From Actinomycetota bacterium (GTDB lineage Bacteria > Actinomycetota > Acidimicrobiia > Acidimicrobiales > Ilumatobacteraceae), in NCBI GenBank assembly GCA_005790505.1, contig SXUP01000017.1, positions 62,001-126,000 on the forward strand: DNA of 64,000 nt, written 5' to 3'. A program made the translations under genes and the position numbers. The notes below the pieces were generated by a model. It worked only from the letters and a program-made list of their open reading frames with translations, was not told the DNA's origin and did not search any database. Position 1 is the first letter of the stretch. The number at the start of each line of letters is the position of its first letter. Of this stretch, positions 1-64,000 are shown piece after piece.

Positions 1-57
1 CGTTTACTTTAGTGCTAGAGGCGCTGATATCTAAGACGCAAACGGGCTTTTTGGGAC

Positions 58-243
58 CTATTGTCTCCGAGCCGTGGGGTGAGTCGATAAAAGTTCGTCC
101 GAAAGTGGCTGGCCAGTGACCTCACAGATCCAGTAGGTGCCTGCCTCAAGACGGGATAAGGCGATTTCGACATCTGCCAGGTCGGTCTCGATTGCAGCAA
201 GATCAATCGGTGAATCGGGGCTGTTTTCTTTTGGGTCGGTCAC
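58..243 (-). CDS. Small DksA/TraR-like protein lacking the zinc cysteines
   Basis: A 61-aa protein if the GTG at 243 is used. The frame is open further upstream, but that part would overlap the divergent cyclophilin gene and is not family-like. The second half (ALSRLEAGTYWICEVTGQPL) has the helix-then-finger layout of the DksA/TraR C-terminal zinc finger. Only one Cys is present, so it probably cannot bind zinc in the usual way. By family it may touch the RNA polymerase secondary channel, but that is inference. It lies back to back with the cyclophilin gene, about 59 nt apart, so the two probably share a promoter region. Confidence 0.6.
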   Translation of the reverse strand: MTDPKENSPDSPIDLAAIETDLADVEIALSRLEAGTYWICEVTGQPLSDELLSTHPTARRQ

Positions 244-302
244 GGTATTTATCTTAGTTGTCCGACGCGTGTTGAGGGGATTTGGCTTGTATCGTGCCGC
301 CC

Positions 303-857
303 ATGTCTTCTTTCCCAGCACTTGATGGTTCAGCACCACAAACCAAAGCATTTTCCAAGGCCCCCGAGATGGGGATAGATCCTAAGAAGCGTTACACGGC
401 CACAATGGAAACAACCCTTGGCACGATTGTGATTGCACTTGACGCGCTCAAGGCACCACAGACTGTGAACAATTTTGTGTTCTTGTCGGGCTACAAATAT
501 TACGACGGAATTATTTTTCATCGCATTATCGCTGGGTTCATGTGTCAAGGTGGCGACCCGACAGGAACAGGTCGTGGTGGACCGGGGTACAAGTTCAACG
601 ATGAACTTCCAAAGGCCGGACAGTACCAATTGGGTTCGATTGCGATGGCAAATGCCGGACCAAACACGAACGGTTCGCAATTCTTTTTGATTAGTGGTGA
701 AAGTGGCGTTCGTCTTCCACCGAGCTATTCATTGTTCGGACAGATTGTCAAAGGACTCGATGTTCTCGACGCGATGCAAAAAGTAGAAACAGATCGCTCA
801 GACAAGCCGCTTTCGGATGTTGTGATCAAGAGCATCACGATTACTGTTGCCGACTGA
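303..857 (+). CDS. Cyclophilin-type peptidyl-prolyl cis-trans isomerase
   Basis: A 184-aa cytoplasmic cyclophilin; no signal peptide is visible. It catalyses cis-trans isomerisation of Xaa-Pro bonds. The family core is clear: VNNFVFLSG, FHRIIAGFMCQGGDPTGTG with the catalytic-site Arg after FH, GSIAMANAGPNTNGSQFF and SLFGQIVKGLDVLD. ATG 303 is preferred over an in-frame TTG at 282 because it gives the normal N-terminus of bacterial cyclophilins; the Shine-Dalgarno signal is weak at both. The next gene is convergent. Confidence 0.93.
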   Translation: MSSFPALDGSAPQTKAFSKAPEMGIDPKKRYTATMETTLGTIVIALDALKAPQTVNNFVFLSGYKYYDGIIFHRIIAGFMCQGGDPTGTGRGGPGYKFNDELPKAGQYQLGSIAMANAGPNTNGSQFFLISGESGVRLPPSYSLFGQIVKGLDVLDAMQKVETDRSDKPLSDVVIKSITITVAD

Positions 858-914
858 AATTGATGGCCCAATCAGCGGGGCTTGATGAAATGACTTTTGA
901 GACGCTCGGAGGGC

Positions 915-1793
915 TCAGTCGTCGGTAACGCCAGGTTTTTCTCCACCAATAGCCCAACGGATTGTGCGCGTGAGGGCATCGCCCAATGGTCGAAGTGCGA
1001 AGCGCTCAGTCACAGGGAGCCAAGGCAGTCGAAGATCTGCGCGCGCCCACCTTGGAAGAGTTGCGATTGCTGCGGCGGCAATCATGGAATACGGAATACG
1101 CTCAGGTAGTGCCAGTGGTGGTTGCAGCAACAAATATTTTGCGGCATCACGGGAGTCGGCAGAACTAGATAGTTCGTGGCGGTAGGCGCGCAACTGGTCT
1201 CGAAGCTCTTGTTCTGAGGTTGGTGCATCAGGCACACCTAGTTTGTTGGCTACAAATGCAGTGTCTTTGACATAGCCATCGCGTGCAGATTGATCGAGCG
1301 CGGACTCGCCGAACATCTGATGCGCACACAAAAAACTGTCAGTTTCTGCGACATGCACCCATCGCAAAAGATGCGGATCTTGGGCTGAGTATGTGCGACC
1401 ATCGCGGGCAGTGCCCTGAACACGGGTGTGAACGCTTAGAACACGATCAACGGCTTGTTGGGCAACATCTTGTGCTCCAAAAGATGTTGCAGCCAGAAAA
1501 TCTGCCGTGCGTTGAAGGCGCCCCCAGGGATCGTTGCGGTAGTCGCTGTGTTGTGCGACCCCAGCCATCGCCAAAGGATGAAGAGACTGCAAAAGAATTG
1601 CCCGCATGCCCCCGATGAACATCGAAGCATCTGCGTGCACCTGTCTTATCGGGCGATCTTGGGCAAACCAGCCAGGGGCGGTTGTGTCACTATAAATTGC
1701 TGCCTTGACCTGAGCATCTGGACCAACGACTCGATCGCGAAGCGCATCAGCGAGCGCCTTGCGAATATCGTCGCGGGTCGGAATCGTTGCCAC
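915..1793 (-). CDS. DUF2236 / MpaB-like oxygenase family protein
   Basis: About 292 aa from GTG 1793; an in-frame GTG at 1838 would add 15 residues. The segment VHADASMFIGGMRAILLQSL followed by HPLAMAGVAQHS is the hallmark of the DUF2236 (ER-bound oxygenase MpaB-like) family, which includes latex-clearing-protein relatives and putative haem oxygenases. WVHVAETDSFL further on is the second conserved block. The substrate cannot be read from the sequence. It is convergent with the cyclophilin gene and divergent from the transporter at 1869. Confidence 0.85.
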   Translation of the reverse strand: MATIPTRDDIRKALADALRDRVVGPDAQVKAAIYSDTTAPGWFAQDRPIRQVHADASMFIGGMRAILLQSLHPLAMAGVAQHSDYRNDPWGRLQRTADFLAATSFGAQDVAQQAVDRVLSVHTRVQGTARDGRTYSAQDPHLLRWVHVAETDSFLCAHQMFGESALDQSARDGYVKDTAFVANKLGVPDAPTSEQELRDQLRAYRHELSSSADSRDAAKYLLLQPPLALPERIPYSMIAAAAIATLPRWARADLRLPWLPVTERFALRPLGDALTRTIRWAIGGEKPGVTDD

Positions 1794-1868
1794 CAGAATA
1801 TGTTGGCATTTCTGGAGACATATTGCCTCACGCTTCACGGGATTTGACTGACCAAGTAAACTAAAGGC

Positions 1869-3005
1869 GTGTCAGACCAAAATGCCCAAAATACGAGTGA
1901 GGCGGGTCGGATGCCGAGGTGGGTGTGGCGCGCAATCATTTTTTTCTGGCTTGGTTTCATTGGCACTTTGATTTTGCGGTTTTCTTTTGACCGACTGAAC
2001 TCTTTGCTGCTGCTGCTGCTGGTGTCGTTCTTTTTGGCGCTCGCCATCGAGCCCGGAGTGAATCGTCTTACCGAACGAGGATTGGGAAGAAGGCAGGCAA
2101 CTAGCGGTCTTCTTGTGGCAGTTGTCTTGGTCTCACTTGGATTTATGACTGCTATCGGGACTGTTGTTGCGAGCCAAATTGCTGACCTACTTAAAAACAG
2201 TGAGCAGTATGTCAATGATTCTGTGAAGTTCATCAACGACACTTTCAACACAAAAATTGATCCAGCAGAAGTAAATGATAAAATAAAAGATCCAGATGGT
2301 CCTGTGCAGAACTTTATTTCAAACCAACAAGATCAAGTCGTAAGGGTTTCTGTTCAAGCACTTGGCTTTATTTTCCAAGGGCTGTCAATGTTGTTATTTG
2401 CGTACTACTTGGTGGCAGACGGACCACGGCTTCGACGCGCGATTTGTGCTCGCCTTAAACCTCATCGGCAGCGTGCCGTTCTTGACACCTGGGAACTCGC
2501 AATTACAAAAACAGGTGGCTATCTATATTCACGCGCCCTACTTGCTGTCGTGTCGGCATTTTTGCATTGGATTTTATTCCAATCACTTGGCACACCTGCC
2601 CCTGTGGCACTTGCGCTTTGGGTTGGGCTTGTCTCGCAGTTCCTTCCCGTGATTGGCACATATCTTGCTGGTGTTCTACCGCTTTTGTTGACATTGCTGA
2701 ATTCGCCCGTACGTGCACTGGTGGTTCTCATATTTATTTTGGTGTATCAACAAATTGAAAACTATGTCCTTGCACCGCGCATCACTGCGCGAACACTCGA
2801 ACTGCATCCTGCTCTTGCTTTTGGCGCTGCTATCGCTGGAAGTGCACTGTTGGGTCCCGTTGGCGCAGTGCTCGCTTTGCCTGCCGCCGCAATGATGCAA
2901 GCCCTTGGTGCGAGTTGGGGCACCAAACACGATGTCATTGATGATCCGCTGACAGCTGCTCCGCCTAAACCTCCAAAACGGCAGCGACGCACTGGCTCAT
3001 CATGA
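1869..3005 (+). CDS. AI-2E family (PerM/YdiK-type) membrane transporter
   Basis: A 378-aa integral membrane protein with about eight hydrophobic segments. It has the AI-2E family layout: two N-terminal helices, an amphipathic cytoplasmic stretch (about residues 100-160), then helices carrying GTYLAGVLPLLL and a C-terminal QQIENYVLAPRI block followed by LHPALAFGAAIAGSALLGPVGAVLALP-like glycine-rich sequence. Family members have been linked to autoinducer-2 export or Na+/H+ antiport, so the substrate is open. The start is GTG 1869. The stop overlaps the asparaginase start (ATGA), which indicates translational coupling. Confidence 0.88.
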   Translation: MSDQNAQNTSEAGRMPRWVWRAIIFFWLGFIGTLILRFSFDRLNSLLLLLLVSFFLALAIEPGVNRLTERGLGRRQATSGLLVAVVLVSLGFMTAIGTVVASQIADLLKNSEQYVNDSVKFINDTFNTKIDPAEVNDKIKDPDGPVQNFISNQQDQVVRVSVQALGFIFQGLSMLLFAYYLVADGPRLRRAICARLKPHRQRAVLDTWELAITKTGGYLYSRALLAVVSAFLHWILFQSLGTPAPVALALWVGLVSQFLPVIGTYLAGVLPLLLTLLNSPVRALVVLIFILVYQQIENYVLAPRITARTLELHPALAFGAAIAGSALLGPVGAVLALPAAAMMQALGASWGTKHDVIDDPLTAAPPKPPKRQRRTGSS

Positions 3006-3961
3006 CGCTGCGGCCGGGGCAGTTTGCCCCAGTTGCAATCACTAGTCGGAGCGGTATTGACGAAAGCGTGCATTTTGGTGCAGTTGTTTGTCTCGACAGT
3101 GGCGGATCAATTGCATGGTCCATCGGTGATTCAAATGTTGCTATCTATCCGCGTTCTTCAATTAAACCCCTGCAAGCGGTTGCCATGCTTGAAGCTGGAC
3201 TATGTGTGACATCAGAGCAACTAGCACTTGTATGTGCAAGTCATAACGGTGAACAAGTACATTTAGAAACTGCGCGTAAGATTTTAGAATCAGTCGGGCT
3301 TGATGAGCGGATGTTGGCAAATACGGCGGGACATCCTCTTGATTTGCCTTCAGCTGAGGCTGCAATTCGTTCCGACGTCGCCAAGTCCCCATTGCAGATG
3401 AATTGCAGTGGTAAGCACGCCGGCATGCTTGCTACCTGCGTTGCCAACAAGTGGTCAACGAGTGATTATCTATCAAGCACACACCCTCTGCAGCAAAAAA
3501 TTACGTCAACAATTGCTTCGCTGACGAATCAATCACCGTTCGCAATTGGTATTGATGGTTGTGGCGCACCAGCCCATGTCATTGGTCTTGTCGATTTGGC
3601 ACGGGGTGTGCGTGCAATTGCGATAGGTGATGCTGGTGATGCCGGAAACCAGGTCCATCGCGCCATGACCAATCACCCGTACATGGTTGGCGGTCGCGGG
3701 CGAGACGTAACAACAATCATGCAGGGCGTGCCTGGTTTGATCGCCAAAGATGGTGCCGAAGGAGTGTTTGTTGCAGCCTTGCCTGATGGACGCGCAGTTG
3801 CTTTGAAAATTGCCGATGGTTCTGATCGCTCACGATGCACCGTGATGCTGGCGGCGCTGGCAACTCTGGGTGTAGACATGTCAGCGTTGCAGGGAAAATT
3901 ACAAGAACAAGTGCTCGGTCACGGTAAACCAGTGGGCACGGTTCGAGCGGTGGGATTTTAA
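3002..3961 (+). CDS. Asparaginase II family protein
   Basis: A 319-aa member of the asparaginase II family (Pfam Asparaginase_II), unrelated in sequence to the E. coli AnsB type. Conserved blocks visible are YPRSSIKPLQAVAMLEAGL, CASHNGEQVH, MNCSGKHAGMLATC, GIDGCGAPAH and MVGGRGRDVTT. The expected reaction is L-asparagine to aspartate plus ammonia; it is probably cytoplasmic because no signal sequence is seen. It starts inside the stop codon of the transporter gene and is followed after 2 nt by the metallo-hydrolase, so the three form one operon. Confidence 0.9.
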   Translation: MTLRPGQFAPVAITSRSGIDESVHFGAVVCLDSGGSIAWSIGDSNVAIYPRSSIKPLQAVAMLEAGLCVTSEQLALVCASHNGEQVHLETARKILESVGLDERMLANTAGHPLDLPSAEAAIRSDVAKSPLQMNCSGKHAGMLATCVANKWSTSDYLSSTHPLQQKITSTIASLTNQSPFAIGIDGCGAPAHVIGLVDLARGVRAIAIGDAGDAGNQVHRAMTNHPYMVGGRGRDVTTIMQGVPGLIAKDGAEGVFVAALPDGRAVALKIADGSDRSRCTVMLAALATLGVDMSALQGKLQEQVLGHGKPVGTVRAVGF

Positions 3962-3963
3962 AA

Positions 3964-4929
3964 ATGAGTAAAATTCCATTTGTTGTACGCATTGACGATG
4001 CACCTCACGCGGTGGCAGAGCAGGTGTCGCCGACTATTCGTCGAGTGATCGCCAACAATCCGTCTAAATTCACATATCGGGGCACCGGCACTTACATTAT
4101 TGGCGCCACAGATGTTGTCGTGATTGATCCTGGTCCGATACTTGACTCTCATCGCGATGCACTCGATAATATTTTGAGTCAGTGCACTGTTCGTGCGATC
4201 GTCGTGACTCACTGTCATGCGGATCATTCTCCACTAGCACAATGGCTGAAAACAAAAACTGGGGCGAAGACCTATGCGATTGGCCCACATGCCGACATCA
4301 GTGGCGTTGATATCGAAGACTTTGACGATGATCCCGATGACGAATCTGACAAGACAACCAATCAGGATGAGCCACGGGAGACGATTGACGTTTCTTTTCA
4401 GCCTGATGTGATTGTCGGCGATGGAGAGATATTCTTCGATGATTACAAAATAACGCTGAGTGCGGTCTGGACGCCCGGACACACCTCAAATCACCTTTGC
4501 GTGGCGTATGCGCAGGAACAAGCGCTTTTTACCGGAGATCACATCATGGGATGGAGCACGACAGTGGTGTCGCCTCCAGATGGTGACATGCGCAGTTACA
4601 TGATGTCGCTCGACAAAGTGATTGCACGCAATGACTCAATACTGTGGCCAACTCATGGTGCACCAGTAACCGAGCCGATTGATTTTTTACTGGCTTATCG
4701 TCAGCATCGACTTGATCGCGAGAATCAAATTATTCATGCCTTGAGCGGTGGCCCAAAAAATATCCAAGAACTCGTGAGGGCGATGTATGCAGATGTGGCA
4801 AAGCAATTACACAAACCAGCTCGGCGAAGCGTGTGGTCTCATCTGATTAAATTGCACCAAGATGGCTTGGTCATGGTCGCAGACGGTGGTGACCCTCAAT
4901 TAAAATCGCTATACCAGTTGCGTCAATAA
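3964..4929 (+). CDS. MBL-fold metallo-hydrolase (LACTB2-like)
   Basis: A 321-aa metallo-beta-lactamase-fold hydrolase. The binuclear metal motif is H83-C-H85-A-D87-H88, with later ligands in TPGHTSNH and TGDHIMGW. The C-terminal region after about residue 240 (HALSGGPKNIQELV and onward) looks like the winged-helix tail found in LACTB2-like proteins. An acidic insert (DDDPDDESDK, about residues 120-129) is unusual. Substrates in the family include thioesters, RNA and glyoxalase-type compounds; none can be assigned here. Last gene of the three-gene operon. Confidence 0.88.
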   Translation: MSKIPFVVRIDDAPHAVAEQVSPTIRRVIANNPSKFTYRGTGTYIIGATDVVVIDPGPILDSHRDALDNILSQCTVRAIVVTHCHADHSPLAQWLKTKTGAKTYAIGPHADISGVDIEDFDDDPDDESDKTTNQDEPRETIDVSFQPDVIVGDGEIFFDDYKITLSAVWTPGHTSNHLCVAYAQEQALFTGDHIMGWSTTVVSPPDGDMRSYMMSLDKVIARNDSILWPTHGAPVTEPIDFLLAYRQHRLDRENQIIHALSGGPKNIQELVRAMYADVAKQLHKPARRSVWSHLIKLHQDGLVMVADGGDPQLKSLYQLRQ

Positions 4930-4948
4930 AAGTGTTCTTACTTTATTG
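4924..4948. terminator. Possible bidirectional terminator hairpin
   Basis: Between two convergent genes an imperfect A/T-rich inverted repeat (CAATAAAAGT / ACTTTATTG) could form a short hairpin serving both strands. The stem is weak and overlaps the end of both genes. Confidence 0.35.
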
Positions 4949-6083
4949 TATTTGCCACGAGTAGCGCAGGATCGAAGAAAACAAAGAAATCTTTGGTTGC
5001 GTTATTCAGATATCTATTTGGGTTTCCCATGCGTTTATCCAGAACTATTCCCGTTCGTTTTGATTCACCCGGTTGAGTAAAAGTAACAAATTGGGGAAGA
5101 GGTTTATTGATGTCGAGTTGCATCGCGGTTTGGCATTTGAACAACATCAAGACATCGGCAAGTTTTTGTATATTGACATCACCAACCGCGACGTAAAGTA
5201 ATCGATTGTCATCAAGGGTGCAGATCGCCGAGCGCATTACATATGTAACATTATGAAGTTCACTACCCCAATATGCATCCGGGTATCGGTCAATCGATAT
5301 TTCTCCGTCTTGGATGACGGGAGGAAGATTTTGACGAAGCGTGGTCCATGTGCCGTCATTGAACATGTCAGTTCCCAAAATACCAATGTCGCTAGATCCA
5401 TCGGCACGGATACCAAATGTTGCCTCACCATCAATGAGTGGTCGTACAAGTCGACCTTCTGAAAAATAACCACTCTTGATGTGATTGAATCTAAATCCGC
5501 CATTGAAAGCAGCAACGACGGCAGGCAAGGCCGCGGGCATGATTCGTTTGTAGTTGTTCCAAGGTCCGTAGCCGGGGATTTCAGTTCCCTTGAAAAGGGC
5601 CGCAGAAAGACGGCTCTGATCGATTACTACTGCGCTAGCGACAACTGAACCGAGCGAGGCCAAGGGTCTTATGCTCGTGCTCCACATCACTGGTGACCCG
5701 TCGATACTTGCAAGTGGACGCCACACACCTTCGCTTTTAAGGGCCGGGGTAATGACGGGTGCAATATTGATTGGAATCACCCGTCGCATATCTGCGATAG
5801 GCGTAGCAGGTTGTTGGTCCAGTAGAGGATTAGTCGGCAACGATTCGTCCGCTGCTAGCGAGAGTGAATTTGCGGGAGTTTTTGGTGGTGGGTCACTATG
5901 GAGCCAACTTTCAAGCCTGTCTACTATGAAATTAAGGCGATGATTTCGGGCCCATGCAGCCGTATTTGACTGCAAAGTTTCGTCTTGATGACGTGATACA
6001 TACGACGCAAGCGAAAACATTGCAAGCGCAAAAAATAGACCAACCGCAACAGCAACAGTAGTAATTGATTTTTTCATCCGCAT
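4938..6083 (-). CDS. Exported phosphodiester glycosidase-family protein
   Basis: A 381-aa protein with one N-terminal membrane helix (about residues 8-27, VAVAVGLFFALAMFSL) that acts as an anchor or uncleaved signal. The C-terminal 270 residues resemble the NAGPA/phosphodiester glycosidase domain (formerly DUF2233): AAFNGGFRFNHIKSGYFSEGR, then YVMRSAICTLDDNRLLYVAVGD and CQTAMQLDINK. ATG 6083 has an AGGTG-type ribosome binding site about 5 nt upstream. In bacteria the family cleaves sugar phosphodiesters at the envelope; the substrate here is unknown. Confidence 0.8.
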   Translation of the reverse strand: MRMKKSITTVAVAVGLFFALAMFSLASYVSRHQDETLQSNTAAWARNHRLNFIVDRLESWLHSDPPPKTPANSLSLAADESLPTNPLLDQQPATPIADMRRVIPINIAPVITPALKSEGVWRPLASIDGSPVMWSTSIRPLASLGSVVASAVVIDQSRLSAALFKGTEIPGYGPWNNYKRIMPAALPAVVAAFNGGFRFNHIKSGYFSEGRLVRPLIDGEATFGIRADGSSDIGILGTDMFNDGTWTTLRQNLPPVIQDGEISIDRYPDAYWGSELHNVTYVMRSAICTLDDNRLLYVAVGDVNIQKLADVLMLFKCQTAMQLDINKPLPQFVTFTQPGESKRTGIVLDKRMGNPNRYLNNATKDFFVFFDPALLVANTIK

Positions 6084-6231
6084 TGTTCACCTGATGTCGT
6101 GGAGTTAACCGAGGATTTCTCCTTCAGCCTAAACTATCGACGTAGCAGGTGTTCAACTTTATGAAGTAATAAAAAAAGTTTGGTGTCAATACCGCAGTTG
6201 ATGATAATTCAATAGACAAGGTGGAGATGTT

Positions 6232-6303
6232 GTGACCGAGTTGTGCGAGGTCGAAACAAAAGCCAATCAAATAATCAGCGCTTGCAACGCACTCAACGAT
6301 TGA
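6232..6303 (+). CDS. Possible 23-aa small protein
   Basis: In the 240-nt gap between two genes a GTG start is preceded by GGTGGAG and opens a 23-codon frame ending at TGA 6301. The peptide begins MTELCEVETK. No homology can be recalled and it could be chance. The rest of the gap (6084-6231) holds an A-rich stretch but no other coding signal. Confidence 0.25.
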   Translation: MTELCEVETKANQIISACNALND

Positions 6304-6323
6304 CGAGATAAATAAATCAGGGA

Positions 6324-7994
6324 CTAAAATCGTCCCAGTTCACTCTTCAATAGATCAAGTCCTAGATTGCCCAAACCCAATCCATGGGCGTGCCACTTGG
6401 CTAAGTTGAAAGAAGAGCCATGTTTTTTTTCGGCTTGTTGACGCAGGTCCAACCAAACGCGTTCTCCTATTTTGTAGGAGATCGCTTGCGCTGGCCATCC
6501 GAGATATCGATTTATTTCAGAGCGATTAAACTCGTCATCACTTGAGGAACGCTCGGATAAAAACTCCAACATCAATGCTGGCGTCCATTGCTCGTTTGGG
6601 TGCCAAGCAGAGTCTTTTGGAATCGGCAATCCACAATGCATGCCGGTGTCAATGACTACGCGGGCGGCGCGAAATGCCTGTGCATACAGGTAGCCGAGGC
6701 GGTACTCAGGGTTGGCAAACATTCCGAACTCATCCATCAAGCGCTCTGCGTATAGTGCCCAACCCTCGCCGTGCCCAGAAACAAAGTTGTGGCGTTGAAA
6801 TCGTGACAGTCGATCTTTATTGAGCACAGCGATTCCGATTTGTAGATGATGTCCGGGAACGCCCTCGTGGTAGGCGGTGGTTGGCTCGCTCCAACGAGGG
6901 AAAGATGTGCGTCCGTTTGCTGGATACCACGTTCTTCCTGATCGAGCAAGATCTTCACTTGGTGGTGTGTAATACATCGCAGCAGCACCACCCGGAGGCG
7001 AGATCATTGCTTCAATTTTGTGAATCCGAGAGTCTATTTCAAAGTGTTGATTTGAAATCAAAAAAGACATCGCATTATCCATCAATTCCTGAAGCCATTC
7101 ACGAAGATTGTCTTCTCCGTGAATTGCTCGTTGTGGATCGGTGTCAAGAAGGTGTCGCACTTCATTCAGAGACGCTCCAGGCAGGATTTCTTGAGCACAT
7201 TTTTGTAGTTCAGCATCAAGACGTTTTGTCTCATCCCATCCCCATTCGTAGGCGTCACGAGCAGAAATCTGCATTCCTAAAAACTGTCGCCGAGCAATTT
7301 CATGTCTTGGACTGCCACATGCATCTTCTAAGGACGCACGAGGCGCGTATTCATTGAGCAAGAAATCAGAAGTCGCAGCAAGAGCGGCGCTTGCCTCTCT
7401 TGCTGAACGCTCAAGTTGTTGTAGCGGTGCACCTGCAACATTGCTGGCTGTCTCGGCAAATAAAGTAAAGAAGCCAGAATTGGTTGATTCACCAGACCAA
7501 TCCCGCAATTGGTTGGCAACGGCAAGTACTTGACGTTGCGATGTAACCGTGCCACTGTCAAGACCCTCCTGCCATGTTTGACGCATTCCGGCGAATGCCT
7601 CAGGCACGCGGGACATGCGCTCTGCAATCACTTCCCAATGCGCTGCAGTCTCGGTCGGCATAAGATCAAAAACTCCGCGTGCTTCATCAACATCACCAGC
7701 GATTACACGAATTGCGCGCAGGTGTTCGCCACCTTCATATGACATCAACATGGCCTCAAGTGCTTCGCGCAATACACCTGCTGCTAGTCGATCATCATCA
7801 GTTTCGACAGAGATTGAGTTGCACTCAGTCAATGTGCGTGATGTCAGTTGTCGTCGTGCGGCATGACCATTGGGGCCAAAATCGGTCATCTCGTGGTCAT
7901 GACCAGTTATTCCTAAACTTGTCGCTAGACCTGGATCAATCTTGGCAAGGTCGTCGATGTAGCGATCAGATAGGGCAAATACTGCTGAAGTCAT
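6324..7994 (-). CDS. DUF885 family zinc peptidase-like protein
   Basis: About 556 aa from ATG 7994; GTG 8003 is also possible. DUF885 proteins are predicted metallopeptidases related to carboxypeptidase Taq/M3-like enzymes. The signature H-E-G-V-P-G-H-H-L-Q is present, followed by SGHGEGWALYAERLM with the expected third ligand region. No signal peptide is visible, so it is probably cytoplasmic. It is a single gene between two divergently placed units. Confidence 0.88.
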   Translation of the reverse strand: MTSAVFALSDRYIDDLAKIDPGLATSLGITGHDHEMTDFGPNGHAARRQLTSRTLTECNSISVETDDDRLAAGVLREALEAMLMSYEGGEHLRAIRVIAGDVDEARGVFDLMPTETAAHWEVIAERMSRVPEAFAGMRQTWQEGLDSGTVTSQRQVLAVANQLRDWSGESTNSGFFTLFAETASNVAGAPLQQLERSAREASAALAATSDFLLNEYAPRASLEDACGSPRHEIARRQFLGMQISARDAYEWGWDETKRLDAELQKCAQEILPGASLNEVRHLLDTDPQRAIHGEDNLREWLQELMDNAMSFLISNQHFEIDSRIHKIEAMISPPGGAAAMYYTPPSEDLARSGRTWYPANGRTSFPRWSEPTTAYHEGVPGHHLQIGIAVLNKDRLSRFQRHNFVSGHGEGWALYAERLMDEFGMFANPEYRLGYLYAQAFRAARVVIDTGMHCGLPIPKDSAWHPNEQWTPALMLEFLSERSSSDDEFNRSEINRYLGWPAQAISYKIGERVWLDLRQQAEKKHGSSFNLAKWHAHGLGLGNLGLDLLKSELGRF

Positions 7995-8053
7995 GGTGTC
8001 CACTATAAAGACTTAGGGCTGATTGGTATTGCGCAGAGTCAAAAGCGCACGTT

Positions 8054-9514
8054 TTAATTCGCGCTATGTTTGCCGCGCAGATGGCGCCCAATATAGGCAA
8101 CCACGACTTGTTGAGTGTCGTGGTCGAGGTAAATATGTATCCGAAAGAGATGATTTTTCTTACCTCGTCGAATATGCGCTTCAGCAAGTACGCGTTCACC
8201 CTTCCAGATGATGGCGTAGTCTTGCTCAAATTTCTCACGGGAGTTTTGAGAGATGTGGGCGGCATAGTCAAGTCCCACACCGCGACATGCAATGTGAAAT
8301 GATGTGCCGGAAATCTCTTTGCTCATCCATGCTCGGGCGACCTCGTTGAGGCGCGAGAGATCTTGAAGTACTGCAATTGGTTCGGGCCCTTGGAGTCGCT
8401 CGCCCGATTTCAGCGCGTCATCATGGAAAACTAAAAATGAAAAATTGTGCTTAGCAAGTCGGAGTGCTTCTTTCATTGAGGCAACAGCCTTTACCCCTGC
8501 AGCAGTGCCAGCAGTTGTCTCAAGGTCGACGTTTCTCAAAATAAGTCGATCAACTTGTCCACTTTTTCTTTCTAGCTGGGCTTGTTGTTCACCAATAATT
8601 CTGTCGGCATCGGCGATTGTTGCCTGTAACTCAGCAATATTTCGTTCATATTCGTCGATAGCGGCATTTTGTGTGGCATCTGCTTCATCATCTTGAAAGT
8701 CTTCAAAGTCATCTCGGGGTGCTGGGGGCACTCGAGGAGACGCCAGCGCAGAGGCTGCAGCTTCAATAATGGCCTCGGTTAGCCGATTACGTTCAGCAAA
8801 ATAAGAATTTGGCGCAGTTTCGCGAAGTGACAAAGTGAGTGGTTCGCCACCACCAGCCCAATAAACCCGAATTGTTCCTGGTCTAAGAAGTGCATCGCCG
8901 GCAAACTCAGTAAAACCTTTCAGTGCTGCTGGCGTGTTGATGAGCATGATGTGGGCGATGCCAGAAAGTGGTCCCGCACCATTACGGAATAGTGAAGTTG
9001 TCTTGCGTTCGTAATCTGCCACTTCTACAAGTACCGGCAATCGACGACTAGGGGCACCGATGAATGCCCCAAAAGTATTTCCTTCCAGTAGGGACGTCGC
9101 AACTGATGACTGAGCAATTAATTGAAAATTAGCATCACGGACAGTGACTCTTTGAAGCACATCACTGACGAGTTGTGCAATGGTTTCTTGTCGGAGTTCT
9201 CGTGATGTTGATGGCACTACACGGTGAGTGGTTGGAATGAGCACACTTCGAAGATCAAAGGCAAGCACGCTGTTGATATAAACAATAGTGACAGTGAAAG
9301 ACTTTGTGTGAGTGCCACCAGGAGGACTTTCGTCAATTGAAAGACGAAACACGGGATCATCAACTCCTTCCCGCGTGCGCACAAAAGTTCCTGGTGGTCT
9401 TTTTTCGTTCGGAAAATTATCATGCAACCAATCTGAGACAATATCAATGACTTCAATGCGTTGCTGTTGAGAGCACGACTGTGCTGTAAATGAGACAGCG
9501 TATGTTGTCCTCAT
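8054..9514 (-). CDS. Unrecognised 486-aa coiled-coil protein
   Basis: No family was recognised. Residues 1-250 look globular and beta-rich with no membrane segment. An acidic linker (about residues 265-285) precedes a predicted coiled coil (about 285-345, ERNIAELQATIADADRIIGE). The last 130 residues form a separate compact domain ending in HLFRIHIYLDHDTQQVVVAY and GRHL, which faintly recalls small RelE/Gp49-like folds (weak inference). It lies 27 nt downstream of the 213-aa gene and is probably co-transcribed with it. Confidence 0.75.
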   Translation of the reverse strand: MRTTYAVSFTAQSCSQQQRIEVIDIVSDWLHDNFPNEKRPPGTFVRTREGVDDPVFRLSIDESPPGGTHTKSFTVTIVYINSVLAFDLRSVLIPTTHRVVPSTSRELRQETIAQLVSDVLQRVTVRDANFQLIAQSSVATSLLEGNTFGAFIGAPSRRLPVLVEVADYERKTTSLFRNGAGPLSGIAHIMLINTPAALKGFTEFAGDALLRPGTIRVYWAGGGEPLTLSLRETAPNSYFAERNRLTEAIIEAAASALASPRVPPAPRDDFEDFQDDEADATQNAAIDEYERNIAELQATIADADRIIGEQQAQLERKSGQVDRLILRNVDLETTAGTAAGVKAVASMKEALRLAKHNFSFLVFHDDALKSGERLQGPEPIAVLQDLSRLNEVARAWMSKEISGTSFHIACRGVGLDYAAHISQNSREKFEQDYAIIWKGERVLAEAHIRRGKKNHLFRIHIYLDHDTQQVVVAYIGRHLRGKHSAN

Positions 9515-9541
9515 CGCGCACTACTCGGCTTGAAGTCGGGC

Positions 9542-10183
9542 TTAGCGAAAAGGCTCGAGGGCCTCGTGGATGGATCCCAAGGCAGAGGTAACAGCGGCTG
9601 CATCATCTGCTGTGAGTGTAAGCAATCGATCAAAGGCTGCTGACTCAATTGAGATTGAAGGGCTTAGTTGGTAGCGATCAATGCTGTCAGGGACAGGTTC
9701 ATGGGTATCAAGTTTGGCCAGACAGTTGACTTCACGATCAATCCATTTTTGGGCCGCAGTTCCGAGGGCATGGGCGGTCCAGCCGGTCTGCAGGGTGAAT
9801 TTCCATGGATGTCCAGGGAGTGTGTTGGCGTCAAGTTCTAGAAGATCAGGTGTTTCGGTGACGGGCACTTGCATCCGCACAATCGGGGCAGAGTGATCGG
9901 CATGATGCACGTCAATAATTACCGTGTCCTGGGCTACAGACAGAACCAACGGATCGTCATGGAGGATTGTCGTATCGCTGAATTGCTCGGGGGTAACGAC
10001 CTCCCAAACCCACGGCCGACCCTTGGTGTCAATGACTGGAACATGCATTCCAACCCATGCAATATCGAGTCCTCGGAGTGAGACGGGTTGCCAAGAGAGA
10101 ACATCAATCTCTTGAGGGAGTGTGGTGAGAGATTTCTTGACGTCAGAGATGATGGTATTCCACGCCGCGCCTTTAAAAGCCAT
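9542..10183 (-). CDS. Unrecognised 213-aa protein
   Basis: Start at ATG 10183, chosen because an AAGGGGG ribosome binding site sits about 8 nt upstream; a GTG at 10189 is too close to it. The protein is soluble, rich in beta-type segments (SLRGLDIAWVGMHVPVID) and Trp, and matches no family I can recall. First gene of a two-gene unit with the 486-aa coiled-coil protein, so the two may work together. Divergent from the hydrolase at 10295. Confidence 0.7.
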   Translation of the reverse strand: MAFKGAAWNTIISDVKKSLTTLPQEIDVLSWQPVSLRGLDIAWVGMHVPVIDTKGRPWVWEVVTPEQFSDTTILHDDPLVLSVAQDTVIIDVHHADHSAPIVRMQVPVTETPDLLELDANTLPGHPWKFTLQTGWTAHALGTAAQKWIDREVNCLAKLDTHEPVPDSIDRYQLSPSISIESAAFDRLLTLTADDAAAVTSALGSIHEALEPFR

Positions 10184-10294
10184 TCCCACCCCCTTGATGA
10201 TGTCAAGTTCGGTATGCCTGATGGTGGATACCCAAAGGAGGAAAACACAACCTTATATTTTCAACAATCCGCTGTGGCGTGACACACTACGCAT

Positions 10295-11110
10295 GTGGCT
10301 CAAATAATCAATCGCAATCATCGCATCTATTACGAAGTTCATGGTGATGGGCCACGAGTGTTGTTCTTCAATGGCTCTGGGGCGACTCTTGATAAATCTG
10401 CACCGTTGATTTCTGCGTTTGCAAAATACTTCACTATTGCTGTGCATGACCAACGGGGTCTTGGACGGTCGGGCATTCCGGTTGGGCCTTACACCATGCC
10501 TCAATATGCCCAGGACGGTGTGGCAGTGCTTGATCATTTGGGCTGGGACTCTTGCTCGGTCGTGGGTATTAGTTTTGGTGGGATGGTGGCTCAGGAGTTT
10601 GCCGTCACATGGCCTGAAAGAGTAAAAAAATTGGCCCTGCTTTGCACGTCACCCGGTGGTGCTCTGGGTGCTTCATATCCGCTGCATGATCTGGCGGAGA
10701 TGTCACCGACGCAACGTGCACAACTTTATCCAACACTTCTTGATACCCGTTTCACGCCAGATTGGCTGCACCAACATCCATCTGATGCTGCACTTATCGC
10801 TGACCTTGCAACGCGACAAAGTTCTTCACTCTCGCCAGAACAGATTCGTGGAGAACATGAGCAACTTCAGGCACGGTCACATCATGATGTTGGAGCGCGA
10901 TTGGGTTGTGTGACTGCTCCTACAATTGTTGCCGCTGGCAGATTTGATGGAATCGCTCCGTTGGCAAATAGTGAAAGGATTGTTGCTGCCATTCCCAATG
11001 CAACTTTGCATACATATGAAGGTGGCCACATGTTTATGGTGCAAGACAAGAACGCGTTGACAGACATTTTTGCTTTCTTATCTGAAAGCACCGGGGATCT
11101 ACTGACATGA
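10295..11110 (+). CDS. Alpha/beta-fold hydrolase
   Basis: A 271-aa alpha/beta hydrolase. The nucleophile elbow is GISFGGM (Ser), preceded by HDQRGLGRSG and the oxyanion-site segment FFNGSGATLD; the catalytic His is in YEGGHMFMVQD and an acid lies in AGRFDGIAP. The start is GTG 10295. The last codons overlap the sulfatase start (ATGA at 11107), so it belongs to the sulfatase/GH3 operon and may remove an acyl or other ester group from the same substrate (inference). Confidence 0.9.
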   Translation: MAQIINRNHRIYYEVHGDGPRVLFFNGSGATLDKSAPLISAFAKYFTIAVHDQRGLGRSGIPVGPYTMPQYAQDGVAVLDHLGWDSCSVVGISFGGMVAQEFAVTWPERVKKLALLCTSPGGALGASYPLHDLAEMSPTQRAQLYPTLLDTRFTPDWLHQHPSDAALIADLATRQSSSLSPEQIRGEHEQLQARSHHDVGARLGCVTAPTIVAAGRFDGIAPLANSERIVAAIPNATLHTYEGGHMFMVQDKNALTDIFAFLSESTGDLLT

Positions 11111-12555
11111 TGAACGTATTATTCATCACTCTTGATCAATTTCGGGGTGATTCATTGTCGTGTGCTGGTCACCCTGTCGTGCAAACACCATTTTTAGATG
11201 AACTCGCTTCCGAGGGTCTGCGACTTGGCGCTCATTACAGCCAGGCTGCTCCATGTGGTCCGGGGCGCGCATCGCTTTACACGGGGATGTATCAAATGAA
11301 CCATCGTGTTGTTGCCAATGGCACTCCACTTGATGATCGGTTTGACAACATTGCTCGCATTGCCGGCAGGGCAGGCTACAAGCCCGTCCTTTTTGGATAC
11401 ACGGACACAACAGTTGACCCGCGAATCGTATCGTCTGCCGATGATGTGCGTTTGCAAACATACGAAGGTGTGTTAGCTGGCTTTGATTGTAAATTGAACC
11501 TGATAGCAGGGCATGAGCCGTGGATCGCATGGTTGCGTGAGAACGGTTATGACGTATGTGATGATGACATTGCTGTTTTGGCGAGTGAGCCAGATCGCCC
11601 CGCAGAGTTCAGTGCTTCAACATTTTTGACGAACCATTTATCGGATTGGATTGAGCAACAAGATGGTCCGTGGTTTGCCCATGCAAGTTATCTTCGGCCA
11701 CATAGTCCGTATGCCGCTGCAGGTGAATTCGCCACGATGTATTCACCCAAAGACATGCCGTCGCCGATTGGTGCAGCGCCCGAGCGACACCCACTTCATG
11801 ACGTGTTGTTGACATTGCCTTCAACTTCTGCGCCTCAAGATGAGGACAGTTTGCAGCAAATGCAAGCACAGTATTTCGGGATGATCTCAGAAGTTGATGC
11901 GCAGTTGGGTCGAGTGTGGGCGACCCTGCGTCGGTGTGGCGCATGGGAAAATACTTTAATCATCGTAACTGCAGACCACGGCGAACAATTAGGTGATCAT
12001 GGCCTTAAAGAAAAAGTGGGATACTGGGAATCTAGTTATCACATTCTGGGCATCGTGCGTGATCCATCCAAGCCTGAGAGCCATGGAACAGTGGTGAATG
12101 AGTTCACCGAAAATGTTGACATTGTTCCGACGGTGTGCGATGCGTTGGGAGTGGCGATTCCGCTGCAATGTGACGGACTGCCTCTGACGCCGTTTTTAAA
12201 TGCAGAAGAACCTCGTTGGTGGCGCAATGCCGCTACATGGGAGTTTGACTGGCGTTCTTCTTTGATTCCGGGGGGCGATTTTGGATGGCCGTGGGACAGA
12301 CGGTTAGAAAAATGTAATTTAGTTGTAAGGCGCTCAGCGGATGCTGCATATGTGCAGTTTGGTGATGGATCATGGCTATGTTTTGACCTACTCACGGACC
12401 CAACATGGAGAACAGCAGTGCAAGATCTTTCCATTGTGTTAAAGCACGCCCAGGCGATGCTGCAATGGCAAATGCAGCACACTGATCGCACGTTGACAGG
12501 TTTAATTATTGACAATGGGGTGACGGGTCGCTTACCAGCAGGAATATTATGGTGA
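11107..12555 (+). CDS. Type I (formylglycine) sulfatase
   Basis: A 482-aa sulfatase of the alkaline-phosphatase superfamily. The maturation motif C50-G-P52-G-R54 matches C-x-P-x-R, in which Cys becomes formylglycine; the metal ligand Asp10 (ITLDQFRGD) and TADHGEQLGDHG are also present. No signal peptide is seen, so it is probably intracellular. No sulfatase-maturing enzyme lies in the window, so maturation must be encoded elsewhere. It sits between an alpha/beta hydrolase and a GH3 glycosidase, which suggests desulfation of a glycan or glycoside. Confidence 0.93.
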   Translation: MMNVLFITLDQFRGDSLSCAGHPVVQTPFLDELASEGLRLGAHYSQAAPCGPGRASLYTGMYQMNHRVVANGTPLDDRFDNIARIAGRAGYKPVLFGYTDTTVDPRIVSSADDVRLQTYEGVLAGFDCKLNLIAGHEPWIAWLRENGYDVCDDDIAVLASEPDRPAEFSASTFLTNHLSDWIEQQDGPWFAHASYLRPHSPYAAAGEFATMYSPKDMPSPIGAAPERHPLHDVLLTLPSTSAPQDEDSLQQMQAQYFGMISEVDAQLGRVWATLRRCGAWENTLIIVTADHGEQLGDHGLKEKVGYWESSYHILGIVRDPSKPESHGTVVNEFTENVDIVPTVCDALGVAIPLQCDGLPLTPFLNAEEPRWWRNAATWEFDWRSSLIPGGDFGWPWDRRLEKCNLVVRRSADAAYVQFGDGSWLCFDLLTDPTWRTAVQDLSIVLKHAQAMLQWQMQHTDRTLTGLIIDNGVTGRLPAGILW

Positions 12556-12577
12556 AATATTTAGTCAGGAGATTGTA

Positions 12578-14794
12578 ATGAGCAGTGCTTATGCAGAGGC
12601 CTTGAACAATGTGCGTCAAGGCGCAGACCATCATCAGCAAGCGCGTTGGTTAATTGAACAGATGACCCCTGAAGAGCGATTGCACTGTCTTGATGGTGGG
12701 TCACCGTTTTGGGAAGGCATTAAAGACATGTCTAGGGGCGGTTACCACCAACGAACATTTCCGGCATGCCGAATACCGCGCTTAGGTATTCCTGGCTTTA
12801 ATTTCAGCGATGGTCCACGTGGTGTGGTGATCGGACCAGCCACGGCTTTCCCAGTTTCAATGGCGCGCGGGGCAAGTTTTGACACGGATCTTGAAGAACG
12901 TATCGGTGATGTGATCGGACGCGAATTGCGCGCTGTTGGTGCAACCTTGTACGGCGGAGTCTGTGTCAACCTGCTTCGGCACCCAGCGTGGGGAAGAGCA
13001 CAGGAGACATATGGTGAAGACCCTCACCATGTGGGGGAAATGGGTGCGGCTCTTACCCGCGGCGCGCAGCGACATGTGATGGCAACCGTGAAACATTTTG
13101 CACTGAACAGCATGGAAAACGCGCGTTTTCGTGTGAATGTAACAATCGATGAAAGAACACTCCATGAGGTGTATCTGCCGCACTTCAAACGCATCATTGA
13201 CCAAGGCGTGGCCTGCGTGATGAGTGCTTACAATTCGGTAAACGGTGATTTCTGTGGCGACAATGAAGCATTACTTACTGGAATCTTGCGAGATGAATGG
13301 AACTTTGATGGGTTTGTGATCTCGGATTGGATTTTTGGATTGCGTGATGGCGTGAAGTCCGTGCGGGCTGGACTTGATGTCGAGATGCCATATCGCATGA
13401 TGCGTCATGCACCAATAGTCGAAGCAGTGGCGAGCAAAGAACTCTCAATGGAGGTCGTAGATCGCGCCGTGGAACACACGTTGGCAACGATGTTGCGCTT
13501 TGGCATTGGCGACCTGCCCTCTCAACCTGCGCATGTGTTGGCACAACCCGAGCATCGTGCCTTAGCACGGGAGGTGGCGCAGAAATCAATGGTTTTGCTA
13601 CGCAACGAAGCGTTTGAAAATGTTGCAGTGCTACCGCTTCAGGTGGCAACACTGAGTCGTGTAGCCGTAATCGGGGAACTAGCCCGTAAAAGAAATCTTG
13701 GTGACGGCGGATCCAGCGACGTGATGGCGCCTGATGTCGTGAATGCATTTGTCGGCATCAAAGATGCTCTTGTTGGGGTAGATGTGTCGTATGTCGACGA
13801 GACCGACATGCAAAAAGCAGCAACACAAGCAGCAGCAAGTGATGTTGCAATTATTGTCGTCGGTTATACCAAAGCAGATGAAGGTGAATTTATTGGCACA
13901 AGCAGCGACACCGTTCACCTGGCATCGCATATCCCAGCAATTGATGATCCTGCGTTAGTGGAGGAATTCACGGCCTTCAAGGCTGAACACGAATGGGCTT
14001 TGCCTGTTGTCATGAAAGATGTCGAAAGAGACGTGAATTTTGCAGTCGGAGGAGATCGTTCGTCATTGCGACTTGCACCCAAAGATGTTGAACTAATCAG
14101 GGAAATCGCCAAAGTCCAACCGCGAACGATTGTCGTGATTGTTTGTGGGTCCGCTGTTTTGATCGACGATTGGCATGATGATGTTCCAGTGGTGCTGCTG
14201 TCTTGGTATTGCGGAATGCAAGGCGGACAAGCGTTGGCAGATATCTTGACCGGTTCAGTTAATCCGAGTGCGCGTTTGCCGTTTGTTATTCCCCAACAAG
14301 AAGATGATCTCGTGTTTTTTGATCGTGATGCAAGCGAAATAACTTATGAGTACTTTCATGGACAATGGTTGCTCGACAGAAATAATCTGCAGGCGAGTTA
14401 TCCGTTTGGATTCGGGTTGTCGTTCACGACATTTAGTTATTCCAATGCTAATTGTAAAATCGATGGTGATGCGATAGCGGTTGCAGTTGATGTCTCCAAT
14501 ACAGGTGCTGTGAGCGGGGCAACGGTGGTACAGGTTTATGCGGCACTGCCAGAATCAACAATCGACAGACCACGCCGACGTCTGGCCGGATTCTGTCGGG
14601 TTGAGTTGGCAGCGGGGCAGACGCTTTCTGCCGCCATAGAAATACCATTACGGAGCTTGGCTGCGCGTGACGTGGCAGCCCATGACTGGTGGCTTGAGGG
14701 TGGGCAGTGGTCAATAGAAATCGCCCAGTACTCAGGTGACCCCGATGCCCTAACAGAGTCAATATTTATTGCCGAAGATAGATACGCGCCCTAA
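12578..14794 (+). CDS. Glycoside hydrolase family 3 beta-glycosidase
   Basis: A 738-aa GH3 enzyme. The N-terminal TIM-barrel holds GFNFSDGPRGVV, KHFALNSME and the nucleophile Asp250 in GFVISDW. A second alpha/beta-sandwich domain follows (about 330-600), then a C-terminal fibronectin-III-like domain (about 640-735) with YPFGFGLSFTTFSY before it. An insert around residues 430-500 includes the FAVGGDRSSLRL block typical of bacterial beta-glucosidases. Likely role: exo-release of beta-linked monosaccharides. It starts 22 nt after the sulfatase; no signal peptide. Confidence 0.94.
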   Translation: MSSAYAEALNNVRQGADHHQQARWLIEQMTPEERLHCLDGGSPFWEGIKDMSRGGYHQRTFPACRIPRLGIPGFNFSDGPRGVVIGPATAFPVSMARGASFDTDLEERIGDVIGRELRAVGATLYGGVCVNLLRHPAWGRAQETYGEDPHHVGEMGAALTRGAQRHVMATVKHFALNSMENARFRVNVTIDERTLHEVYLPHFKRIIDQGVACVMSAYNSVNGDFCGDNEALLTGILRDEWNFDGFVISDWIFGLRDGVKSVRAGLDVEMPYRMMRHAPIVEAVASKELSMEVVDRAVEHTLATMLRFGIGDLPSQPAHVLAQPEHRALAREVAQKSMVLLRNEAFENVAVLPLQVATLSRVAVIGELARKRNLGDGGSSDVMAPDVVNAFVGIKDALVGVDVSYVDETDMQKAATQAAASDVAIIVVGYTKADEGEFIGTSSDTVHLASHIPAIDDPALVEEFTAFKAEHEWALPVVMKDVERDVNFAVGGDRSSLRLAPKDVELIREIAKVQPRTIVVIVCGSAVLIDDWHDDVPVVLLSWYCGMQGGQALADILTGSVNPSARLPFVIPQQEDDLVFFDRDASEITYEYFHGQWLLDRNNLQASYPFGFGLSFTTFSYSNANCKIDGDAIAVAVDVSNTGAVSGATVVQVYAALPESTIDRPRRRLAGFCRVELAAGQTLSAAIEIPLRSLAARDVAAHDWWLEGGQWSIEIAQYSGDPDALTESIFIAEDRYAP

Positions 14795-14864
14795 CTAAAG
14801 AGTTGCAATAGTCTCAGTCAATAAGTGACTAACCCGATTCCGTGGGAGTACTTGGTGAAGGTTG

Positions 14865-15332
14865 TTACGCGCTGGCCTGCCACGGAGACATTTCAAGATT
14901 GGTGCCTGACATCAGGTGAAAGAGCAACGATGCGTACTCAAGTCCAATGTATTTACGCGTGAGCCTGACTAATTCGTCTCGGAAAAGGACTCCGTGTGTT
15001 TCAAGCCCGACTATGAGATGCGCAATCTCGTGCAAAATAGTTGGCGCCGACGAGCGCGCACGCTGCAGGCAGATGGAGTGATCAGATATGGCTGTAGTGG
15101 CGATGTTTTTGCTTTGAGAGGGCTTGATGTCAACTGTTGGAGTATCAACGTTTTCGTTCATGCAGACCGTATCAATGAAATTGAGTATTTCTGAACGACG
15201 CAATGGTGGTGCACCAAGGGTATTTTCAACAACTATTTCGACTGCGTATACGAGTGCCTGCTCAGCAGAGCACCCAACAAAATTGGGCACATTGCTTCGA
15301 ACATCTTGGATATATTGCTCGATTGTTTTCAC
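14865..15332 (-). CDS. Small HExxH metallopeptidase-like protein
   Basis: A 155-aa protein of unknown family containing TILHEIAHLI (H-E-x-x-H), the zinc signature of gluzincin/SprT-like peptidases. The third ligand might be the Glu/His near GLETHGVLFRDELVRL. It overlaps the upstream DUF2786 gene by 4 nt (15329-15332). DUF2786 and SprT/HExxH proteins are often neighbours, which supports a shared, still undefined role. Confidence 0.7.
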   Translation of the reverse strand: MKTIEQYIQDVRSNVPNFVGCSAEQALVYAVEIVVENTLGAPPLRRSEILNFIDTVCMNENVDTPTVDIKPSQSKNIATTAISDHSICLQRARSSAPTILHEIAHLIVGLETHGVLFRDELVRLTRKYIGLEYASLLFHLMSGTNLEMSPWQASA

Positions 15333-16003
15333 CCGATTTCGCCCTTGACACCTGCGCCAAATGATCGCTGAGCAGGCCCAAATCTCCGCCCAACTTGTTG
15401 GCCAGAAGAGTATGCAGCGCCCCGACCAACCGAGGCGTAGCGCGCGACAAGTCGGGGCCCATGAGCGCGCATTTCGTCGTGTGCCCGTGTCATACGGTCA
15501 GCTAATACAAGTCCACCACCAGTAGTTTCAGAAATAAATTCTTGTCGCGTGACAGCAAGTGCTTCTTCGATGCCGGCGCTAAAACCCTTCCACCAAGAGA
15601 TACGCCATGACCTGTCACCACGCGGCAGGAGTCGAGCCCCCATTGCATCGGCTGCGGCAAAAAGTGTGCGTGCCGCAAAAATGTCTGTATCCCGCCCGTA
15701 TAAAACAACAACACACACATCTAATTCGTCGTCACTGCGGTAGCCAGTGCAAGAGTGCTTGAGCGCTATTGCGTACAGCAGGTGCTGGCGTTGGACGCGG
15801 TATTTCCCGGAGACACGCACTTCTTGCACGACAACCGAATTGTCTTGCTGCATTGTTTCATTATTAAAGTCATGATTCGAAAAACCGTATTTATGCATCA
15901 ATTTGGAAGCCAATGCCAACGCAGTTTCTGCCTCTGGTTGTGGTGTTGTCGCGTGATTGGCGCGGGCAAGGAGAGCCTGTATTGTTTCTTTTCGATTGGT
16001 CAT
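15329..16003 (-). CDS. DUF2786 domain protein
   Basis: A 224-aa protein from ATG 16003; longer upstream frame is non-coding in appearance. Residues 1-45 (ETIQALLARANHATTPQPEA, then ALALASKLMHKYGFSNHDF) match the DUF2786 helical domain. The C-terminal part includes WWKGFSAGIEEAL and ends with a Gly/Ser-rich tail. The function is unknown in the family. Coupled by a 4-nt overlap to the HExxH gene that follows. Confidence 0.8.
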   Translation of the reverse strand: MTNRKETIQALLARANHATTPQPEAETALALASKLMHKYGFSNHDFNNETMQQDNSVVVQEVRVSGKYRVQRQHLLYAIALKHSCTGYRSDDELDVCVVVLYGRDTDIFAARTLFAAADAMGARLLPRGDRSWRISWWKGFSAGIEEALAVTRQEFISETTGGGLVLADRMTRAHDEMRAHGPRLVARYASVGRGAAYSSGQQVGRRFGPAQRSFGAGVKGEIG

Positions 16004-16020
16004 GTTTTTACGCCAGTACT

Positions 16021-16824
16021 TTAGGGGCGAAACACAGCAGGTCGCTTTTCTATGAATGCGGCGACAGCTTCCCTGTGCTCTGATGACTCCCAACATTTGA
16101 TGAGCATTTGAGTTTCACGTCGCTGAACCTCCGTCAGATCTGTTTCAACGAGGTTTGCTGTGATCAGTGATTTTATCATTGATAGTTGTAAATCAGGATT
16201 TGCCGCGTAGCTGTTTGCGACAGTCAGAGAATGCTCAAGAATTTGCCCAGGCTCGCATAATTGATCAACGAGTCCGATTGCAAAGGCTTGCTCACCAGTA
16301 ATCACGCGACCAGAAAGAAACAAATCTGAAGCTTGACCCATTCCAACACGAGCGGCCAGCAACCGCGTACTCGCAAGTTCTGGGACTAGACCCATTTTAA
16401 TAAAACCAGTTCCTATTTTGGCTTGAGGCTCAGCGATAATTTGATCCATCGGCAACGACATGGTGAGTCCAACACCGATTGCTGGACCATTTATCGCTGC
16501 AATGATCGGTTTGCATTGACGGATGAGTTGCACCCAATCGAGTCCACGTGGAAGTCCGCCCATTCCATCCGCAGTATCGTCTCCAGGGTCAGTGCCAGAA
16601 ATTCGTTTTTGAAATGTGTCTTGCATGTCAGCTCCGGCGCAATAACCCCTGCCCGCCCCGGTCATGACAATTGCTCCGATGGATGAGTCATCATTGGCGA
16701 CACCAATGGCATGTGCTTGTTCGGCAGACATTGTCGGTGTCCATGCATTAAGGCGATCGGGACGATTGAGCGTGATGACTGCTACTGCGCCGCGTGTTTC
16801 GTAGGTGATTTGAGTGTATTTCAT
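16021..16824 (-). CDS. Enoyl-CoA hydratase/isomerase
   Basis: A 267-aa crotonase-fold protein from ATG 16824. Motifs: VAVITLNRPDRLNAW, the oxyanion segment GRGYCAGADM, and AAINGPAIGVGLTMSLPMD with MGLVPELAST. It hydrates trans-2-enoyl-CoA or isomerises a related CoA ester in fatty-acid or aromatic catabolism. It is divergent from the membrane protein at 16867 and 17 nt upstream of the DUF2786 gene. The exact substrate cannot be told. Confidence 0.9.
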   Translation of the reverse strand: MKYTQITYETRGAVAVITLNRPDRLNAWTPTMSAEQAHAIGVANDDSSIGAIVMTGAGRGYCAGADMQDTFQKRISGTDPGDDTADGMGGLPRGLDWVQLIRQCKPIIAAINGPAIGVGLTMSLPMDQIIAEPQAKIGTGFIKMGLVPELASTRLLAARVGMGQASDLFLSGRVITGEQAFAIGLVDQLCEPGQILEHSLTVANSYAANPDLQLSMIKSLITANLVETDLTEVQRRETQMLIKCWESSEHREAVAAFIEKRPAVFRP

Positions 16825-16866
16825 GTGGTGAACTCGCTCGCTTGTTTCATGTGACATTATTACACA

Positions 16867-17766
16867 GTGGGAAAAGTTAATTTTGCAAAACTTATTGAAG
16901 AGCATGTTGCTGCCGGAAAATTAACAATTCAGGAAGCCCAAGAACTTGACAACGCACCGCGTTTTGGGCTTGAGTCGCGTGAAGTTTTGTCGTATTTGGC
17001 TGGATTCGTCGCTTTCATCGGACTTGCACGAGTCGTAGTCGCTGCTTTTGCAGGTTCTTCTGCAATGGCGGTAGCAGTGTCTTTTTTTGTTTTAGGTCTC
17101 GTCGTTGGCTTGATCTCTTTCAGGTTGATTGGCTCACCAACATGGAAAAATCGTTTGGCCGAGGCACTCGAGATAATTGCGGTCGTGAGTGAAGCCATTG
17201 CCATCGGAATATCGCTTGAACAAGCTGGTGCATCGCCTGAGCTTGCGGTTTTCTTCCCCGCCCTTGCGACTAGTGCGTGGGCAATAGTGCGTCGTCGTTA
17301 CAGCGAGTTTTCGGCTGCATTGTTGTTGCCGGCTGGAGTATTGTCAACAGCGATCGCTATTCCTGCTTTTGTCGAATTGTCAGAAGCAAAAAATAGTTTG
17401 ATTATTGGAGCGGCTGCTGTGTTTCTAATTGTTGTGGGTATCAGACCAATGAAACTGGCGGCGATTCCGCGATTAGTTGGCGCTGTCACAATTGTTGGTT
17501 GTGCAATTAGTCTGTATGAACAATACGACGGTGTTCTGATGAGAATCAGCGCACTTGTTTTGGCTACGGCATATTTTGTGTGGGCGACACGCACGCGATG
17601 GCTGGTTCTAGTCGCAAGTAGCGTGATAACAGTTTTTTTTGGATTGTTATTTCTTATCAACAGTCTCGTCAGCGACTCAATTGTCCAAGGATTATTGATG
17701 TTGGTTGCCGGCGCAGCGACTTTGGCAGCGGTTGGTCTGTATGCGCGTCGTCGCGCTACTCAATAA
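16867..17766 (+). CDS. DUF2157-like multipass membrane protein
   Basis: A 299-aa protein with a short N-terminal cytoplasmic helix region (about residues 1-40, IEEHVAAGKLTIQEAQEL) and about nine hydrophobic segments. The pattern of a helical amphipathic head then many short helices resembles DUF2157-type membrane proteins. The start is GTG 16867. The 3' end overlaps the convergent serine hydrolase gene by 11 nt. Function unknown. Confidence 0.7.
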   Translation: MGKVNFAKLIEEHVAAGKLTIQEAQELDNAPRFGLESREVLSYLAGFVAFIGLARVVVAAFAGSSAMAVAVSFFVLGLVVGLISFRLIGSPTWKNRLAEALEIIAVVSEAIAIGISLEQAGASPELAVFFPALATSAWAIVRRRYSEFSAALLLPAGVLSTAIAIPAFVELSEAKNSLIIGAAAVFLIVVGIRPMKLAAIPRLVGAVTIVGCAISLYEQYDGVLMRISALVLATAYFVWATRTRWLVLVASSVITVFFGLLFLINSLVSDSIVQGLLMLVAGAATLAAVGLYARRRATQ

Positions 17767-18979
17767 TTGCCTGGTGCACCAACTGCTTGAGCTGACTGCG
17801 CAACGGGTGCGTACTGGACGGCAACAGTTGCGTCATTAGCAACACAGTCATGTCATTGACAGGGTCCACGCTAAAGGTGGTGCTCGCAGCACCACCCCAT
17901 CCGAATTCACCGATAGATCCGGGTATTTTGGCTTTTACTGGGTCAATCGTGACGCTGACTCCTAATCCAAATCCAACACCCTCAGAAGTGGTCTCAGAGG
18001 AAAGAGTCCGACCAAATTCACTAAGGTCGGCATTTCCAGGCAAGTGATTAGATGCCATGTATCGAACTGTGCTCGGCGCCAAAAGCCGAACACCGTCTAG
18101 TTCTCCACCACGGCGCAACATTTCTGCAAAGCGCAGGTAGTCAGGGGCAGTTGACATCAGACCACCACCACCCATCCATGCATTTGGTTCAAGCAAGGCT
18201 GCTCTGCCAGCACGTTCAAGCCGAGTCGCTTGCAGGCTTGAAGGGTTGGCTCCGTAGAGAGTGGCAAGACGGTCTGCCTTGTCGGTCGAGACAGAGAATG
18301 CCGTGTCGGTCATACCGAGTGGCTCAAAGATACGAGTGCGAAAAAATTCATCGAGGGAAAGGCCTGAGGCGACCTCGACGATTCGCCCCAAGACATCAGT
18401 TGCCATTGAGTAGTTCCACTCTGCTCCAGGCTGGAAAAGTAGTGGCAAAGAAGCAATACGGTCGCATGTTGCCGCGAGGTCAAGTTCTGTCGGAATCCCC
18501 CAATCAAAACCAGCCGCACGGTACATGGCGTCAACAGGATGAGCCATCATGAAGCCGTATGTCAGCCCACTCGTGTGGGTGAGTAAATGCCATAGTTCCA
18601 TTTGTGACACAACAGGATCAAGGTCATATTTTGCGGTTGACCCGTTTCGCCAAACCTTTTGTTCTGCAAATGAGGGAATAAATTTGCTCACTGCATCTTT
18701 GAGTTCAAATTTTCCCTCTTCCCAGAGCATCATCGCCGCTACTGCAGTAATGGGTTTGGTCATTGAGTAGATTCGCCAAATCGTGTCATGGGTTACTGCA
18801 ATACCAGATTCTCGATCCCGATGACCGTATGTGGAAAAATGAGCAAGTTGGCCATGTCTCATCACAGCAATCAACCAACCTGCAAGTTTTCCGTCATCAA
18901 CATAGGTGCGAAAATGACCATCGATTCTGTTTAGTCGTGCCGCATCTAGACCAATCTCAGATGGCTTGACGAGATTCAT
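17756..18979 (-). CDS. Serine hydrolase, beta-lactamase class C / esterase family
   Basis: A 407-aa protein from ATG 18979; the upstream open frame is dropped because this ATG overlaps the preceding gene by 4 nt. Catalytic S72-M-T-K75 (S-x-x-K) is present, with WNYSMAT as the Tyr-containing second motif and GFGLGV/EFGWGGAASTTF near the third. No signal peptide is visible, so an intracellular esterase is more likely than a beta-lactamase. Coupled to the AhpD-like gene upstream. Confidence 0.9.
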   Translation of the reverse strand: MNLVKPSEIGLDAARLNRIDGHFRTYVDDGKLAGWLIAVMRHGQLAHFSTYGHRDRESGIAVTHDTIWRIYSMTKPITAVAAMMLWEEGKFELKDAVSKFIPSFAEQKVWRNGSTAKYDLDPVVSQMELWHLLTHTSGLTYGFMMAHPVDAMYRAAGFDWGIPTELDLAATCDRIASLPLLFQPGAEWNYSMATDVLGRIVEVASGLSLDEFFRTRIFEPLGMTDTAFSVSTDKADRLATLYGANPSSLQATRLERAGRAALLEPNAWMGGGGLMSTAPDYLRFAEMLRRGGELDGVRLLAPSTVRYMASNHLPGNADLSEFGRTLSSETTSEGVGFGLGVSVTIDPVKAKIPGSIGEFGWGGAASTTFSVDPVNDMTVLLMTQLLPSSTHPLRSQLKQLVHQAIIE

Positions 18980-19356
18980 TTGACGAACTCTTTGAAGGCG
19001 GCAAAAGCGCGTGGGCCGTAGACGGTTGCTGGTCCACCACTCATTAGAATCGTCACCCCAATTACTTCGGCCACCTCTTGCTCTGTTGCGCCGGCCAACG
19101 CTGCGCCTCTTGCATGCGAGGCGATACATCCATCGCAGTGGCTATTAATCCCGATTGCCAAAGCAACAAGTTCTTTTGTTTTTTTGGACAGGGCACCCTC
19201 AGTGAGCGCTGCTGCATGAAGACCACCGAAATTCTCATAAACCGTGGGAATAAGTGCGCGCAGTTCTCGACCCAGTGGGGCGAGTTCACCCAGCACGCCT
19301 CGGCCGGGGCTCGTTGGAATTGGGGTATGGACATGATCTGGGGCTTGTTCGGTCAT
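18976..19356 (-). CDS. Carboxymuconolactone decarboxylase/AhpD-like protein
   Basis: A 126-aa protein from ATG 19356. The C74-D-G-C77 pair and His81 (HCDGCIASHARGA) give the AhpD-type redox site rather than the plain decarboxylase form. It is a likely alkylhydroperoxidase or thiol oxidoreductase. First gene of a pair with the serine hydrolase (ATGA overlap). Confidence 0.85.
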   Translation of the reverse strand: MTEQAPDHVHTPIPTSPGRGVLGELAPLGRELRALIPTVYENFGGLHAAALTEGALSKKTKELVALAIGINSHCDGCIASHARGAALAGATEQEVAEVIGVTILMSGGPATVYGPRAFAAFKEFVK

Positions 19357-19517
19357 CTGTAGAGTCTGCCTCACTCCGGTCTCGTTTCTGAAAAGCCATA
19401 TAAAATAAGGCTTAAATCAATAAGTGTGACACTATCCACACCCTGTGGACAATTCCTTGTTACAAAAGAGGTGGGCGGTAACAATCTGGCACTCGTGCTA
19501 GAAGAAGGAGAAATGTC

Positions 19518-19826
19518 ATGTACACACTTGGAGCACTTTTACTACTAGCAGTTTTACTCGGCGCAGTTACCGGAGTTATTGATTCGATTCTGGGGATTGT
19601 CGGGTTAGACAAACTGATCAAGCAAATTCCAGTAATCGGAACACATTGGGTAGTCCTCGTAGCTGTCCTGATGGCGTGGCTGACCAATGTCAACCCAATT
19701 TCAGGTTGGGGTGTCGAGTTCGACGAACGATGGATGGTCATCGTCGCCAACGGAGCAGTCATCTACGGAATGATTCCGCTGAAGGATGCCGTCGTATCAA
19801 TGGTCAATAAGGGTCTGCGCGCCTAG
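19518..19826 (+). CDS. Small three-helix membrane protein
   Basis: A 102-aa protein with strong ribosome binding site AGAAGGAG 7 nt before ATG 19518. Hydrophobic stretches at about residues 3-28, 42-60 and 72-88 suggest three membrane helices; the size and layout recall holin-like proteins, but no family was recognised. It stands alone, with its own terminator directly after it, so it is a monocistronic gene. Confidence 0.7.
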   Translation: MYTLGALLLLAVLLGAVTGVIDSILGIVGLDKLIKQIPVIGTHWVVLVAVLMAWLTNVNPISGWGVEFDERWMVIVANGAVIYGMIPLKDAVVSMVNKGLRA

Positions 19827-19848
19827 TTCCCCGACACCAGATTCTTTC

Positions 19849-19884
19849 AAAAGAGTCGTCCGACATTGGTCGGGCGGCTCTTTT
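19849..19884 (+). terminator. Rho-independent terminator (bidirectional in form)
   Basis: A 16-bp stem (AAAAGAGTCGTCCGAC paired with GTCGGGCGGCTCTTTT, two G-U pairs) with a 4-nt loop, followed by a T run. It ends the small membrane protein gene. Confidence 0.85.
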
Positions 19885-19958
19885 GCATTTTCGGGATGAG
19901 GCGGTACAAGTTCTGGCTGCACCATTAGGTAAGGCAATGTTTGAGATACGGTTCGGGC

Positions 19959-20402
19959 GTGGCAGAGAGCGCACTGATAATTAATGCAATTGCGACATGC
20001 GTCATGGTTGGAGTCATTTGGTTTGTTCAGCGAGTGCACTACCCCTTACTGGCTTTAGTCGGAACTGAGCGAGCAGTCGTGGTAGCCGAGCAGCATCAGC
20101 GCCGAACAGGTCAAGTTGTGGCGGTACCAATGGGAGCAGAAGGGGTCACGACATTGGTTCTGTTGTTCAGTCGCCCGGCAGAAGTGAGTTTGATATTGCC
20201 TTGGATTGGTGCCTTGCTCTTGGCAGTGGCTCTGGTGTGCACCGTTTTTCTGTCTGTTCCGCTCCACGGGAAGATGGCCACAGATCCGTCAACAGACATC
20301 GGTGCGCGATTAGTAAAAACCAACTGGCCACGAACCATCGCCTGGTCTTTGCGCGCTGCAGTAGGCGCGGCGATGTTGCTTCAGATGTCTGGACAGTTGT
20401 AG
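19959..20402 (+). CDS. Four-helix membrane protein of unknown function
   Basis: About 147 aa from GTG 19959; a TTG at 19941 is possible. Four hydrophobic segments are spread along the chain, with charged motifs VPLHGKM and KTNWPRTIAW near the C-terminus. These recall DUF1772-like small membrane proteins, but the match is loose. Its stop codon overlaps the GTG start of the DUF2071 gene by 1 nt, so the two are co-translated. Confidence 0.7.
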   Translation: MAESALIINAIATCVMVGVIWFVQRVHYPLLALVGTERAVVVAEQHQRRTGQVVAVPMGAEGVTTLVLLFSRPAEVSLILPWIGALLLAVALVCTVFLSVPLHGKMATDPSTDIGARLVKTNWPRTIAWSLRAAVGAAMLLQMSGQL

Positions 20403-21142
20403 TGGCATTTGTCCAACGTGATTCTGTGCCACAACAGGATTGCCCCACGCCAATTCGCAGAGCGGTAATGAAGCAGGGTTGGTATGACCTGGCGTATATT
20501 CATTTTCGGTACGACCCAGAAGCCGTGGCAAAAATTCTGCCAGATGGAATAGATGTCGATATGCACGACGGAGTGGCATGGGTGGGTTTGATTCCATTTT
20601 CGATGCGAGGCATCGGGATTCCGCATTTGCCTTCTATTCCGTATCTTGGTTCATTTCCCGAAGTGAATGTGCGGACCTATGTGGTGCGAGATGGCATACC
20701 AGGCGTTTGGTTTTGTTCACTGGACATAAACCGCATTTTGCCAACAATTGCTGCACGCACGACCTATCAATTGCCGTACTGCTTTGGCCATGCCAACAAT
20801 GAGCGCATCGGTGATGAATTGCGCACCAGCGTTAAACGGCGTTGGCCTCGAGGTGAAGCACACACTGATATCCGCATACAAATTGGCGAGCTGATTGCTG
20901 ATCCGACACCAACCGAAGTTTTTTTGAGTGCTCGCTGGGGTTTGTACTCAAGAACGCGCAACGGGCGATTGCGCTATGCGCCAGTGCAACATCCACGATG
21001 GCCATTACAACGAGCAGAAATCATTTCATTAGATGATTCGCTCATTGGGGCTGCTGGTCTTCCAGCACCAGTTGGTGATGCGCATGTGATGTTTTCAGCA
21101 GGTGTCCCGGTCCGCGTTGGACTTCCACGATCTCTGGATTAA
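20402..21142 (+). CDS. DUF2071 family protein (acetoacetate decarboxylase-like fold)
   Basis: A 246-aa protein. GTG 20402 is chosen because the family N-terminus (PTPIRRAVMKQGWYDLAYIH) starts just after it, while further upstream reading would run through the previous gene. DVDMHDGVAWVGLIPFSMRG and the FPEVNVRTYVV block are typical of DUF2071, a family related to the YqjF/acetoacetate decarboxylase-like fold. The enzymatic role is unknown. Confidence 0.88.
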   Translation: MAFVQRDSVPQQDCPTPIRRAVMKQGWYDLAYIHFRYDPEAVAKILPDGIDVDMHDGVAWVGLIPFSMRGIGIPHLPSIPYLGSFPEVNVRTYVVRDGIPGVWFCSLDINRILPTIAARTTYQLPYCFGHANNERIGDELRTSVKRRWPRGEAHTDIRIQIGELIADPTPTEVFLSARWGLYSRTRNGRLRYAPVQHPRWPLQRAEIISLDDSLIGAAGLPAPVGDAHVMFSAGVPVRVGLPRSLD

Positions 21143-21157
21143 AAATGAGTCAGGAAA

Positions 21158-21715
21158 TTATTTGAGACAAACGCGCTCAAGAACAGGTGCAAATTTTTTA
21201 AAATTTAGTTCGGGTGGTTCGAGTGCTTTGCCGTTGTCATCCCAATTGCGTAATTTCACTGCGAACCCAGATTGTGGATGTGACCTGAAACGAAGTTGCT
21301 CGTCAGAAGTCATTGGACCACCCTGAAGAATAAGACTTGCTGCCGACGCTCTACTCAAACTGTCGTGGTACAACAAATTTGTGGCGCATAGCCACCGTTT
21401 GGCATCAACATGCAATGCGATAGGTGCGGTCACGCCACTTGAAAACAATTTTGCAAGTGATTGTGCACCGATTGATTCATGTTTGGCATCAGATTCAAAT
21501 GCCGTGGTGTCGGAGCCGTGTTGGGCTAGGTCAATGAGGTGTCCGACGTCGTGAAGCAATGCAGCAACTACTAATTCGTCTGTCGCCCCTGACTCTTGCG
21601 CCAAAGTGGCGCATTGTAGGGCGTGAGATGTTTGGGTGATTTCTTCGCTGTAAAATTCGTTTCCGTATTGTTCGTACAGTTCGAGGATTTCTGCTATCGA
21701 GCAAAACTGTTTCAT
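21158..21715 (-). CDS. PhnZ-like HD-domain diiron oxygenase
   Basis: A 185-aa HD-domain protein. The blocks HALQCATLAQESGA, AALLHDVGHL, DAKRWLC, SRASAASLILQGGPM and LRNWDDNGK line up with the phosphonate-cleaving oxygenase PhnZ as I remember it. Likely metal ligands are His31, His55, Asp56, His79, His102 and Asp159, with Glu24/25 in the position of the PhnZ lid Glu. PhnZ oxidatively splits a 1-hydroxyphosphonate into a carboxylate and phosphate. Its start overlaps the end of the PhyH-type oxygenase gene by 4 nt, exactly the PhnY-PhnZ arrangement. The exact phosphonate substrate is not proven. Confidence 0.82.
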   Translation of the reverse strand: MKQFCSIAEILELYEQYGNEFYSEEITQTSHALQCATLAQESGATDELVVAALLHDVGHLIDLAQHGSDTTAFESDAKHESIGAQSLAKLFSSGVTAPIALHVDAKRWLCATNLLYHDSLSRASAASLILQGGPMTSDEQLRFRSHPQSGFAVKLRNWDDNGKALEPPELNFKKFAPVLERVCLK

Positions 21716-22470
21716 TTGACTGGTCTTCCTTGAAAGTCATTGATAAGCGATACTTGGACAGTTTCAGTTGTGTGGGGATTTTCCCGAAATTCTTTGAGTT
21801 TTTTCTGGTAGTAGGCGTCGCGCAGGTCGCCTTCTCGAAGTGCATTAAATGTTGGATACATTGCACGGCGATCGGTAGCGGAGGTATTTGTGCCGCTGCG
21901 ATGTGGGGTAAGAGAATGAAACCACAACACATCACCGACGCGAGCCTCCACGGGTTGCCATGTCAACTCAGCGACAGATTGATCGGCAATACATCCGAGA
22001 TTGTTCATCGGCAAAAGATTGTGATGACTAGCAGAGACGACTTCTAGACAACCATTAGTAATCAGTGAGTCATCAATTGCAATCATGCATGAAACATGAG
22101 TTGCGACGAGTGGATACGCAGGAGCGTCTTGATGTGGGGCGTAGCCTGCTCCGCCGGACAACTTGTAATTTATTTTCTCTTTATACAGCGTGGCAGTCTC
22201 GCCGAGGAGCAAACTTGCTGTTTCAATAATTGAACCAGAGGTGAGCAAAGTTTTCAGATGAGGATGAAAGGGGATAAAATTTTCGGTACGACAGAGTCGG
22301 GGGCCGTTATCAGTCATCTCCCGATAGTGCAGCCAATCGCCATCGTCTGTCCAGGCCTGTACTTCCTCAACCCAACCGCAGATATTGCCAATATCAACGG
22401 CAGAAAACGGCTGCGTATGCAACCAGCCATCATGTTGGTATTGCTGCACTTGTGTGGCTGTGATGCCCAT
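21712..22470 (-). CDS. PhnY-like 2-oxoglutarate dioxygenase (PhyH family)
   Basis: A 252-aa Fe(II)/2-oxoglutarate oxygenase. The iron triad is His113-Gln-Asp115 (APHQDAPAYP) and His190 (SLTPHRSG), with an Arg close behind for 2-oxoglutarate. Size and layout agree with PhnY/TmpA-type enzymes that hydroxylate the carbon next to phosphorus. It is first in a two-gene operon and overlaps the PhnZ-like gene by 4 nt, which makes a phosphonate substrate the best guess; a lone PhyH oxygenase of other specificity remains possible. Confidence 0.8.
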   Translation of the reverse strand: MGITATQVQQYQHDGWLHTQPFSAVDIGNICGWVEEVQAWTDDGDWLHYREMTDNGPRLCRTENFIPFHPHLKTLLTSGSIIETASLLLGETATLYKEKINYKLSGGAGYAPHQDAPAYPLVATHVSCMIAIDDSLITNGCLEVVSASHHNLLPMNNLGCIADQSVAELTWQPVEARVGDVLWFHSLTPHRSGTNTSATDRRAMYPTFNALREGDLRDAYYQKKLKEFRENPHTTETVQVSLINDFQGRPVK

Positions 22471-22606
22471 GGTGCAATTGTACCTAGACTCCTTCGTCTC
22501 ATTTTTGTTTTGATGACTAAATACGACTTGTAGTGTCTTTAAGTATGAAGACTTTTTCCGCTTGTTGATTTAGGCAAGAACAATGATTGCCGTCTAAGAT
22601 AAATGA

Positions 22607-23869
22607 GTGAGCGGTTACTGGAAAAGTGTTTGGCCTGCCGAGGATGCAGGTGCGAGCCGTCAACAAATTCCTCATGGAATCGCTGGTCCAAAATTAGGTG
22701 TGCGAACAAGACCAGTCGTTGTGTCGCGAGATGTTGTCGCCGCAACCATGGTGGTTGTGCGGGGGGACGACGAGATGTATCTTTTGCGTCATACCGCTGG
22801 CGAAAATGCCGTTTCGTGGGTTGAGCGCATCGACCCGATAACCCTTGAACCAATTGCCCAATCAACGCAGTTGGCTGGCGGACCAATGTGGCCAGGTGGC
22901 ATCGCGGTGCACGAAAACGGATCAATCTATGTAGTTTTTGGTAATCACGCTCATCGTTTGGCCCCGGACTTGACGGTGTTGGCATCGATTGCCCTTCCCC
23001 GCTTACGCCCCTACAACAGTTTTGTCATTCTCCCGAGTGGACACATCGCGACAAAAGACTTTTCAGGTCCAGCACCTGGTTCAACCGATGCGCACACAAT
23101 GGAGCCAACCGAACTTTTGATTCTTGAGCCACAAGACCTACGAATAGTTGCACGTCTAGAAATGCCTGAGCCATCTATTGCTCGGTTATCAGCAGACCAG
23201 AACATTATCTACGTGGTCGGCACGACAAGTCTTATGCGCGTGCACTGGAGCGATAACAAACTGTTGCTCGATCAGCGATTTAAAGCAGAATACAGAACCA
23301 TAGAAGGTCAAACATTTGGTTGGGATGCTGTAATCGCCGCTGGATCCGCCTGGTTTCTTGATAACGGTGAGGGATCCCATTTGTTTATGGGCACATTTCG
23401 AGGTGTTGGGGTGTCGCAAGCCCCACTTCATCTTGTACGAGTCAACCTTCTCACCGGTGTCGTTACAACAGCCGAAATATGTGGCGAACAAAATGGAGTC
23501 ATTGCTAATCCCCCCGTTATTGACGAACGTCGTTGTATCGCCGTTGGATACGACAGCGGCAATGGGGTGATCACAGCGTTTGACTTTGATGATGATGGCT
23601 CAATGACTCCACGGTGGACACGACAACAAAATCATGCAAGTCATATGGTGTTTTATCCCGACACTGGGGAACTTGTGACCGCGGACTATCGCCCTGAAGA
23701 TGCTGTCAAAGAGCAGTTAGTGGTGCTTGATATCAAGACGGGCGAAGAAAAAGTTCGCATCGACACGAAAAGTCCGATTCAAACGGTGGTATTTCCAGCA
23801 GTGGGAGCAAATGGTGATCTTTATTGGACAAGTACTTGGACCCTGACTCGGGTTCGTTGGCGCCCGTAG
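22607..23869 (+). CDS. Beta-propeller protein of unknown function
   Basis: A 420-aa protein starting at GTG 22607. It has repeated beta-strand units such as GGIAVHENGSIYVVFG and QNIIYVVGTTSLM, and ends GANGDLYWTSTW, consistent with a PQQ/SMP-30-like propeller of six or seven blades. No signal peptide is visible. It is divergent from the PhnY-like gene and is followed after 34 nt by the DUF3237 gene. The 136-nt divergent spacer presumably holds both promoters; no clear operator is seen. Confidence 0.75.
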   Translation: MSGYWKSVWPAEDAGASRQQIPHGIAGPKLGVRTRPVVVSRDVVAATMVVVRGDDEMYLLRHTAGENAVSWVERIDPITLEPIAQSTQLAGGPMWPGGIAVHENGSIYVVFGNHAHRLAPDLTVLASIALPRLRPYNSFVILPSGHIATKDFSGPAPGSTDAHTMEPTELLILEPQDLRIVARLEMPEPSIARLSADQNIIYVVGTTSLMRVHWSDNKLLLDQRFKAEYRTIEGQTFGWDAVIAAGSAWFLDNGEGSHLFMGTFRGVGVSQAPLHLVRVNLLTGVVTTAEICGEQNGVIANPPVIDERRCIAVGYDSGNGVITAFDFDDDGSMTPRWTRQQNHASHMVFYPDTGELVTADYRPEDAVKEQLVVLDIKTGEEKVRIDTKSPIQTVVFPAVGANGDLYWTSTWTLTRVRWRP

Positions 23870-23903
23870 CGCAACCTCTAATGGGTCACAGTATCATCAA
23901 AAC

Positions 23904-24335
23904 ATGCCTAAAAATATCACCTCACTACCCGTCGAGTATTTGTTTACGATTAACGCAACCCTCGCTGATCCAGTCGTGGTTCCAAATGGACCACTAGGAA
24001 CAAGAGTCATTGTCCCAGTTACGGGTGGAACTTTCAGTGGTCCACGAGCAAGTGGAACTATCGCAAACATCGGCGCTGACTGGCTGACAATGCGCGCCGA
24101 CGGCACAGCACAGCTTGACGTGCGGATTGTTTTGACAACTGATGATGGTGCGTCTATTTATATGACGTACTTCGGAGTCATGGCTCCCGGACCAGATGGT
24201 CCCCAAATCGTGACAGCACCTTTATTTCAGACCGGAGATGAAAAATATTCCTGGCTAAATAATTTACAAGCCGTGGCGATAGGCAAGCCAGGCCAGAATA
24301 AAGTTGACTACGAAGTTTATGAAGTGATTGGGTGA
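23904..24335 (+). CDS. DUF3237 domain protein
   Basis: A 143-aa protein made almost entirely of a DUF3237 beta-barrel domain: LADPVVVPNGPLGTRVIVPV, GGTFSGPRASGTIANIGADW, and DGASIYMTYFGVM. The family is common in gene clusters for steroid, terpene or aromatic breakdown, but its reaction is not settled. It is followed after 7 nt by a Baeyer-Villiger monooxygenase, which suggests a shared substrate route. Confidence 0.88.
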   Translation: MPKNITSLPVEYLFTINATLADPVVVPNGPLGTRVIVPVTGGTFSGPRASGTIANIGADWLTMRADGTAQLDVRIVLTTDDGASIYMTYFGVMAPGPDGPQIVTAPLFQTGDEKYSWLNNLQAVAIGKPGQNKVDYEVYEVIG

Positions 24336-24342
24336 TTATTTG

Positions 24343-26154
24343 ATGAAATCTGTACCTGCTGAGGCGAGCACAAAAACAACTTTCGACCCCAATGCGCTGC
24401 GCGAGAAATATCGTGAAGAGCGCGACAAGCGTCTACGCGTTGACGGCAATGAGCAATACCAAGATGTTGTTGGTGATTTTGCCCACTATCTCAATGACCC
24501 ATATGTCGAACCATTGGTCCGCGAACCGTTGTGTGACGATGTTGAAGTCGTCATCATTGGTGGTGGTTTCGGCGGCTTACTGACAGGAGCACGCCTCCGC
24601 GAAGCGGGTATTCAAGATTTGCGAGTCATCGAAAAGGGTGGAGATTTTGGAGGAACCTGGTATTGGAACAGATATCCGGGGGCTGCATGCGATGTTGAGT
24701 CGTATATCTACCTGCCACTTCTTGAGGAATTGGGCTATATCCCCAAAGAAAAATACACGCATGCTCCCGAGATTTTAAAACATAGTCGCGCTATCGGAGA
24801 ACACTTTGATCTGTATCGCAATGCTTGTTTTCAAACGGAAGTAACGGAAGTGCGATGGGATGACGAAGCTCGACGGTGGATCATCTCAACAAATCGCGAC
24901 GATCGTATTCGGGCACGATTTGTGTGTATGGCAAATGGTCCGCTTCACCGACCAAAACTTCCCGGAATTGCCGGAGTCGAAACCTATCAAGGGCATTCTT
25001 TTCATACGAGTCGTTGGGATTACAACTACACAGGCGGAACCTCTGATGGTGACTTAACAGGACTTGCCGGAAAACGCATCGGAATCATCGGTACTGGCGC
25101 AACGGCTGTGCAGTGTGTCCCGCATATTGGAGCCACAGCCGGAGAACTTTTTGTTTTTCAACGCACACCGTCATCCATTGATGTTCGCAATAATCGAGAC
25201 ACCGACCCGGTGTGGGCAAAATCACTACAGCCAGGTTGGCAGAAACGGCGCATGGAGAACTTCAACAACTTGGTGTCGGGAATTCCTGAATCTGAAGATC
25301 TTGTAGGCGATGGCTGGACCGACATTATTGGCAAGTTGCTGTTGATGGTGCGTAACAACGCAAATGCAGATTTTTCACCCGAAGGCCTTGCATCAACAAT
25401 GGAACTTGCTGACTTTGAAAAAATGGAACAGATTCGCTCTCGTGTTGATCAGATTGTTCATGACAACTCCACTGCCGAAGCACTCAAGCCCTATTACCGA
25501 CAGTTTTGCAAACGCCCATGTTTTCATGACGAGTACCTGCAGACGTTTACCCGCCCGAATGTAACTCTGGTAGACACAGCTGGCAAAGGTGTTGAATGCA
25601 TAACGCAACGCGGAGTTGTAGCCAATGGCGTGGAATACGAACTAGATTGCATTATTTACGCCACCGGCTTTGAAGTCGGAACAGAGTATTCTCGCCGCGC
25701 TGGTTATGAAATTATTGGTCGAAATGGCGTTACTCTCACCGAAAAGTGGGCAGAAGGCGCATCAACTCTTCATGGATTTCACAGTCATGGATTCCCAAAT
25801 TGTTTTATTATCAGCAACTTGCAATCTGGGTTTACGGTGAATTTCCCGCACATGTTGAGCGAGCAGGCGATACATCTTGGATACATCCTGAATCATGCCG
25901 AACAAAATGGAATAACAAAGATTGAAGTCAAGCAAGAAGCAGAAAACGCATGGGTGCAGAAGATTATTTCGTTATCACAGATGAATGTTAAGTTTCTAGA
26001 ATCATGCACTCCTGGCTATTACAACAATGAAGGTAAGCCCAATGATCGGGCAGTTCAAAATGGTTCCTTTGGTGGTGGGTCGGTTGCATTTATCCAAGTT
26101 CTTGAAAAATGGCGTGCGGATGGAGACCTTGCGGGACTTGAACTGTCAGCCTGA
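24343..26154 (+). CDS. Flavin-dependent Baeyer-Villiger monooxygenase
   Basis: A 603-aa enzyme from ATG 24343. The first Rossmann motif is IGGGFGGLLTGARL, the second IIGTGATAVQ, and the Baeyer-Villiger fingerprint G-x-x-x-H-T-x-x-W-D lies in YQGHSFHTSRWDY. FGGTWYWNRYPGAACD is also typical. It inserts oxygen next to a ketone using FAD and NADPH; the length fits cyclohexanone/steroid-type BVMOs. It is paired with DUF3237; a second BVMO of another subtype is at 51667. Confidence 0.93.
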   Translation: MKSVPAEASTKTTFDPNALREKYREERDKRLRVDGNEQYQDVVGDFAHYLNDPYVEPLVREPLCDDVEVVIIGGGFGGLLTGARLREAGIQDLRVIEKGGDFGGTWYWNRYPGAACDVESYIYLPLLEELGYIPKEKYTHAPEILKHSRAIGEHFDLYRNACFQTEVTEVRWDDEARRWIISTNRDDRIRARFVCMANGPLHRPKLPGIAGVETYQGHSFHTSRWDYNYTGGTSDGDLTGLAGKRIGIIGTGATAVQCVPHIGATAGELFVFQRTPSSIDVRNNRDTDPVWAKSLQPGWQKRRMENFNNLVSGIPESEDLVGDGWTDIIGKLLLMVRNNANADFSPEGLASTMELADFEKMEQIRSRVDQIVHDNSTAEALKPYYRQFCKRPCFHDEYLQTFTRPNVTLVDTAGKGVECITQRGVVANGVEYELDCIIYATGFEVGTEYSRRAGYEIIGRNGVTLTEKWAEGASTLHGFHSHGFPNCFIISNLQSGFTVNFPHMLSEQAIHLGYILNHAEQNGITKIEVKQEAENAWVQKIISLSQMNVKFLESCTPGYYNNEGKPNDRAVQNGSFGGGSVAFIQVLEKWRADGDLAGLELSA

Positions 26155-26159
26155 ACGGT

Positions 26160-26954
26160 TTATTTCTGTGGTGTCAAAGATGTAAGCGTAAGAGTGATGT
26201 TCTCGGTGTAGTGGATGGCTCCGATAATTGAGTCATTTTTGATATCAGCAACACGGTTCATTTTTATAATTAATCCATCAGATGGGCGCAACCAAAGAGT
26301 GACAGTGGAGATGCCACTGGATTTTTTGCCAGCAACATCTTTAAACGTTACGACAACCGTGTCTACAGTGTCACTGCCGACCGAAAGTTTTTCGGCGCCA
26401 GTTATCTGAGCGGTATGTGCGTTCACCGTGTCAGATCCTGTGCATGTGGTTGATGACAGTGTTGTTGCAAGGTCAGAAGGCAACACCACCGCAATTGGTT
26501 CACAGACAAACGTTCGCTTATCGTGAACTTTAAAAAAAATATGATCAGTGGTCGATTTTGATTCAAGCAAATCGCCATTTATCCAACACCATGAATTGAT
26601 GTCGGAACGTCTTTCAAAGACGTCCCATCTCCAGTCAAAGCCACAATCAGATGGCGTAATCGTGATGGCTGATTCGGACGGATAACTGTGGCTCTCGGTG
26701 AGTGGGCCGTCTAGGGATTCTTGGCCGACCGTGGCGTATGTGTAGACGCCGGGCGGGGGAATTACGTGATTTCCGCGCGGGTTAGCCGTCGCTGCTGTTG
26801 CCGTGGTCGTGACCCGATCTCTAAATTCGTCGAGTGCGTCGCTGACCGTGACCACCTTGGGGTCAAGTGATAACCACCAGATTGCCACAAAGAGCCCAAT
26901 GACAAGGCCTGCGCCTAGAAACAGGGCATATTTGCGGGGCACCAAAGTCCTCAT
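26160..26954 (-). CDS. Membrane-anchored secreted protein, unknown function
   Basis: A 264-aa protein with a single N-terminal membrane helix (about residues 9-29, ALFLGAGLVIGLFVAIWWLS) and an extracytoplasmic beta-rich domain. Four Cys (in SDCGFDW, INSWCW, TFVCEP and TTCTGS) could form two disulfides outside the cell. A Thr/Ala-rich linker follows the helix. No family was recognised. Convergent with the BVMO, 5 nt away. Confidence 0.75.
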   Translation of the reverse strand: MRTLVPRKYALFLGAGLVIGLFVAIWWLSLDPKVVTVSDALDEFRDRVTTTATAATANPRGNHVIPPPGVYTYATVGQESLDGPLTESHSYPSESAITITPSDCGFDWRWDVFERRSDINSWCWINGDLLESKSTTDHIFFKVHDKRTFVCEPIAVVLPSDLATTLSSTTCTGSDTVNAHTAQITGAEKLSVGSDTVDTVVVTFKDVAGKKSSGISTVTLWLRPSDGLIIKMNRVADIKNDSIIGAIHYTENITLTLTSLTPQK

Positions 26955-27090
26955 CAGCCTCAGTCTTGCCGATTAACAGTGGGGCAGTTGTGTTGCCCAT
27001 TCATCAAATGCCCCCTTGCAGAAATCATGGATATCGGGTAGTGTTTCGGCTAGGTTAAAAATCGTTCCTATAGTTACAAGGAGATGTGTG

Positions 27091-28167
27091 ATGAAAAGCA
27101 TGAAAATAATGTTCGTATCGGCTCTGACCGTATTTGGTTTACTGGCCACCACACAGGTGACAAGTGCCGCACCTAAAAAATCTCAAACTGTCAAGTTCAG
27201 CGTGACAGGCGACTGCAAAGGTGAAGAAGAAATGATTGAAGGGGAATCCGAGGACAATTGTAAAATTGTGGTCACGATTTCTTCAACTTCTCCATCCAGA
27301 AGTGCTGTTCTAGAACTGCTTAATGAAGACGATGAGTGGGATGAAGCGGCGAAAGCAAGATCCAAGTCTGGGAAAATATCGTTCAAAATCGACGCAACTG
27401 ACGAAGATGATGCATGGCTTGATGGTGACTTTACTTTCCGAGTTGTAGTCGCAAAATCTGGTTCAAACAAGGCCGCCACATCCAAGGAATACACGTTCAC
27501 ATTTACTCCTGCTGAAGAAGAAGAAGAAGAAGACGAAGAAGGTTCTGGCGAAGCTTCTTCAAAACAGAAGGGCAAGTCAACTGGAAATACCAAGTTAGAC
27601 ACAGTTCTAGGCAAGATTGACGACAAGAACAACTCTTTTGACGATAACTGCTCGAAAGAATTCGGAGCGGCAGATTGCAAGTTGATGTTCACTTCAACTG
27701 GGCCAAACTGGGCCAAACTTTCTGCCTCAAAGTGGGATACCATGTGTAAACAATTGCTCAAACAGTCTTCGGATAATTGCAAAAAAATGTACGGTATTTC
27801 TGCCCCGCCAGAGGGTATGGGCCCAGGCGACCAACCAACGCAGGGTGGATCAGGCAGTCAGCCAAAACAGCCAACGCAGGGTGGCTCAGGCAGTCAGCCA
27901 AAACAGCCAACGCAGGGTGGCCCAGGCAGTCAACCGCAGCAGGGTGGCTCAGGCACTCAGATGCCTATGCCAACAGAAGCATCAATTAAAGCCGCCTGCA
28001 CCACTGCCGGTATCGCCGATTGCACCGAAATCGTCAAAGTAATACTTGATGCGGCTGCTACAAAAAAGATGCCAGACCCACAAGTTATGGGCAGGTTGCT
28101 CGGAGCCAAGCAGGAAGCTTTTTCCAAAGCAATGGGGTTCGCCCCACCGCCGTCAACAAAAAAATAA
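27091..28167 (+). CDS. Secreted acidic repeat protein
   Basis: A 358-aa protein; ATG 27091 has a clear AAGGAG ribosome binding site and gives a classical signal peptide (KIMFVSALTVFGLLATTQVTSA, cleavage about residue 26). The mature protein has an acidic beta-type domain, a run of Glu/Asp (about 150-165), a Cys-containing helical domain (about 180-245), a Gly/Pro/Gln repeat linker and a C-terminal helical domain with one Cys pair. It is likely a surface or extracellular structural protein. It ends at a strong terminator, so it is monocistronic. Confidence 0.78.
   Translation: MKSMKIMFVSALTVFGLLATTQVTSAAPKKSQTVKFSVTGDCKGEEEMIEGESEDNCKIVVTISSTSPSRSAVLELLNEDDEWDEAAKARSKSGKISFKIDATDEDDAWLDGDFTFRVVVAKSGSNKAATSKEYTFTFTPAEEEEEEDEEGSGEASSKQKGKSTGNTKLDTVLGKIDDKNNSFDDNCSKEFGAADCKLMFTSTGPNWAKLSASKWDTMCKQLLKQSSDNCKKMYGISAPPEGMGPGDQPTQGGSGSQPKQPTQGGSGSQPKQPTQGGPGSQPQQGGSGTQMPMPTEASIKAACTTAGIADCTEIVKVILDAAATKKMPDPQVMGRLLGAKQEAFSKAMGFAPPPSTKK
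27835..27959 (+). repeat. 36-bp coding tandem repeat
   Basis: Two near-perfect 36-bp units (from 27835 and 27871) and a degenerate third encode the repeated peptide QPTQGGSGSQPK. It forms a flexible linker in the secreted protein and may vary in copy number. Confidence 0.85.
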
Positions 28168-28207
28168 AACAACTCTTTTCGTCGTAATGTGACGAAAATT
28201 CACTCAT

Positions 28208-28247
28208 GGGTGGAGTTAACAAGTCGAGCGGCTTGCTAACTCCACCC
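28208..28247 (+). terminator. Strong Rho-independent terminator
   Basis: A perfect 16-bp stem (GGGTGGAGTTAACAAG and its complement) around an 8-nt loop, followed by a T-rich tail, 40 nt after the secreted protein gene. Confidence 0.9.
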
Positions 28248-28281
28248 TTTGTGTTTTCAAGACACATAGTAAGATTCGCTA

Positions 28282-29025
28282 ATGGGCACCAACGAGATTG
28301 GGTACTCAGCGGCAGATGTTGTTGGACTCCTTGAAGGTCTTTCAACTACGCGTGCGATTCGTCGATATGTTGACGAACCTGTCCCAGAAGGCGTGTTGCG
28401 AGACATCATGTTCGCGGCAACCAGAGCGCCGAGTGGCTCAAACAGGCAACCTTTTCGGTTTCTTGTTCTCACTGATTCAGCCGTCGCCCAGCAAGCAAAG
28501 GCACTCATTGCAGTAGGCGCACAAAAGATGTGGGCCCAAAAACGTATCAGCGATGGCTATGACGCAGGTACCGGCATTCATACAGATTCACCAAAATCAC
28601 GAATGGCAAACGTGATGCAAGAATATGTAGATAATTTCTCTCGCGTACCGGTTCTGGTCTTGGCGTGTCTCGTGCGCTACCGCGAACCGACACCGTCAGA
28701 AGGTGCATCGGTGTATCCAGCATGTCAAAATATTTTATTAGCGGCGCGAGCACTTGGATATGGTGGAGTCTTGACTGGTTTTCAGGGTTTTGCAGAAACA
28801 GAACTGCGAACGCTGCTAAATATTCCAGATGACACTGCGTTAGCTGGTGCAATCACGCTTGGTAGACCCGTCGGTCATCATGGTCCGGTGCGACGATTGC
28901 CGATGAACCAACTCATTTATGGCGACGAGTGGGGAACATCTCCGCTGTGGGCCATTGATCCACCTGGAACTGCAGTGATGGCGCGTCGGACAAACGGGGA
29001 AAATCCAACTATCAACAAGAAGTAG
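28282..29025 (+). CDS. Nitroreductase family protein
   Basis: A 247-aa FMN-dependent nitroreductase-fold protein. STTRAIRRYVDEPVPE and ATRAPSGSNRQPFRFLV are the FMN-binding N-terminal blocks, and YPACQNILLAARALGYGG with ITLGRPVGHHG are later ones. It likely reduces nitroaromatics, quinones or an activated alkene with NAD(P)H. It starts 35 nt after the terminator of the previous gene, so it has its own promoter. Confidence 0.9.
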   Translation: MGTNEIGYSAADVVGLLEGLSTTRAIRRYVDEPVPEGVLRDIMFAATRAPSGSNRQPFRFLVLTDSAVAQQAKALIAVGAQKMWAQKRISDGYDAGTGIHTDSPKSRMANVMQEYVDNFSRVPVLVLACLVRYREPTPSEGASVYPACQNILLAARALGYGGVLTGFQGFAETELRTLLNIPDDTALAGAITLGRPVGHHGPVRRLPMNQLIYGDEWGTSPLWAIDPPGTAVMARRTNGENPTINKK

Positions 29026-29066
29026 TGTTAACACAACTCATCTTTTGAGCCTGAGCATCTGGGGGG

Positions 29067-30125
29067 ATGACCAACATGATCAAAACGCCGCAAACTATGG
29101 ATGAGTTGTCAACGCAATGGCTCTCAGATGCATTATCCGCAAAAGTGACAGAGTTTTCTGTGCAAATCATTGGTGCTGGACAGGGCTTTATGGGTCAACT
29201 TGGTCGTGTTCAACTCAACGGTGTCGGCGTACCAAAGAGCGTGATTGTCAAACTCCCAACGACAGACCCCGGCGGCCAAGTGATGGGACAGATGATGCGT
29301 GTGTGGGAACGCGAGCACCGTTTTTATACTGAGGTTGCGGCGCGGATGGGCGATGTTCGACTGGCAAAGTGTTTGTACTCAACGGCTGAGCCGTATGCAC
29401 TAATTCTTGAAGATCTTGCGCCGGCGGAGTCGGGTGATCAAGTGGCTGGCCCGACACCAGATCAAGCACGTCGCGTGATTGATGCTGCGGCAACGTTGCA
29501 TAGTTCATGGTTTGATCATCCAGATTTGGCGCTTCTTGATTGGATGCCCACTATTTCTGATCCAATGACAGCGACAATCGGTTCTTTGTTTGAGGTGGGC
29601 TGGCCTACCTTTCTGGAGAGGTATGAATCATCTTTACCCACTCGTGTCTTGCGGTGGTGTGAGACGTTCGCTCCCATGGTTGAGAGTTGGATTCAGACGT
29701 ACAGCAATTGGCCATGCACATTGTCGCATGGTGACTTCAGGTTGGACAACATGTTTTTTGGGGAGGATGAAACGCTCACACTGATTGATTGGCAGTTGTC
29801 AATGCGTGCTCCCTGCACCACTGATCTTGTGTATTTCATCGGAACGAACTTGCCACGGGAGATGCGCCGAACAATGCAAGACGAGTTGATTGATCGCTAC
29901 GTCAAGGGTTTGCTGGATGGTGGTGTGTCGGCTGAGTGGGCAAATAAAGAAAAAATATTTCAAGGACTCGCTGAAGGCGTGCTATTTTTCTGCACGTCAT
30001 TTGGAGCCAGTATTTTGTCGCTTGATCCGGCCAACGAGCGTGGTGCTGCACTCATGGACTCGCTCGTGCGCAGAGCTTTTGCTGCGGCAGACGATTTAGA
30101 TGCAGGAACCCGGATTGGTCTCTAG
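29067..30125 (+). CDS. Aminoglycoside phosphotransferase/CHK-like kinase
   Basis: A 352-aa protein kinase-like phosphotransferase. The catalytic loop is LSHGDFRLDNMFF and the metal-binding Asp lies in LTLIDWQ; ALILEDLAPAESGDQV is the hinge region. This subgroup (ecdysteroid/CHK kinase-like) is abundant in actinobacteria that degrade lipids and steroids. It probably phosphorylates a small hydroxylated molecule, and antibiotic resistance is not implied. It overlaps the 3' end of the convergent selenoprotein gene by 4 nt. Confidence 0.88.
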   Translation: MTNMIKTPQTMDELSTQWLSDALSAKVTEFSVQIIGAGQGFMGQLGRVQLNGVGVPKSVIVKLPTTDPGGQVMGQMMRVWEREHRFYTEVAARMGDVRLAKCLYSTAEPYALILEDLAPAESGDQVAGPTPDQARRVIDAAATLHSSWFDHPDLALLDWMPTISDPMTATIGSLFEVGWPTFLERYESSLPTRVLRWCETFAPMVESWIQTYSNWPCTLSHGDFRLDNMFFGEDETLTLIDWQLSMRAPCTTDLVYFIGTNLPREMRRTMQDELIDRYVKGLLDGGVSAEWANKEKIFQGLAEGVLFFCTSFGASILSLDPANERGAALMDSLVRRAFAAADDLDAGTRIGL

Positions 30126-30658
30126 GACTCTTGGTTGGTGATGCAAGCCAGAATCTCAGCAAAATATTTGTTAGCGAGTAACCGCATTTCTTCGTCTGTT
30201 CGGTCTTGAATTGGGTGCGTTGTGAACACGCGTTTCATGTCAGGAAAACCTAATGCAAGAGATTGAGAGTTTGCTGCTGAAACAAACTCAGCCGAAGCCA
30301 CAAACATTGATGGAATGCCCCGAAGTTCAAGATCTGCGATGTCATGCACACTGCACGACGTACAACTGCCTCAATCAGCAAGGGCTTCAATAACTAGGTT
30401 GCACTGCATCGCAATCTCATGTCGCATGTCAACCGGAGCAGGCTTTGTAAAAGTTGGTTTGGAGAAACGCAATACCTTTGCACCGCGGCTAATCAGTAAT
30501 TCTTCAACCCGATCAAGAAAGACGTTGCCGCGCGGTTTAGAAATATCTAGCAATCCAACTGTGAGACCCGAAACACTGACAGGCCGAGACAATAGTTGTC
30601 GTGTCGCGGGAATCGACTCGTTTGTTGGATCAAGAATGGTAAGGCCAGCGGAAGTCAT
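30122..30658 (-). CDS. UGSC-type selenoprotein with in-frame UGA (Sec)
   Basis: A 178-aa protein from ATG 30658 (GTG 30676, overlapping the preceding stop, is the alternative). The frame contains a TGA at 30371-30373, read as selenocysteine 96. Read through, it gives LVIEALAD-U-GSCTSCSVHDI, the motif that names the UGSC selenoprotein family, and the same frame runs on to a TAG-type end at 30122. Both halves are protein-like (an alpha/beta half before, LELRGIPSMFVAS after). tRNA-Sec, selB, selA and selD lie 1.5-6 kb away, and an 8-bp hairpin follows the TGA. The U-x-x-C and C-x-x-C spacing suggests a redox site; the substrate is unknown. It is coupled to the upstream thioredoxin-fold gene. An annotation pipeline would split it in two. 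Confidence 0.9.
30341..30359 (-). promoter_or_regulatory. Putative bacterial SECIS hairpin
   Basis: Starting 11 nt after the TGA, the transcript can form an 8-bp stem (GUCGUGCA / UGCAUGAC, one G-U pair) with a GUG loop. Distance and size fit bacterial SECIS elements that SelB binds, and the apical G is expected. The hairpin lies inside the coding sequence, as usual in bacteria. Confidence 0.65.
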
Positions 30659-30672
30659 TGCTAATAAGTATG

Positions 30673-32118
30673 TCACGACCCGACTATGCGAGTCACAGGA
30701 TCACTTCCAATGGCGCTATTTGCCCATCCAGCAATGATGGACGAAAAGAGTCCAGCACCACCTCCTGCGAATGTGAGCAATATTCCGCCTGGTCTGAATT
30801 TGGGAAGCGTGGCGTCGTGCAAGTGAGGAGGAATACCTTCGGCCATTCCGCGTGCACCCCGCACAAGTTGGTCGCCTGGTGTGCGGGAGCGCTCAATGAG
30901 CTGGGCGATTAAGTGCTCACGGGTCCATCCTTCTTCGGCAAAAAGTCGCCCATGATCTGGACTGATAGTCAAAATAGCATCGAATCCGATCACAAGTTTT
31001 GGGTGATGAACAGTTTGAAGACATGCAACGAGTGAATTGGTGAGTTCGTCAGCGGTACGAGCAAGTTGGTCCACAACGCATCGCGGACCTTCACCGGCAA
31101 AAACGGTGACTGCATTTTGTCCGGGCGTTACACCTCGTTCTGTTGCCAGCGACGTGAACGGTGAGCCGATTTCGTCTTCGGCAAAACAAAAAGAGATTTT
31201 TCCGGGATTGCCATGGGTAGCACGGTCTACTTCGCCGGGGCGACCTCCGCCAACATTGCGAATAGTGAGTTGTACGGCGCGACCAATCGTGTTATTGGCG
31301 CGGTTTCCTTGGCCAAATGCGTTCATTCCACTATTCATTCCAATCGCGCGTGTTGCGGGTCCGTTGCAGATGATGACGGGACCAACAGGCATCGTTGTGG
31401 CAAGAACTCCGTGCATATTGAAAGTGTCCGTGCAGACAGCCTCCAGTGCAGCAATGACCCACGGAAGGTACTCAGGCAAGCAACCCGCCATCACAGCGTT
31501 AATGGCAATTTTTTCAACAGTAAGTTCCACTAAATTAGGCGGAGCAATCGCGACCACATCTTGTGGTGCCCGTGTTGTGCCAGTCAACATCCGCAAAACT
31601 CGCTCTGGTGTTGGCGGGACGACTGGCAGACCATCAGTCCATCCGCGCGCGTACATTGCTTCGAATTCATCTTCGTTGGTTGAAAATTCAACATGCCTTG
31701 AAGTGAATGGAGTATCGGTGAATGCAACCCGCAATGCATCAACAAGATCTGGATCTACGCTCATTGAGCCGCACCCTGGTCGCATGACGGGGAGGTCTTC
31801 ACCTAGATCATCAAGACCAGTGAGTCGTTGCCAATCAGTGCGCGACCAACCAAAAGTGCGATCTGTCTCTTTACCGTTCACTACGGTGATCAGCGTCGGA
31901 ACTGTGTCGATCGAATGATGCCATGAGAATGCAAGGTTGGAATCATAAATTGCTGATACAGATTCTGGAAATGTCGGGTCGTCTTGCGTGTACACGGTGA
32001 GATTGGCTCCAGATGCAGCAACAAGGGCTAACAAGGGTTCCACCATCTGACAGGTGGCACAGTCCCGTTTTACGACAACAACTAATCCGTCGGGCAGTTT
32101 GGGGGCGTGAGAAGTCAT
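30673..32118 (-). CDS. Thioredoxin-fold plus large conserved domain protein, partner of UGSC selenoprotein
   Basis: A 481-aa protein. Residues 10-100 form a thioredoxin-like domain with C20-A-T-C23 and a cis-Pro region (IDTVPTLITV). After a linker with RPGCGSMS comes a large domain of about 340 residues (from ARGWTDGLPVVPPTPERV, with VEKIAINAVMAGCLPEYLPW, NGPATRAIGMN and PGEVDRATHGNPGK) that I cannot assign to a named enzyme family. Its stop overlaps the GTG option of the selenoprotein gene, so the two proteins are translationally coupled. A role in passing electrons to or from the UGSC protein is plausible (inference). Confidence 0.8.
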   Translation of the reverse strand: MTSHAPKLPDGLVVVVKRDCATCQMVEPLLALVAASGANLTVYTQDDPTFPESVSAIYDSNLAFSWHHSIDTVPTLITVVNGKETDRTFGWSRTDWQRLTGLDDLGEDLPVMRPGCGSMSVDPDLVDALRVAFTDTPFTSRHVEFSTNEDEFEAMYARGWTDGLPVVPPTPERVLRMLTGTTRAPQDVVAIAPPNLVELTVEKIAINAVMAGCLPEYLPWVIAALEAVCTDTFNMHGVLATTMPVGPVIICNGPATRAIGMNSGMNAFGQGNRANNTIGRAVQLTIRNVGGGRPGEVDRATHGNPGKISFCFAEDEIGSPFTSLATERGVTPGQNAVTVFAGEGPRCVVDQLARTADELTNSLVACLQTVHHPKLVIGFDAILTISPDHGRLFAEEGWTREHLIAQLIERSRTPGDQLVRGARGMAEGIPPHLHDATLPKFRPGGILLTFAGGGAGLFSSIIAGWANSAIGSDPVTRIVGS

Positions 32119-32141
32119 AGCCGAACGCTACCCTCGTGATT

Positions 32142-32237
32142 GGAGGCGTCTGAGCACCTGGTGGGCTTCGCTGTCTTCAAAACAGACGAGACGGGCGAAC
32201 CCCGTCTGGCGGGTTCGATTCCCGTCCGCCTCCGCCA
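32142..32237 (+). tRNA. selC: tRNA-Sec (anticodon TCA)
   Basis: A 96-nt tRNA gene with encoded CCA. The acceptor stem GGAGGCG pairs with CGCCTCC, the anticodon loop CTTCAAA places TCA at 32177-32179, the T arm is GCGGG-TTCGATT-CCCGT, and there is a long variable arm (AGACGGG / CCCGTCT around a short loop). The large extra arm and UCA anticodon define it as selenocysteine tRNA. It is transcribed towards selB, whose stop codon begins at the next base. Confidence 0.95.
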
Positions 32238-33938
32238 TCACCACCTACTTCCTGCCGTGCGAATGTCACCAGTGCGTCGAGTCAAACCAATCTTGTCGAG
32301 ACATGCCACCAGTGGGATGGCGTGTTTGCGAGTGATGGCGAGCGCCTCGCGCAGTTGAGACACCGTGAATCCATTTGGAGAGGCCTGCAACAATGCATTT
32401 ATCTGTGGTCGCAGACCGTGGAGCGTGTCACGATGAAAAGCAATGCCGTCGTGCTCAAAGAGAACTCCCGACTGGACGAGTTGGCGCATGATGTTGCGGT
32501 CGAGTTGATCCGTCTCAGGCGTTACGACTCCGGCGTCGCGAAACATTTCAACATACGGATGTTGCAAAAGTGGATCATTAGTGCCGCGTCGGACAAGCCC
32601 ATTGCTGATGCTGACACCTTCAAGCGTGAGCAAAACATCACGCTCATGTGGTGCAAGTGTGTTGATATCAATTGTTATTTCTGTGGTGAGTCGGTCCGAT
32701 AGAACTGACTGACAATCGGCGAACACTTCGGGGGTCGTTACCCAATCTCCAACGACGGTCGGAACTTCTTTGCCGGTGAGTCTGCGTGCAATGTCTGCAG
32801 TGAGCCAGCCTCTTCCAGCAAGCAGGTCATTGACGTCGCCGTCTGGATTGATGTGAAGAAGGTGTGAATGCGGATCAACATCAAAGATGACGCCACCACC
32901 GATAGTTGCACTAACGCCGGTGTCACGAAGCAGAAATCGATCTCCTGGGACAAGTGGCAGCGGATGAGACAGACGAATACGCACGATGCCGCTATCACCG
33001 GGTTCAATAGAGTCATTTCTCAGCAATCGCATGCTTACAGACTGACTGTTCGTTCCGATATGAACAGTAAAACTGCCGCGCTTTGTAACTGCATGATGAA
33101 TTGAACTCAGCGTTGTGAGTTGGGCATCAAAAAGAATCGTTGACCACCAGTCATCCTCGAGCACGAGTGCATCACCTCGCCGTACATCATTTGTATCCAC
33201 GCCTACGAGGTTGATTGCGCATCGTGTGCCTGGCTGTCCACTTGTGATGACCTCACCATGTGTTTGAATCTCGCGAATACGAGCGCGTTGTGATGTGCGG
33301 GCAACGGTCACCTCAGTGCCAGTAGTCAGTGGGGCGCCCTCGAGCGTGCCAGTGACGATTGTTCCGGCACCAGTCATGCTGAAGACGCGATCGATGAATA
33401 GTCGTGGGCGATTATGTTTGGTCGTAGGAGAGTCCCTCGTGACGAGGTCTTCTAGTTCACGGACAAGAGTGTTGATTCCGGCGTCGTTCATCACTGATGT
33501 GGGGACGATGGCCGACCAAGCAACCGTAGTCGCATCAAGGCGTGTCTGAATCTGCTTCGTTCTGTCCGCCAACATGAGCGCGTCAACTTTGTCGCTTTTA
33601 GTGAGTGCCACAACACCGCGGGAGATTCCCAGAACTTCAATAATCCCAATGTGCTCTTCGGTCTGTTGTTTCCAACCCTCCAGTGCGTCAACGACGAGCA
33701 GTGCAATATCTACACCACTAACTCCTGAAACCATTGTGCGGACAAAATCTGCATGTCCGGGTACATCAATAAAACTCAAGGTCTGGCCCCGTGGGGTGGT
33801 GACATGAGCAAAGCCCAGATCAATTGTCATGTTGCGTCTTTGTTCTTCGGCAAGACGATCTGGATTCGTACCAGTAATGGCTTGCACAAGAGACGATTTT
33901 CCGTGATCAACATGACCAGCAGTGGCGATGACTGTCAT
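32238..33938 (-). CDS. selB: Selenocysteine-specific elongation factor SelB
   Basis: A 566-aa protein from ATG 33938; upstream in-frame sequence overlaps selA and is not conserved. The GTPase domain has GHVDHGKSSL (G1), DVPGHADFV (G3) and TKSDKVD (G4), followed by EF-Tu-like beta barrels (FSMTGAGTIVTGTLEG) and C-terminal winged-helix repeats that bind SECIS RNA (ending LREALAITRKHAIPLVACLD). It delivers Sec-tRNA to UGA codons. The start lies 4 nt after selA, so the two form an operon. Confidence 0.96.
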   Translation of the reverse strand: MTVIATAGHVDHGKSSLVQAITGTNPDRLAEEQRRNMTIDLGFAHVTTPRGQTLSFIDVPGHADFVRTMVSGVSGVDIALLVVDALEGWKQQTEEHIGIIEVLGISRGVVALTKSDKVDALMLADRTKQIQTRLDATTVAWSAIVPTSVMNDAGINTLVRELEDLVTRDSPTTKHNRPRLFIDRVFSMTGAGTIVTGTLEGAPLTTGTEVTVARTSQRARIREIQTHGEVITSGQPGTRCAINLVGVDTNDVRRGDALVLEDDWWSTILFDAQLTTLSSIHHAVTKRGSFTVHIGTNSQSVSMRLLRNDSIEPGDSGIVRIRLSHPLPLVPGDRFLLRDTGVSATIGGGVIFDVDPHSHLLHINPDGDVNDLLAGRGWLTADIARRLTGKEVPTVVGDWVTTPEVFADCQSVLSDRLTTEITIDINTLAPHERDVLLTLEGVSISNGLVRRGTNDPLLQHPYVEMFRDAGVVTPETDQLDRNIMRQLVQSGVLFEHDGIAFHRDTLHGLRPQINALLQASPNGFTVSQLREALAITRKHAIPLVACLDKIGLTRRTGDIRTAGSRW

Positions 33939-33942
33939 GGAA

Positions 33943-35241
33943 TCAGCAAAGGGCAGTGAGTGCGGCAACCACGATGGCGTCGTCTTGTGGTGCCACACTG
34001 CGCAGGTCAAGGTATGTGGTGTTGTTGACGGTTCGAGAAATCACAGCGATGTCGTGCGCGCGCAAAGCAGTACTGTGATCGCCCGTAAGAGCGATGCCGA
34101 CTGATGGCACTGTTGAGCCTGGCGCAGAACCTGCCCCGACAAGTGAATCAAGTGAGACAACTGAACCAATGCCGGATCGCCGCACAATTTCTGCGGCACG
34201 TGACTCCAGGATTGCTCGCGGTGTCGCCACCATTTTCCAAAACGAAACATCAGTGCAGACGGTGCGCGCACAATACGAAAGCAGTACAGATTGCAACATC
34301 AATAATGTATGGCCACCAGGTCTTAGCGCCCGCATCAATGGATGTGAGGCACATGTTTGGACAAGGTCTGCACGCCCAGCGATGATTCCGCATTGCGGCC
34401 CACCCAATAGTTTGTCGCCACTGAACATCACCAGGGCTGCACCGTCGCTTAGTGCTTGACGTGCTGCTGGTTCATTACCTAGCCATGAAGGGACACGGTC
34501 GACATGTCCGTGCAACCACGGACACGTGTTATCAATTAGGCCTGATCCAATGTCAGCAATCACTGGTACGGACAACGTTGCCAGTTCTGCTACGGATGTT
34601 GTTTGAGTAAATCCCTGAATTGCGAAGTTTGATGGGTGGATTTTCATAGTGAGCGCGATGTCGTTACGTTTTGATTCAATCGCCTTGCTGTAGTCCTTTA
34701 GTCGCGTTCTATTTGTTGTGCCAACGTCTACAAGATGTGCGCCAGATTGCTCCATCACATCGGGGATACGAAAACCACCGCCAATCTCAACACTCTCGCC
34801 GCGCGACACGGCAACGCCACGATTAGATGCAAGTGCTGCGAGCACCAATATCACAGCAGCAGCATTGTTGTTGACAACAATTGCGGCTTCAGCACCAGTG
34901 AGAACAGAAATTAATCTTGATGCTGATGTTTGGCGCGATCCGCGTTCCCCGCTTGCGAGGTCATATTCAAGATTTGTTGGTCGACCTGAACCAATTGTTG
35001 TTTGTGGTGCTCGGCCCAGATTGGTGTGTAACAACACACCAGTTGCATTGATGACTTCGGTGAGTAATGCAGTTTCAAGATCGTTCGTGAGTCTTTGCGC
35101 TGCTGACAGCGCATCATTTGGCGTTTGAACGACTGCGCGGCGAGCACAATCAACAAGAAGTGAGTGGGGCAGCGTGGATTGGGCGGCGAGGGCTCGAGCG
35201 ATGGTGTCGATAGACGGCGGATGCGTTGCTGATGGTGCCAC
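33943..35241 (-). CDS. selA: L-seryl-tRNA(Sec) selenium transferase SelA
   Basis: A 432-aa PLP enzyme from GTG 35241. The PLP lysine is Lys277 in MFSGDKLLGGPQ; INATGVLLHTNLGRAP and VVNNNAAAVILVL are family blocks. It converts seryl-tRNA(Sec) to selenocysteyl-tRNA(Sec) with selenophosphate. First gene of the selA-selB operon and divergent from selD with only about 26 nt between starts, so the promoters must overlap. Confidence 0.96.
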   Translation of the reverse strand: MAPSATHPPSIDTIARALAAQSTLPHSLLVDCARRAVVQTPNDALSAAQRLTNDLETALLTEVINATGVLLHTNLGRAPQTTIGSGRPTNLEYDLASGERGSRQTSASRLISVLTGAEAAIVVNNNAAAVILVLAALASNRGVAVSRGESVEIGGGFRIPDVMEQSGAHLVDVGTTNRTRLKDYSKAIESKRNDIALTMKIHPSNFAIQGFTQTTSVAELATLSVPVIADIGSGLIDNTCPWLHGHVDRVPSWLGNEPAARQALSDGAALVMFSGDKLLGGPQCGIIAGRADLVQTCASHPLMRALRPGGHTLLMLQSVLLSYCARTVCTDVSFWKMVATPRAILESRAAEIVRRSGIGSVVSLDSLVGAGSAPGSTVPSVGIALTGDHSTALRAHDIAVISRTVNNTTYLDLRSVAPQDDAIVVAALTALC

Positions 35242-35267
35242 CTTTTCAACCTAGTAGTTTGCATTGC

Positions 35268-36281
35268 GTGCTTAAGAACGCTTCTCCCATCAGGCTCACC
35301 GAATGGACGTCGTGTGGCGGGTGCGCCGCCAAATGGGGTGCAACAATGTTGGCTGAAATGGTACAGGAATTGCCAGTGGGATTTGATTCGTCGCTGTTGG
35401 TGGGTCTTGCTCCTTTTGATGACGCAGCTGTCTATCAACTCACTGATGATCTTGCGTTGGTCAGCACAACAGATTTTTTCCCGCCACTCGTCGATGACCC
35501 TGCAGATTTTGGCGCGATTGCAGCAGCCAATGCGTGCAGTGATGTTTTTGCAATGGGTGGACGCGTGGTGCTGGCTGTCAACATTGCAGCGTTTCCAGAA
35601 GAACTTCCCCGCGATGTAATCGCTGCAATTTTTGCAAGTGCTTCAGAAACAGTTATTGCCGCTGGTGGCACGATTGCAGGAGGGCACACGATTCGCAATC
35701 CTGAGCCAATCTTTGGACTTGCCGTACAAGGAGTAGTTGACCCGCGGCATATTTTTCGCAAGGGTGGTGCCCAGCCAGGTGACGTCGCAATTTTGTCCAA
35801 GCCAATAGGTACAGGTCTTGTCACGGCAGGTGGTACCAGTGAGCAAAAACGTGAAGTGATTGCTGGAATGCGCACGCTAAACAAAAAATCTGCCGAAGAT
35901 CTGCGCCGATATGCCATTGATGTGCATGCCGTTACTGATGTCACCGGATACGGACTTGCAGGTCATGGATGGGAAATAGCCGAACGCTCTGGAATAAAAT
36001 TTATTGTTGACACGATGTCACTGCCGCTCTACTCAGGCGCGCATGATCTTGCAGTATTTGGGACTCGCACGGGTGGCGATGCTCGCAACCGCTCGTATGT
36101 CGGAGATCACGCCGTGATCAATGCACACGAAACGTATGTCGCACTATGCATGGACCCACAAACATCGGGTGGGTTGCTGGCTGCTGTCGCACCGCATGTT
36201 GCGCGCGATCTAGTGAGCGAAGGTACGTGGGTCAGCATCGGATATTTTGAATCCGGCACGCCAGCCATCGAACTTCGCTAG
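35268..36281 (+). CDS. selD: Selenide, water dikinase SelD
   Basis: A 337-aa protein from GTG 35268; the frame extends upstream but would run into selA. Cys19 and Lys22 in TSCGGCAAK align with the catalytic Cys17 and Lys20 of the E. coli enzyme, so this is a Cys-form SelD, not itself a selenoprotein. ANACSDVFAMGG, GGHTIRNPEP and VTDVTGYGLAGHGWE are typical. It makes selenophosphate from selenide and ATP for SelA. Confidence 0.96.
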   Translation: MLKNASPIRLTEWTSCGGCAAKWGATMLAEMVQELPVGFDSSLLVGLAPFDDAAVYQLTDDLALVSTTDFFPPLVDDPADFGAIAAANACSDVFAMGGRVVLAVNIAAFPEELPRDVIAAIFASASETVIAAGGTIAGGHTIRNPEPIFGLAVQGVVDPRHIFRKGGAQPGDVAILSKPIGTGLVTAGGTSEQKREVIAGMRTLNKKSAEDLRRYAIDVHAVTDVTGYGLAGHGWEIAERSGIKFIVDTMSLPLYSGAHDLAVFGTRTGGDARNRSYVGDHAVINAHETYVALCMDPQTSGGLLAAVAPHVARDLVSEGTWVSIGYFESGTPAIELR

Positions 36282-36327
36282 TAGTGATGTCAGGAATTAT
36301 GATGTGCCAGAGCAAGTCATGGGGGTC

Positions 36328-37554
36328 ATGATGTCGATTCCAGTGGAGTTCAGCGCGGAAGCAGTCAAAGAGTCATCTCTTGAAGCATTTCGTCCATATG
36401 GAGAGTTCCTGAGATCGGCCGAGCCGTACTCGTCGATCTTCATCAATAATCAGTGGCTCACTCCACCTAAGGCCGGTGCAGAACTTGAGTGGGGACAAGG
36501 TTGGTACTACGACACCACCGTTGCTCGTAAGCATGAGTATTGGAAAAACATCAAGACTCCACAAGCCACAAAAGATATTGTTCAATTACGCAAAGATCTT
36601 TTTGAGTGGGGTTACTGTCTGATTGAGGACGGACTATCCGAGGAACAATACACTCGCATGCGGGCCCGTATCGCAGAGCAAGCCCAAGCAGAGCGCGAAC
36701 TCGGAATTGCTTATGTTGTCGCGTCACAACAACACGTTTGGGCTCTCGTTAATAAGGGAGATGATTTCGTAGGTTGCCTAGAACATAATCCCAAGAGTGT
36801 GCAGGCTGGCCCACTGATTGAGCAGATCTTGAACGAGTCACTTGGTAGCAAATGGAACCACTTTAGTTTCTTGTCAAATATCTCGTATCCCAAATGTCAT
36901 CCACAGTCAATGCATCAAGACCAGACCTTTATTGCGCCGTACAACCCGAGCGAGGCGCCTGTATTGGTGAACACGATGTATATCTTGCAAGATGTTGACG
37001 AGGTCAACGGGGGCACGCTGCATATTCCTGGGTCACATCGACCAAACGGTGATGGCGGGGTCAATGGCCTGTACGGCAAGTTGCCCAAGCCAATCAATCT
37101 CGAAGCCAAAGCCGGAACCGTTTTGATGTTTGACGGTCGGTTACTGCACGGTGGTGCTGTCAATCACTCAGATGACTTTCGATACGTCATCACCAACTCG
37201 TGCGTTAAGAGCTGGATACGGCAGCAAGAAAACTTCTTGCTCACTGTTAGCCCAGAGGTCCTGCAGAATGCGAGTGACAAGTTGTTATTAAGACTGGGAT
37301 TTCAATCAAGTATTACGAGCAATCTGGTTGAAGGATACGGATACATGGGTACTGGACAGATTGGCGACGAGAATGGAGCCGTTGTACATGTTCGTCATGC
37401 TTTTGACGATGGGACCTACCGTCATGTTGGACAATTAACAATGACCGATGTCGCAAATGCAGATGACTTCACATTGCAAAAGATTCAACGCAGACATGAA
37501 TCATTTCGAACTCCTGAATACTTTGAGCATCTGCACGCACTCAATGCGCTGTAG
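36328..37554 (+). CDS. Phytanoyl-CoA dioxygenase (PhyH) family oxygenase
   Basis: A 408-aa Fe(II)/2-oxoglutarate oxygenase; several ATGs (36319, 36328, 36331) compete and GGGGG sits before the last two. Iron ligands appear in MHQDQTF (His, Asp) and LLHGGAVNHS (distal His), with GGTLHIPGSHRP as the classic PhyH segment. It is longer than usual, with an N-terminal extension of about 90 residues. The substrate is unknown; it is not part of an obvious operon. Its 3' end overlaps the convergent MFS gene by 14 nt. Confidence 0.85.
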   Translation: MMSIPVEFSAEAVKESSLEAFRPYGEFLRSAEPYSSIFINNQWLTPPKAGAELEWGQGWYYDTTVARKHEYWKNIKTPQATKDIVQLRKDLFEWGYCLIEDGLSEEQYTRMRARIAEQAQAERELGIAYVVASQQHVWALVNKGDDFVGCLEHNPKSVQAGPLIEQILNESLGSKWNHFSFLSNISYPKCHPQSMHQDQTFIAPYNPSEAPVLVNTMYILQDVDEVNGGTLHIPGSHRPNGDGGVNGLYGKLPKPINLEAKAGTVLMFDGRLLHGGAVNHSDDFRYVITNSCVKSWIRQQENFLLTVSPEVLQNASDKLLLRLGFQSSITSNLVEGYGYMGTGQIGDENGAVVHVRHAFDDGTYRHVGQLTMTDVANADDFTLQKIQRRHESFRTPEYFEHLHALNAL

Positions 37555-38830
37555 TGGGTAAAAGATAGTTCTCAGTCTTGCTGGATGTTGCACCAATGAG
37601 AATCAGCACAGCAGCAATAAGCACGTATGCCATCAGCGCAATTGCCAATGGTTGCACAGTTCCATTAAAAGCAGAACTACCAATATTTCCGAGTAACGCA
37701 CCGCCAGCAGTTGTGACAGTGCTGATGATCGCTGACGCAGTTCCGGCAACATGCGGAAGCGGAATCATTGCTGCTGTATTGCAGACTGGCACAAGACCCT
37801 GAGCAACTGGTATCACGCACGCGAGGCTGATTGCATAGAGCCAGAAGTTGGGATGACCGTGATTGAGGCGTGAAATAAGCAGAAATACGAACGACGTACA
37901 CATTGCCACCACCACCATGCGACGCACGAGTTGCGTGATACCGACACTGTGAACCAGGCGCGCATTATTAAGCGAGTTAAGTGCGAGCATGATGGCAATG
38001 GATCCAAAGAACAATGGAAACCATGAACCGTAGCCGTATACATCAGAGAGAATTACTTCTGAACTTGCCAGATACGCGGCCATGACTCCGAACAAAAAAG
38101 CAATAGCTAGCGTAAAGCAAACAGTTTGTCTGCGGCCAACTACTTCTTTGAGGGCTTGAACAAATGCTGAACGAGTGAGCGCTCGACGTCGCTCTGGCTC
38201 CAATGTCTCAGGAAGTCGCGTCGCCCACAGCATGAGGACACTCGCGATGACAGCAGGAAACCAAAAAACAATTCGCCACGGTGCGATAGCGATTAATCCT
38301 GCTCCAATCCCGGGGGCAAGGATTGGCACTAGCAAAAATACTGCCATGATGTTGGACATCAGACGTGCCATTGCATTTCCTTCATACCGATCGCGAATCA
38401 TCGCGATGCTCAGCGTGCGTGGCGCTGCCGCTCCGAGTCCCCACACAAAGCGTGACACAATTACCCATTCCCACGATGGTGCAACACAGGCAAGGAGAGC
38501 GCTCGCTAAATAAAGGGCCATTCCCCCAAATAACAAACCACGCCGTCCATATCGATCGGATGCTGGCCCGTATATCCACGGTCCAACTGCCATGCCCAAG
38601 AAAAATGCGGTCACGATCCAGCCCACTTGCGTTGAGTCTGGAGACATTCCAAATTCTTGTCGCATGTCTGGGAAAGCTGGCAGCATTAAATCAATGGCGA
38701 GAGCACCACTCGCCATCAGCGCCGTCACGATGGCGATGAACTCTCGCCCGCTTGCTACACCTTTGACCCGCTGATCTCGTGATCCGGTTGAGGCACGCAA
38801 CGTGGATTTCACCTTGCCACCGTATGTCAT
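37541..38830 (-). CDS. MFS drug exporter, Bcr/CflA type
   Basis: A 429-aa membrane protein with 12 hydrophobic segments; ATG 38830 preferred, ATG 38863 possible. MFS motif A is DRYGRRGLLFGG between helices 2 and 3, and DLMLPAFPDMRQEFG in helix 1 is typical of the Bcr/CflA (DHA1) subfamily of proton-driven multidrug exporters. The cargo cannot be told. It stands alone, next to the IS insertion. Confidence 0.88.
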   Translation of the reverse strand: MTYGGKVKSTLRASTGSRDQRVKGVASGREFIAIVTALMASGALAIDLMLPAFPDMRQEFGMSPDSTQVGWIVTAFFLGMAVGPWIYGPASDRYGRRGLLFGGMALYLASALLACVAPSWEWVIVSRFVWGLGAAAPRTLSIAMIRDRYEGNAMARLMSNIMAVFLLVPILAPGIGAGLIAIAPWRIVFWFPAVIASVLMLWATRLPETLEPERRRALTRSAFVQALKEVVGRRQTVCFTLAIAFLFGVMAAYLASSEVILSDVYGYGSWFPLFFGSIAIMLALNSLNNARLVHSVGITQLVRRMVVVAMCTSFVFLLISRLNHGHPNFWLYAISLACVIPVAQGLVPVCNTAAMIPLPHVAGTASAIISTVTTAGGALLGNIGSSAFNGTVQPLAIALMAYVLIAAVLILIGATSSKTENYLLPTTAH

Positions 38831-38972
38831 ACCATCGCAATTGCTCGGGTTCAAGAAGTCCATGAGACGTACTTGAAGCGTCCGTCGCTAGGTTGATGAA
38901 ATGACTTTTGTAACGACGCTCAATTTCCCTGATGGTAAAAGTGCACAAGTCATACACTGTCCTGGACCCCGT

Positions 38973-39836
38973 TTATTGGTCCACCTGTTGTGAGGCTAAC
39001 ACAGGGTTTTCGGCCCACCATTTAGTGGCGAACTCGACCGGGGTCAGATAGGAAAGCGCACTGTGCGGGCGGTAATGGTTGTAGTTGTTGCGGTGTTCTT
39101 CAAGCATGAAACGGATTTCCCACATCGAATCAAACACTTCTCTGGTTAGTAGTTCGTCTCTGAGTCTCGAGTTGAACGATTCGACGCGACCGTTTTGCCA
39201 GGGTGAACCTGGATCGCAATAGTTTGCTTGAATGTTTTGTTCTTTGCACCAGTCACGCAGAGTGTCGGCAATGAACTCTGGTCCGTTATCCATCCGCAGA
39301 AACTGTGGTACGCCACGATGTTCGCGTATCTGATCAAGAACAGCCATCGTGCCTGCTGCAGTGATCCGGCGTGCTGCGTTCGTGGCGAGCGCTTCACGAG
39401 TGAACTCGTCAGTCACATTCAAAATCTTCACGGGTCGTCCGTCAGCTGTTTCATCAAACTGAAAATCGATCGCCCACACATGATTCGGATATGTGCCCCG
39501 AACAATAATCGGTTGACGGGCAATCTTGGTTTTGCGACGTTTAGGGCGTTGCACATGCAAACCCTCGAGACGCCATAAACGTTGCACCCGTTTACGATTC
39601 ACCTGATACCCGTCACGCAACAACATCACATGAACACGCCGATACCCATAACGAGGATATTTCACCGCCAACGCCCGGATCTGTTGCCGCAAACACGCCA
39701 CTTGAGGCCTGCGAACATGTTTGTGACGTTGTGTGCTGCGATACTGGCCAACCACCAGACACGCTCTTCTTTGAGACACCCCGAACTCGTCAACAAGAGC
39801 CAACACAGCGACCCGTTTCTGGTTCGGGGTCACCAT
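38973..39836 (-). CDS. IS3-family transposase OrfB (DDE integrase core)
   Basis: A 287-aa protein with the rve integrase core: first Asp in VWAIDFQFDE, second in LRMDNGPEF, and Glu in NGRVESFNSRLRDE. An N-terminal HTH_21-like region (RRACLVVGQYRSTQR) is present. All three catalytic residues are intact. It overlaps OrfA by 7 nt, so OrfAB could arise by frameshift or by re-initiation. Confidence 0.95.
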   Translation of the reverse strand: MVTPNQKRVAVLALVDEFGVSQRRACLVVGQYRSTQRHKHVRRPQVACLRQQIRALAVKYPRYGYRRVHVMLLRDGYQVNRKRVQRLWRLEGLHVQRPKRRKTKIARQPIIVRGTYPNHVWAIDFQFDETADGRPVKILNVTDEFTREALATNAARRITAAGTMAVLDQIREHRGVPQFLRMDNGPEFIADTLRDWCKEQNIQANYCDPGSPWQNGRVESFNSRLRDELLTREVFDSMWEIRFMLEEHRNNYNHYRPHSALSYLTPVEFATKWWAENPVLASQQVDQ

Positions 39837-40114
39837 TTTCCCTTAGCAACCATCCTCAACATGTCGTTATCGAGTTCCTTCTCGGCGAGTAGACGTTTCA
39901 ATCGGGCGTTTTCTTGTTCCAACGTTTTGAGTCGTGCCACATCATCAGGTCGCATCGCCCCATATTGGCTACGCCACCGCTGATACGTCTGATGAGATAT
40001 CTCCAAATGTCGCATCACTTCAGCTAGCGGAATACTCTCCGCCAACAACCGGTCAGCTTCACGCAGTTTGCGCACAATCTGCTCAGGTGTGTGTCTGGTC
40101 CGTTTCATATCCAT
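39830..40114 (-). CDS. IS3-family transposase OrfA (HTH protein)
   Basis: A 94-aa protein with an N-terminal helix-turn-helix (RHTPEQIVRKLREADRLL, ISHQTYQRWRSQYG) and a C-terminal leucine-zipper-like coiled coil (LKTLEQENARLKRLLAEKEL). It is the standard first frame of IS3 elements and binds the terminal repeats. Full length by family standard. Confidence 0.95.
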   Translation of the reverse strand: MDMKRTRHTPEQIVRKLREADRLLAESIPLAEVMRHLEISHQTYQRWRSQYGAMRPDDVARLKTLEQENARLKRLLAEKELDNDMLRMVAKGKW

Positions 40115-40361
40115 CCTCCCAACCCCATTCTTACGGGATTACTGATCTCATAGGAGATGGACCTATTTCAGGGGGTCAGGACACATTGCGCTTCCTCGGG
40201 ACGCTAAGTTAACAGAGGCGAATGCAAAAATCAACACATCAAAGCCAGTTACTGTGACCTGGGTTCACCAAAAACACTGTTAGCCTCATAACAGACGGAC
40301 CGACAAACGGGGTCCAAGATAGTTATCTGCCAGCTATCCACAGAGAGAGCCTTCATAGGAT

Positions 40362-40979
40362 ATGAGTCAGAGTGAAAGAGTGCAAACTGGATCATCTCCC
40401 CGAGACAAGATCCTTGAGCGCGCGATTTCAGTTCTTGAAAAAGACGGTGAAGCTGCAATTCGGACAAATACGATTGCTGCTGATTGCGGATGCACTGCGC
40501 CAACCCTGTATCGAGAGTTTCAAAGTCGTGAAGGATTAATCATTGCAGCGCAGGCCGAAAGATACAAACGATCATCGCAAGAAACCGTGACAGCGCTTGT
40601 CCGTCAAATCACAATTGCAACCACTCGAGAAGAATTGTATGACAATGTTTCCATCTCGCTAGGTCATATTTTTTCAATTACTCGCGCCAAGTATCGTCGC
40701 TTGCGTGCCGATGTCATTGGGTCAGCGGTTTCACGGCCTGAACTCCGTCAAGAGATAGTGCGCGTAGACACCGAGTATTCACGGGCAATCGCCGCTGCAT
40801 TTCGACCAGCCATGGAGGCAGGCTGGATGAGCCCGACTGTGAATCTTGAGGTCATTGCTTTTTGGGCACAAGGTCTGACCAATTCCCGAGTGGCCCTTGA
40901 GTTCGATTCCCAATCTGCGTATGCCACAGCGTGGGATGAACTGACGAAGAAGGCGATCCTACGGGAGCTTTTCGGCTAA
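40362..40979 (+). CDS. TetR/AcrR-family regulator
   Basis: A 205-aa regulator. The N-terminal HTH is ILERAISVLEKDGEAAIRTN then IAADCGCTAPTLYREFQSRE; the C-terminal ligand domain has an aromatic-poor helical pattern. The effector is unknown. The stop is followed after 2 nt by the long inverted repeat before the OmpA-like gene, so it could control that gene or simply end there. Confidence 0.9.
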   Translation: MSQSERVQTGSSPRDKILERAISVLEKDGEAAIRTNTIAADCGCTAPTLYREFQSREGLIIAAQAERYKRSSQETVTALVRQITIATTREELYDNVSISLGHIFSITRAKYRRLRADVIGSAVSRPELRQEIVRVDTEYSRAIAAAFRPAMEAGWMSPTVNLEVIAFWAQGLTNSRVALEFDSQSAYATAWDELTKKAILRELFG

Positions 40980-40981
40980 AA

Positions 40982-41046
40982 GAGTATCCCTCTTGTCTAT
41001 AAGTTATACTTTTGAGGTATATAACTTATAGACAAGAGGGATACTC
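40982..41046. repeat. Perfect 27-bp inverted repeat next to a start codon
   Basis: Arms 40982-41008 and 41020-41046 are exact complements around an 11-nt spacer. The right arm contains the GAGGGA ribosome binding site and touches the ATG at 41047. In RNA it would hide that site; in DNA it could be a terminator-like or protein-binding palindrome. There is no T run after it. Confidence 0.95.
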
Positions 41047-43011
41047 ATGGAACATCGCGGAGATATTGGTAACCGAGTTCAGAAAAGTCCACTACGGCGA
41101 GTGATCGTCACAATCACACTGGGTGTTGCTTTAGTTGCTCCTGGAATTCCATTCATGCCAGGCAGTGTCGCGTCAGCAGTGGGCTCCACGCCTCTACGCC
41201 CGACTAATTTTAGCGCGAACTGCAGTGCCCCGGACAACTCGGCAGGTCAAATGTCTCTTACTTTTACTGAGGGGTCAAACAATGGGTCGCCAATTACAAA
41301 CTACAAGTACTCATTTGACAACATTACATTTACGGCATTTAATCCGGCCAAGACAACGCAACCATTTGTTTTTGATTTCACCGAGTACAACCGACCTCTA
41401 GGGGTGATGACGTACGTGTACCTCAAAGCGGTGAATGCAAACGGTGATGGAGAGAGCAACTGGGGCAATGTAGGCGGAAGTAATTCGCAAGTGGGATGCA
41501 CTGTTGGAAATGGTCTTCCATCGCGCCCAACAACTGCAGCTGCAACTGCAGGAAATGGTTCCGCAAGTGTTGCGTTTACGGCTGGGTCAAACGGCGGGTC
41601 AGCTATTACGAACTATAAATATTCCATCGACGGAGGAGTGACGTACATTGCGCTGAGTCCAGCTAGCGCAACAAGTCCAATCATTATTCCGGGACTAACT
41701 AACGGAGTGCTCACCACTATCTATCTGAAGGCGGTCAACGCAAACGGTGATTCTACAAGCGCTCGGACCGTCACAGTTACACCTTCTGGTTCCGACACAC
41801 CAGTTGCTCCCACTACAACGGTTGCTCCCACTACAACGGTTGCTCCCACTACAACGGTTGCTCCCACTACAACGGATGCACCCGGGACAACTAGCTCGCC
41901 ATCAACCAAACCCGACTTGGTGGCTTCATCTGATTCAGGGATTTCAGACACTGATGACATCACCTTTGACAACTCGCCTACGATTTCGGTAGCAAATAGA
42001 ATCAATGGCTACAAAGTAAAAGTGATAGCTGTAAAAGATTCCAAAACCATGTCGTGCACATTTATTGCATCCCCAAAGAAGTCAAGCTGCACCCTCGGCA
42101 CACTAAGTGATGGAGTGTGGTTCGTGAGATCACAGCAGTCCTTAGGCGACGTCACTTTGCCAAAGTCTACGGTGCTTAAAATTACTATTGATACTGTTGA
42201 TCCAACCGTAATTTCGTTTACCACGCCTGTAGCAAATGGCAAAAAGAAAGTTGGAGACGAGATAAAAATAGTCGCAACGGTGGGAGAGAATATTGTTCCA
42301 GGTGGATCAATCACGGTGACGCTAGATACTGGGGTAGACGTTGTCTTGACACAAACAACTGCCACCAAGATGGAAGGAATTTATGTCGTCAAAGACGGGG
42401 ATTCCACCGACGGCCTCACAGTTGATTCATTTGTCAAAACATCTGTGCCAACTGATATTGCCGGAAACGTAATGACCACGACCAGGCTTCCTATGGGCAA
42501 GAAAAATATCGGTGGACTAAAAGACATTGTCATCTCAGGAACATCTAAGCCTTCTCCACCAGACGAAGACGACGAAGATGACGAGCCCACTGTTCTTGAA
42601 TGCAAGACTGTTGTCACGGTGAAGAAACCCACGGCACCAGTCTTGGTTGGTGAGAAGTTGTCAGACGGCATTATTTTTGATCCCGCTTCACCGCAATTGG
42701 ATTCCGGAGATAAAAAAGAGCTTGATCGTGTTGCAAAAGTAATGGCAAAACGTGGTGGACTCGTGCTTGTCTCAGGGTTCGCACGTAAAAACGGAGTTGA
42801 CTCAGCCGAGTTTCTTAAGAATCTCTCACTAGCGCGTGCCCGCAATGTTTCTAAATATCTGGCAACAAAAGGGGTTCGCGTGTCAGTGAGGTACGAGGGA
42901 TACGGAGCAGTAACAAAAGAAATCGGAACGAGTAGTCAGCGTAAAGTTGATCTTCGGTGGATTGATGATGCTGCCAAAATTGAGTCAGAACAGAAATGCT
43001 CGGCCAAGTAA
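41047..43011 (+). CDS. Secreted multidomain surface protein with OmpA-like C-terminus
   Basis: A 654-aa exported protein: signal/anchor segment at about residues 18-45 (VIVTITLGVALVAPGIPFM), two fibronectin-III-like repeats (about 50-150 and 155-245, each with GS..G.PITNYKYS), a Thr/Pro/Val linker, Ig-like beta domains (about 285-500), an acidic spacer, and an OmpA-type peptidoglycan-binding domain (about 530-640, LDSGDKKELDRVAKVMAK, LSLARARNVSKYLATKGV). A surface or cell-wall role is likely. Its translation start is within reach of the 27-bp inverted repeat. Confidence 0.85.
   Translation: MEHRGDIGNRVQKSPLRRVIVTITLGVALVAPGIPFMPGSVASAVGSTPLRPTNFSANCSAPDNSAGQMSLTFTEGSNNGSPITNYKYSFDNITFTAFNPAKTTQPFVFDFTEYNRPLGVMTYVYLKAVNANGDGESNWGNVGGSNSQVGCTVGNGLPSRPTTAAATAGNGSASVAFTAGSNGGSAITNYKYSIDGGVTYIALSPASATSPIIIPGLTNGVLTTIYLKAVNANGDSTSARTVTVTPSGSDTPVAPTTTVAPTTTVAPTTTVAPTTTDAPGTTSSPSTKPDLVASSDSGISDTDDITFDNSPTISVANRINGYKVKVIAVKDSKTMSCTFIASPKKSSCTLGTLSDGVWFVRSQQSLGDVTLPKSTVLKITIDTVDPTVISFTTPVANGKKKVGDEIKIVATVGENIVPGGSITVTLDTGVDVVLTQTTATKMEGIYVVKDGDSTDGLTVDSFVKTSVPTDIAGNVMTTTRLPMGKKNIGGLKDIVISGTSKPSPPDEDDEDDEPTVLECKTVVTVKKPTAPVLVGEKLSDGIIFDPASPQLDSGDKKELDRVAKVMAKRGGLVLVSGFARKNGVDSAEFLKNLSLARARNVSKYLATKGVRVSVRYEGYGAVTKEIGTSSQRKVDLRWIDDAAKIESEQKCSAK
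41803..41874 (+). repeat. Four exact 18-bp coding repeats
   Basis: Four tandem copies of an 18-bp unit encode the VAPTTT linker of the surface protein. Exact identity suggests recent slippage and possible length variation. Confidence 0.95.
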
Positions 43012-43024
43012 TAATTCACATTTT

Positions 43025-43798
43025 ATGTCGTGTGATTGTCATGAATCGTCAGAGAATAATTGTGTAGTTAAAGGAAAACGTAGCGATTGGGATGGTCTGC
43101 CGCGTGACAAGAGTTTGTTTCATTCCCCGCCGCATTGTGGTTTGCCCATTGGGAATTTGAGTAGTCAAGTGTTTGCAAATTTTTATTTGAATACTTTTGA
43201 TCATTTCGTGAAACATTCCCTTGGGGTCAAGTTCTATGGCAGGTATGTCGATGACTGTGTATTTGTTCATCCTGACCGCAGGTACCTGGCGTCACTTATT
43301 CCTGTGTTGCGAGGTTTTCTACAGAATGAATTGTCACTAGAACTGCACCCTAAAAAAGTATCGTTGCAGCATTATTCTCATGGGGTTCCGTTTCTTGGGG
43401 CGTTTATTTTGCCCGGTCGCACGTATGTGGGTAAGCGAACCAAAGGAAACTGGGTTTCTGCGATACGGCGTCACAATGGTGTCGTGGCTGATCATGTGCC
43501 AGACAGGCAGGAGACTCGACAGTTTGTGGCAAGTATGAACTCATATTTGGGAGTACTGGGGCACTTTCGTACCCGTACTCTTCGACATCAGATGGTGAAA
43601 CACCACATGAAGGGGTGGTGGGGTTACACATGGATCAATGGCAACATCACTAAATTTTCGATGCGACCCAGTTTTCCACGAAAACACTTAGGAATTTGTT
43701 GGTTAGTTTCTGTGGCTGCGAACTACACTTACCGACGGATGTATTCGGCTCCCTCGGCGATTTTCGCTCTGGGTTTCGTTCCGCCTCCGCGCCTTTAG
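43025..43798 (+). pseudogene. Truncated reverse transcriptase, diversity-generating-retroelement type
   Basis: A 257-aa frame. GLPIGNLSSQVFANFYLN (about residues 39-56) is the motif-B sequence of DGR reverse transcriptases (G-x-x-x-S-Q rather than Q-G-x-x-x-S-P of introns and retrons), and Y74-V-D-D77 is the catalytic box. VPFLGAFILPGRTY and SYLGVLGHFRTRTLRH are the thumb region. Normal enzymes have about 130 residues before motif B with the first catalytic Asp; these are missing, and the frame starts directly behind the OmpA-like gene. It is therefore a 5'-deleted remnant. The stop lies inside the 74-bp repeat. Confidence 0.85.
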
Positions 43799-43808
43799 GA
43801 GGCGGAGC
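43735..43808. repeat. 74-bp direct repeat, copy 1, with hairpin
   Basis: Identical to 49374-49447; weaker similarity (CAGTTACGC.. TTCAGTTACG) continues about 80 nt downstream in both. It contains a 9-bp hairpin (TCCGCCTCC / GGAGGCGGA, 43780-43806). The segment 43762-43798 also matches the tRNA-Lys 5' flank at 51561-51597 with one mismatch. Confidence 0.92.
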
Positions 43809-43922
43809 GAAATTCTCCAGCCCGTGGTGGGTTTCACTGGTGAACTGAGTCAGTTACGCGTTTAGTCGACTTCAGTTACGGGCTGAGTGGTGGTGCCAAC
43901 TCTGAGCCGGTGTGGCGCGTTG

Positions 43923-44492
43923 ATGTACCTTGTCTTTGTGGGATTCTTTGATTCAGTCAAGCGTGGAATGCAGCGGTATTCAGACCCCCTCACCCCGTCC
44001 GAGATGAGTCAGATACTGGACGGTCGACAGCAGTCGGACTTAGCGGGATATTTTCTGGGACAAACGTATGCTCCACGAATGGGATGGCACGAGGGATTAC
44101 TTGCAATCTTTCATGATGGAAGTGGAGCCATTTATCGTGACTATCTAGGGGAGGTAACTGATAAGGGAGTAAGAGGGTGGCGAATGTGCGTTGCTTCCTG
44201 GAAATCAGGTTCAGTGACCAATAATTTCAATGATCCAACTCCGCTATTGGTGGGCCCATCCGGCATCACTTTCGAGAAGGCGAAGAATTATCTTCCCTCC
44301 AACACTCCTGTTCCAAGCCTGGGCGAATTGCTCTTAGTTATTGAGAACTTCACTGATGATTACGATGACGACGGTCAAAACAGATGGGTTAGCGGTGCAT
44401 CTCACAAACCGGGAGAGATCTTTTCCGGAATCGTCATTGGTAGCGGTTTAAATATCTTGCGCCAACGATGCAGTGGTCGCCAAGGCTGGTAA
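43923..44492 (+). CDS. Hypothetical 189-aa protein in island
   Basis: The start is uncertain (ATG 43923 used). The protein is soluble apart from a hydrophobic start, with YFLGQTYAPRMGWHEGLLA, an acidic patch DDYDDDGQNRW and a C-terminal GIVIGSGLN. No family was recognised. It is convergent with the small gene at 44494 with 1 nt between stops. Confidence 0.55.
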   Translation: MYLVFVGFFDSVKRGMQRYSDPLTPSEMSQILDGRQQSDLAGYFLGQTYAPRMGWHEGLLAIFHDGSGAIYRDYLGEVTDKGVRGWRMCVASWKSGSVTNNFNDPTPLLVGPSGITFEKAKNYLPSNTPVPSLGELLLVIENFTDDYDDDGQNRWVSGASHKPGEIFSGIVIGSGLNILRQRCSGRQGW

Positions 44493-44493
44493 T

Positions 44494-44856
44494 TCAACTC
44501 TTGTCTTCATCACCATTTTCGGTTGTAGGCAATGGATTCTCTTTTAGCGGCACTGTGCTGTCTATGTCGACCAATGAGTCTGGAATAGTGACGAGTGTTC
44601 GCATTGGAAATTGAGATGAGAACCATTCCAATGGGACGAGCGCTTGGTGTTGCTCAATTCTTGCTTCCGTCTCATAAACGAAAACAACCTGAACGCCACT
44701 GCCATATTCAGGAATATCAATAGGTTCTGAAATTTGTAACACCTCTATAAGTCCCCACGGTGGTACATCAATGGGGAACTCAATACCGTCCGGAAAAGCG
44801 GCGAGGGTTATCACGCGTGAACCATTGACAGAGCTAGGTCTATTCGGATTGGGCAT
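44494..44856 (-). CDS. Small hypothetical protein, end of four-gene cassette
   Basis: About 120 aa from ATG 44856 (ATG 44910 possible). It is a beta-type soluble protein (DVPPWGLIEVLQISEPIDIP) with an acidic C-terminus. The start overlaps the end of the PcfJ-like gene by about 17 nt, which ties it to the AlkB/methyltransferase cassette. No family was recognised. Confidence 0.55.
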   Translation of the reverse strand: MPNPNRPSSVNGSRVITLAAFPDGIEFPIDVPPWGLIEVLQISEPIDIPEYGSGVQVVFVYETEARIEQHQALVPLEWFSSQFPMRTLVTIPDSLVDIDSTVPLKENPLPTTENGDEDKS

Positions 44857-45964
44857 TGTGTGCCTCCCATTCTGAAAATGCTTTTCTAAGGTCTGAGTGA
44901 AGTTCCTCATTTAGGGGATTGTTGTGAGGGCCTTTAGTCTCGACGAGTTTCCAACTTGGACTAGTGACGTCAAATGCAACGGCACCAAGTCTCCAATCAT
45001 CGCCGATACAAAGAACTCGGATATGTCCGGTTTGTACACCCATGAAATATGGCTGAGTGGGGTTATTGAGACAGTTTGCTAAGACTTTGCCTGCGACCAC
45101 TAAGTCGTGACGCGACTTCAACTCTGTTACCGGATGTCCTTCGAGGCCTCGTCTAACAAGGTACTCACAGAAATCACGGCATCGTCCATAGTCATGTCGT
45201 AAAGCGGCGCTCTTGATCTCATTAATGATTCTCTTTGGGTCGCGACCCGTGGCAACAAACCCCAGTTTGTGGGCTGCCAATATTGTGAGCGGCATTGCAG
45301 GGTCTGTCATTGCTCCTCGAACAACTTCTAGCGCAGTACGAGGAGTCAGATTTGCAAGTACTGCGCGACAATTTGGAGTGACTGCCATCGCTGCCAAAGA
45401 ACTGTACGGTTCAATATCTGTCAGTTCTGCTCTCAATGTTGGTGGAGCTAGTCCCATCCATGAGACAAAAATTTCACTAATTTTCCCGTTGATAATCAAA
45501 GCTTCACCGAAAGCTTTACCGGCTTCAGCACCACATGAGACTTCACCCCAATATGTTCTCGCTGCATCACGAATTTTTGGTTGCCGCAATGCAATCTCGA
45601 GACGTCTTGGCAGTGCAGTCGTTTCCGATATTTGCGGATTATTAATAGCAAAGTCAGCCAGTAGTGGGTGCGCGTGAACGAACCATTCCTCTAGTGCTTT
45701 GGAGAATTGAAATCCGAAACTGAGTTCGAGAAAACGACGCACAACAGAACTAGCAACCGTTTGTTCAAGTCCAGTTGCATTAACAAGTGACCCGACTAGA
45801 TCGTGTTGAGCAGAATACTTCTCATTATCTCGAACCATACAAATGTCATCTGATTCCTTAATCAACTCGACCGAACCAGAGCCCATGGCGATAGACAATC
45901 GATTTTTCAAAAATTCAGCATCAACAATTGCATCATCAGAAAGGGGCAGAACATACTTGGTCAT
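44840..45964 (-). CDS. PcfJ-like protein
   Basis: A 374-aa protein. The last 100 residues (LVVAGKVLANCLNNP, then IRVLCIGDDWRLGAVAFDV and WKLVETKGPHNNPLNEELHS) follow the PcfJ pattern: a Leu-x-x-Cys helix, a strand, then a strand with Lys-Gly-x-x-Asn. PcfJ-type proteins are known from conjugative plasmids and integrative elements; their action is not established. The N-terminal 250 residues are helical and unrecognised. It overlaps the AlkB-like gene by 4 nt (45961-45964). Confidence 0.6.
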   Translation of the reverse strand: MTKYVLPLSDDAIVDAEFLKNRLSIAMGSGSVELIKESDDICMVRDNEKYSAQHDLVGSLVNATGLEQTVASSVVRRFLELSFGFQFSKALEEWFVHAHPLLADFAINNPQISETTALPRRLEIALRQPKIRDAARTYWGEVSCGAEAGKAFGEALIINGKISEIFVSWMGLAPPTLRAELTDIEPYSSLAAMAVTPNCRAVLANLTPRTALEVVRGAMTDPAMPLTILAAHKLGFVATGRDPKRIINEIKSAALRHDYGRCRDFCEYLVRRGLEGHPVTELKSRHDLVVAGKVLANCLNNPTQPYFMGVQTGHIRVLCIGDDWRLGAVAFDVTSPSWKLVETKGPHNNPLNEELHSDLRKAFSEWEAHNAQSE

Positions 45965-46542
45965 TTGTTGACCGTCCTAAAAGTGACAGATACGCGACGC
46001 TGACGGAGAGTTTTTATTCCACCTTCTCGTTCAAATTTGCGCGGCGGGATTGAATGTTCCCATTCGTAACGAGACTCGCCTTCAAGAACTGCAATAGAAC
46101 CAGGTTCTAATAAATGGTCAACATAGTTGTGGCCTTCTCGAGTGAATCGCATGCTCCAACCTTCGAGAAGTGAAAGTGTGACTATCACAGGACCAAAATC
46201 CTGAACATGATCTCTGTGAGATGCAATTCCTTGAGTGGTGTTTTCGTCGACAAGATACTCATTCACGATCACCTGATCTGGAATCTGTTGCATCACACGT
46301 TCCTCATATAAACGCTCAGCTAGGTCGTTAAACAGAGTTGGTAATTGAGGTGCAGAGTCTGGTCCTTCAACTCGACCGGTCGAATAGTTATATCGACGGC
46401 CGTAATGTTGCGTGCGTCGACCAAGATCCACGCTCCATTTCGACACATCAATTAGGTGAAGCAAAGAATCTTGTTGAGTTTGGCTAAGCCACAGCGGTGT
46501 GTAACCCAGACCTTCGGGAAGATAGTCCTCAAAAAAGCTCAT
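45961..46542 (-). CDS. AlkB-like 2-oxoglutarate dioxygenase
   Basis: A 193-aa AlkB-type oxygenase. Iron ligands are His109-Arg-Asp111 (ASHRDHVQDFG) and His163 (YEWEHSIPPR); the 2-oxoglutarate/substrate R-x5-R motif is Arg183-Arg189 (RVSVTFR). VIVNEYLVDE and LLEPGSIAVLEGESRYEW complete the family pattern. It should demethylate alkylated nucleic acid bases, or another methyl substrate. It overlaps both neighbours by 4 nt, so it is made together with a methyltransferase-like and a PcfJ-like protein. Confidence 0.88.
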   Translation of the reverse strand: MSFFEDYLPEGLGYTPLWLSQTQQDSLLHLIDVSKWSVDLGRRTQHYGRRYNYSTGRVEGPDSAPQLPTLFNDLAERLYEERVMQQIPDQVIVNEYLVDENTTQGIASHRDHVQDFGPVIVTLSLLEGWSMRFTREGHNYVDHLLEPGSIAVLEGESRYEWEHSIPPRKFEREGGIKTLRQRRVSVTFRTVNK

Positions 46543-47306
46543 GAATTTACCAACGCCTTAGCAAGGATGGCCGCCTCGTATTTTTTGTGACCGACACGTA
46601 GCCCTCGACCAAATTTTGCCACCGGGACGTGTGAAAAACTCTCCGCACAAAAATTTACGTGCCATGGACGCAACAGATGTTGCAGCCCTCGTTTACCACG
46701 CGCAGGCTCAAGAGAAATGGCCGAAAGTGTGTCAACAACAGGAAAGGTCTTTTGAAGGATTTGGAGTAATCGTTGATTTTGCAATTCCAGTGCTGCGTCT
46801 GCTTCTGCATCAAAATACAAAACGTTTTGCGCATGCGACGCCAGTAAGAAAATGGAATGTATCGTCGCGTCTGTCGTTGCATGGGTTTGGAAACTCGTAA
46901 CATCCTGATACGAGCACTTAACATTTACCAACGCGGCCAACTCAAGTGCGACCGCACCAGCGGCCGGGCAATGATCCACTACGACCAGTCGGTCAGCCAA
47001 CCCGAGCAGCACGAGCATGATGCCGTTCATGCCGGCTGCGCCGTTAAAGTCAATGAGCAAATCAGAGCTCGAGTATTTGTTGATGTCGTGTTCGAGTCCG
47101 GTGGCGAGTTCAGCCATGTGGTAGCGCCCAAAGCGGGCGGCATATCGCAAAACTTCTGCCTCGGTCGAGTCGGGTGCAAGCCACCATGGCCCCTGGCTAG
47201 GCAGGTCGTGTGGAAAGTTTGCGAGCAGCTGGTTCAGTGCGCGCTCGACCTTTTCGTAAGCGAGCCGAACTTCCGCCTCGGTGAGTGTTCTAGGGGATTT
47301 TTTCAT
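46539..47306 (-). CDS. SAM-methyltransferase-like protein
   Basis: A 255-aa protein from ATG 47306. LLIDFNGAAGMNGIMLVLLG followed by RLVVVDHCPAAGAVALEL looks like motifs I and II of a Rossmann methyltransferase, but the usual Gly-x-Gly is altered to Gly-Ala-Ala-Gly-Met-Asn-Gly. A DPPY-type motif for base methylation is not evident. First gene of the four-gene cassette. The 153-nt gap to the divergent gene at 47460 should hold the promoter. Confidence 0.6.
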   Translation of the reverse strand: MKKSPRTLTEAEVRLAYEKVERALNQLLANFPHDLPSQGPWWLAPDSTEAEVLRYAARFGRYHMAELATGLEHDINKYSSSDLLIDFNGAAGMNGIMLVLLGLADRLVVVDHCPAAGAVALELAALVNVKCSYQDVTSFQTHATTDATIHSIFLLASHAQNVLYFDAEADAALELQNQRLLQILQKTFPVVDTLSAISLEPARGKRGLQHLLRPWHVNFCAESFSHVPVAKFGRGLRVGHKKYEAAILAKALVNS

Positions 47307-47459
47307 TGGAGTTGTTCCTTAGTTATGGCCGTCGAATTTGGCGGCGTCGCTATGCTATTATTGCAAGCCAATCGGACATCCCACAACCTCAAAGTCGTTG
47401 CAAATAAAGGAAAATCTCCAGAAGAGGCAACGCTGATTTTGTAGTGATAGGGTCTGTTT

Positions 47460-48332
47460 ATGGAAATTCCACATTCAATAAAGGGATCTGCATGGGAAGA
47501 GGCTGATGAGGCCCAAGCAAAATCTGACCTAGCGCGATACTGCGATGAAGTTCTCTGGGCCATTTTTCAAAGGGCAGCTCAATTCGAACCTCTTGATCCC
47601 GAAATCGTCTGGGACGACCCGATGCTGCTCCACCGAGGCGAGGTTGAACGGATTCGCCAATTCATTAAGGACATCAAGTTGTCGTTAAGGAAATTGGGAA
47701 GGATCAGTAATGCATTGGAGAGTTCCGCAGCAAAATACCGTGCTGATTACCTTGACCATTTGCACACAGAGTTTGTCGATCGTGCTGCATACATCGAAGC
47801 ACGTCCATTTTCGGAATGTCTCAGATGCTGGACTGAAGGGTATTCAATCAACAGACAAAAATATGTAACCGAGGATGGAATAGAAAAGTCGATGAGTTGG
47901 CAAAACTACCTAGAAGAAGCTGCAAAATCTCGCCAAAAGGTAAAGGCAAAAAAAAGTGAAGACGATAACAAGTTGGAGTTTCATACCCTCCGAAGAGAAT
48001 TTCTCAAATTGTATGAAGAGAATGGAAACCATAGAGGGTTGTTTCGCGATATAGATGGCAATGTAATTCCTAAACCCAGTTCCGGCCCAAGACCAAATGG
48101 ACCTGTTCATGAAGAAAGAGAAGTCGTTTATTGGGTCTGCGATAGCAAAGACGCATTCGGTCATGGGGACGTTGGTTCAATGATTGATGTAGCGAATTTT
48201 GGAAGTTATCGAAGAACGGCAACAATTTACGATCGATATTTCTGCCCAGATTCCGACAATTGCGGGGGTGTATTGGTTCCACGATTTAGAGATGAACACA
48301 TCGATTTCAACGACAAAGTAGATAGTCAATGA
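47460..48332 (+). CDS. Hypothetical protein with possible zinc-binding cysteines
   Basis: A 290-aa soluble protein, ATG 47460. It has a helical N-terminal half with charged segments (IRQFIKDIKLSLRKLG) and Cys pairs ECLRCW (about residue 120) and FCPDSDNCGG (about 266) that could bind zinc. No family was recognised. It is transcribed away from the methyltransferase-like cassette and towards the hsdR remnant, 87 nt apart. Confidence 0.6.
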   Translation: MEIPHSIKGSAWEEADEAQAKSDLARYCDEVLWAIFQRAAQFEPLDPEIVWDDPMLLHRGEVERIRQFIKDIKLSLRKLGRISNALESSAAKYRADYLDHLHTEFVDRAAYIEARPFSECLRCWTEGYSINRQKYVTEDGIEKSMSWQNYLEEAAKSRQKVKAKKSEDDNKLEFHTLRREFLKLYEENGNHRGLFRDIDGNVIPKPSSGPRPNGPVHEEREVVYWVCDSKDAFGHGDVGSMIDVANFGSYRRTATIYDRYFCPDSDNCGGVLVPRFRDEHIDFNDKVDSQ

Positions 48333-48419
48333 CGTTGGAGACCGATCATCGTGCTCTTCGGTCATCTAGAAACACCCGTGAAGTAGAATCAACTACCTAG
48401 AGATGATTGGGAGGTTGGG

Positions 48420-49223
48420 ATGAGCAAGAAGTCATTGAGCGAGTCAGATATTTGTGACCGTTTCATTACGCCATCCCTCCTCAAGGCAGGTTGGGACCAA
48501 AGCCGGTGGCGCCGGGAATATGCCTTTACCGATGGTCGCATCATCGTGCGCGGCAAATTGGTGGCCCGCGGGAAACAGAAGCGCGCCGACTATCTCCTCT
48601 TCTATAAGTCCAATCTTCCCATTGCCGTAATTGAAGCCAAAGACAACAACCATTCCTTGGGCGCCGGCATGCAACAGGGCCTTGGATACTCCGTTACCCT
48701 CGATGTTCCATTCGTGTTCTCGTCAAATGGCGATGGATTCCTTTTCCACGACAAAACAGGAAATGCCGACAAAGTCGAGACAGTTCTTTCGTTAGAGGAG
48801 TTCCCGACACCCGACGAACTCTGGCATCGCTACATGCAGTGGAAAGGTCTCAACGAAACTAATGAAGTTCTCGTAACTAGTCCGAACCATCAAGATGTCG
48901 GCGACAAAGCAGCTCGTTACTACCAACAGTTAGCAATCAACCGAACAATTGAAGCTGTTGCTCGTGTACAAAAGCGAGTGCTCCTTGCGATGGCAACAGG
49001 GTCAGCCGACTGGAAAAATCTCTACGGCAACCGCAGCCTTGCCGAGTCGCTGAACTCGGTTCTTAAAAACGACCTTGGGCGCGGGGAACGTGCACGCTCA
49101 CTAAATCTCAATCACCAATGGATTGACCTCATGGTCATGTTGCTCATGCGCAATGACCAGTCTCTTGTGTTGTATCGACGCCGTACGCAATTGGCACGAA
49201 CAGCCTCGCCACCCGCGGCCTAG
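48420..49223 (+). pseudogene. hsdR fragment fused to a transposase tail
   Basis: A 267-aa open frame. Residues 1-190 are the HsdR N-terminal part of a type I restriction enzyme, with nuclease residues Asp57, Glu72-x-Lys74 (VIEAKD) intact. The Walker A region begins (RVLLAMATG) but then breaks into DWKNLYGNRSLAESLNSVLK, where Tyr202, Arg205, Glu209 and Lys216 fit the Y(2)R(3)E(6)K signature of IS4-type transposases exactly. So a transposase 3' end has been joined in frame to hsdR. The helicase motor is missing, and no hsdM or hsdS is nearby. Confidence 0.82.
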
Positions 49224-49540
49224 ACAGCCACCGCTCCTCAATTCCGAGAGTCAAGGATCAGTGCTGTGCGCTGTCTGGTTCACATTTCAGATAAATCTCA
49301 CTGAAGTGCTCAAAGACCCTGCGACCTTGTTGAAGGAATGAATGTTTCCGGTTTGGGTGAACTATCATGGAAAACGGATGTATTCGGCTCCCTCGGCGAT
49401 TTTCGCTCTGGGTTTCGTTCCGCCTCCGCGCCTTTAGGAGGCGGAGCAAAAGTCCCTAGCCCTAGGCGGGACAGTGTCAAGGGATTCCGCCAGTTACGCA
49501 TTATCGCGGTTTCAGTTACGTGACCCCATCGTGAGTTGCC
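49224..49540. other. Non-coding stretch holding repeat copy 2
   Basis: These 317 bases have no convincing gene. They contain the end of the transposase-derived tail region, the second 74-bp repeat and its diverged downstream part (paired AGTTACG motifs near 49491 and 49515). A frame from 49338 reads through the repeat as GDFRSGFRSASAPLGGGA, which might be a relic of a protein end. Confidence 0.6.
49374..49447. repeat. 74-bp direct repeat, copy 2, with hairpin
   Basis: Identical to 43735-43808, including the 9-bp hairpin (49419-49445). The two copies bracket a 5.6-kb segment of accessory genes. Confidence 0.92.
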
Positions 49541-50728
49541 TCAGTTGACGACGAGCGGAAGTGGTTCCATTCCCAAGGCCGCACGGAACGTGTTGTGGTA
49601 GTGGTGCAGCGGGCGCTCATTGCGTCCATAGATCACTTCCTTCAGTGCCCCGCTGTTCGCGGTGGTCTGTTGGCTGGCACTCATGACGTAGTCCTCGTCG
49701 CGGATGATTGCAGCGAATAATTGGGCGAGCGTCTTCTCCTGTTCGGCACGGGCGCTCGCCCCCTCGGATGCCTCGGTGACTCCCTTGCGCAGGAAGAAGG
49801 TGATGCGGCTGGTGTGCCGACCAGGATCTGCTTGGCGAGGGTAGATGCGGATGAAGAAGCACCCATCGACGGTGGGAAGCAGCTGAATGTTTGGGAATAG
49901 GTAGTAGGCGGGCAGTGTCGCCACGGCGATATTCCATTGTTCCTTCGGCAGCTTGCGCATCTCGTCGATTGAGCGGCGGCAGAGGAGGAAACGGTGATTG
50001 CGGCCGAACGTCTCGTAGCACGAGACATTGCCGTGGAACCCGAGATTGATGGTGTTCTGGTGAAGCGCCGGGAAGTGGTACGTCTCACCGAATGTGTCGT
50101 TCGCCAGCTTCCAGTTACATGCCACGTCGTAGTTGTCGCGGTCGGCGACAACCAATTCATCGAGTTTCCATGACGCAAGTTCCTCGGCAAATTCCACCGT
50201 AAGCAGACTCTCCACATCGATGAGCCCGTCAGGATCTGGATGGACGAAGAGAAGTCCGTACTTTTCGACAGCTGGGAGACGGATCAGGCCGTGGCACGAC
50301 ATGTCGATGTCACCGAAATGGTCACGCTTCGGTAGCCCAACGAGATCGCCGCTGTTGTCGTAGGTCCAGTTGTGGAATCTGCAGGTATGGCGGCGCGCAG
50401 TACCGCGTTCCTCCTCCACCACCAGCGCACCGCGGTGACGGCACGCGTTCACCATGGCCACGAAGGTGCCGTCCTGGTCGCGTGAGGCGATCACCGGCAC
50501 TCCGAAATCATTGATGGTGAAGTACGAACCCAGCTCGGGGAGGTCACCCGACATGCCGATGATCTGCGGATGGTGGCGGAAAAACGTCTCCCACTCCCTG
50601 TCGGCGAGATCGGGGTCGGTGTATGCGGACGTCGGATTGCGCCTGATGCCGCCCTCGTCGATGTTTGTCCCAGCATCGAGACGCCCGAGCATTTCCTCTA
50701 TCAGCCGGACCTGAACGTCGTGTCGCAT
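49541..50728 (-). CDS. Rieske-type ring-hydroxylating oxygenase, large subunit
   Basis: A 395-aa protein from ATG 50728. The Rieske [2Fe-2S] ligands are Cys96-Arg-His98 and Cys116-x2-His119, and the mononuclear iron site is in NWKLANDTFGETYHFPALHQ. It uses O2 and electrons from a reductase to hydroxylate or demethylate an aromatic or related substrate. No small subunit, ferredoxin or reductase lies beside it. Codons here are visibly richer in G and C than in neighbouring genes, a sign of transfer. It is divergent from a TetR gene that probably controls it. Confidence 0.92.
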   Translation of the reverse strand: MRHDVQVRLIEEMLGRLDAGTNIDEGGIRRNPTSAYTDPDLADREWETFFRHHPQIIGMSGDLPELGSYFTINDFGVPVIASRDQDGTFVAMVNACRHRGALVVEEERGTARRHTCRFHNWTYDNSGDLVGLPKRDHFGDIDMSCHGLIRLPAVEKYGLLFVHPDPDGLIDVESLLTVEFAEELASWKLDELVVADRDNYDVACNWKLANDTFGETYHFPALHQNTINLGFHGNVSCYETFGRNHRFLLCRRSIDEMRKLPKEQWNIAVATLPAYYLFPNIQLLPTVDGCFFIRIYPRQADPGRHTSRITFFLRKGVTEASEGASARAEQEKTLAQLFAAIIRDEDYVMSASQQTTANSGALKEVIYGRNERPLHHYHNTFRAALGMEPLPLVVN

Positions 50729-50766
50729 GGTTGATTCCCCTCTTGTGTCTGGTGGAAACAGTAAAC

Positions 50767-50782
50767 TTAGAGTAGTCTCTAA
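50767..50782. promoter_or_regulatory. Putative TetR operator palindrome
   Basis: Perfect inverted repeat TTAGAG-N4-CTCTAA in the 58-nt space between the divergent Rieske and TetR genes, 4 nt before the TetR start. Position and form suit autoregulation and control of the oxygenase. Confidence 0.55.
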
Positions 50783-50786
50783 ATTC

Positions 50787-51485
50787 ATGGTACGTCAAGA
50801 GGCAACCCCTGGAGCCGTTCCAGGCCGGCAGGACCGCAACAAGGCGCGCCGCCGAACGGCAATTCTCAATGCCACTCTCGCCCTGCTGCGGACCACGCCC
50901 ATAGACAAGGTGACCATTGAGGCGATAGCGGCGCAGGCAGGCGTGGCCCCCGCGACCGTCTACAACCTCATCGGTTCGCGGGACCAGCTTCTGCTGGCCT
51001 GCGTCGACCGGGTCATCGACTCACTCATTGATGATCTCATCCGGCTCTCTATCAACGAGGACCCGCTCGCAGCGGCAGTACGGATTGTTGAGGGATCGTG
51101 TGATGCATTCATCGTTGATGGTGACGCGTTCAGGCAGATTGCCGGCGCGGTGAACGGGATTGCACGGGGCGGAAGGTCAATTTCTGTGGACCCAGCGCAA
51201 TTACAGATCACAGCGATGCGTGCCGCGTTGGCTAAAGGCATCTTGCGCACCGACGCCGACCCGATAGCTCTCGGGCGCCAGGTGTTTCTGTCCTACAACG
51301 GTGCGTTCTTCGCCTGGGCCGCTGGGCAGTTGACTGACGAGGGCTTTCGTGCCGCCGCACTTCATGGGCTGTGGACGACCCTGCTCGCATCGGCTGCAGA
51401 CGACCATCGCGACGAGTTGTCCAGAGAGGCGCGGAACGCCGCAACTCGAATGGTGGACGCCGGGTATGGTCCTCAAACCGAGTAA
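50787..51485 (+). CDS. TetR/AcrR-family regulator of the Rieske oxygenase
   Basis: A 232-aa protein from ATG 50787. The HTH lies at about residues 20-70 (RRTAILNATLALLRTTPIDK, then IAAQAGVAPATVYNLIGSRD). The C-terminal ligand pocket is unknown. It shares the GC-rich composition of the neighbouring oxygenase, so the pair probably came in together. Confidence 0.9.
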   Translation: MVRQEATPGAVPGRQDRNKARRRTAILNATLALLRTTPIDKVTIEAIAAQAGVAPATVYNLIGSRDQLLLACVDRVIDSLIDDLIRLSINEDPLAAAVRIVEGSCDAFIVDGDAFRQIAGAVNGIARGGRSISVDPAQLQITAMRAALAKGILRTDADPIALGRQVFLSYNGAFFAWAAGQLTDEGFRAAALHGLWTTLLASAADDHRDELSREARNAATRMVDAGYGPQTE

Positions 51486-51560
51486 TTGTTCTCGTGCCCG
51501 TTCGGTTTCAGTTCTCCCGAACTAGCCTGAAAACCACATTGGATCGGTTCCCAAGGAGAG

Positions 51561-51597
51561 TTTCGCTCTGGGTTCCGTTCCGCCTCCGCGCCTTTAG
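51561..51597. repeat. Half copy of the island repeat at the tRNA-Lys 5' end
   Basis: 37 bases match 43762-43798 and the second copy with one change (TTT to TTC). The last 10 bases (GCGCCTTTAG) are the first 10 of tRNA-Lys. After that point the copies diverge, so the tRNA start is a junction. Confidence 0.85.
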
Positions 51598-51660
51598 CTC
51601 AGTCGGTAGAGCAACGGACTTTTAATCCGCAGGTCCTGGGTTCGAGCCCCAGAGGGCGCA
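51588..51660 (+). tRNA. tRNA-Lys (anticodon TTT)
   Basis: A 73-nt cloverleaf: acceptor GCGCCTT with AGGGCGC (one G-U), D arm AGCTC..GAGC, anticodon loop CTTTTAA, T arm CTGGG-TTCGAGC-CCCAG. CCA is not encoded. Its 5' flank carries the island repeat. Confidence 0.95.
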
Positions 51661-51666
51661 CTCACG

Positions 51667-53583
51667 ATGAAGAACGACGTATTGCTCGACGCTTTGGAAG
51701 ATGCTTCAATACCGACGCTTCTGATGTGTTTGGCGCACATCACGGGTGATGATGTGTGGCTGAAAGATCCCTATTTGCCAAAGCGCGATGTTGCTTTGAT
51801 CGCCGATGAAGCAGGCGGATTACCAGACATTGTGGTGGCTGATGTTCGTGCTGCAATGGCACAAGTGATGCAAGATTTGGCATCGGGGCAACGACAAATG
51901 AGCGATGCGCCTGATACGCAGAGATTGAGCCAGATGATGAGTGTGTGTGTCGGTGAAACAGTTGGGTCGGAGTATGTACCAATGTTTATGGAAGATCTTC
52001 ATTTTGTTGATAGGGATGTGTCTTGGTCTCAGGCGAGTGACACAAGCGCTGCGAGAATTACAGACAGCAAGAAAGATTTTTCTGTCCTAATTGTGGGAGC
52101 GGGAATATCTGGCATTGGTGCAGCGATTGCTCTTGACAGATTGGGAATCTCATGGACATTGGTCGAGAAGAATACTTCACTGGGTGGCACGTGGTTTGAA
52201 AATAATTACCCAGAGGCAGGAGTTGATACTCCCAATCATTTTTATTCGTATTCATATGCCAGACGAACAGATTGGCCAGGGTATTTTTCAAAACGCGACG
52301 ATGTATTGGGATATTTAGAAGACGTCGCAGAACAGTTTGGGATCAGTGATTGCATCGCATTCGGAACCACTGTTGAGGAAATGACATGGAACGAGTTGCG
52401 TCAGGTATGGAACGTTGTCTTGCACGATGCAGTTGGTTCTCGCACCGTTCAAGCATCAGTAGTGATATCAGCGACAGGACAGTTGAATCGGCCTAAGAAA
52501 AATGTGTGCGTCGGTAACGACACATTTGAGGGAGATCTTTTTCACTCTGCGGAGTGGCGACACGATGTCGATTTATACGGCAAACGAGTGGCCGTTGTTG
52601 GTACAGGAGCAAGCGCAATGCAGTTCTTGCGCACGGTTGCGAGCACCGCAAAGTCAGTCACTATCTTTCAAAGGTCACCGCAATGGGTGATCCACAATGA
52701 GCACTATCACAGAGATGTCTCTGATGGGGCGCGATGGTTGCTTAAGAATATTCCGCACTACTACGAGTGGTATCGGTTCGGTTTGTTTTGGCGATTCGGT
52801 GATGGCTTGCTAAAGACTTTGCGACGGGATCCAGATTGGGAACACCCAGGTCGATCAATGAATCGCCACAACGATCGCCATCGGCAACAAATGACCGCTT
52901 ATATAGAAGATCAACTCGTCGGGCGTCCCGATCTAGTAGCGAAATCTCTGCCTTCCTATCCGCCATACGGAAAACGCATTCTCGTCGATAACGATTGGTT
53001 TAAAACAATACAAAAGGCAAATGTGGAGTTGGTGACAGCAGGTGTCCAACAAATAAACGAAAAGGGCGTAATAGATAGTGATGGGGTTTCCCACGATGTA
53101 GACGTGATTATTTTGGCAACGGGCTTTGAAGCCGGCAAGTTGTTATCGCCGATCAAAATTACTGGGCGGTCGGGCGCTCTACTTTCCAAAACATGGGATG
53201 ACGACGACCCACGCGCATACTTAGGAATTACGGTGCCAGATTTTCCGAATTTATTTTGTCTTTATGGGCCAAATACGAATGTCGCTCACGGTGGGAGCCT
53301 GTTTTTTCAAGCAGAGTGTCAACTGCGATATGTCACGAGTTGTTTGGTTCAGATGATTCAAGGTGGTGTGGGCTCGATTGAAGTCAAACGTGATGTGCAC
53401 GATGAGTACAACGAAAGAGTTGATCACGAGCACAGTGAATTGGTGTGGACGCATCCAGGAATGCAGAACTGGTATCGCAATGTCAAAGGAAGGGTCTTTT
53501 CGCCAATGCCGTGGCGCTTCGTTGACTACTGGCAGATGACTCATGATGCTGATTTGACCCAATACCACCTCACAAAGCGCTGA
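51667..53583 (+). CDS. Baeyer-Villiger monooxygenase, 4-hydroxyacetophenone type
   Basis: A 638-aa flavoprotein, starting 6 nt after tRNA-Lys. An N-terminal extension of about 135 residues, as in 4-hydroxyacetophenone monooxygenase, precedes VLIVGAGISGIGAAI. The fingerprint FEGDLFHSAEWRHD fits F-x-G-x-x-x-H-x-x-x-W, and VVGTGASAMQ is the NADPH Rossmann motif. It converts ketones to esters; an aryl ketone is a reasonable guess from the subtype. A different BVMO lies at 24343. Confidence 0.92.
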   Translation: MKNDVLLDALEDASIPTLLMCLAHITGDDVWLKDPYLPKRDVALIADEAGGLPDIVVADVRAAMAQVMQDLASGQRQMSDAPDTQRLSQMMSVCVGETVGSEYVPMFMEDLHFVDRDVSWSQASDTSAARITDSKKDFSVLIVGAGISGIGAAIALDRLGISWTLVEKNTSLGGTWFENNYPEAGVDTPNHFYSYSYARRTDWPGYFSKRDDVLGYLEDVAEQFGISDCIAFGTTVEEMTWNELRQVWNVVLHDAVGSRTVQASVVISATGQLNRPKKNVCVGNDTFEGDLFHSAEWRHDVDLYGKRVAVVGTGASAMQFLRTVASTAKSVTIFQRSPQWVIHNEHYHRDVSDGARWLLKNIPHYYEWYRFGLFWRFGDGLLKTLRRDPDWEHPGRSMNRHNDRHRQQMTAYIEDQLVGRPDLVAKSLPSYPPYGKRILVDNDWFKTIQKANVELVTAGVQQINEKGVIDSDGVSHDVDVIILATGFEAGKLLSPIKITGRSGALLSKTWDDDDPRAYLGITVPDFPNLFCLYGPNTNVAHGGSLFFQAECQLRYVTSCLVQMIQGGVGSIEVKRDVHDEYNERVDHEHSELVWTHPGMQNWYRNVKGRVFSPMPWRFVDYWQMTHDADLTQYHLTKR

Positions 53584-53628
53584 CGGTGACCCAAGAGTTC
53601 TAGATTGAAGAGTGAAATGGAGGTGGCA

Positions 53629-54399
53629 ATGAAGTACGTAAAGACAGAATCTGTTGGAAGTAACTTTGTCATCACATTGGCAAACCCCGCCAAGCGAAAC
53701 TCACTGAGTCTGCAGGTCTTGCAAGAACTTATTGAAGCCTTTGGTGATGCCCAAAAATCAGGAGCCCTCGGAATCGTTCTTGCTGCCCAAGGTCCTGTTT
53801 TTTCGGCTGGCCATAATTTTGTGGACATGTCGGGCGCAACCCAAGTTGACGCTGAATTATTGTTTCGAACATGTGCAACGCTGATGCAAGTCATTCAGTC
53901 TGTACCGCAACCAGTTTGTGCAAGTGTGCATGCACTCGCTACGGCTGCCGGGTGTCAGTTAGTTGCAACGTGTGATTTAGCAGTGGCAGCAGAGTCGGCG
54001 TCGTTCGCGTTACCAGGTGGCAAGGGTGGATTGTTTTGTCATACGCCCTTGGTTGCAGTGGCACGTTCAATCAGTCAAAAGCGGGCAGCAGAGATGGCCT
54101 TGACGGGTGATGCAATTTCTGCACAGACGGCATGCGACTGGGGACTGATCAATCAGGTCGTGCCAGACGATCAGTTGGATGATGCCGTCAAAGAGATGCT
54201 GCGACGCGCAACGCGCGGGTCACAATGGTCGCGGGCATTGGGGAAACGCACTTTTTATCGGCAAATCGGCATGTCTCAATCAGATGCCTATGAATTTGCC
54301 TCGGTCATTATGGCTGAAGCAACTGTTGGCGCTGATGCCCAAGAAGGCATTGATGCGTTCCTAACCAAGCGCAATGCCGAATTCAAACAAGAGTTATAA
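53629..54399 (+). CDS. Enoyl-CoA hydratase/isomerase family protein
   Basis: A 256-aa crotonase-fold protein; ATG 53629 follows a GGAGGTGG ribosome binding site, so the in-frame ATGs upstream are not used. VITLANPAKRNSLSLQVLQE, FSAGHNFVDMS and ATAAGCQLVATCDLAVA are family blocks. The acidic catalytic residues at the usual hydratase positions are not obvious, so it may be an ECHDC3-like or isomerase variant. It sits 3 nt upstream of copA. Confidence 0.87.
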   Translation: MKYVKTESVGSNFVITLANPAKRNSLSLQVLQELIEAFGDAQKSGALGIVLAAQGPVFSAGHNFVDMSGATQVDAELLFRTCATLMQVIQSVPQPVCASVHALATAAGCQLVATCDLAVAAESASFALPGGKGGLFCHTPLVAVARSISQKRAAEMALTGDAISAQTACDWGLINQVVPDDQLDDAVKEMLRRATRGSQWSRALGKRTFYRQIGMSQSDAYEFASVIMAEATVGADAQEGIDAFLTKRNAEFKQEL

Positions 54400-54402
54400 A
54401 TA

Positions 54403-56640
54403 ATGTCTGACGTCATCAACCAACAAGGGTTACAAGAAGTCGAGTTATCGCTGCAGGGAATGACGTGTGCCGCCTGTGCCGCCCGAATTGAAAAGCAACT
54501 AAATGATTTGGATGGCGTCGAAGCTGCGGTCAACTTTGCAACCGAAACAGCAACGGTGGTCTATGCAACAAAAATTTCAACAAATGAACTTATTTCTGCG
54601 GTAGAGGCAATCGGATATGCAGCAGACGTGCGAACGGCTGATTCACTCGATGAAAACCTGGATGACAAACTTGCCAAACTCTGGGTTCGCCTGATTGTCT
54701 GTGTTGCACTGTCAGTGCCAGTTGTTTTGATTTCAATGATTTCTGCTTTGCAATTCAATCAATGGCAATGGGTGGCTGGTTTTATTAGTCTGCCGGTGAT
54801 TACATGGGGTGCTTGGCCGTTTCATCGTGCTGCTCTTGCGAATCTGCGACACGGCGCGGCCAGCATGGATACGCTGATTTCGATTGGTGTCACGGCTTCG
54901 GTGGCATGGTCGGTGTGGGCACTGGTTTGGGGTGACGCTGCCGACTCTGAAATGACTGGTATGACCTCAATGTCAAACGCATCGAGTCATGTGTATTTTG
55001 AAGTAGCCGCTGCAATCACGGCTTTCATTTTGATTGGTCGTTTTCTTGAGACTCGTGCCAAATTCAAAGCAGGTGACGCGTTGCGAACGTTACTCACGCT
55101 TGGCGCGCGTGAAGCAGTTGTGTTGCGTGATGGAGTTGAAAAAATTATTCCAGCAAGTGTTGTCCGCGTTGATGACCTGATGGTTGTGCGACCAGGTGAA
55201 AAATTTGCTGCTGACGGAATCGTTGTAGAAGGTCAGGCATCAATCGATACAAGCACGATGACGGGTGAGAGCGTGCCTGAAGATGTAGGTCCTGGCGACA
55301 CGGTTAGTGGAGCGACGATCAACATCAATGGGCGCCTTGTGGTGCGTGCCACGCGCGTCGGTAGAGACACGCAGTTTGCAAACATGGCCAAGTTGGTTCG
55401 CGATGCTCAAGCCACGAAGGCACCAGTGCAACGCATCGCCGATCGTGTCAGTTCCGTCTTTGTGCCAGTCGTGATTGCGATTTCACTCGGCACTCTTGCC
55501 CTTTGGCTGTGGATTGATGGTGATCAGACAAAAGCATTTAGTTCTGCGGTAGCAGTTTTGATTATTGCGTGTCCGTGCGCATTAGGTTTGGCCACACCGA
55601 CAGCGCTCATGGTAGGTGCGGGCAGGGCTGCACAGATGGGCATCATCATTAAGGGTGTTGACGTCTTACAAAGCACTCGGCGTATCGATACCGTTGTGTT
55701 GGACAAAACTGGCACGGTGACAACCGGTCGCATGGAGTTAATTGATGTCGTGTGCACTGACGGTGTAACGCGCCAAAGGGCATTACAACTAGCGGGTGCC
55801 GTCGAGTACGCAAGCGAGCATCCCATCGGTAAAGCAATCGTGCGTGGGGCAGTGGCCGAAAATATTATGTTGTCTGCTGTCACGTCATTTGAGGCATTTG
55901 TTGGTCTCGGAGCAACTGGTGCAGTTGACGGTGTTGTAGTAACCGTGGGTCGTGAGGAATTATTGAGACGAAATCTGGTGATGTTGTCAGCCAAACTGCG
56001 AGAGGCACTTTCAGCCGCACGATTAAATGGCCACACTGCCGTAATCGTTGCTTGGGGAGGGACTGCTCAGGCCGTGTGCGTTGTTGCCGATCAGCCCAAA
56101 GCCACTAGTGCAGAGGCGGTATTGGCGCTGCGCGAAATGGGACTTGCTCCGGTTTTGGTCTCGGGAGATAATCCCGACACAGCACGGGCGATTGCTGTAC
56201 AAGTAGGCATTGAGACGGATGATCATCATTTATATGCAGGTGCCCTGCCCGAAGAGAAGGTGCAGATTGTCAAGGACTTACAAGGTCGTGGCTATGCCGT
56301 TGCAATGGTCGGAGACGGTGTAAATGATGCAGCGGCATTAGCTCAGGCAGATGTCGGCATATCCATGGGTGGCGGAACAGACGCAGCAATGCAAGCGAGT
56401 GATCTCACAATTGTTAGCGGAGATTTGCGTCTCGTGGCAGACGCAATCCGTCTGTCGCGTGCAACCCTGCACACCATCAAGGCCAATGTTTTTTGGGCTT
56501 TTGCGTATAACGCAGCCGCGATTCCACTTGCCGCGGCGGGAGCAATGAACCCGATGTGGGCTGGTTTGGCGATGGCATCGTCGTCCGTGTTCGTGGTGAC
56601 GAATAGTTTGCGACTGCGAACAATGAGATTGTCGCGCTAG
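54403..56640 (+). CDS. copA: Copper-exporting P1B-type ATPase
   Basis: A 745-aa membrane ATPase. The N-terminal HMA domain has C22-A-A-C25; transmembrane helices carry the C390-P-C392 metal site; the phosphorylated residue is Asp434 in DKTGTVT; TGES actuator and GDGVNDAAAL (638-646) hinge are present. It pumps Cu(I) out of the cytosol. The CPC motif with a CxxC HMA domain supports copper or silver over zinc or cadmium. Only one HMA domain. Its end overlaps the convergent HTH gene by 4 nt. No copper regulator is adjacent. Confidence 0.93.
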   Translation: MSDVINQQGLQEVELSLQGMTCAACAARIEKQLNDLDGVEAAVNFATETATVVYATKISTNELISAVEAIGYAADVRTADSLDENLDDKLAKLWVRLIVCVALSVPVVLISMISALQFNQWQWVAGFISLPVITWGAWPFHRAALANLRHGAASMDTLISIGVTASVAWSVWALVWGDAADSEMTGMTSMSNASSHVYFEVAAAITAFILIGRFLETRAKFKAGDALRTLLTLGAREAVVLRDGVEKIIPASVVRVDDLMVVRPGEKFAADGIVVEGQASIDTSTMTGESVPEDVGPGDTVSGATININGRLVVRATRVGRDTQFANMAKLVRDAQATKAPVQRIADRVSSVFVPVVIAISLGTLALWLWIDGDQTKAFSSAVAVLIIACPCALGLATPTALMVGAGRAAQMGIIIKGVDVLQSTRRIDTVVLDKTGTVTTGRMELIDVVCTDGVTRQRALQLAGAVEYASEHPIGKAIVRGAVAENIMLSAVTSFEAFVGLGATGAVDGVVVTVGREELLRRNLVMLSAKLREALSAARLNGHTAVIVAWGGTAQAVCVVADQPKATSAEAVLALREMGLAPVLVSGDNPDTARAIAVQVGIETDDHHLYAGALPEEKVQIVKDLQGRGYAVAMVGDGVNDAAALAQADVGISMGGGTDAAMQASDLTIVSGDLRLVADAIRLSRATLHTIKANVFWAFAYNAAAIPLAAAGAMNPMWAGLAMASSSVFVVTNSLRLRTMRLSR

Positions 56641-57434
56641 AGCAGTAGCTGTCGCACTCGTCGCAGGTCTGCAACTGCTTTTGTTCGGCGGGTTCGGATC
56701 GTGCGCGACGATACTCCGAGACTGGAAGCAATAGCCTCAATGTCTTGTCCATCGGCGAGTCGCAAAAGCAATCGAGCATGATCTGGGTCGTAGCCGGCCT
56801 GCAGGGCGTGATGGATGAGTTCTGTCAACTCCGACTCTCCGGTGTTTTCGTTAGCAATCGCAATCACATCTGACAGCATTTCATGGCCGATCAATGATTC
56901 TGTGACATGTCGCAGACGTTGATGGCGCACGAATGCGTGGTATTCAGAATCGCGCACCAAATTGGATGCGATTTTGCATTTTCTACGCTCGCATGGGAAT
57001 GTGCGAATGACATCCCACGACGTACCGATGATTTCAGACAGTGCAACGTTTACACCACCTGCAGTGATGCGCCCTCGTCGCCGTGCGACGGCCAGAATCG
57101 GTGGCATGATGCGTTGCAAAACAATGCGTGCAGCCAACGTGTCAGTGGCAGCGATGCAGACTAATAACCACAGGTAGTGATCGGCTTCTTGGTCGTCGGC
57201 GGCGCAGCCAAAGCCAGCGCGGCGCAACACATCGTCAAGGTCGGTGACGGGTTCGCCAGGCAGTTTCCAAGCATTCACTTTGCGCAGAACTTCGGGGCTT
57301 TGGCTGAGCAGAGTCCATTCTCTGATGAGTTCGGGTATTGCCCCTTTGGTGACGCGAGTATGGACCAGTGGCTGGCTGTTGGGCTGGCTGTTGGGCTGGC
57401 TGTTGGGCTGGGTTTTTGCGGTGGTGTATGTCAT
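56637..57434 (-). CDS. Sigma-like HTH regulatory protein
   Basis: About 265 aa from ATG 57434 (ATG 57458 possible). The C-terminal 60 residues (DPDHARLLLRLADGQDIEAI, SLGVSSRTIRTRRTKAVADL) form a sigma-70 region 4/LuxR-like HTH. The middle is helical with CERRKCK. The start is followed by a short Asn-Ser-Gln-Pro repeat. It may be an atypical ECF sigma factor or a transcription regulator; region 2 was not recognised. Confidence 0.7.
   Translation of the reverse strand: MTYTTAKTQPNSQPNSQPNSQPLVHTRVTKGAIPELIREWTLLSQSPEVLRKVNAWKLPGEPVTDLDDVLRRAGFGCAADDQEADHYLWLLVCIAATDTLAARIVLQRIMPPILAVARRRGRITAGGVNVALSEIIGTSWDVIRTFPCERRKCKIASNLVRDSEYHAFVRHQRLRHVTESLIGHEMLSDVIAIANENTGESELTELIHHALQAGYDPDHARLLLRLADGQDIEAIASSLGVSSRTIRTRRTKAVADLRRVRQLLL
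57370..57411 (-). repeat. Short 12-bp tandem repeat
   Basis: Three copies of a 12-bp unit encode NSQP repeats near the N-terminus of the HTH protein. Confidence 0.85.
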
Positions 57435-57528
57435 GGGGGCATGGTGCAGTGGGGCCATGCTCTGTGGCGGGTGCGCAGGTCTTACCCGATGTCTCACCGA
57501 AGGCAAAATCTGCGATAAAACTTGAGAT

Positions 57529-58191
57529 ATGCGTATTGAACTTGCGTCTGGAACGACTGCTGAACTAGTTGTCGTTGCACAACCGACGATGGGTCTTGTG
57601 ATTATTCCGGATCTCTTTGGATTGCGACCGCTCTTTGATGATCTAGTGAGCCGACTGGCTACAGAATGGAACATGTCAGTGTGTGCAATCGATCATTTTT
57701 GTGGTCAAGATCTTGGTGCGGATGCAGAAAAAAGACTCAGTGCGTTGCCGTTGCTAAATGATGCGAACTACTTGCGTGATCTGCACGAAGCAGCAGATGT
57801 TTTGGCAACACCAACCACCGTATTAATGGGTTTTTGTATGGGTGGGATGTATTGCTTCAAGGCAGCAGGAAGTCAACGCTTTGCCCGCATTGTGAGTTTC
57901 TACGGAATGATAAAAATGCCAGAGGCATGGCGTAGTCGCACTCAGCAAGAGCCCCTCGGCTACATGATCATGGGAGACGCGGAGAAAGTTTTGGCAATTA
58001 TCGGAGAGAACGATCCGTATACACCGTTACCCGATGTTGATGAACTGAGATCAACCGGTGCAGTTGTTCAGATTTACAGTGATGCAGAACACGGATTTGC
58101 CCACGATGCCTCTCGTGCTTCACACAGACCCCACGACGCGGCGGATGCGTTTTCTAGAGCCAGGGAATGGATGCTGACAGCAGTGGTCTAG
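57529..58191 (+). CDS. Dienelactone hydrolase family protein
   Basis: A 220-aa alpha/beta hydrolase. The nucleophile is Cys in GFCMGGMYCF, as in dienelactone hydrolases; the acid is in GENDPYTPLPD and the His in DAEHGFAHDA. It likely hydrolyses a lactone or ester in aromatic catabolism, though many members have other roles. It ends 4 nt inside the convergent Crp gene. Confidence 0.9.
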   Translation: MRIELASGTTAELVVVAQPTMGLVIIPDLFGLRPLFDDLVSRLATEWNMSVCAIDHFCGQDLGADAEKRLSALPLLNDANYLRDLHEAADVLATPTTVLMGFCMGGMYCFKAAGSQRFARIVSFYGMIKMPEAWRSRTQQEPLGYMIMGDAEKVLAIIGENDPYTPLPDVDELRSTGAVVQIYSDAEHGFAHDASRASHRPHDAADAFSRAREWMLTAVV

Positions 58192-58856
58192 CGGGATCTT
58201 TGCTCAAGATGGGCGCGGTCAAGAATTTTGTAGTGCCGATCTTGTTGGCTGATCCAACGAAGGCGAATAAAACTGGCGATCGCTTTATTGACCCGCTCCC
58301 GTGACGCACCCACCATGCCTGCAAGTTCTTCTTGTGTGACTGGCAAAGTGAATTCATCGCTGCCATTAGATAATTCAAGAATGCGTTTTGCTGTTCTGCC
58401 TGTGACATCAAGAAAAACGCTGTCGGATAAGACTTCGTCCATTGTGCGTAGTCGTTTGGCGAGCAAACGAACAATGTTCCACATGAGTTCTGGATGAGAA
58501 TTAAGGAGTGGAAGTACCTCGGAATAGTTGACTTGAATGACAGACGCAGTTTCGATAGCACGCGCTGACGCCGAACGTGGACCATTGTCAAGCATGGCGA
58601 GTTCCCCAAAAAGATCTCCCGGCTCCATGAGTGCGACAACTGTTTCGCGATGGTCGAGGGGCTTGTTGTCAATTACAATGGCGATTCGCCCAGTGAGTAC
58701 GACGTAAAGGGCATCTGGTTGGTCACCTTCGGAAAAAAGGGTGTTCCCTCGGACGAGTAGTCGCTCGGTTGCGGTTCTGGCGACGGCATTAAGAACTGCT
58801 TCTGGAGCATCGGCGAAAAATGTTGTCTGGGAGAGGACTTCTGCATGACTTGCCAT
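58188..58856 (-). CDS. Crp/Fnr-family transcription regulator
   Basis: A 222-aa protein from ATG 58856. The cyclic-nucleotide-binding domain has LFSEGDQPDALYVVLTGRI and GDLFGELAMLDNGPRSASAR, where the Glu-Leu and Arg-Ser residues suit cAMP binding. The C-terminal winged HTH is VTQEELAGMVGASRERVNKA. No Cys cluster, so it is Crp-like rather than Fnr. It is divergent from ispD. Confidence 0.92.
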   Translation of the reverse strand: MASHAEVLSQTTFFADAPEAVLNAVARTATERLLVRGNTLFSEGDQPDALYVVLTGRIAIVIDNKPLDHRETVVALMEPGDLFGELAMLDNGPRSASARAIETASVIQVNYSEVLPLLNSHPELMWNIVRLLAKRLRTMDEVLSDSVFLDVTGRTAKRILELSNGSDEFTLPVTQEELAGMVGASRERVNKAIASFIRLRWISQQDRHYKILDRAHLEQRSR

Positions 58857-58878
58857 AATCATGACGGTACTACCCTTG

Positions 58879-59541
58879 ATGAGTATGACCTCCAACGAGC
58901 CAGACAATGTTTGGACAATCGTTGTCGCAGCAGGAGTTGGACAGCGCTTCGGCGGCCCAAAGCAGTTTGAAGTATTGGGAGACAAAACTGTCGCACAATG
59001 GGCGATCAATACTGCTGGTCAAGCATCCGATGGGGTGGTGGTTGTTGTGCCGTCAGGGTCAACATTGCAACAAGGATCGGTGCATGGTGGGACGACGAGG
59101 TCCGAATCAGTGCGTTGTGGGCTGGCTGCGGTTCCCCCTGATGCCACGATTATTTGTGTTCACGATGCGGCGCGACCGTTTGCGACAAATCTGATGTTTC
59201 ACGCCGTGATAGAGGCAGTGCAGTCGGGATGTGATGGCGCAGTGCCAGTTGTTGCAGTGGTGGACACGATCAAGACGATTGACTCCGACGGCACCGTACT
59301 TTCCTCGCCAGATCGCCAGTCGTTGCGGGCCGCACAAACCCCTCAAGGCTTTCGAGCAGAAGTTCTTCGACGGGCCTATGCCAGCGTCAAGGATGGCTCT
59401 GATGACGCTGCAGTGGTAGAAAAAATCGGTGGCAAGGTGGTTGTTGTTGAGGGTGATGAATTTGCCCGAAAAATAACTACACCACAAGATTTGGAATGGG
59501 CTCGTCAGCACGCATACTCATTGACAAATGGTGATGTATAA
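58879..59541 (+). CDS. ispD: 2-C-methyl-D-erythritol 4-phosphate cytidylyltransferase
   Basis: A 220-aa IspD; the start (58879 or 58885) is uncertain. VAAGVGQRFGGPKQFEVLG is the CTP-binding loop; VHDAARPF and AAQTPQGFR are catalytic blocks. It makes CDP-methylerythritol in the MEP route to isoprenoids. Next gene ispF, 24 nt on. Confidence 0.94.
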   Translation: MSMTSNEPDNVWTIVVAAGVGQRFGGPKQFEVLGDKTVAQWAINTAGQASDGVVVVVPSGSTLQQGSVHGGTTRSESVRCGLAAVPPDATIICVHDAARPFATNLMFHAVIEAVQSGCDGAVPVVAVVDTIKTIDSDGTVLSSPDRQSLRAAQTPQGFRAEVLRRAYASVKDGSDDAAVVEKIGGKVVVVEGDEFARKITTPQDLEWARQHAYSLTNGDV

Positions 59542-59565
59542 AGAACGCGACATGAAACAGGATCA

Positions 59566-60054
59566 ATGATGGATATTCGAGTTGGGCAGGGCTTTGACAT
59601 TCACCGATTTGCCGATGCTCCGAGTGCAGGTCGTCGATTAGTCCTTGGCGGAGTTGTCTTTGAAGGCGAGCGCGCACTGGTCGGCCACAGTGACGCTGAT
59701 GTTGTTGCCCATGCTGTTGCTGATGCGCTCTTGGGCGCTGCTGGACTCGGCGATATCGGTCAGCATTATCCAGACACCGACCCAAAATGGGAGAGTGCTG
59801 ATTCGTTGTTGATTGTGGCTGATGTCGCTCGCCAACTGCGTGCCTCAGGATGGAAGATAGGAAATGTTGATTGCAGTGTTGTTTGTGAAACGCCATCAAT
59901 AGCGCCCCATCGAGAACAGATGAATGCACTTCTGAGCAATGCAGTTGGTGCTCCCGTGAGCGTCAAGGGGCGACGTGCGGAGGGGCTTGGCGCAATCGGT
60001 CGCAGTGAAGGCGTGGCATGTTTTGCGTCTGCCGTCATTACGAGGGGTCAATAG
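59566..60054 (+). CDS. ispF: 2-C-methyl-D-erythritol 2,4-cyclodiphosphate synthase
   Basis: A 162-aa IspF. Zinc ligands are in GQGFDIHRF (Asp, His) and the later His in GHSDADVVAHAVADALLGA; GLGAIGRSEGVACFA is the conserved end. It makes the cyclodiphosphate in the MEP pathway. It overlaps the methyltransferase start by 1 nt. Confidence 0.95.
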   Translation: MMDIRVGQGFDIHRFADAPSAGRRLVLGGVVFEGERALVGHSDADVVAHAVADALLGAAGLGDIGQHYPDTDPKWESADSLLIVADVARQLRASGWKIGNVDCSVVCETPSIAPHREQMNALLSNAVGAPVSVKGRRAEGLGAIGRSEGVACFASAVITRGQ

Positions 60055-60917
60055 TGGCTGGCAAACGTCACCAGAGAAGCCGCGTTGGGCAGCGCCCACC
60101 AACGAGCGGGCGCTTGCCAGAGCGTGGAGCAAGTAAAGCGGGGAAAAAGCCTGCAAATAAGGGACTTGGTGGCGAACAAGTTGAGGGCCGTCAAGCAGTG
60201 CGTGAGTTACTGATCGCCGAGCGACGCAAAGTAAAAGAAATATGGATTGCCAGCGATATCGACGAAAGCGAAATTATTGAAGACATTGTGCAACTTGCCG
60301 AGGCGATGCGTGTACCAATCAACGATGTTTCACGTCGAGTACTCGAAGACCAAGCTCGTAGTGAGGCACCCCAAGGCGTTCTTGCTTTTGCTACATCATT
60401 GCCCGAAGCAGACTTTGCGTCTTTGTTGGTGACGCGTGGATCACAAAAACCATTTCTTGTTGCCGTTGACGGAGTGACGGACCCCGGCAACTTTGGTGCA
60501 TTGTTGCGATGCTGTGAAGGTGCTGGTGTAACTGGTGTCGTCGTGCCTCGACATCGCGCGGTTCATGTGACGCCAACCGTTGCCAAGTCGGCGGCGGGTG
60601 CAATTGAGTATGTGCCAATGACCGTGGTCGCAGGTTTGCCTGGTGCAATAACTCAGATGCGAGACAAGGGTGTTTGGGTGGTGGGTCTTGATGATTCCAG
60701 TGATCGACCATTATTTGATATTGCCAATTTGGCCGATGAGGCAATTTGTCTGGTGCTCGGAGCAGAGGGCTCAGGGATTTCACGTCTTGTTCGGGAACGA
60801 TGCGACATGGTGGTATCAATTCCGATGATGGGGCAATTGGGGTCTCTGAATGTGTCGGCGGCAGCGGCGTTGGCGACTTATGAAGTTGCGCGTGTGCGCG
60901 CGGCGACGCTGCCCTAG
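60054..60917 (+). CDS. rlmB: TrmH-family 23S rRNA 2'-O-ribose methyltransferase (RlmB-like)
   Basis: A 287-aa SpoU/TrmH methyltransferase from GTG 60054 (its G is the last base of the ispF stop), with a GAGGGG ribosome binding site. A basic N-terminal tail precedes GEQVEGRQAVRELL. Motifs: AVDGVTDPGNFGALLR, VLGAEGSGISRLV and PMMGQLGSLNVSAAAAL (SAM knot). The expected target is G2251 of 23S rRNA. It forms an operon with ispD-ispF, as in many actinobacteria. Confidence 0.92.
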   Translation: MAGKRHQRSRVGQRPPTSGRLPERGASKAGKKPANKGLGGEQVEGRQAVRELLIAERRKVKEIWIASDIDESEIIEDIVQLAEAMRVPINDVSRRVLEDQARSEAPQGVLAFATSLPEADFASLLVTRGSQKPFLVAVDGVTDPGNFGALLRCCEGAGVTGVVVPRHRAVHVTPTVAKSAAGAIEYVPMTVVAGLPGAITQMRDKGVWVVGLDDSSDRPLFDIANLADEAICLVLGAEGSGISRLVRERCDMVVSIPMMGQLGSLNVSAAAALATYEVARVRAATLP

Positions 60918-60947
60918 GCTGATGGGTACGTCTTTTGTTGGCATTTC

Positions 60948-61022
60948 GCCGGGTTAGCTCAGTGGCAGAGCAACCGCCTTGTAAGCGGTAGGTCGTGGGT
61001 CCGACTCCCACACTCGGCTCCA
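60948..61022 (+). tRNA. tRNA-Thr (anticodon TGT)
   Basis: A 75-nt gene with CCA: acceptor GCCGGGT with ACTCGGC, anticodon loop CTTGTAA, T arm GTGGG-TCCGACT-CCCAC. The T loop starts TCC rather than the usual TTC. Confidence 0.93.
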
Positions 61023-61129
61023 TAAGGGTTTGGGATTAGGCACGCTCGCGATCGGCGATTTGTTCCCCGAGGGCCTTGATATCCCACTACCGTTAGGGTT
61101 ACGAACTAAATGTGCAAGGAGATATAGAT

Positions 61130-61732
61130 ATGAATCAGCCGAGGCCACGCGGAAACAGAGCGTCATTTTCGTTACCCAATAATGCAACTGTGGGTGCCCT
61201 TGTCGCTGTCGTTGCAGTCCTTTTGGGTTTTTTGATTTTGAGAAGTGTCAGCGGAGATAGTGATGTTGGGGGCAGTGGTACACCAATTGAGACAGTTCCA
61301 ACTGAAACCACTCTCGACCCGACTGCTCCTACCGTGACAACGGTTCCAGCCTTGACTGCTTTCAAACTGCAGATTGCCAATGCATCTGGAGTGGCTGGTA
61401 GCGCCGGAAAACTCACTCTTGAAATGCAATCGCTTGGTTATGTAACTCAACCTGCTCTAAATGTTGCCCCCGGAACACCTAAGCGCAATACGACTGGCAT
61501 TTTTTATCTGGCAGGTTGTGAGGATAACGCACAAAATGTGGCCGACCGTTTGGGTGGCTCGCCAGAAGTTGGGGCAATGCCGACACCCGTTCCCCTCGAG
61601 ACTGGAACATTGCGAGAAGCCTGTGTGCTGATTTTGCTTGGAACAGATCTTGCAGGCAAGACGGTTCCTGGGGCAACATCTGCCGGTAACGGAACAGCCA
61701 CGACCGATTCAACAACGACTGTCGCCGGATAA
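61130..61732 (+). CDS. LytR C-terminal domain membrane protein
   Basis: A 200-aa protein; ATG 61130 with AAGGAGA ribosome binding site. It has a short cytoplasmic N-terminus, one membrane helix (about residues 22-40), a Thr/Pro-rich linker and a LytR_C domain (about 80-175, FKLQIANASGVAGSAGKLTL). A Thr-rich tail follows. It is likely a cell-envelope protein; LytR_C domains accompany wall-polymer transferases, but no catalytic LCP domain is present. Confidence 0.85.
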   Translation: MNQPRPRGNRASFSLPNNATVGALVAVVAVLLGFLILRSVSGDSDVGGSGTPIETVPTETTLDPTAPTVTTVPALTAFKLQIANASGVAGSAGKLTLEMQSLGYVTQPALNVAPGTPKRNTTGIFYLAGCEDNAQNVADRLGGSPEVGAMPTPVPLETGTLREACVLILLGTDLAGKTVPGATSAGNGTATTDSTTTVAG

Positions 61733-62749
61733 TTACGACGACGACGACGAAATCAGCCGTCGAACAATTAGTGTTGCTTGCTCTTCAATGCACTGCAAGA
61801 CACGGCTCATTGAGATTTCGGTTCCGTATTGACTGACCAGGCTTACAGGGTTGGCCCGCTTCAATAAAGACTCGTCAATTTCAGTGTCAATGTCACCACA
61901 AATTGCGGAAACTGGCACATGGGCGGGCTCGGCGATGTCGCAGATGCCGCCGACAACTTTGCCCTCAAAACTTTGGTTGTCCAAGAATCCTTCGCCGGTT
62001 ATAACCAAAGAAGCAGCGTGTACTGCTTCGTGTAAGCCGACTTCCTCAGCAACGAGTTCAAAACCAGCAATAAGTTTGGCGCCCAGTGCGCAAAGTCCAC
62101 CAGCGAGTCCACCAGCTGCCCCCGATCCTGAAATTGCGCCGACATCAACACCAAACTGCTGTTGGTACATTTGCTGCAATCGTTCTAGGCGGCTTGTCAA
62201 GAACTTTATTTGATTTGGTACGGCACCTTTTTGGGCGCCAAATACCCGTGCTGCATCGATAAATATTGTTTCGACATCGCAGGCGACGAGAAACTCAACC
62301 CCGCGAAGTCGGGCGGGAGAATGAATTGCTCGCACCGCGCCGAGCCCACCATCAGTAGTTGCCGAACCACCCAAGCAAACGATTATTTTTTTAGCACCTA
62401 AGTCGAGGGCGGTATCAATGAGTTCTCCCACACCCGTAGTTGTTGCTGCGATTGCGTCGTTGTGCTCCGCTCCACCGACGAGGCTGAGTCCACTTGCTTT
62501 GGCCATTTCAATAACGGCGACTCCACGGTGAAAACGCCACTCAGCACTGACTGGATCACCCAATGGTCCAGTGACGAGCGTTGATCTGTTTGGCCCGCCA
62601 AGCGCATCAAGGGTGCCTTCACCGCCGTCGGCGACGGGAATTTCGGTGCAGTCAATTCCTAGTTGCCAGCAGGCGTGGCCAATTGCGGCACAAGCCCCAG
62701 CAGCAGTTGCAGAACCTTTGAATTTGTCGGCGGCGGCGACCACATGCAT
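61733..62749 (-). CDS. Glycerate kinase (GlxK/GarK type)
   Basis: A 338-aa protein. AADKFKGSATAAGACAAIG, PVADGGEGTLDALGG and IVCLGGSATTDGGLGA are the family blocks. It phosphorylates D-glycerate to 2- or 3-phosphoglycerate. Its stop directly follows that of the convergent LytR_C gene. Confidence 0.93.
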   Translation of the reverse strand: MHVVAAADKFKGSATAAGACAAIGHACWQLGIDCTEIPVADGGEGTLDALGGPNRSTLVTGPLGDPVSAEWRFHRGVAVIEMAKASGLSLVGGAEHNDAIAATTTGVGELIDTALDLGAKKIIVCLGGSATTDGGLGAVRAIHSPARLRGVEFLVACDVETIFIDAARVFGAQKGAVPNQIKFLTSRLERLQQMYQQQFGVDVGAISGSGAAGGLAGGLCALGAKLIAGFELVAEEVGLHEAVHAASLVITGEGFLDNQSFEGKVVGGICDIAEPAHVPVSAICGDIDTEIDESLLKRANPVSLVSQYGTEISMSRVLQCIEEQATLIVRRLISSSSS

Positions 62750-62782
62750 GACCCCACGATAAGCATGTCTAGGGTAAGAAGC

Positions 62783-64000
62783 ATGGACGAACTAATAGAT
62801 CTCGATGCAACCGCACAGGCTGAACTCATTGCGACGGGTAAGGCATCGCCAACCGAAGTCGTCGGTGCCGCGATTGTTCAGGCAGAAAATATCAATAGTG
62901 AGATAAATGCAATTATTCATCAGCGCTATGACGCTGCTCGCCATCAAGCGGCCAATCCACTTCCGAACGGTCCGTTTCGCGGGGTTCCGCTAGTGATCAA
63001 AGATCTTGGTTGCGCTCAGGTTGGCGAGCCACATCATTTGGGAACCCGTTTTCTAAAAAATATTGGGTATGTCGCACCGCAAGACAGTTATCTGACACAA
63101 CGCTTTGCGCGTGCTGGGTTCGTGGTGATTGGTCGCACCAATACTCCAGAATTCGGAACCACAATTACCACCGAACCGCTGTCATACGGCGTGTCGCGCA
63201 ATCCGTGGAACACTCAATTTTCTACGGGCGGATCATCAGGCGGATCTGCTGCGGCAGTTGCTTCTCATATCGTTGCCGTCGGACACGCAAATGATGGTGG
63301 TGGATCAATTCGTATCCCAGCGAGTGAGTGTGGACTGGTTGGTCTGAAGCCGTCAAGGGGTCGCGTCAGCCATGGTCCAGACATAGGCGAGTCATGGATG
63401 GGCTCAACGATTGACGGTTGCATCACACGTACTGTTCGCGACACAGCGGCAGTGCTTGATGTCATCAGTGGCTATGAGTCAGGCGACCCTTACACCGCGC
63501 CAACACCGTTGCGACCTTATGTTCAAGAAGTTGGCGTAAATCCAGGCAGATTGCGGATTGGACTGCTTGATAATCCCGGCGCATTGCCCGGGCTTGATCA
63601 CCTTGAGTCGCGAGCATCTGTCGCTGCGACTGCAAAGGTATTGGAATTATTAGGACACATTGTAGAAATTGCATCCCCATTGGCGTTGGATGAGGCGGAA
63701 TACGCGGGAAGGTTCACGAATATTGTGGCCGCATGTACAAACGCCGACATTGCTTTTTATGAAAATATGATGGGGCGTGAACTTGGCCAAGATGATATTG
63801 AAATTGATAATTTGTTGATGCGCGACATCGGTCGATCGGTGTCCTCGGAGCAGTACATTGGCGAAGTTCAATGGATGCACGCATGGTCGCGAAGAATGAT
63901 TGAGTGGTGGTTGCCACGCGATGGGTCTCGCGGATTTGACGTGTTGTGTACCCCAACGCTGGCGGGCCCTCCACCACGAATTGGTTGGCTTCGTGGCGCT
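62783..64000 (+). CDS. Amidase signature family enzyme (3' end outside window)
   Basis: A frame of 406 codons from ATG 62783 that stays open to the last base. The Ser-cisSer-Lys triad is visible: Lys73 in LVIKDLG, then [14 protein letters not shown] and [20 protein letters not shown]. It hydrolyses an amide; the substrate is not known. Divergent from glycerate kinase with a 33-nt spacer. Confidence 0.93.

Follow-up and report, generated by a model that had tools for sequence, protein, structure and literature searches.

A UGSC-family selenoprotein and its conserved partner gene: a putative two-component selenium reductase

By its sequence, the minus-strand segment 30122..30676 of the window (the whole 64,000-nucleotide stretch of DNA that was analysed) is the gene for a full-length UGSC-family selenoprotein, a new member of a family already known, and nothing in the protein deviates from that family. 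Sequence comparison across loci presents the gene directly upstream as an obligate companion of UGSC, and we consider it reasonably probable that the two products form a two-component selenium reductase with a built-in thioredoxin and a selenocysteine (Sec) site like that of GrdB and PrdB. The initial annotation had proposed a selenoprotein with an in-frame UGA, which is upheld by family models, codon conservation, a SECIS-type hairpin, the Sec machinery and the substitution pattern. It made no mention of the conserved partner gene overlapping the UGSC start. The UGSC family itself had been published by 2008 and is curated in Pfam and NCBIfam. The features are collected in Table 1.

Table 1. 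Features of the UGSC locus and the adjoining Sec genes, in window coordinates
Feature	Position	Strand	Basis or remark
UGSC-family selenoprotein gene	30122..30676	-	184 residues; GTG start, TAG stop; PF24696 and NF041046 matches
UGA codon read as selenocysteine, residue 102	30371..30373	-	first position of UGSCTSC motif
Predicted bacterial SECIS hairpin	30341..30359	-	8-bp stem GTCGTGCA/TGCATGAC, apical loop GTG, covariation
Partner gene, 481 aa, directly upstream of UGSC gene	30673..32118	-	no Pfam/NCBIfam family above cut-off
GTGA overlap, partner stop/UGSC start	30673..30676	-	read from sequence
N-terminal thioredoxin-like domain of partner, about residues 1-105	31804..32118	-	structure model, PDB matches, profiles
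CATC (CxxC) redox motif of partner thioredoxin domain	32050..32061	-	read from sequence
C-terminal domain of partner, about residues 126-481	30676..31743	-	unnamed; common to all partners
tRNA-Sec, anticodon TCA	32142..32237	+	ARAGORN; Rfam RF01852 62.9 bits
selB, Sec-specific elongation factor	32238..34010	-	TIGR00475 277.9 bits, cut-off 242
selA, L-seryl-tRNA(Sec) selenium transferase	33943..35241	-	TIGR00474 383.4 bits
selD, selenide water dikinase, Cys form	35226..36281	+	TIGR00476 321.8 bits

Reading frame, UGA codon and Sec machinery

Translation with table 11 alone gives two ORFs at the UGSC locus. The frame 30676..30122 (minus strand) contains a single internal TGA (30373..30371) and is otherwise open from GTG to TAG. 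It reads IEALAD-U-GSCTSCSVHDI, in agreement with the single minus-strand frame (EALAD-TGA-GSCTSCSVHDI) described initially, and the joined translation around Sec is ...EIAMQCNLVIEALAD-U-GSCTSCSVHDIADLELRGIP.... Translation could also begin from an ATG at 30658; Sec is residue 96 when counted from this ATG, the number at which U or C had been expected, and residue 102 when counted from GTG 30676. The GTG after the motif that could be miscalled as a start is also present (V109). The proposed U-x-x-C...C-x-x-C-like setting stands as a redox-type Sec motif, but it is a single motif, U-x-x-C-x-x-C (UGSCTSC), and not two separate ones.

The joined protein matches PF24696 (UGSC family) with an E-value of 1.1e-42 over residues 13-180 (146.5 bits against a cut-off of 25), and NF041046 (UGSC family (seleno)protein) with 154.3 bits (cut-off 125), the model being covered nearly end to end; the family assignment of the initial annotation is thereby confirmed. 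The motif codons TGA-GGC-AGT-TGT (30373..30362) occupy the conserved position at which NF041046 and PF24696 require them. PF24696 was present in 64 of 100 related genomes, and nearly every full-length match had exactly one internal TGA; the second TGA seen in a few matches is an ordinary terminal stop, 79-86 codons further on. Over all loci fetched, the motif has TGA in 140 of 142 matches and a Cys codon in the other 2, and after removal of identical sequences TGA remains in 130 of 132 distinct motifs (Cys codon in 2). The two nearest relatives, at about 90% identity, differ from this gene by 7-8 synonymous and 2 non-synonymous changes in the 39 codons after the UGA, a skew that is weaker against more distant congeners. 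The end-to-end family match, the TGA in 130 of 132 motifs and the mostly synonymous downstream change exclude chance as the origin of this frame. The formal possibility given by the two table 11 ORFs, that TGA is a genuine stop and the locus either a pair of short genes or one in decay, is scarcely credible when Cys codons are the only alternatives to TGA among distinct homologs, the family models cover both halves, the downstream codons change mostly synonymously and the Sec machinery adjoins the locus. Homologs stopping at the TGA, which the initial annotation had named as evidence against its reading, are contradicted by the retained codon, and the absence of any protein spanning both halves by the alignment of PF24696 and NF041046 across both. 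The closest public relatives of the gene are found in acIV/Acidimicrobiaceae freshwater MAGs; Pseudonocardia lacus has related copies too, as do MAGs that bear the labels Pseudomonadales, Myxococcota and Chloroflexi.

A SECIS-type hairpin of 19 nt with a perfect 8-bp stem begins 12 nt past the UGA. It lies downstream of the UGA and has a G within the first two loop positions, the two features by which a bacterial SECIS element is judged. An Rfam search at this site gave no match to a SECIS family, so covariation was used to assess the hairpin. In the 132 distinct sequences, an average of 7.31 of the 8 stem positions were paired, versus 5.02-5.45 in 40 synonymous shuffles, and the mean folding energy was -14.4, versus about -12.1 in synonymous shuffles. 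Compensatory changes were observed where both sides are third codon positions (pair 15-27, GC to AT; pair 18-24, CG to GC). The predicted SECIS hairpin is, in this sense, a covariation result rather than a family assignment.

The UGSC-bearing genome contains the full bacterial Sec set (selA, selB, selD and tRNA-Sec). The initial annotation had placed all Sec genes within 6 kb, and we found the four within 5.6 kb. The gap separating the partner gene from the end of selB (window 32118-32238) contains the tRNA-Sec gene, on the opposite strand and abutting the selB stop. Over 100 genomes, selA and UGSC occur together in 59 and are both missing from 22, while 5 have UGSC only and 14 selA only (Fisher p 1.6e-8, shared ancestry uncorrected). 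We abandoned the idea that the Sec system serves UGSC alone, since a Prx-type gene on contig C7 of this genome is likewise interrupted by an in-frame TGA. This gene (G000 contig C7:12431-12766, minus strand, locus L201) encodes a Prx-like (AhpC-TSA) protein, its single in-frame TGA lying near ...WAPYCGCSGDLPVWQ..., and the protein probably is the known UGC-type Prx-like selenoprotein; judged by this reading frame, the genome that bears UGSC holds another selenoprotein gene. Elsewhere in the window (38973-40114, minus strand), two ORFs resemble an IS3-type transposase pair (helix-turn-helix orfA and DDE orfB).

The partner gene

The stop codon of the partner gene overlaps the UGSC start as GTGA, which suggests that translation of the two may be coupled. 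Pfam and NCBIfam searches found no family above cut-off for the partner. A partner homolog is nevertheless present on the same strand at every UGSC locus examined, upstream or downstream of UGSC and fused to it in several; the two genes are usually adjacent, and are 1.4-3.3 kb apart in a few loci. Counted over 100 genomes, UGSC is found in 64 and the partner in 67. All four partner-only genomes (G006, G030, G034 and G056) have their partner gene cut by the end of a contig, the surplus partner copies of G046 and G028 are likewise located at contig ends, and G077, a UGSC-only genome, has only a short partner fragment. One genome, G071, has ten UGSC matches and ten partner matches.

The gene contexts of divergent UGSC paralogs are mixed. 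They differ among the ten and five UGSC matches of G071 and G099 (L052-L062, L092, L106), and at L106 two UGSC genes stand in close proximity to four partner-like genes. UGSC is fused N-terminally to the partner domain in L057, L106 and L108-L110; the motif reads UGSCTPA in L106 and L108-L110, and L057 has the Cys form (CGSC) and lies beside a gene resembling a hydantoinase subunit. Conserved neighbours other than the partner (MutY-like, flavin reductase-like and carbonic anhydrase-like genes, named by eye) reflect local synteny only, and a search among UGSC neighbours for a consistent substrate clue found none, the partner alone being conserved beyond local synteny. The 2008 analysis of the GOS selenoproteome (PMC2398784) reported a 'UGSC/Unknown_1 fusion', and the partner plausibly is this Unknown_1, the two being set together by description only.

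The structure model of the partner (pLDDT 94.8) has two domains. The best 50 PDB matches of the model were mostly thioredoxins and DsbE/CcmG-like proteins, and involved the N-terminal domain only; weak matches to thioredoxin profiles were found in 32 of 54 partner members, and the majority residue pattern at the redox motif is C-x-T-C (partner alignment A2). The N-terminal domain, with its CATC, is thus alike to thioredoxin, whereas the UGSC chain is not. The C-terminal domain (~355 residues) has invariant D162, G163, P165, R280 and E314 and near-invariant C213 and C311, and a profile search of PDB sequences with the partner found no match for it; by sequence, then, this domain resembles neither thioredoxin nor any other solved structure. 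In many divergent paralogs the thioredoxin domain is absent and the large C-terminal domain retained.

UGSC fold and kinship with GrdB and PrdB

A Trx-like fold was proposed for UGSC in PMC2398784, and a 2026 review (PMC13188914) lists UGSC among thioredoxin-fold proteins. Our structure model disagrees with both. It is confident (pLDDT 93.8) and predicts a parallel alpha/beta fold of five strands alternating with helices, with Sec at the start of the helix that follows the third strand. The 50 best PDB matches of the model (E 8e-5 for the top one) include no thioredoxin; they comprise lumazine synthase, TIR and flavodoxin-type proteins and others of like fold. Pfam searches with 58 UGSC members did not detect thioredoxin in any of them, and a direct profile search against PDB sequences matched nothing. 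DUF116 matched weakly in 12 of the 58 members (best E 0.034). The model therefore presents the UGSC chain as a single flavodoxin/Rossmann-like domain rather than a thioredoxin fold. That UGSC is a thioredoxin-fold thiol/selenol oxidoreductase, as the two publications suggest and as a UxxC at a helix start recalls, appears improbable against this model and these searches, and the thioredoxin domain sits in the partner instead.

Within the same bacterial order there are GrdB proteins whose motif includes U (ILTATUGTGTRCG), as well as PrdB-like selenoproteins of shorter length (VPVUPVCHQT). Many of the PrdB-like genes at L037-L051 are split by TGA (VPV-U-PVCHQT), with PF07355 matching only up to the stop, and the GrdB genes L032-L035 also have an in-frame TGA (ATUGTGTRC). 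We compared a UGSC profile (58 sequences) with a GrdB/PrdB profile (19 sequences) by hhalign, and obtained a score of 48.2 (probability 87%, single-comparison E 4.4e-6), with Sec aligned on Sec, followed by the AGIP/RGIP strand. In control comparisons, no score exceeded 28.3 in 100 column permutations or 28.5 with 43 other protein families taken from these loci, and the reversed profile gave 16.8, whereas UGSC against GrdB/PrdB with the motif masked still gave 39.0. Scores were lower against the single groups (PrdB-like alone 36.7, GrdB alone 33.6). With E-values up to 10 allowed, the PF07355 (GRDB) model matched none of the 58 UGSC members, and it has no match in the UGSC gene's own genome. 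Lacking a direct GRDB match, the kinship rests on the profile-profile comparison, with a thin GrdB/PrdB alignment of 19 sequences; it suggests that UGSC is probably a distant homolog of GrdB/PrdB and not a member of their family.

UGSC and GrdB (selenoprotein B of glycine/sarcosine/betaine reductase; PF07355, TIGR01918) share a U-x-x-C-x-x-C (or UxxxxxC) that opens a helix after a hydrophobic strand, and in both the RGIP/AGIP strand pattern follows the motif. GrdB differs in its length of about 430 aa, versus about 180 aa for UGSC. The partner has no similarity to GrdE (score 16.5, only two GrdE sequences compared), so the complex would not simply be a GrdB/GrdE pair. The PrdB-like selenoproteins (TIGR04483-related; L037, L040, L043) are single chains with UxxC and a C-terminal alpha/beta half comparable to UGSC, but their motif (UPVC) and N-terminal half differ, and no copy of the UGSC partner was found in their 1.5-kb flanks.

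Proposed chemistry and meaning for the family

The redox chemistry that the initial annotation proposed for UGSC is a supported reading, and we can suggest how it might proceed. Comparison indicates that Sec is inserted at UGA 30373..30371 through the downstream hairpin and the neighbouring SelA, SelB, SelD and tRNA-Sec, and UGSC and the overlapping partner would assemble into the two-component reductase. In the predicted fold, the U-x-x-C-x-x-C places Sec at a helix N-terminus, a location that profile comparison supports as shared with the Sec of GrdB and PrdB. The partner's C-terminal domain would help to hold an electrophilic substrate for attack by the Sec selenol, a substrate bond would be cleaved reductively, and Sec would end as a selenenyl-sulfide with Cys105, to be reduced by the partner's own thioredoxin domain (CATC); paralogs lacking this domain would use free thioredoxin. 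Such chemistry has a precedent, since thioredoxin supplies reduction in glycine reductase, where GrdA is the likely interaction partner of the GrdB UxxCxxC motif (PMC13188914).

Genes resembling those for thiolase, acyl-CoA synthetase, dehydrogenase or hydantoinase (judged by eye) occur close to some divergent paralogs, and the invariant D, R and E residues of the partner look catalytic, which could fit a non-redox selenium enzyme using Sec as a nucleophile or metal ligand, for example on CoA thioesters. We regard this as unlikely, because the conserved C105 near Sec and the CxxC thioredoxin domain of the main clade point to redox turnover, and the gene contexts are inconsistent across paralogs. 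Still less likely is an enzyme detoxifying peroxide or other oxidants with the help of the thioredoxin domain: family searches revealed no similarity to peroxiredoxin or glutathione peroxidase and the large obligate partner domain would be left unexplained, even though Sec with thioredoxin is a common peroxidase arrangement and the host organisms belong to aquatic plankton lineages. The two-component reductase is the reading that we favour.

Zhang and Gladyshev (PMC2398784) reported that UGSC is used more often than any other selenoprotein family in aquatic samples of non-marine origin. Beyond that work and PMC13188914, the present analysis adds the obligate partner with its thioredoxin domain, a corrected fold as predicted by the model, and the probable sequence link to GrdB/PrdB. 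For annotation, standard gene calling splits the UGSC protein at the UGA, and the partner lacks a family entry. More tentatively, and with some doubt, we put forward that the GrdB/PrdB selenium reductases may have a third branch, formed by UGSC and its partner, which would have a partner catalytic domain and a built-in thioredoxin and would occur in aquatic plankton rather than in fermenting anaerobes, the up to ten paralog pairs then being a set of reductases for different substrates. The constant partner and the probable GrdB/PrdB link turn the orphan UGSC family into a pair that can be co-expressed and assayed.
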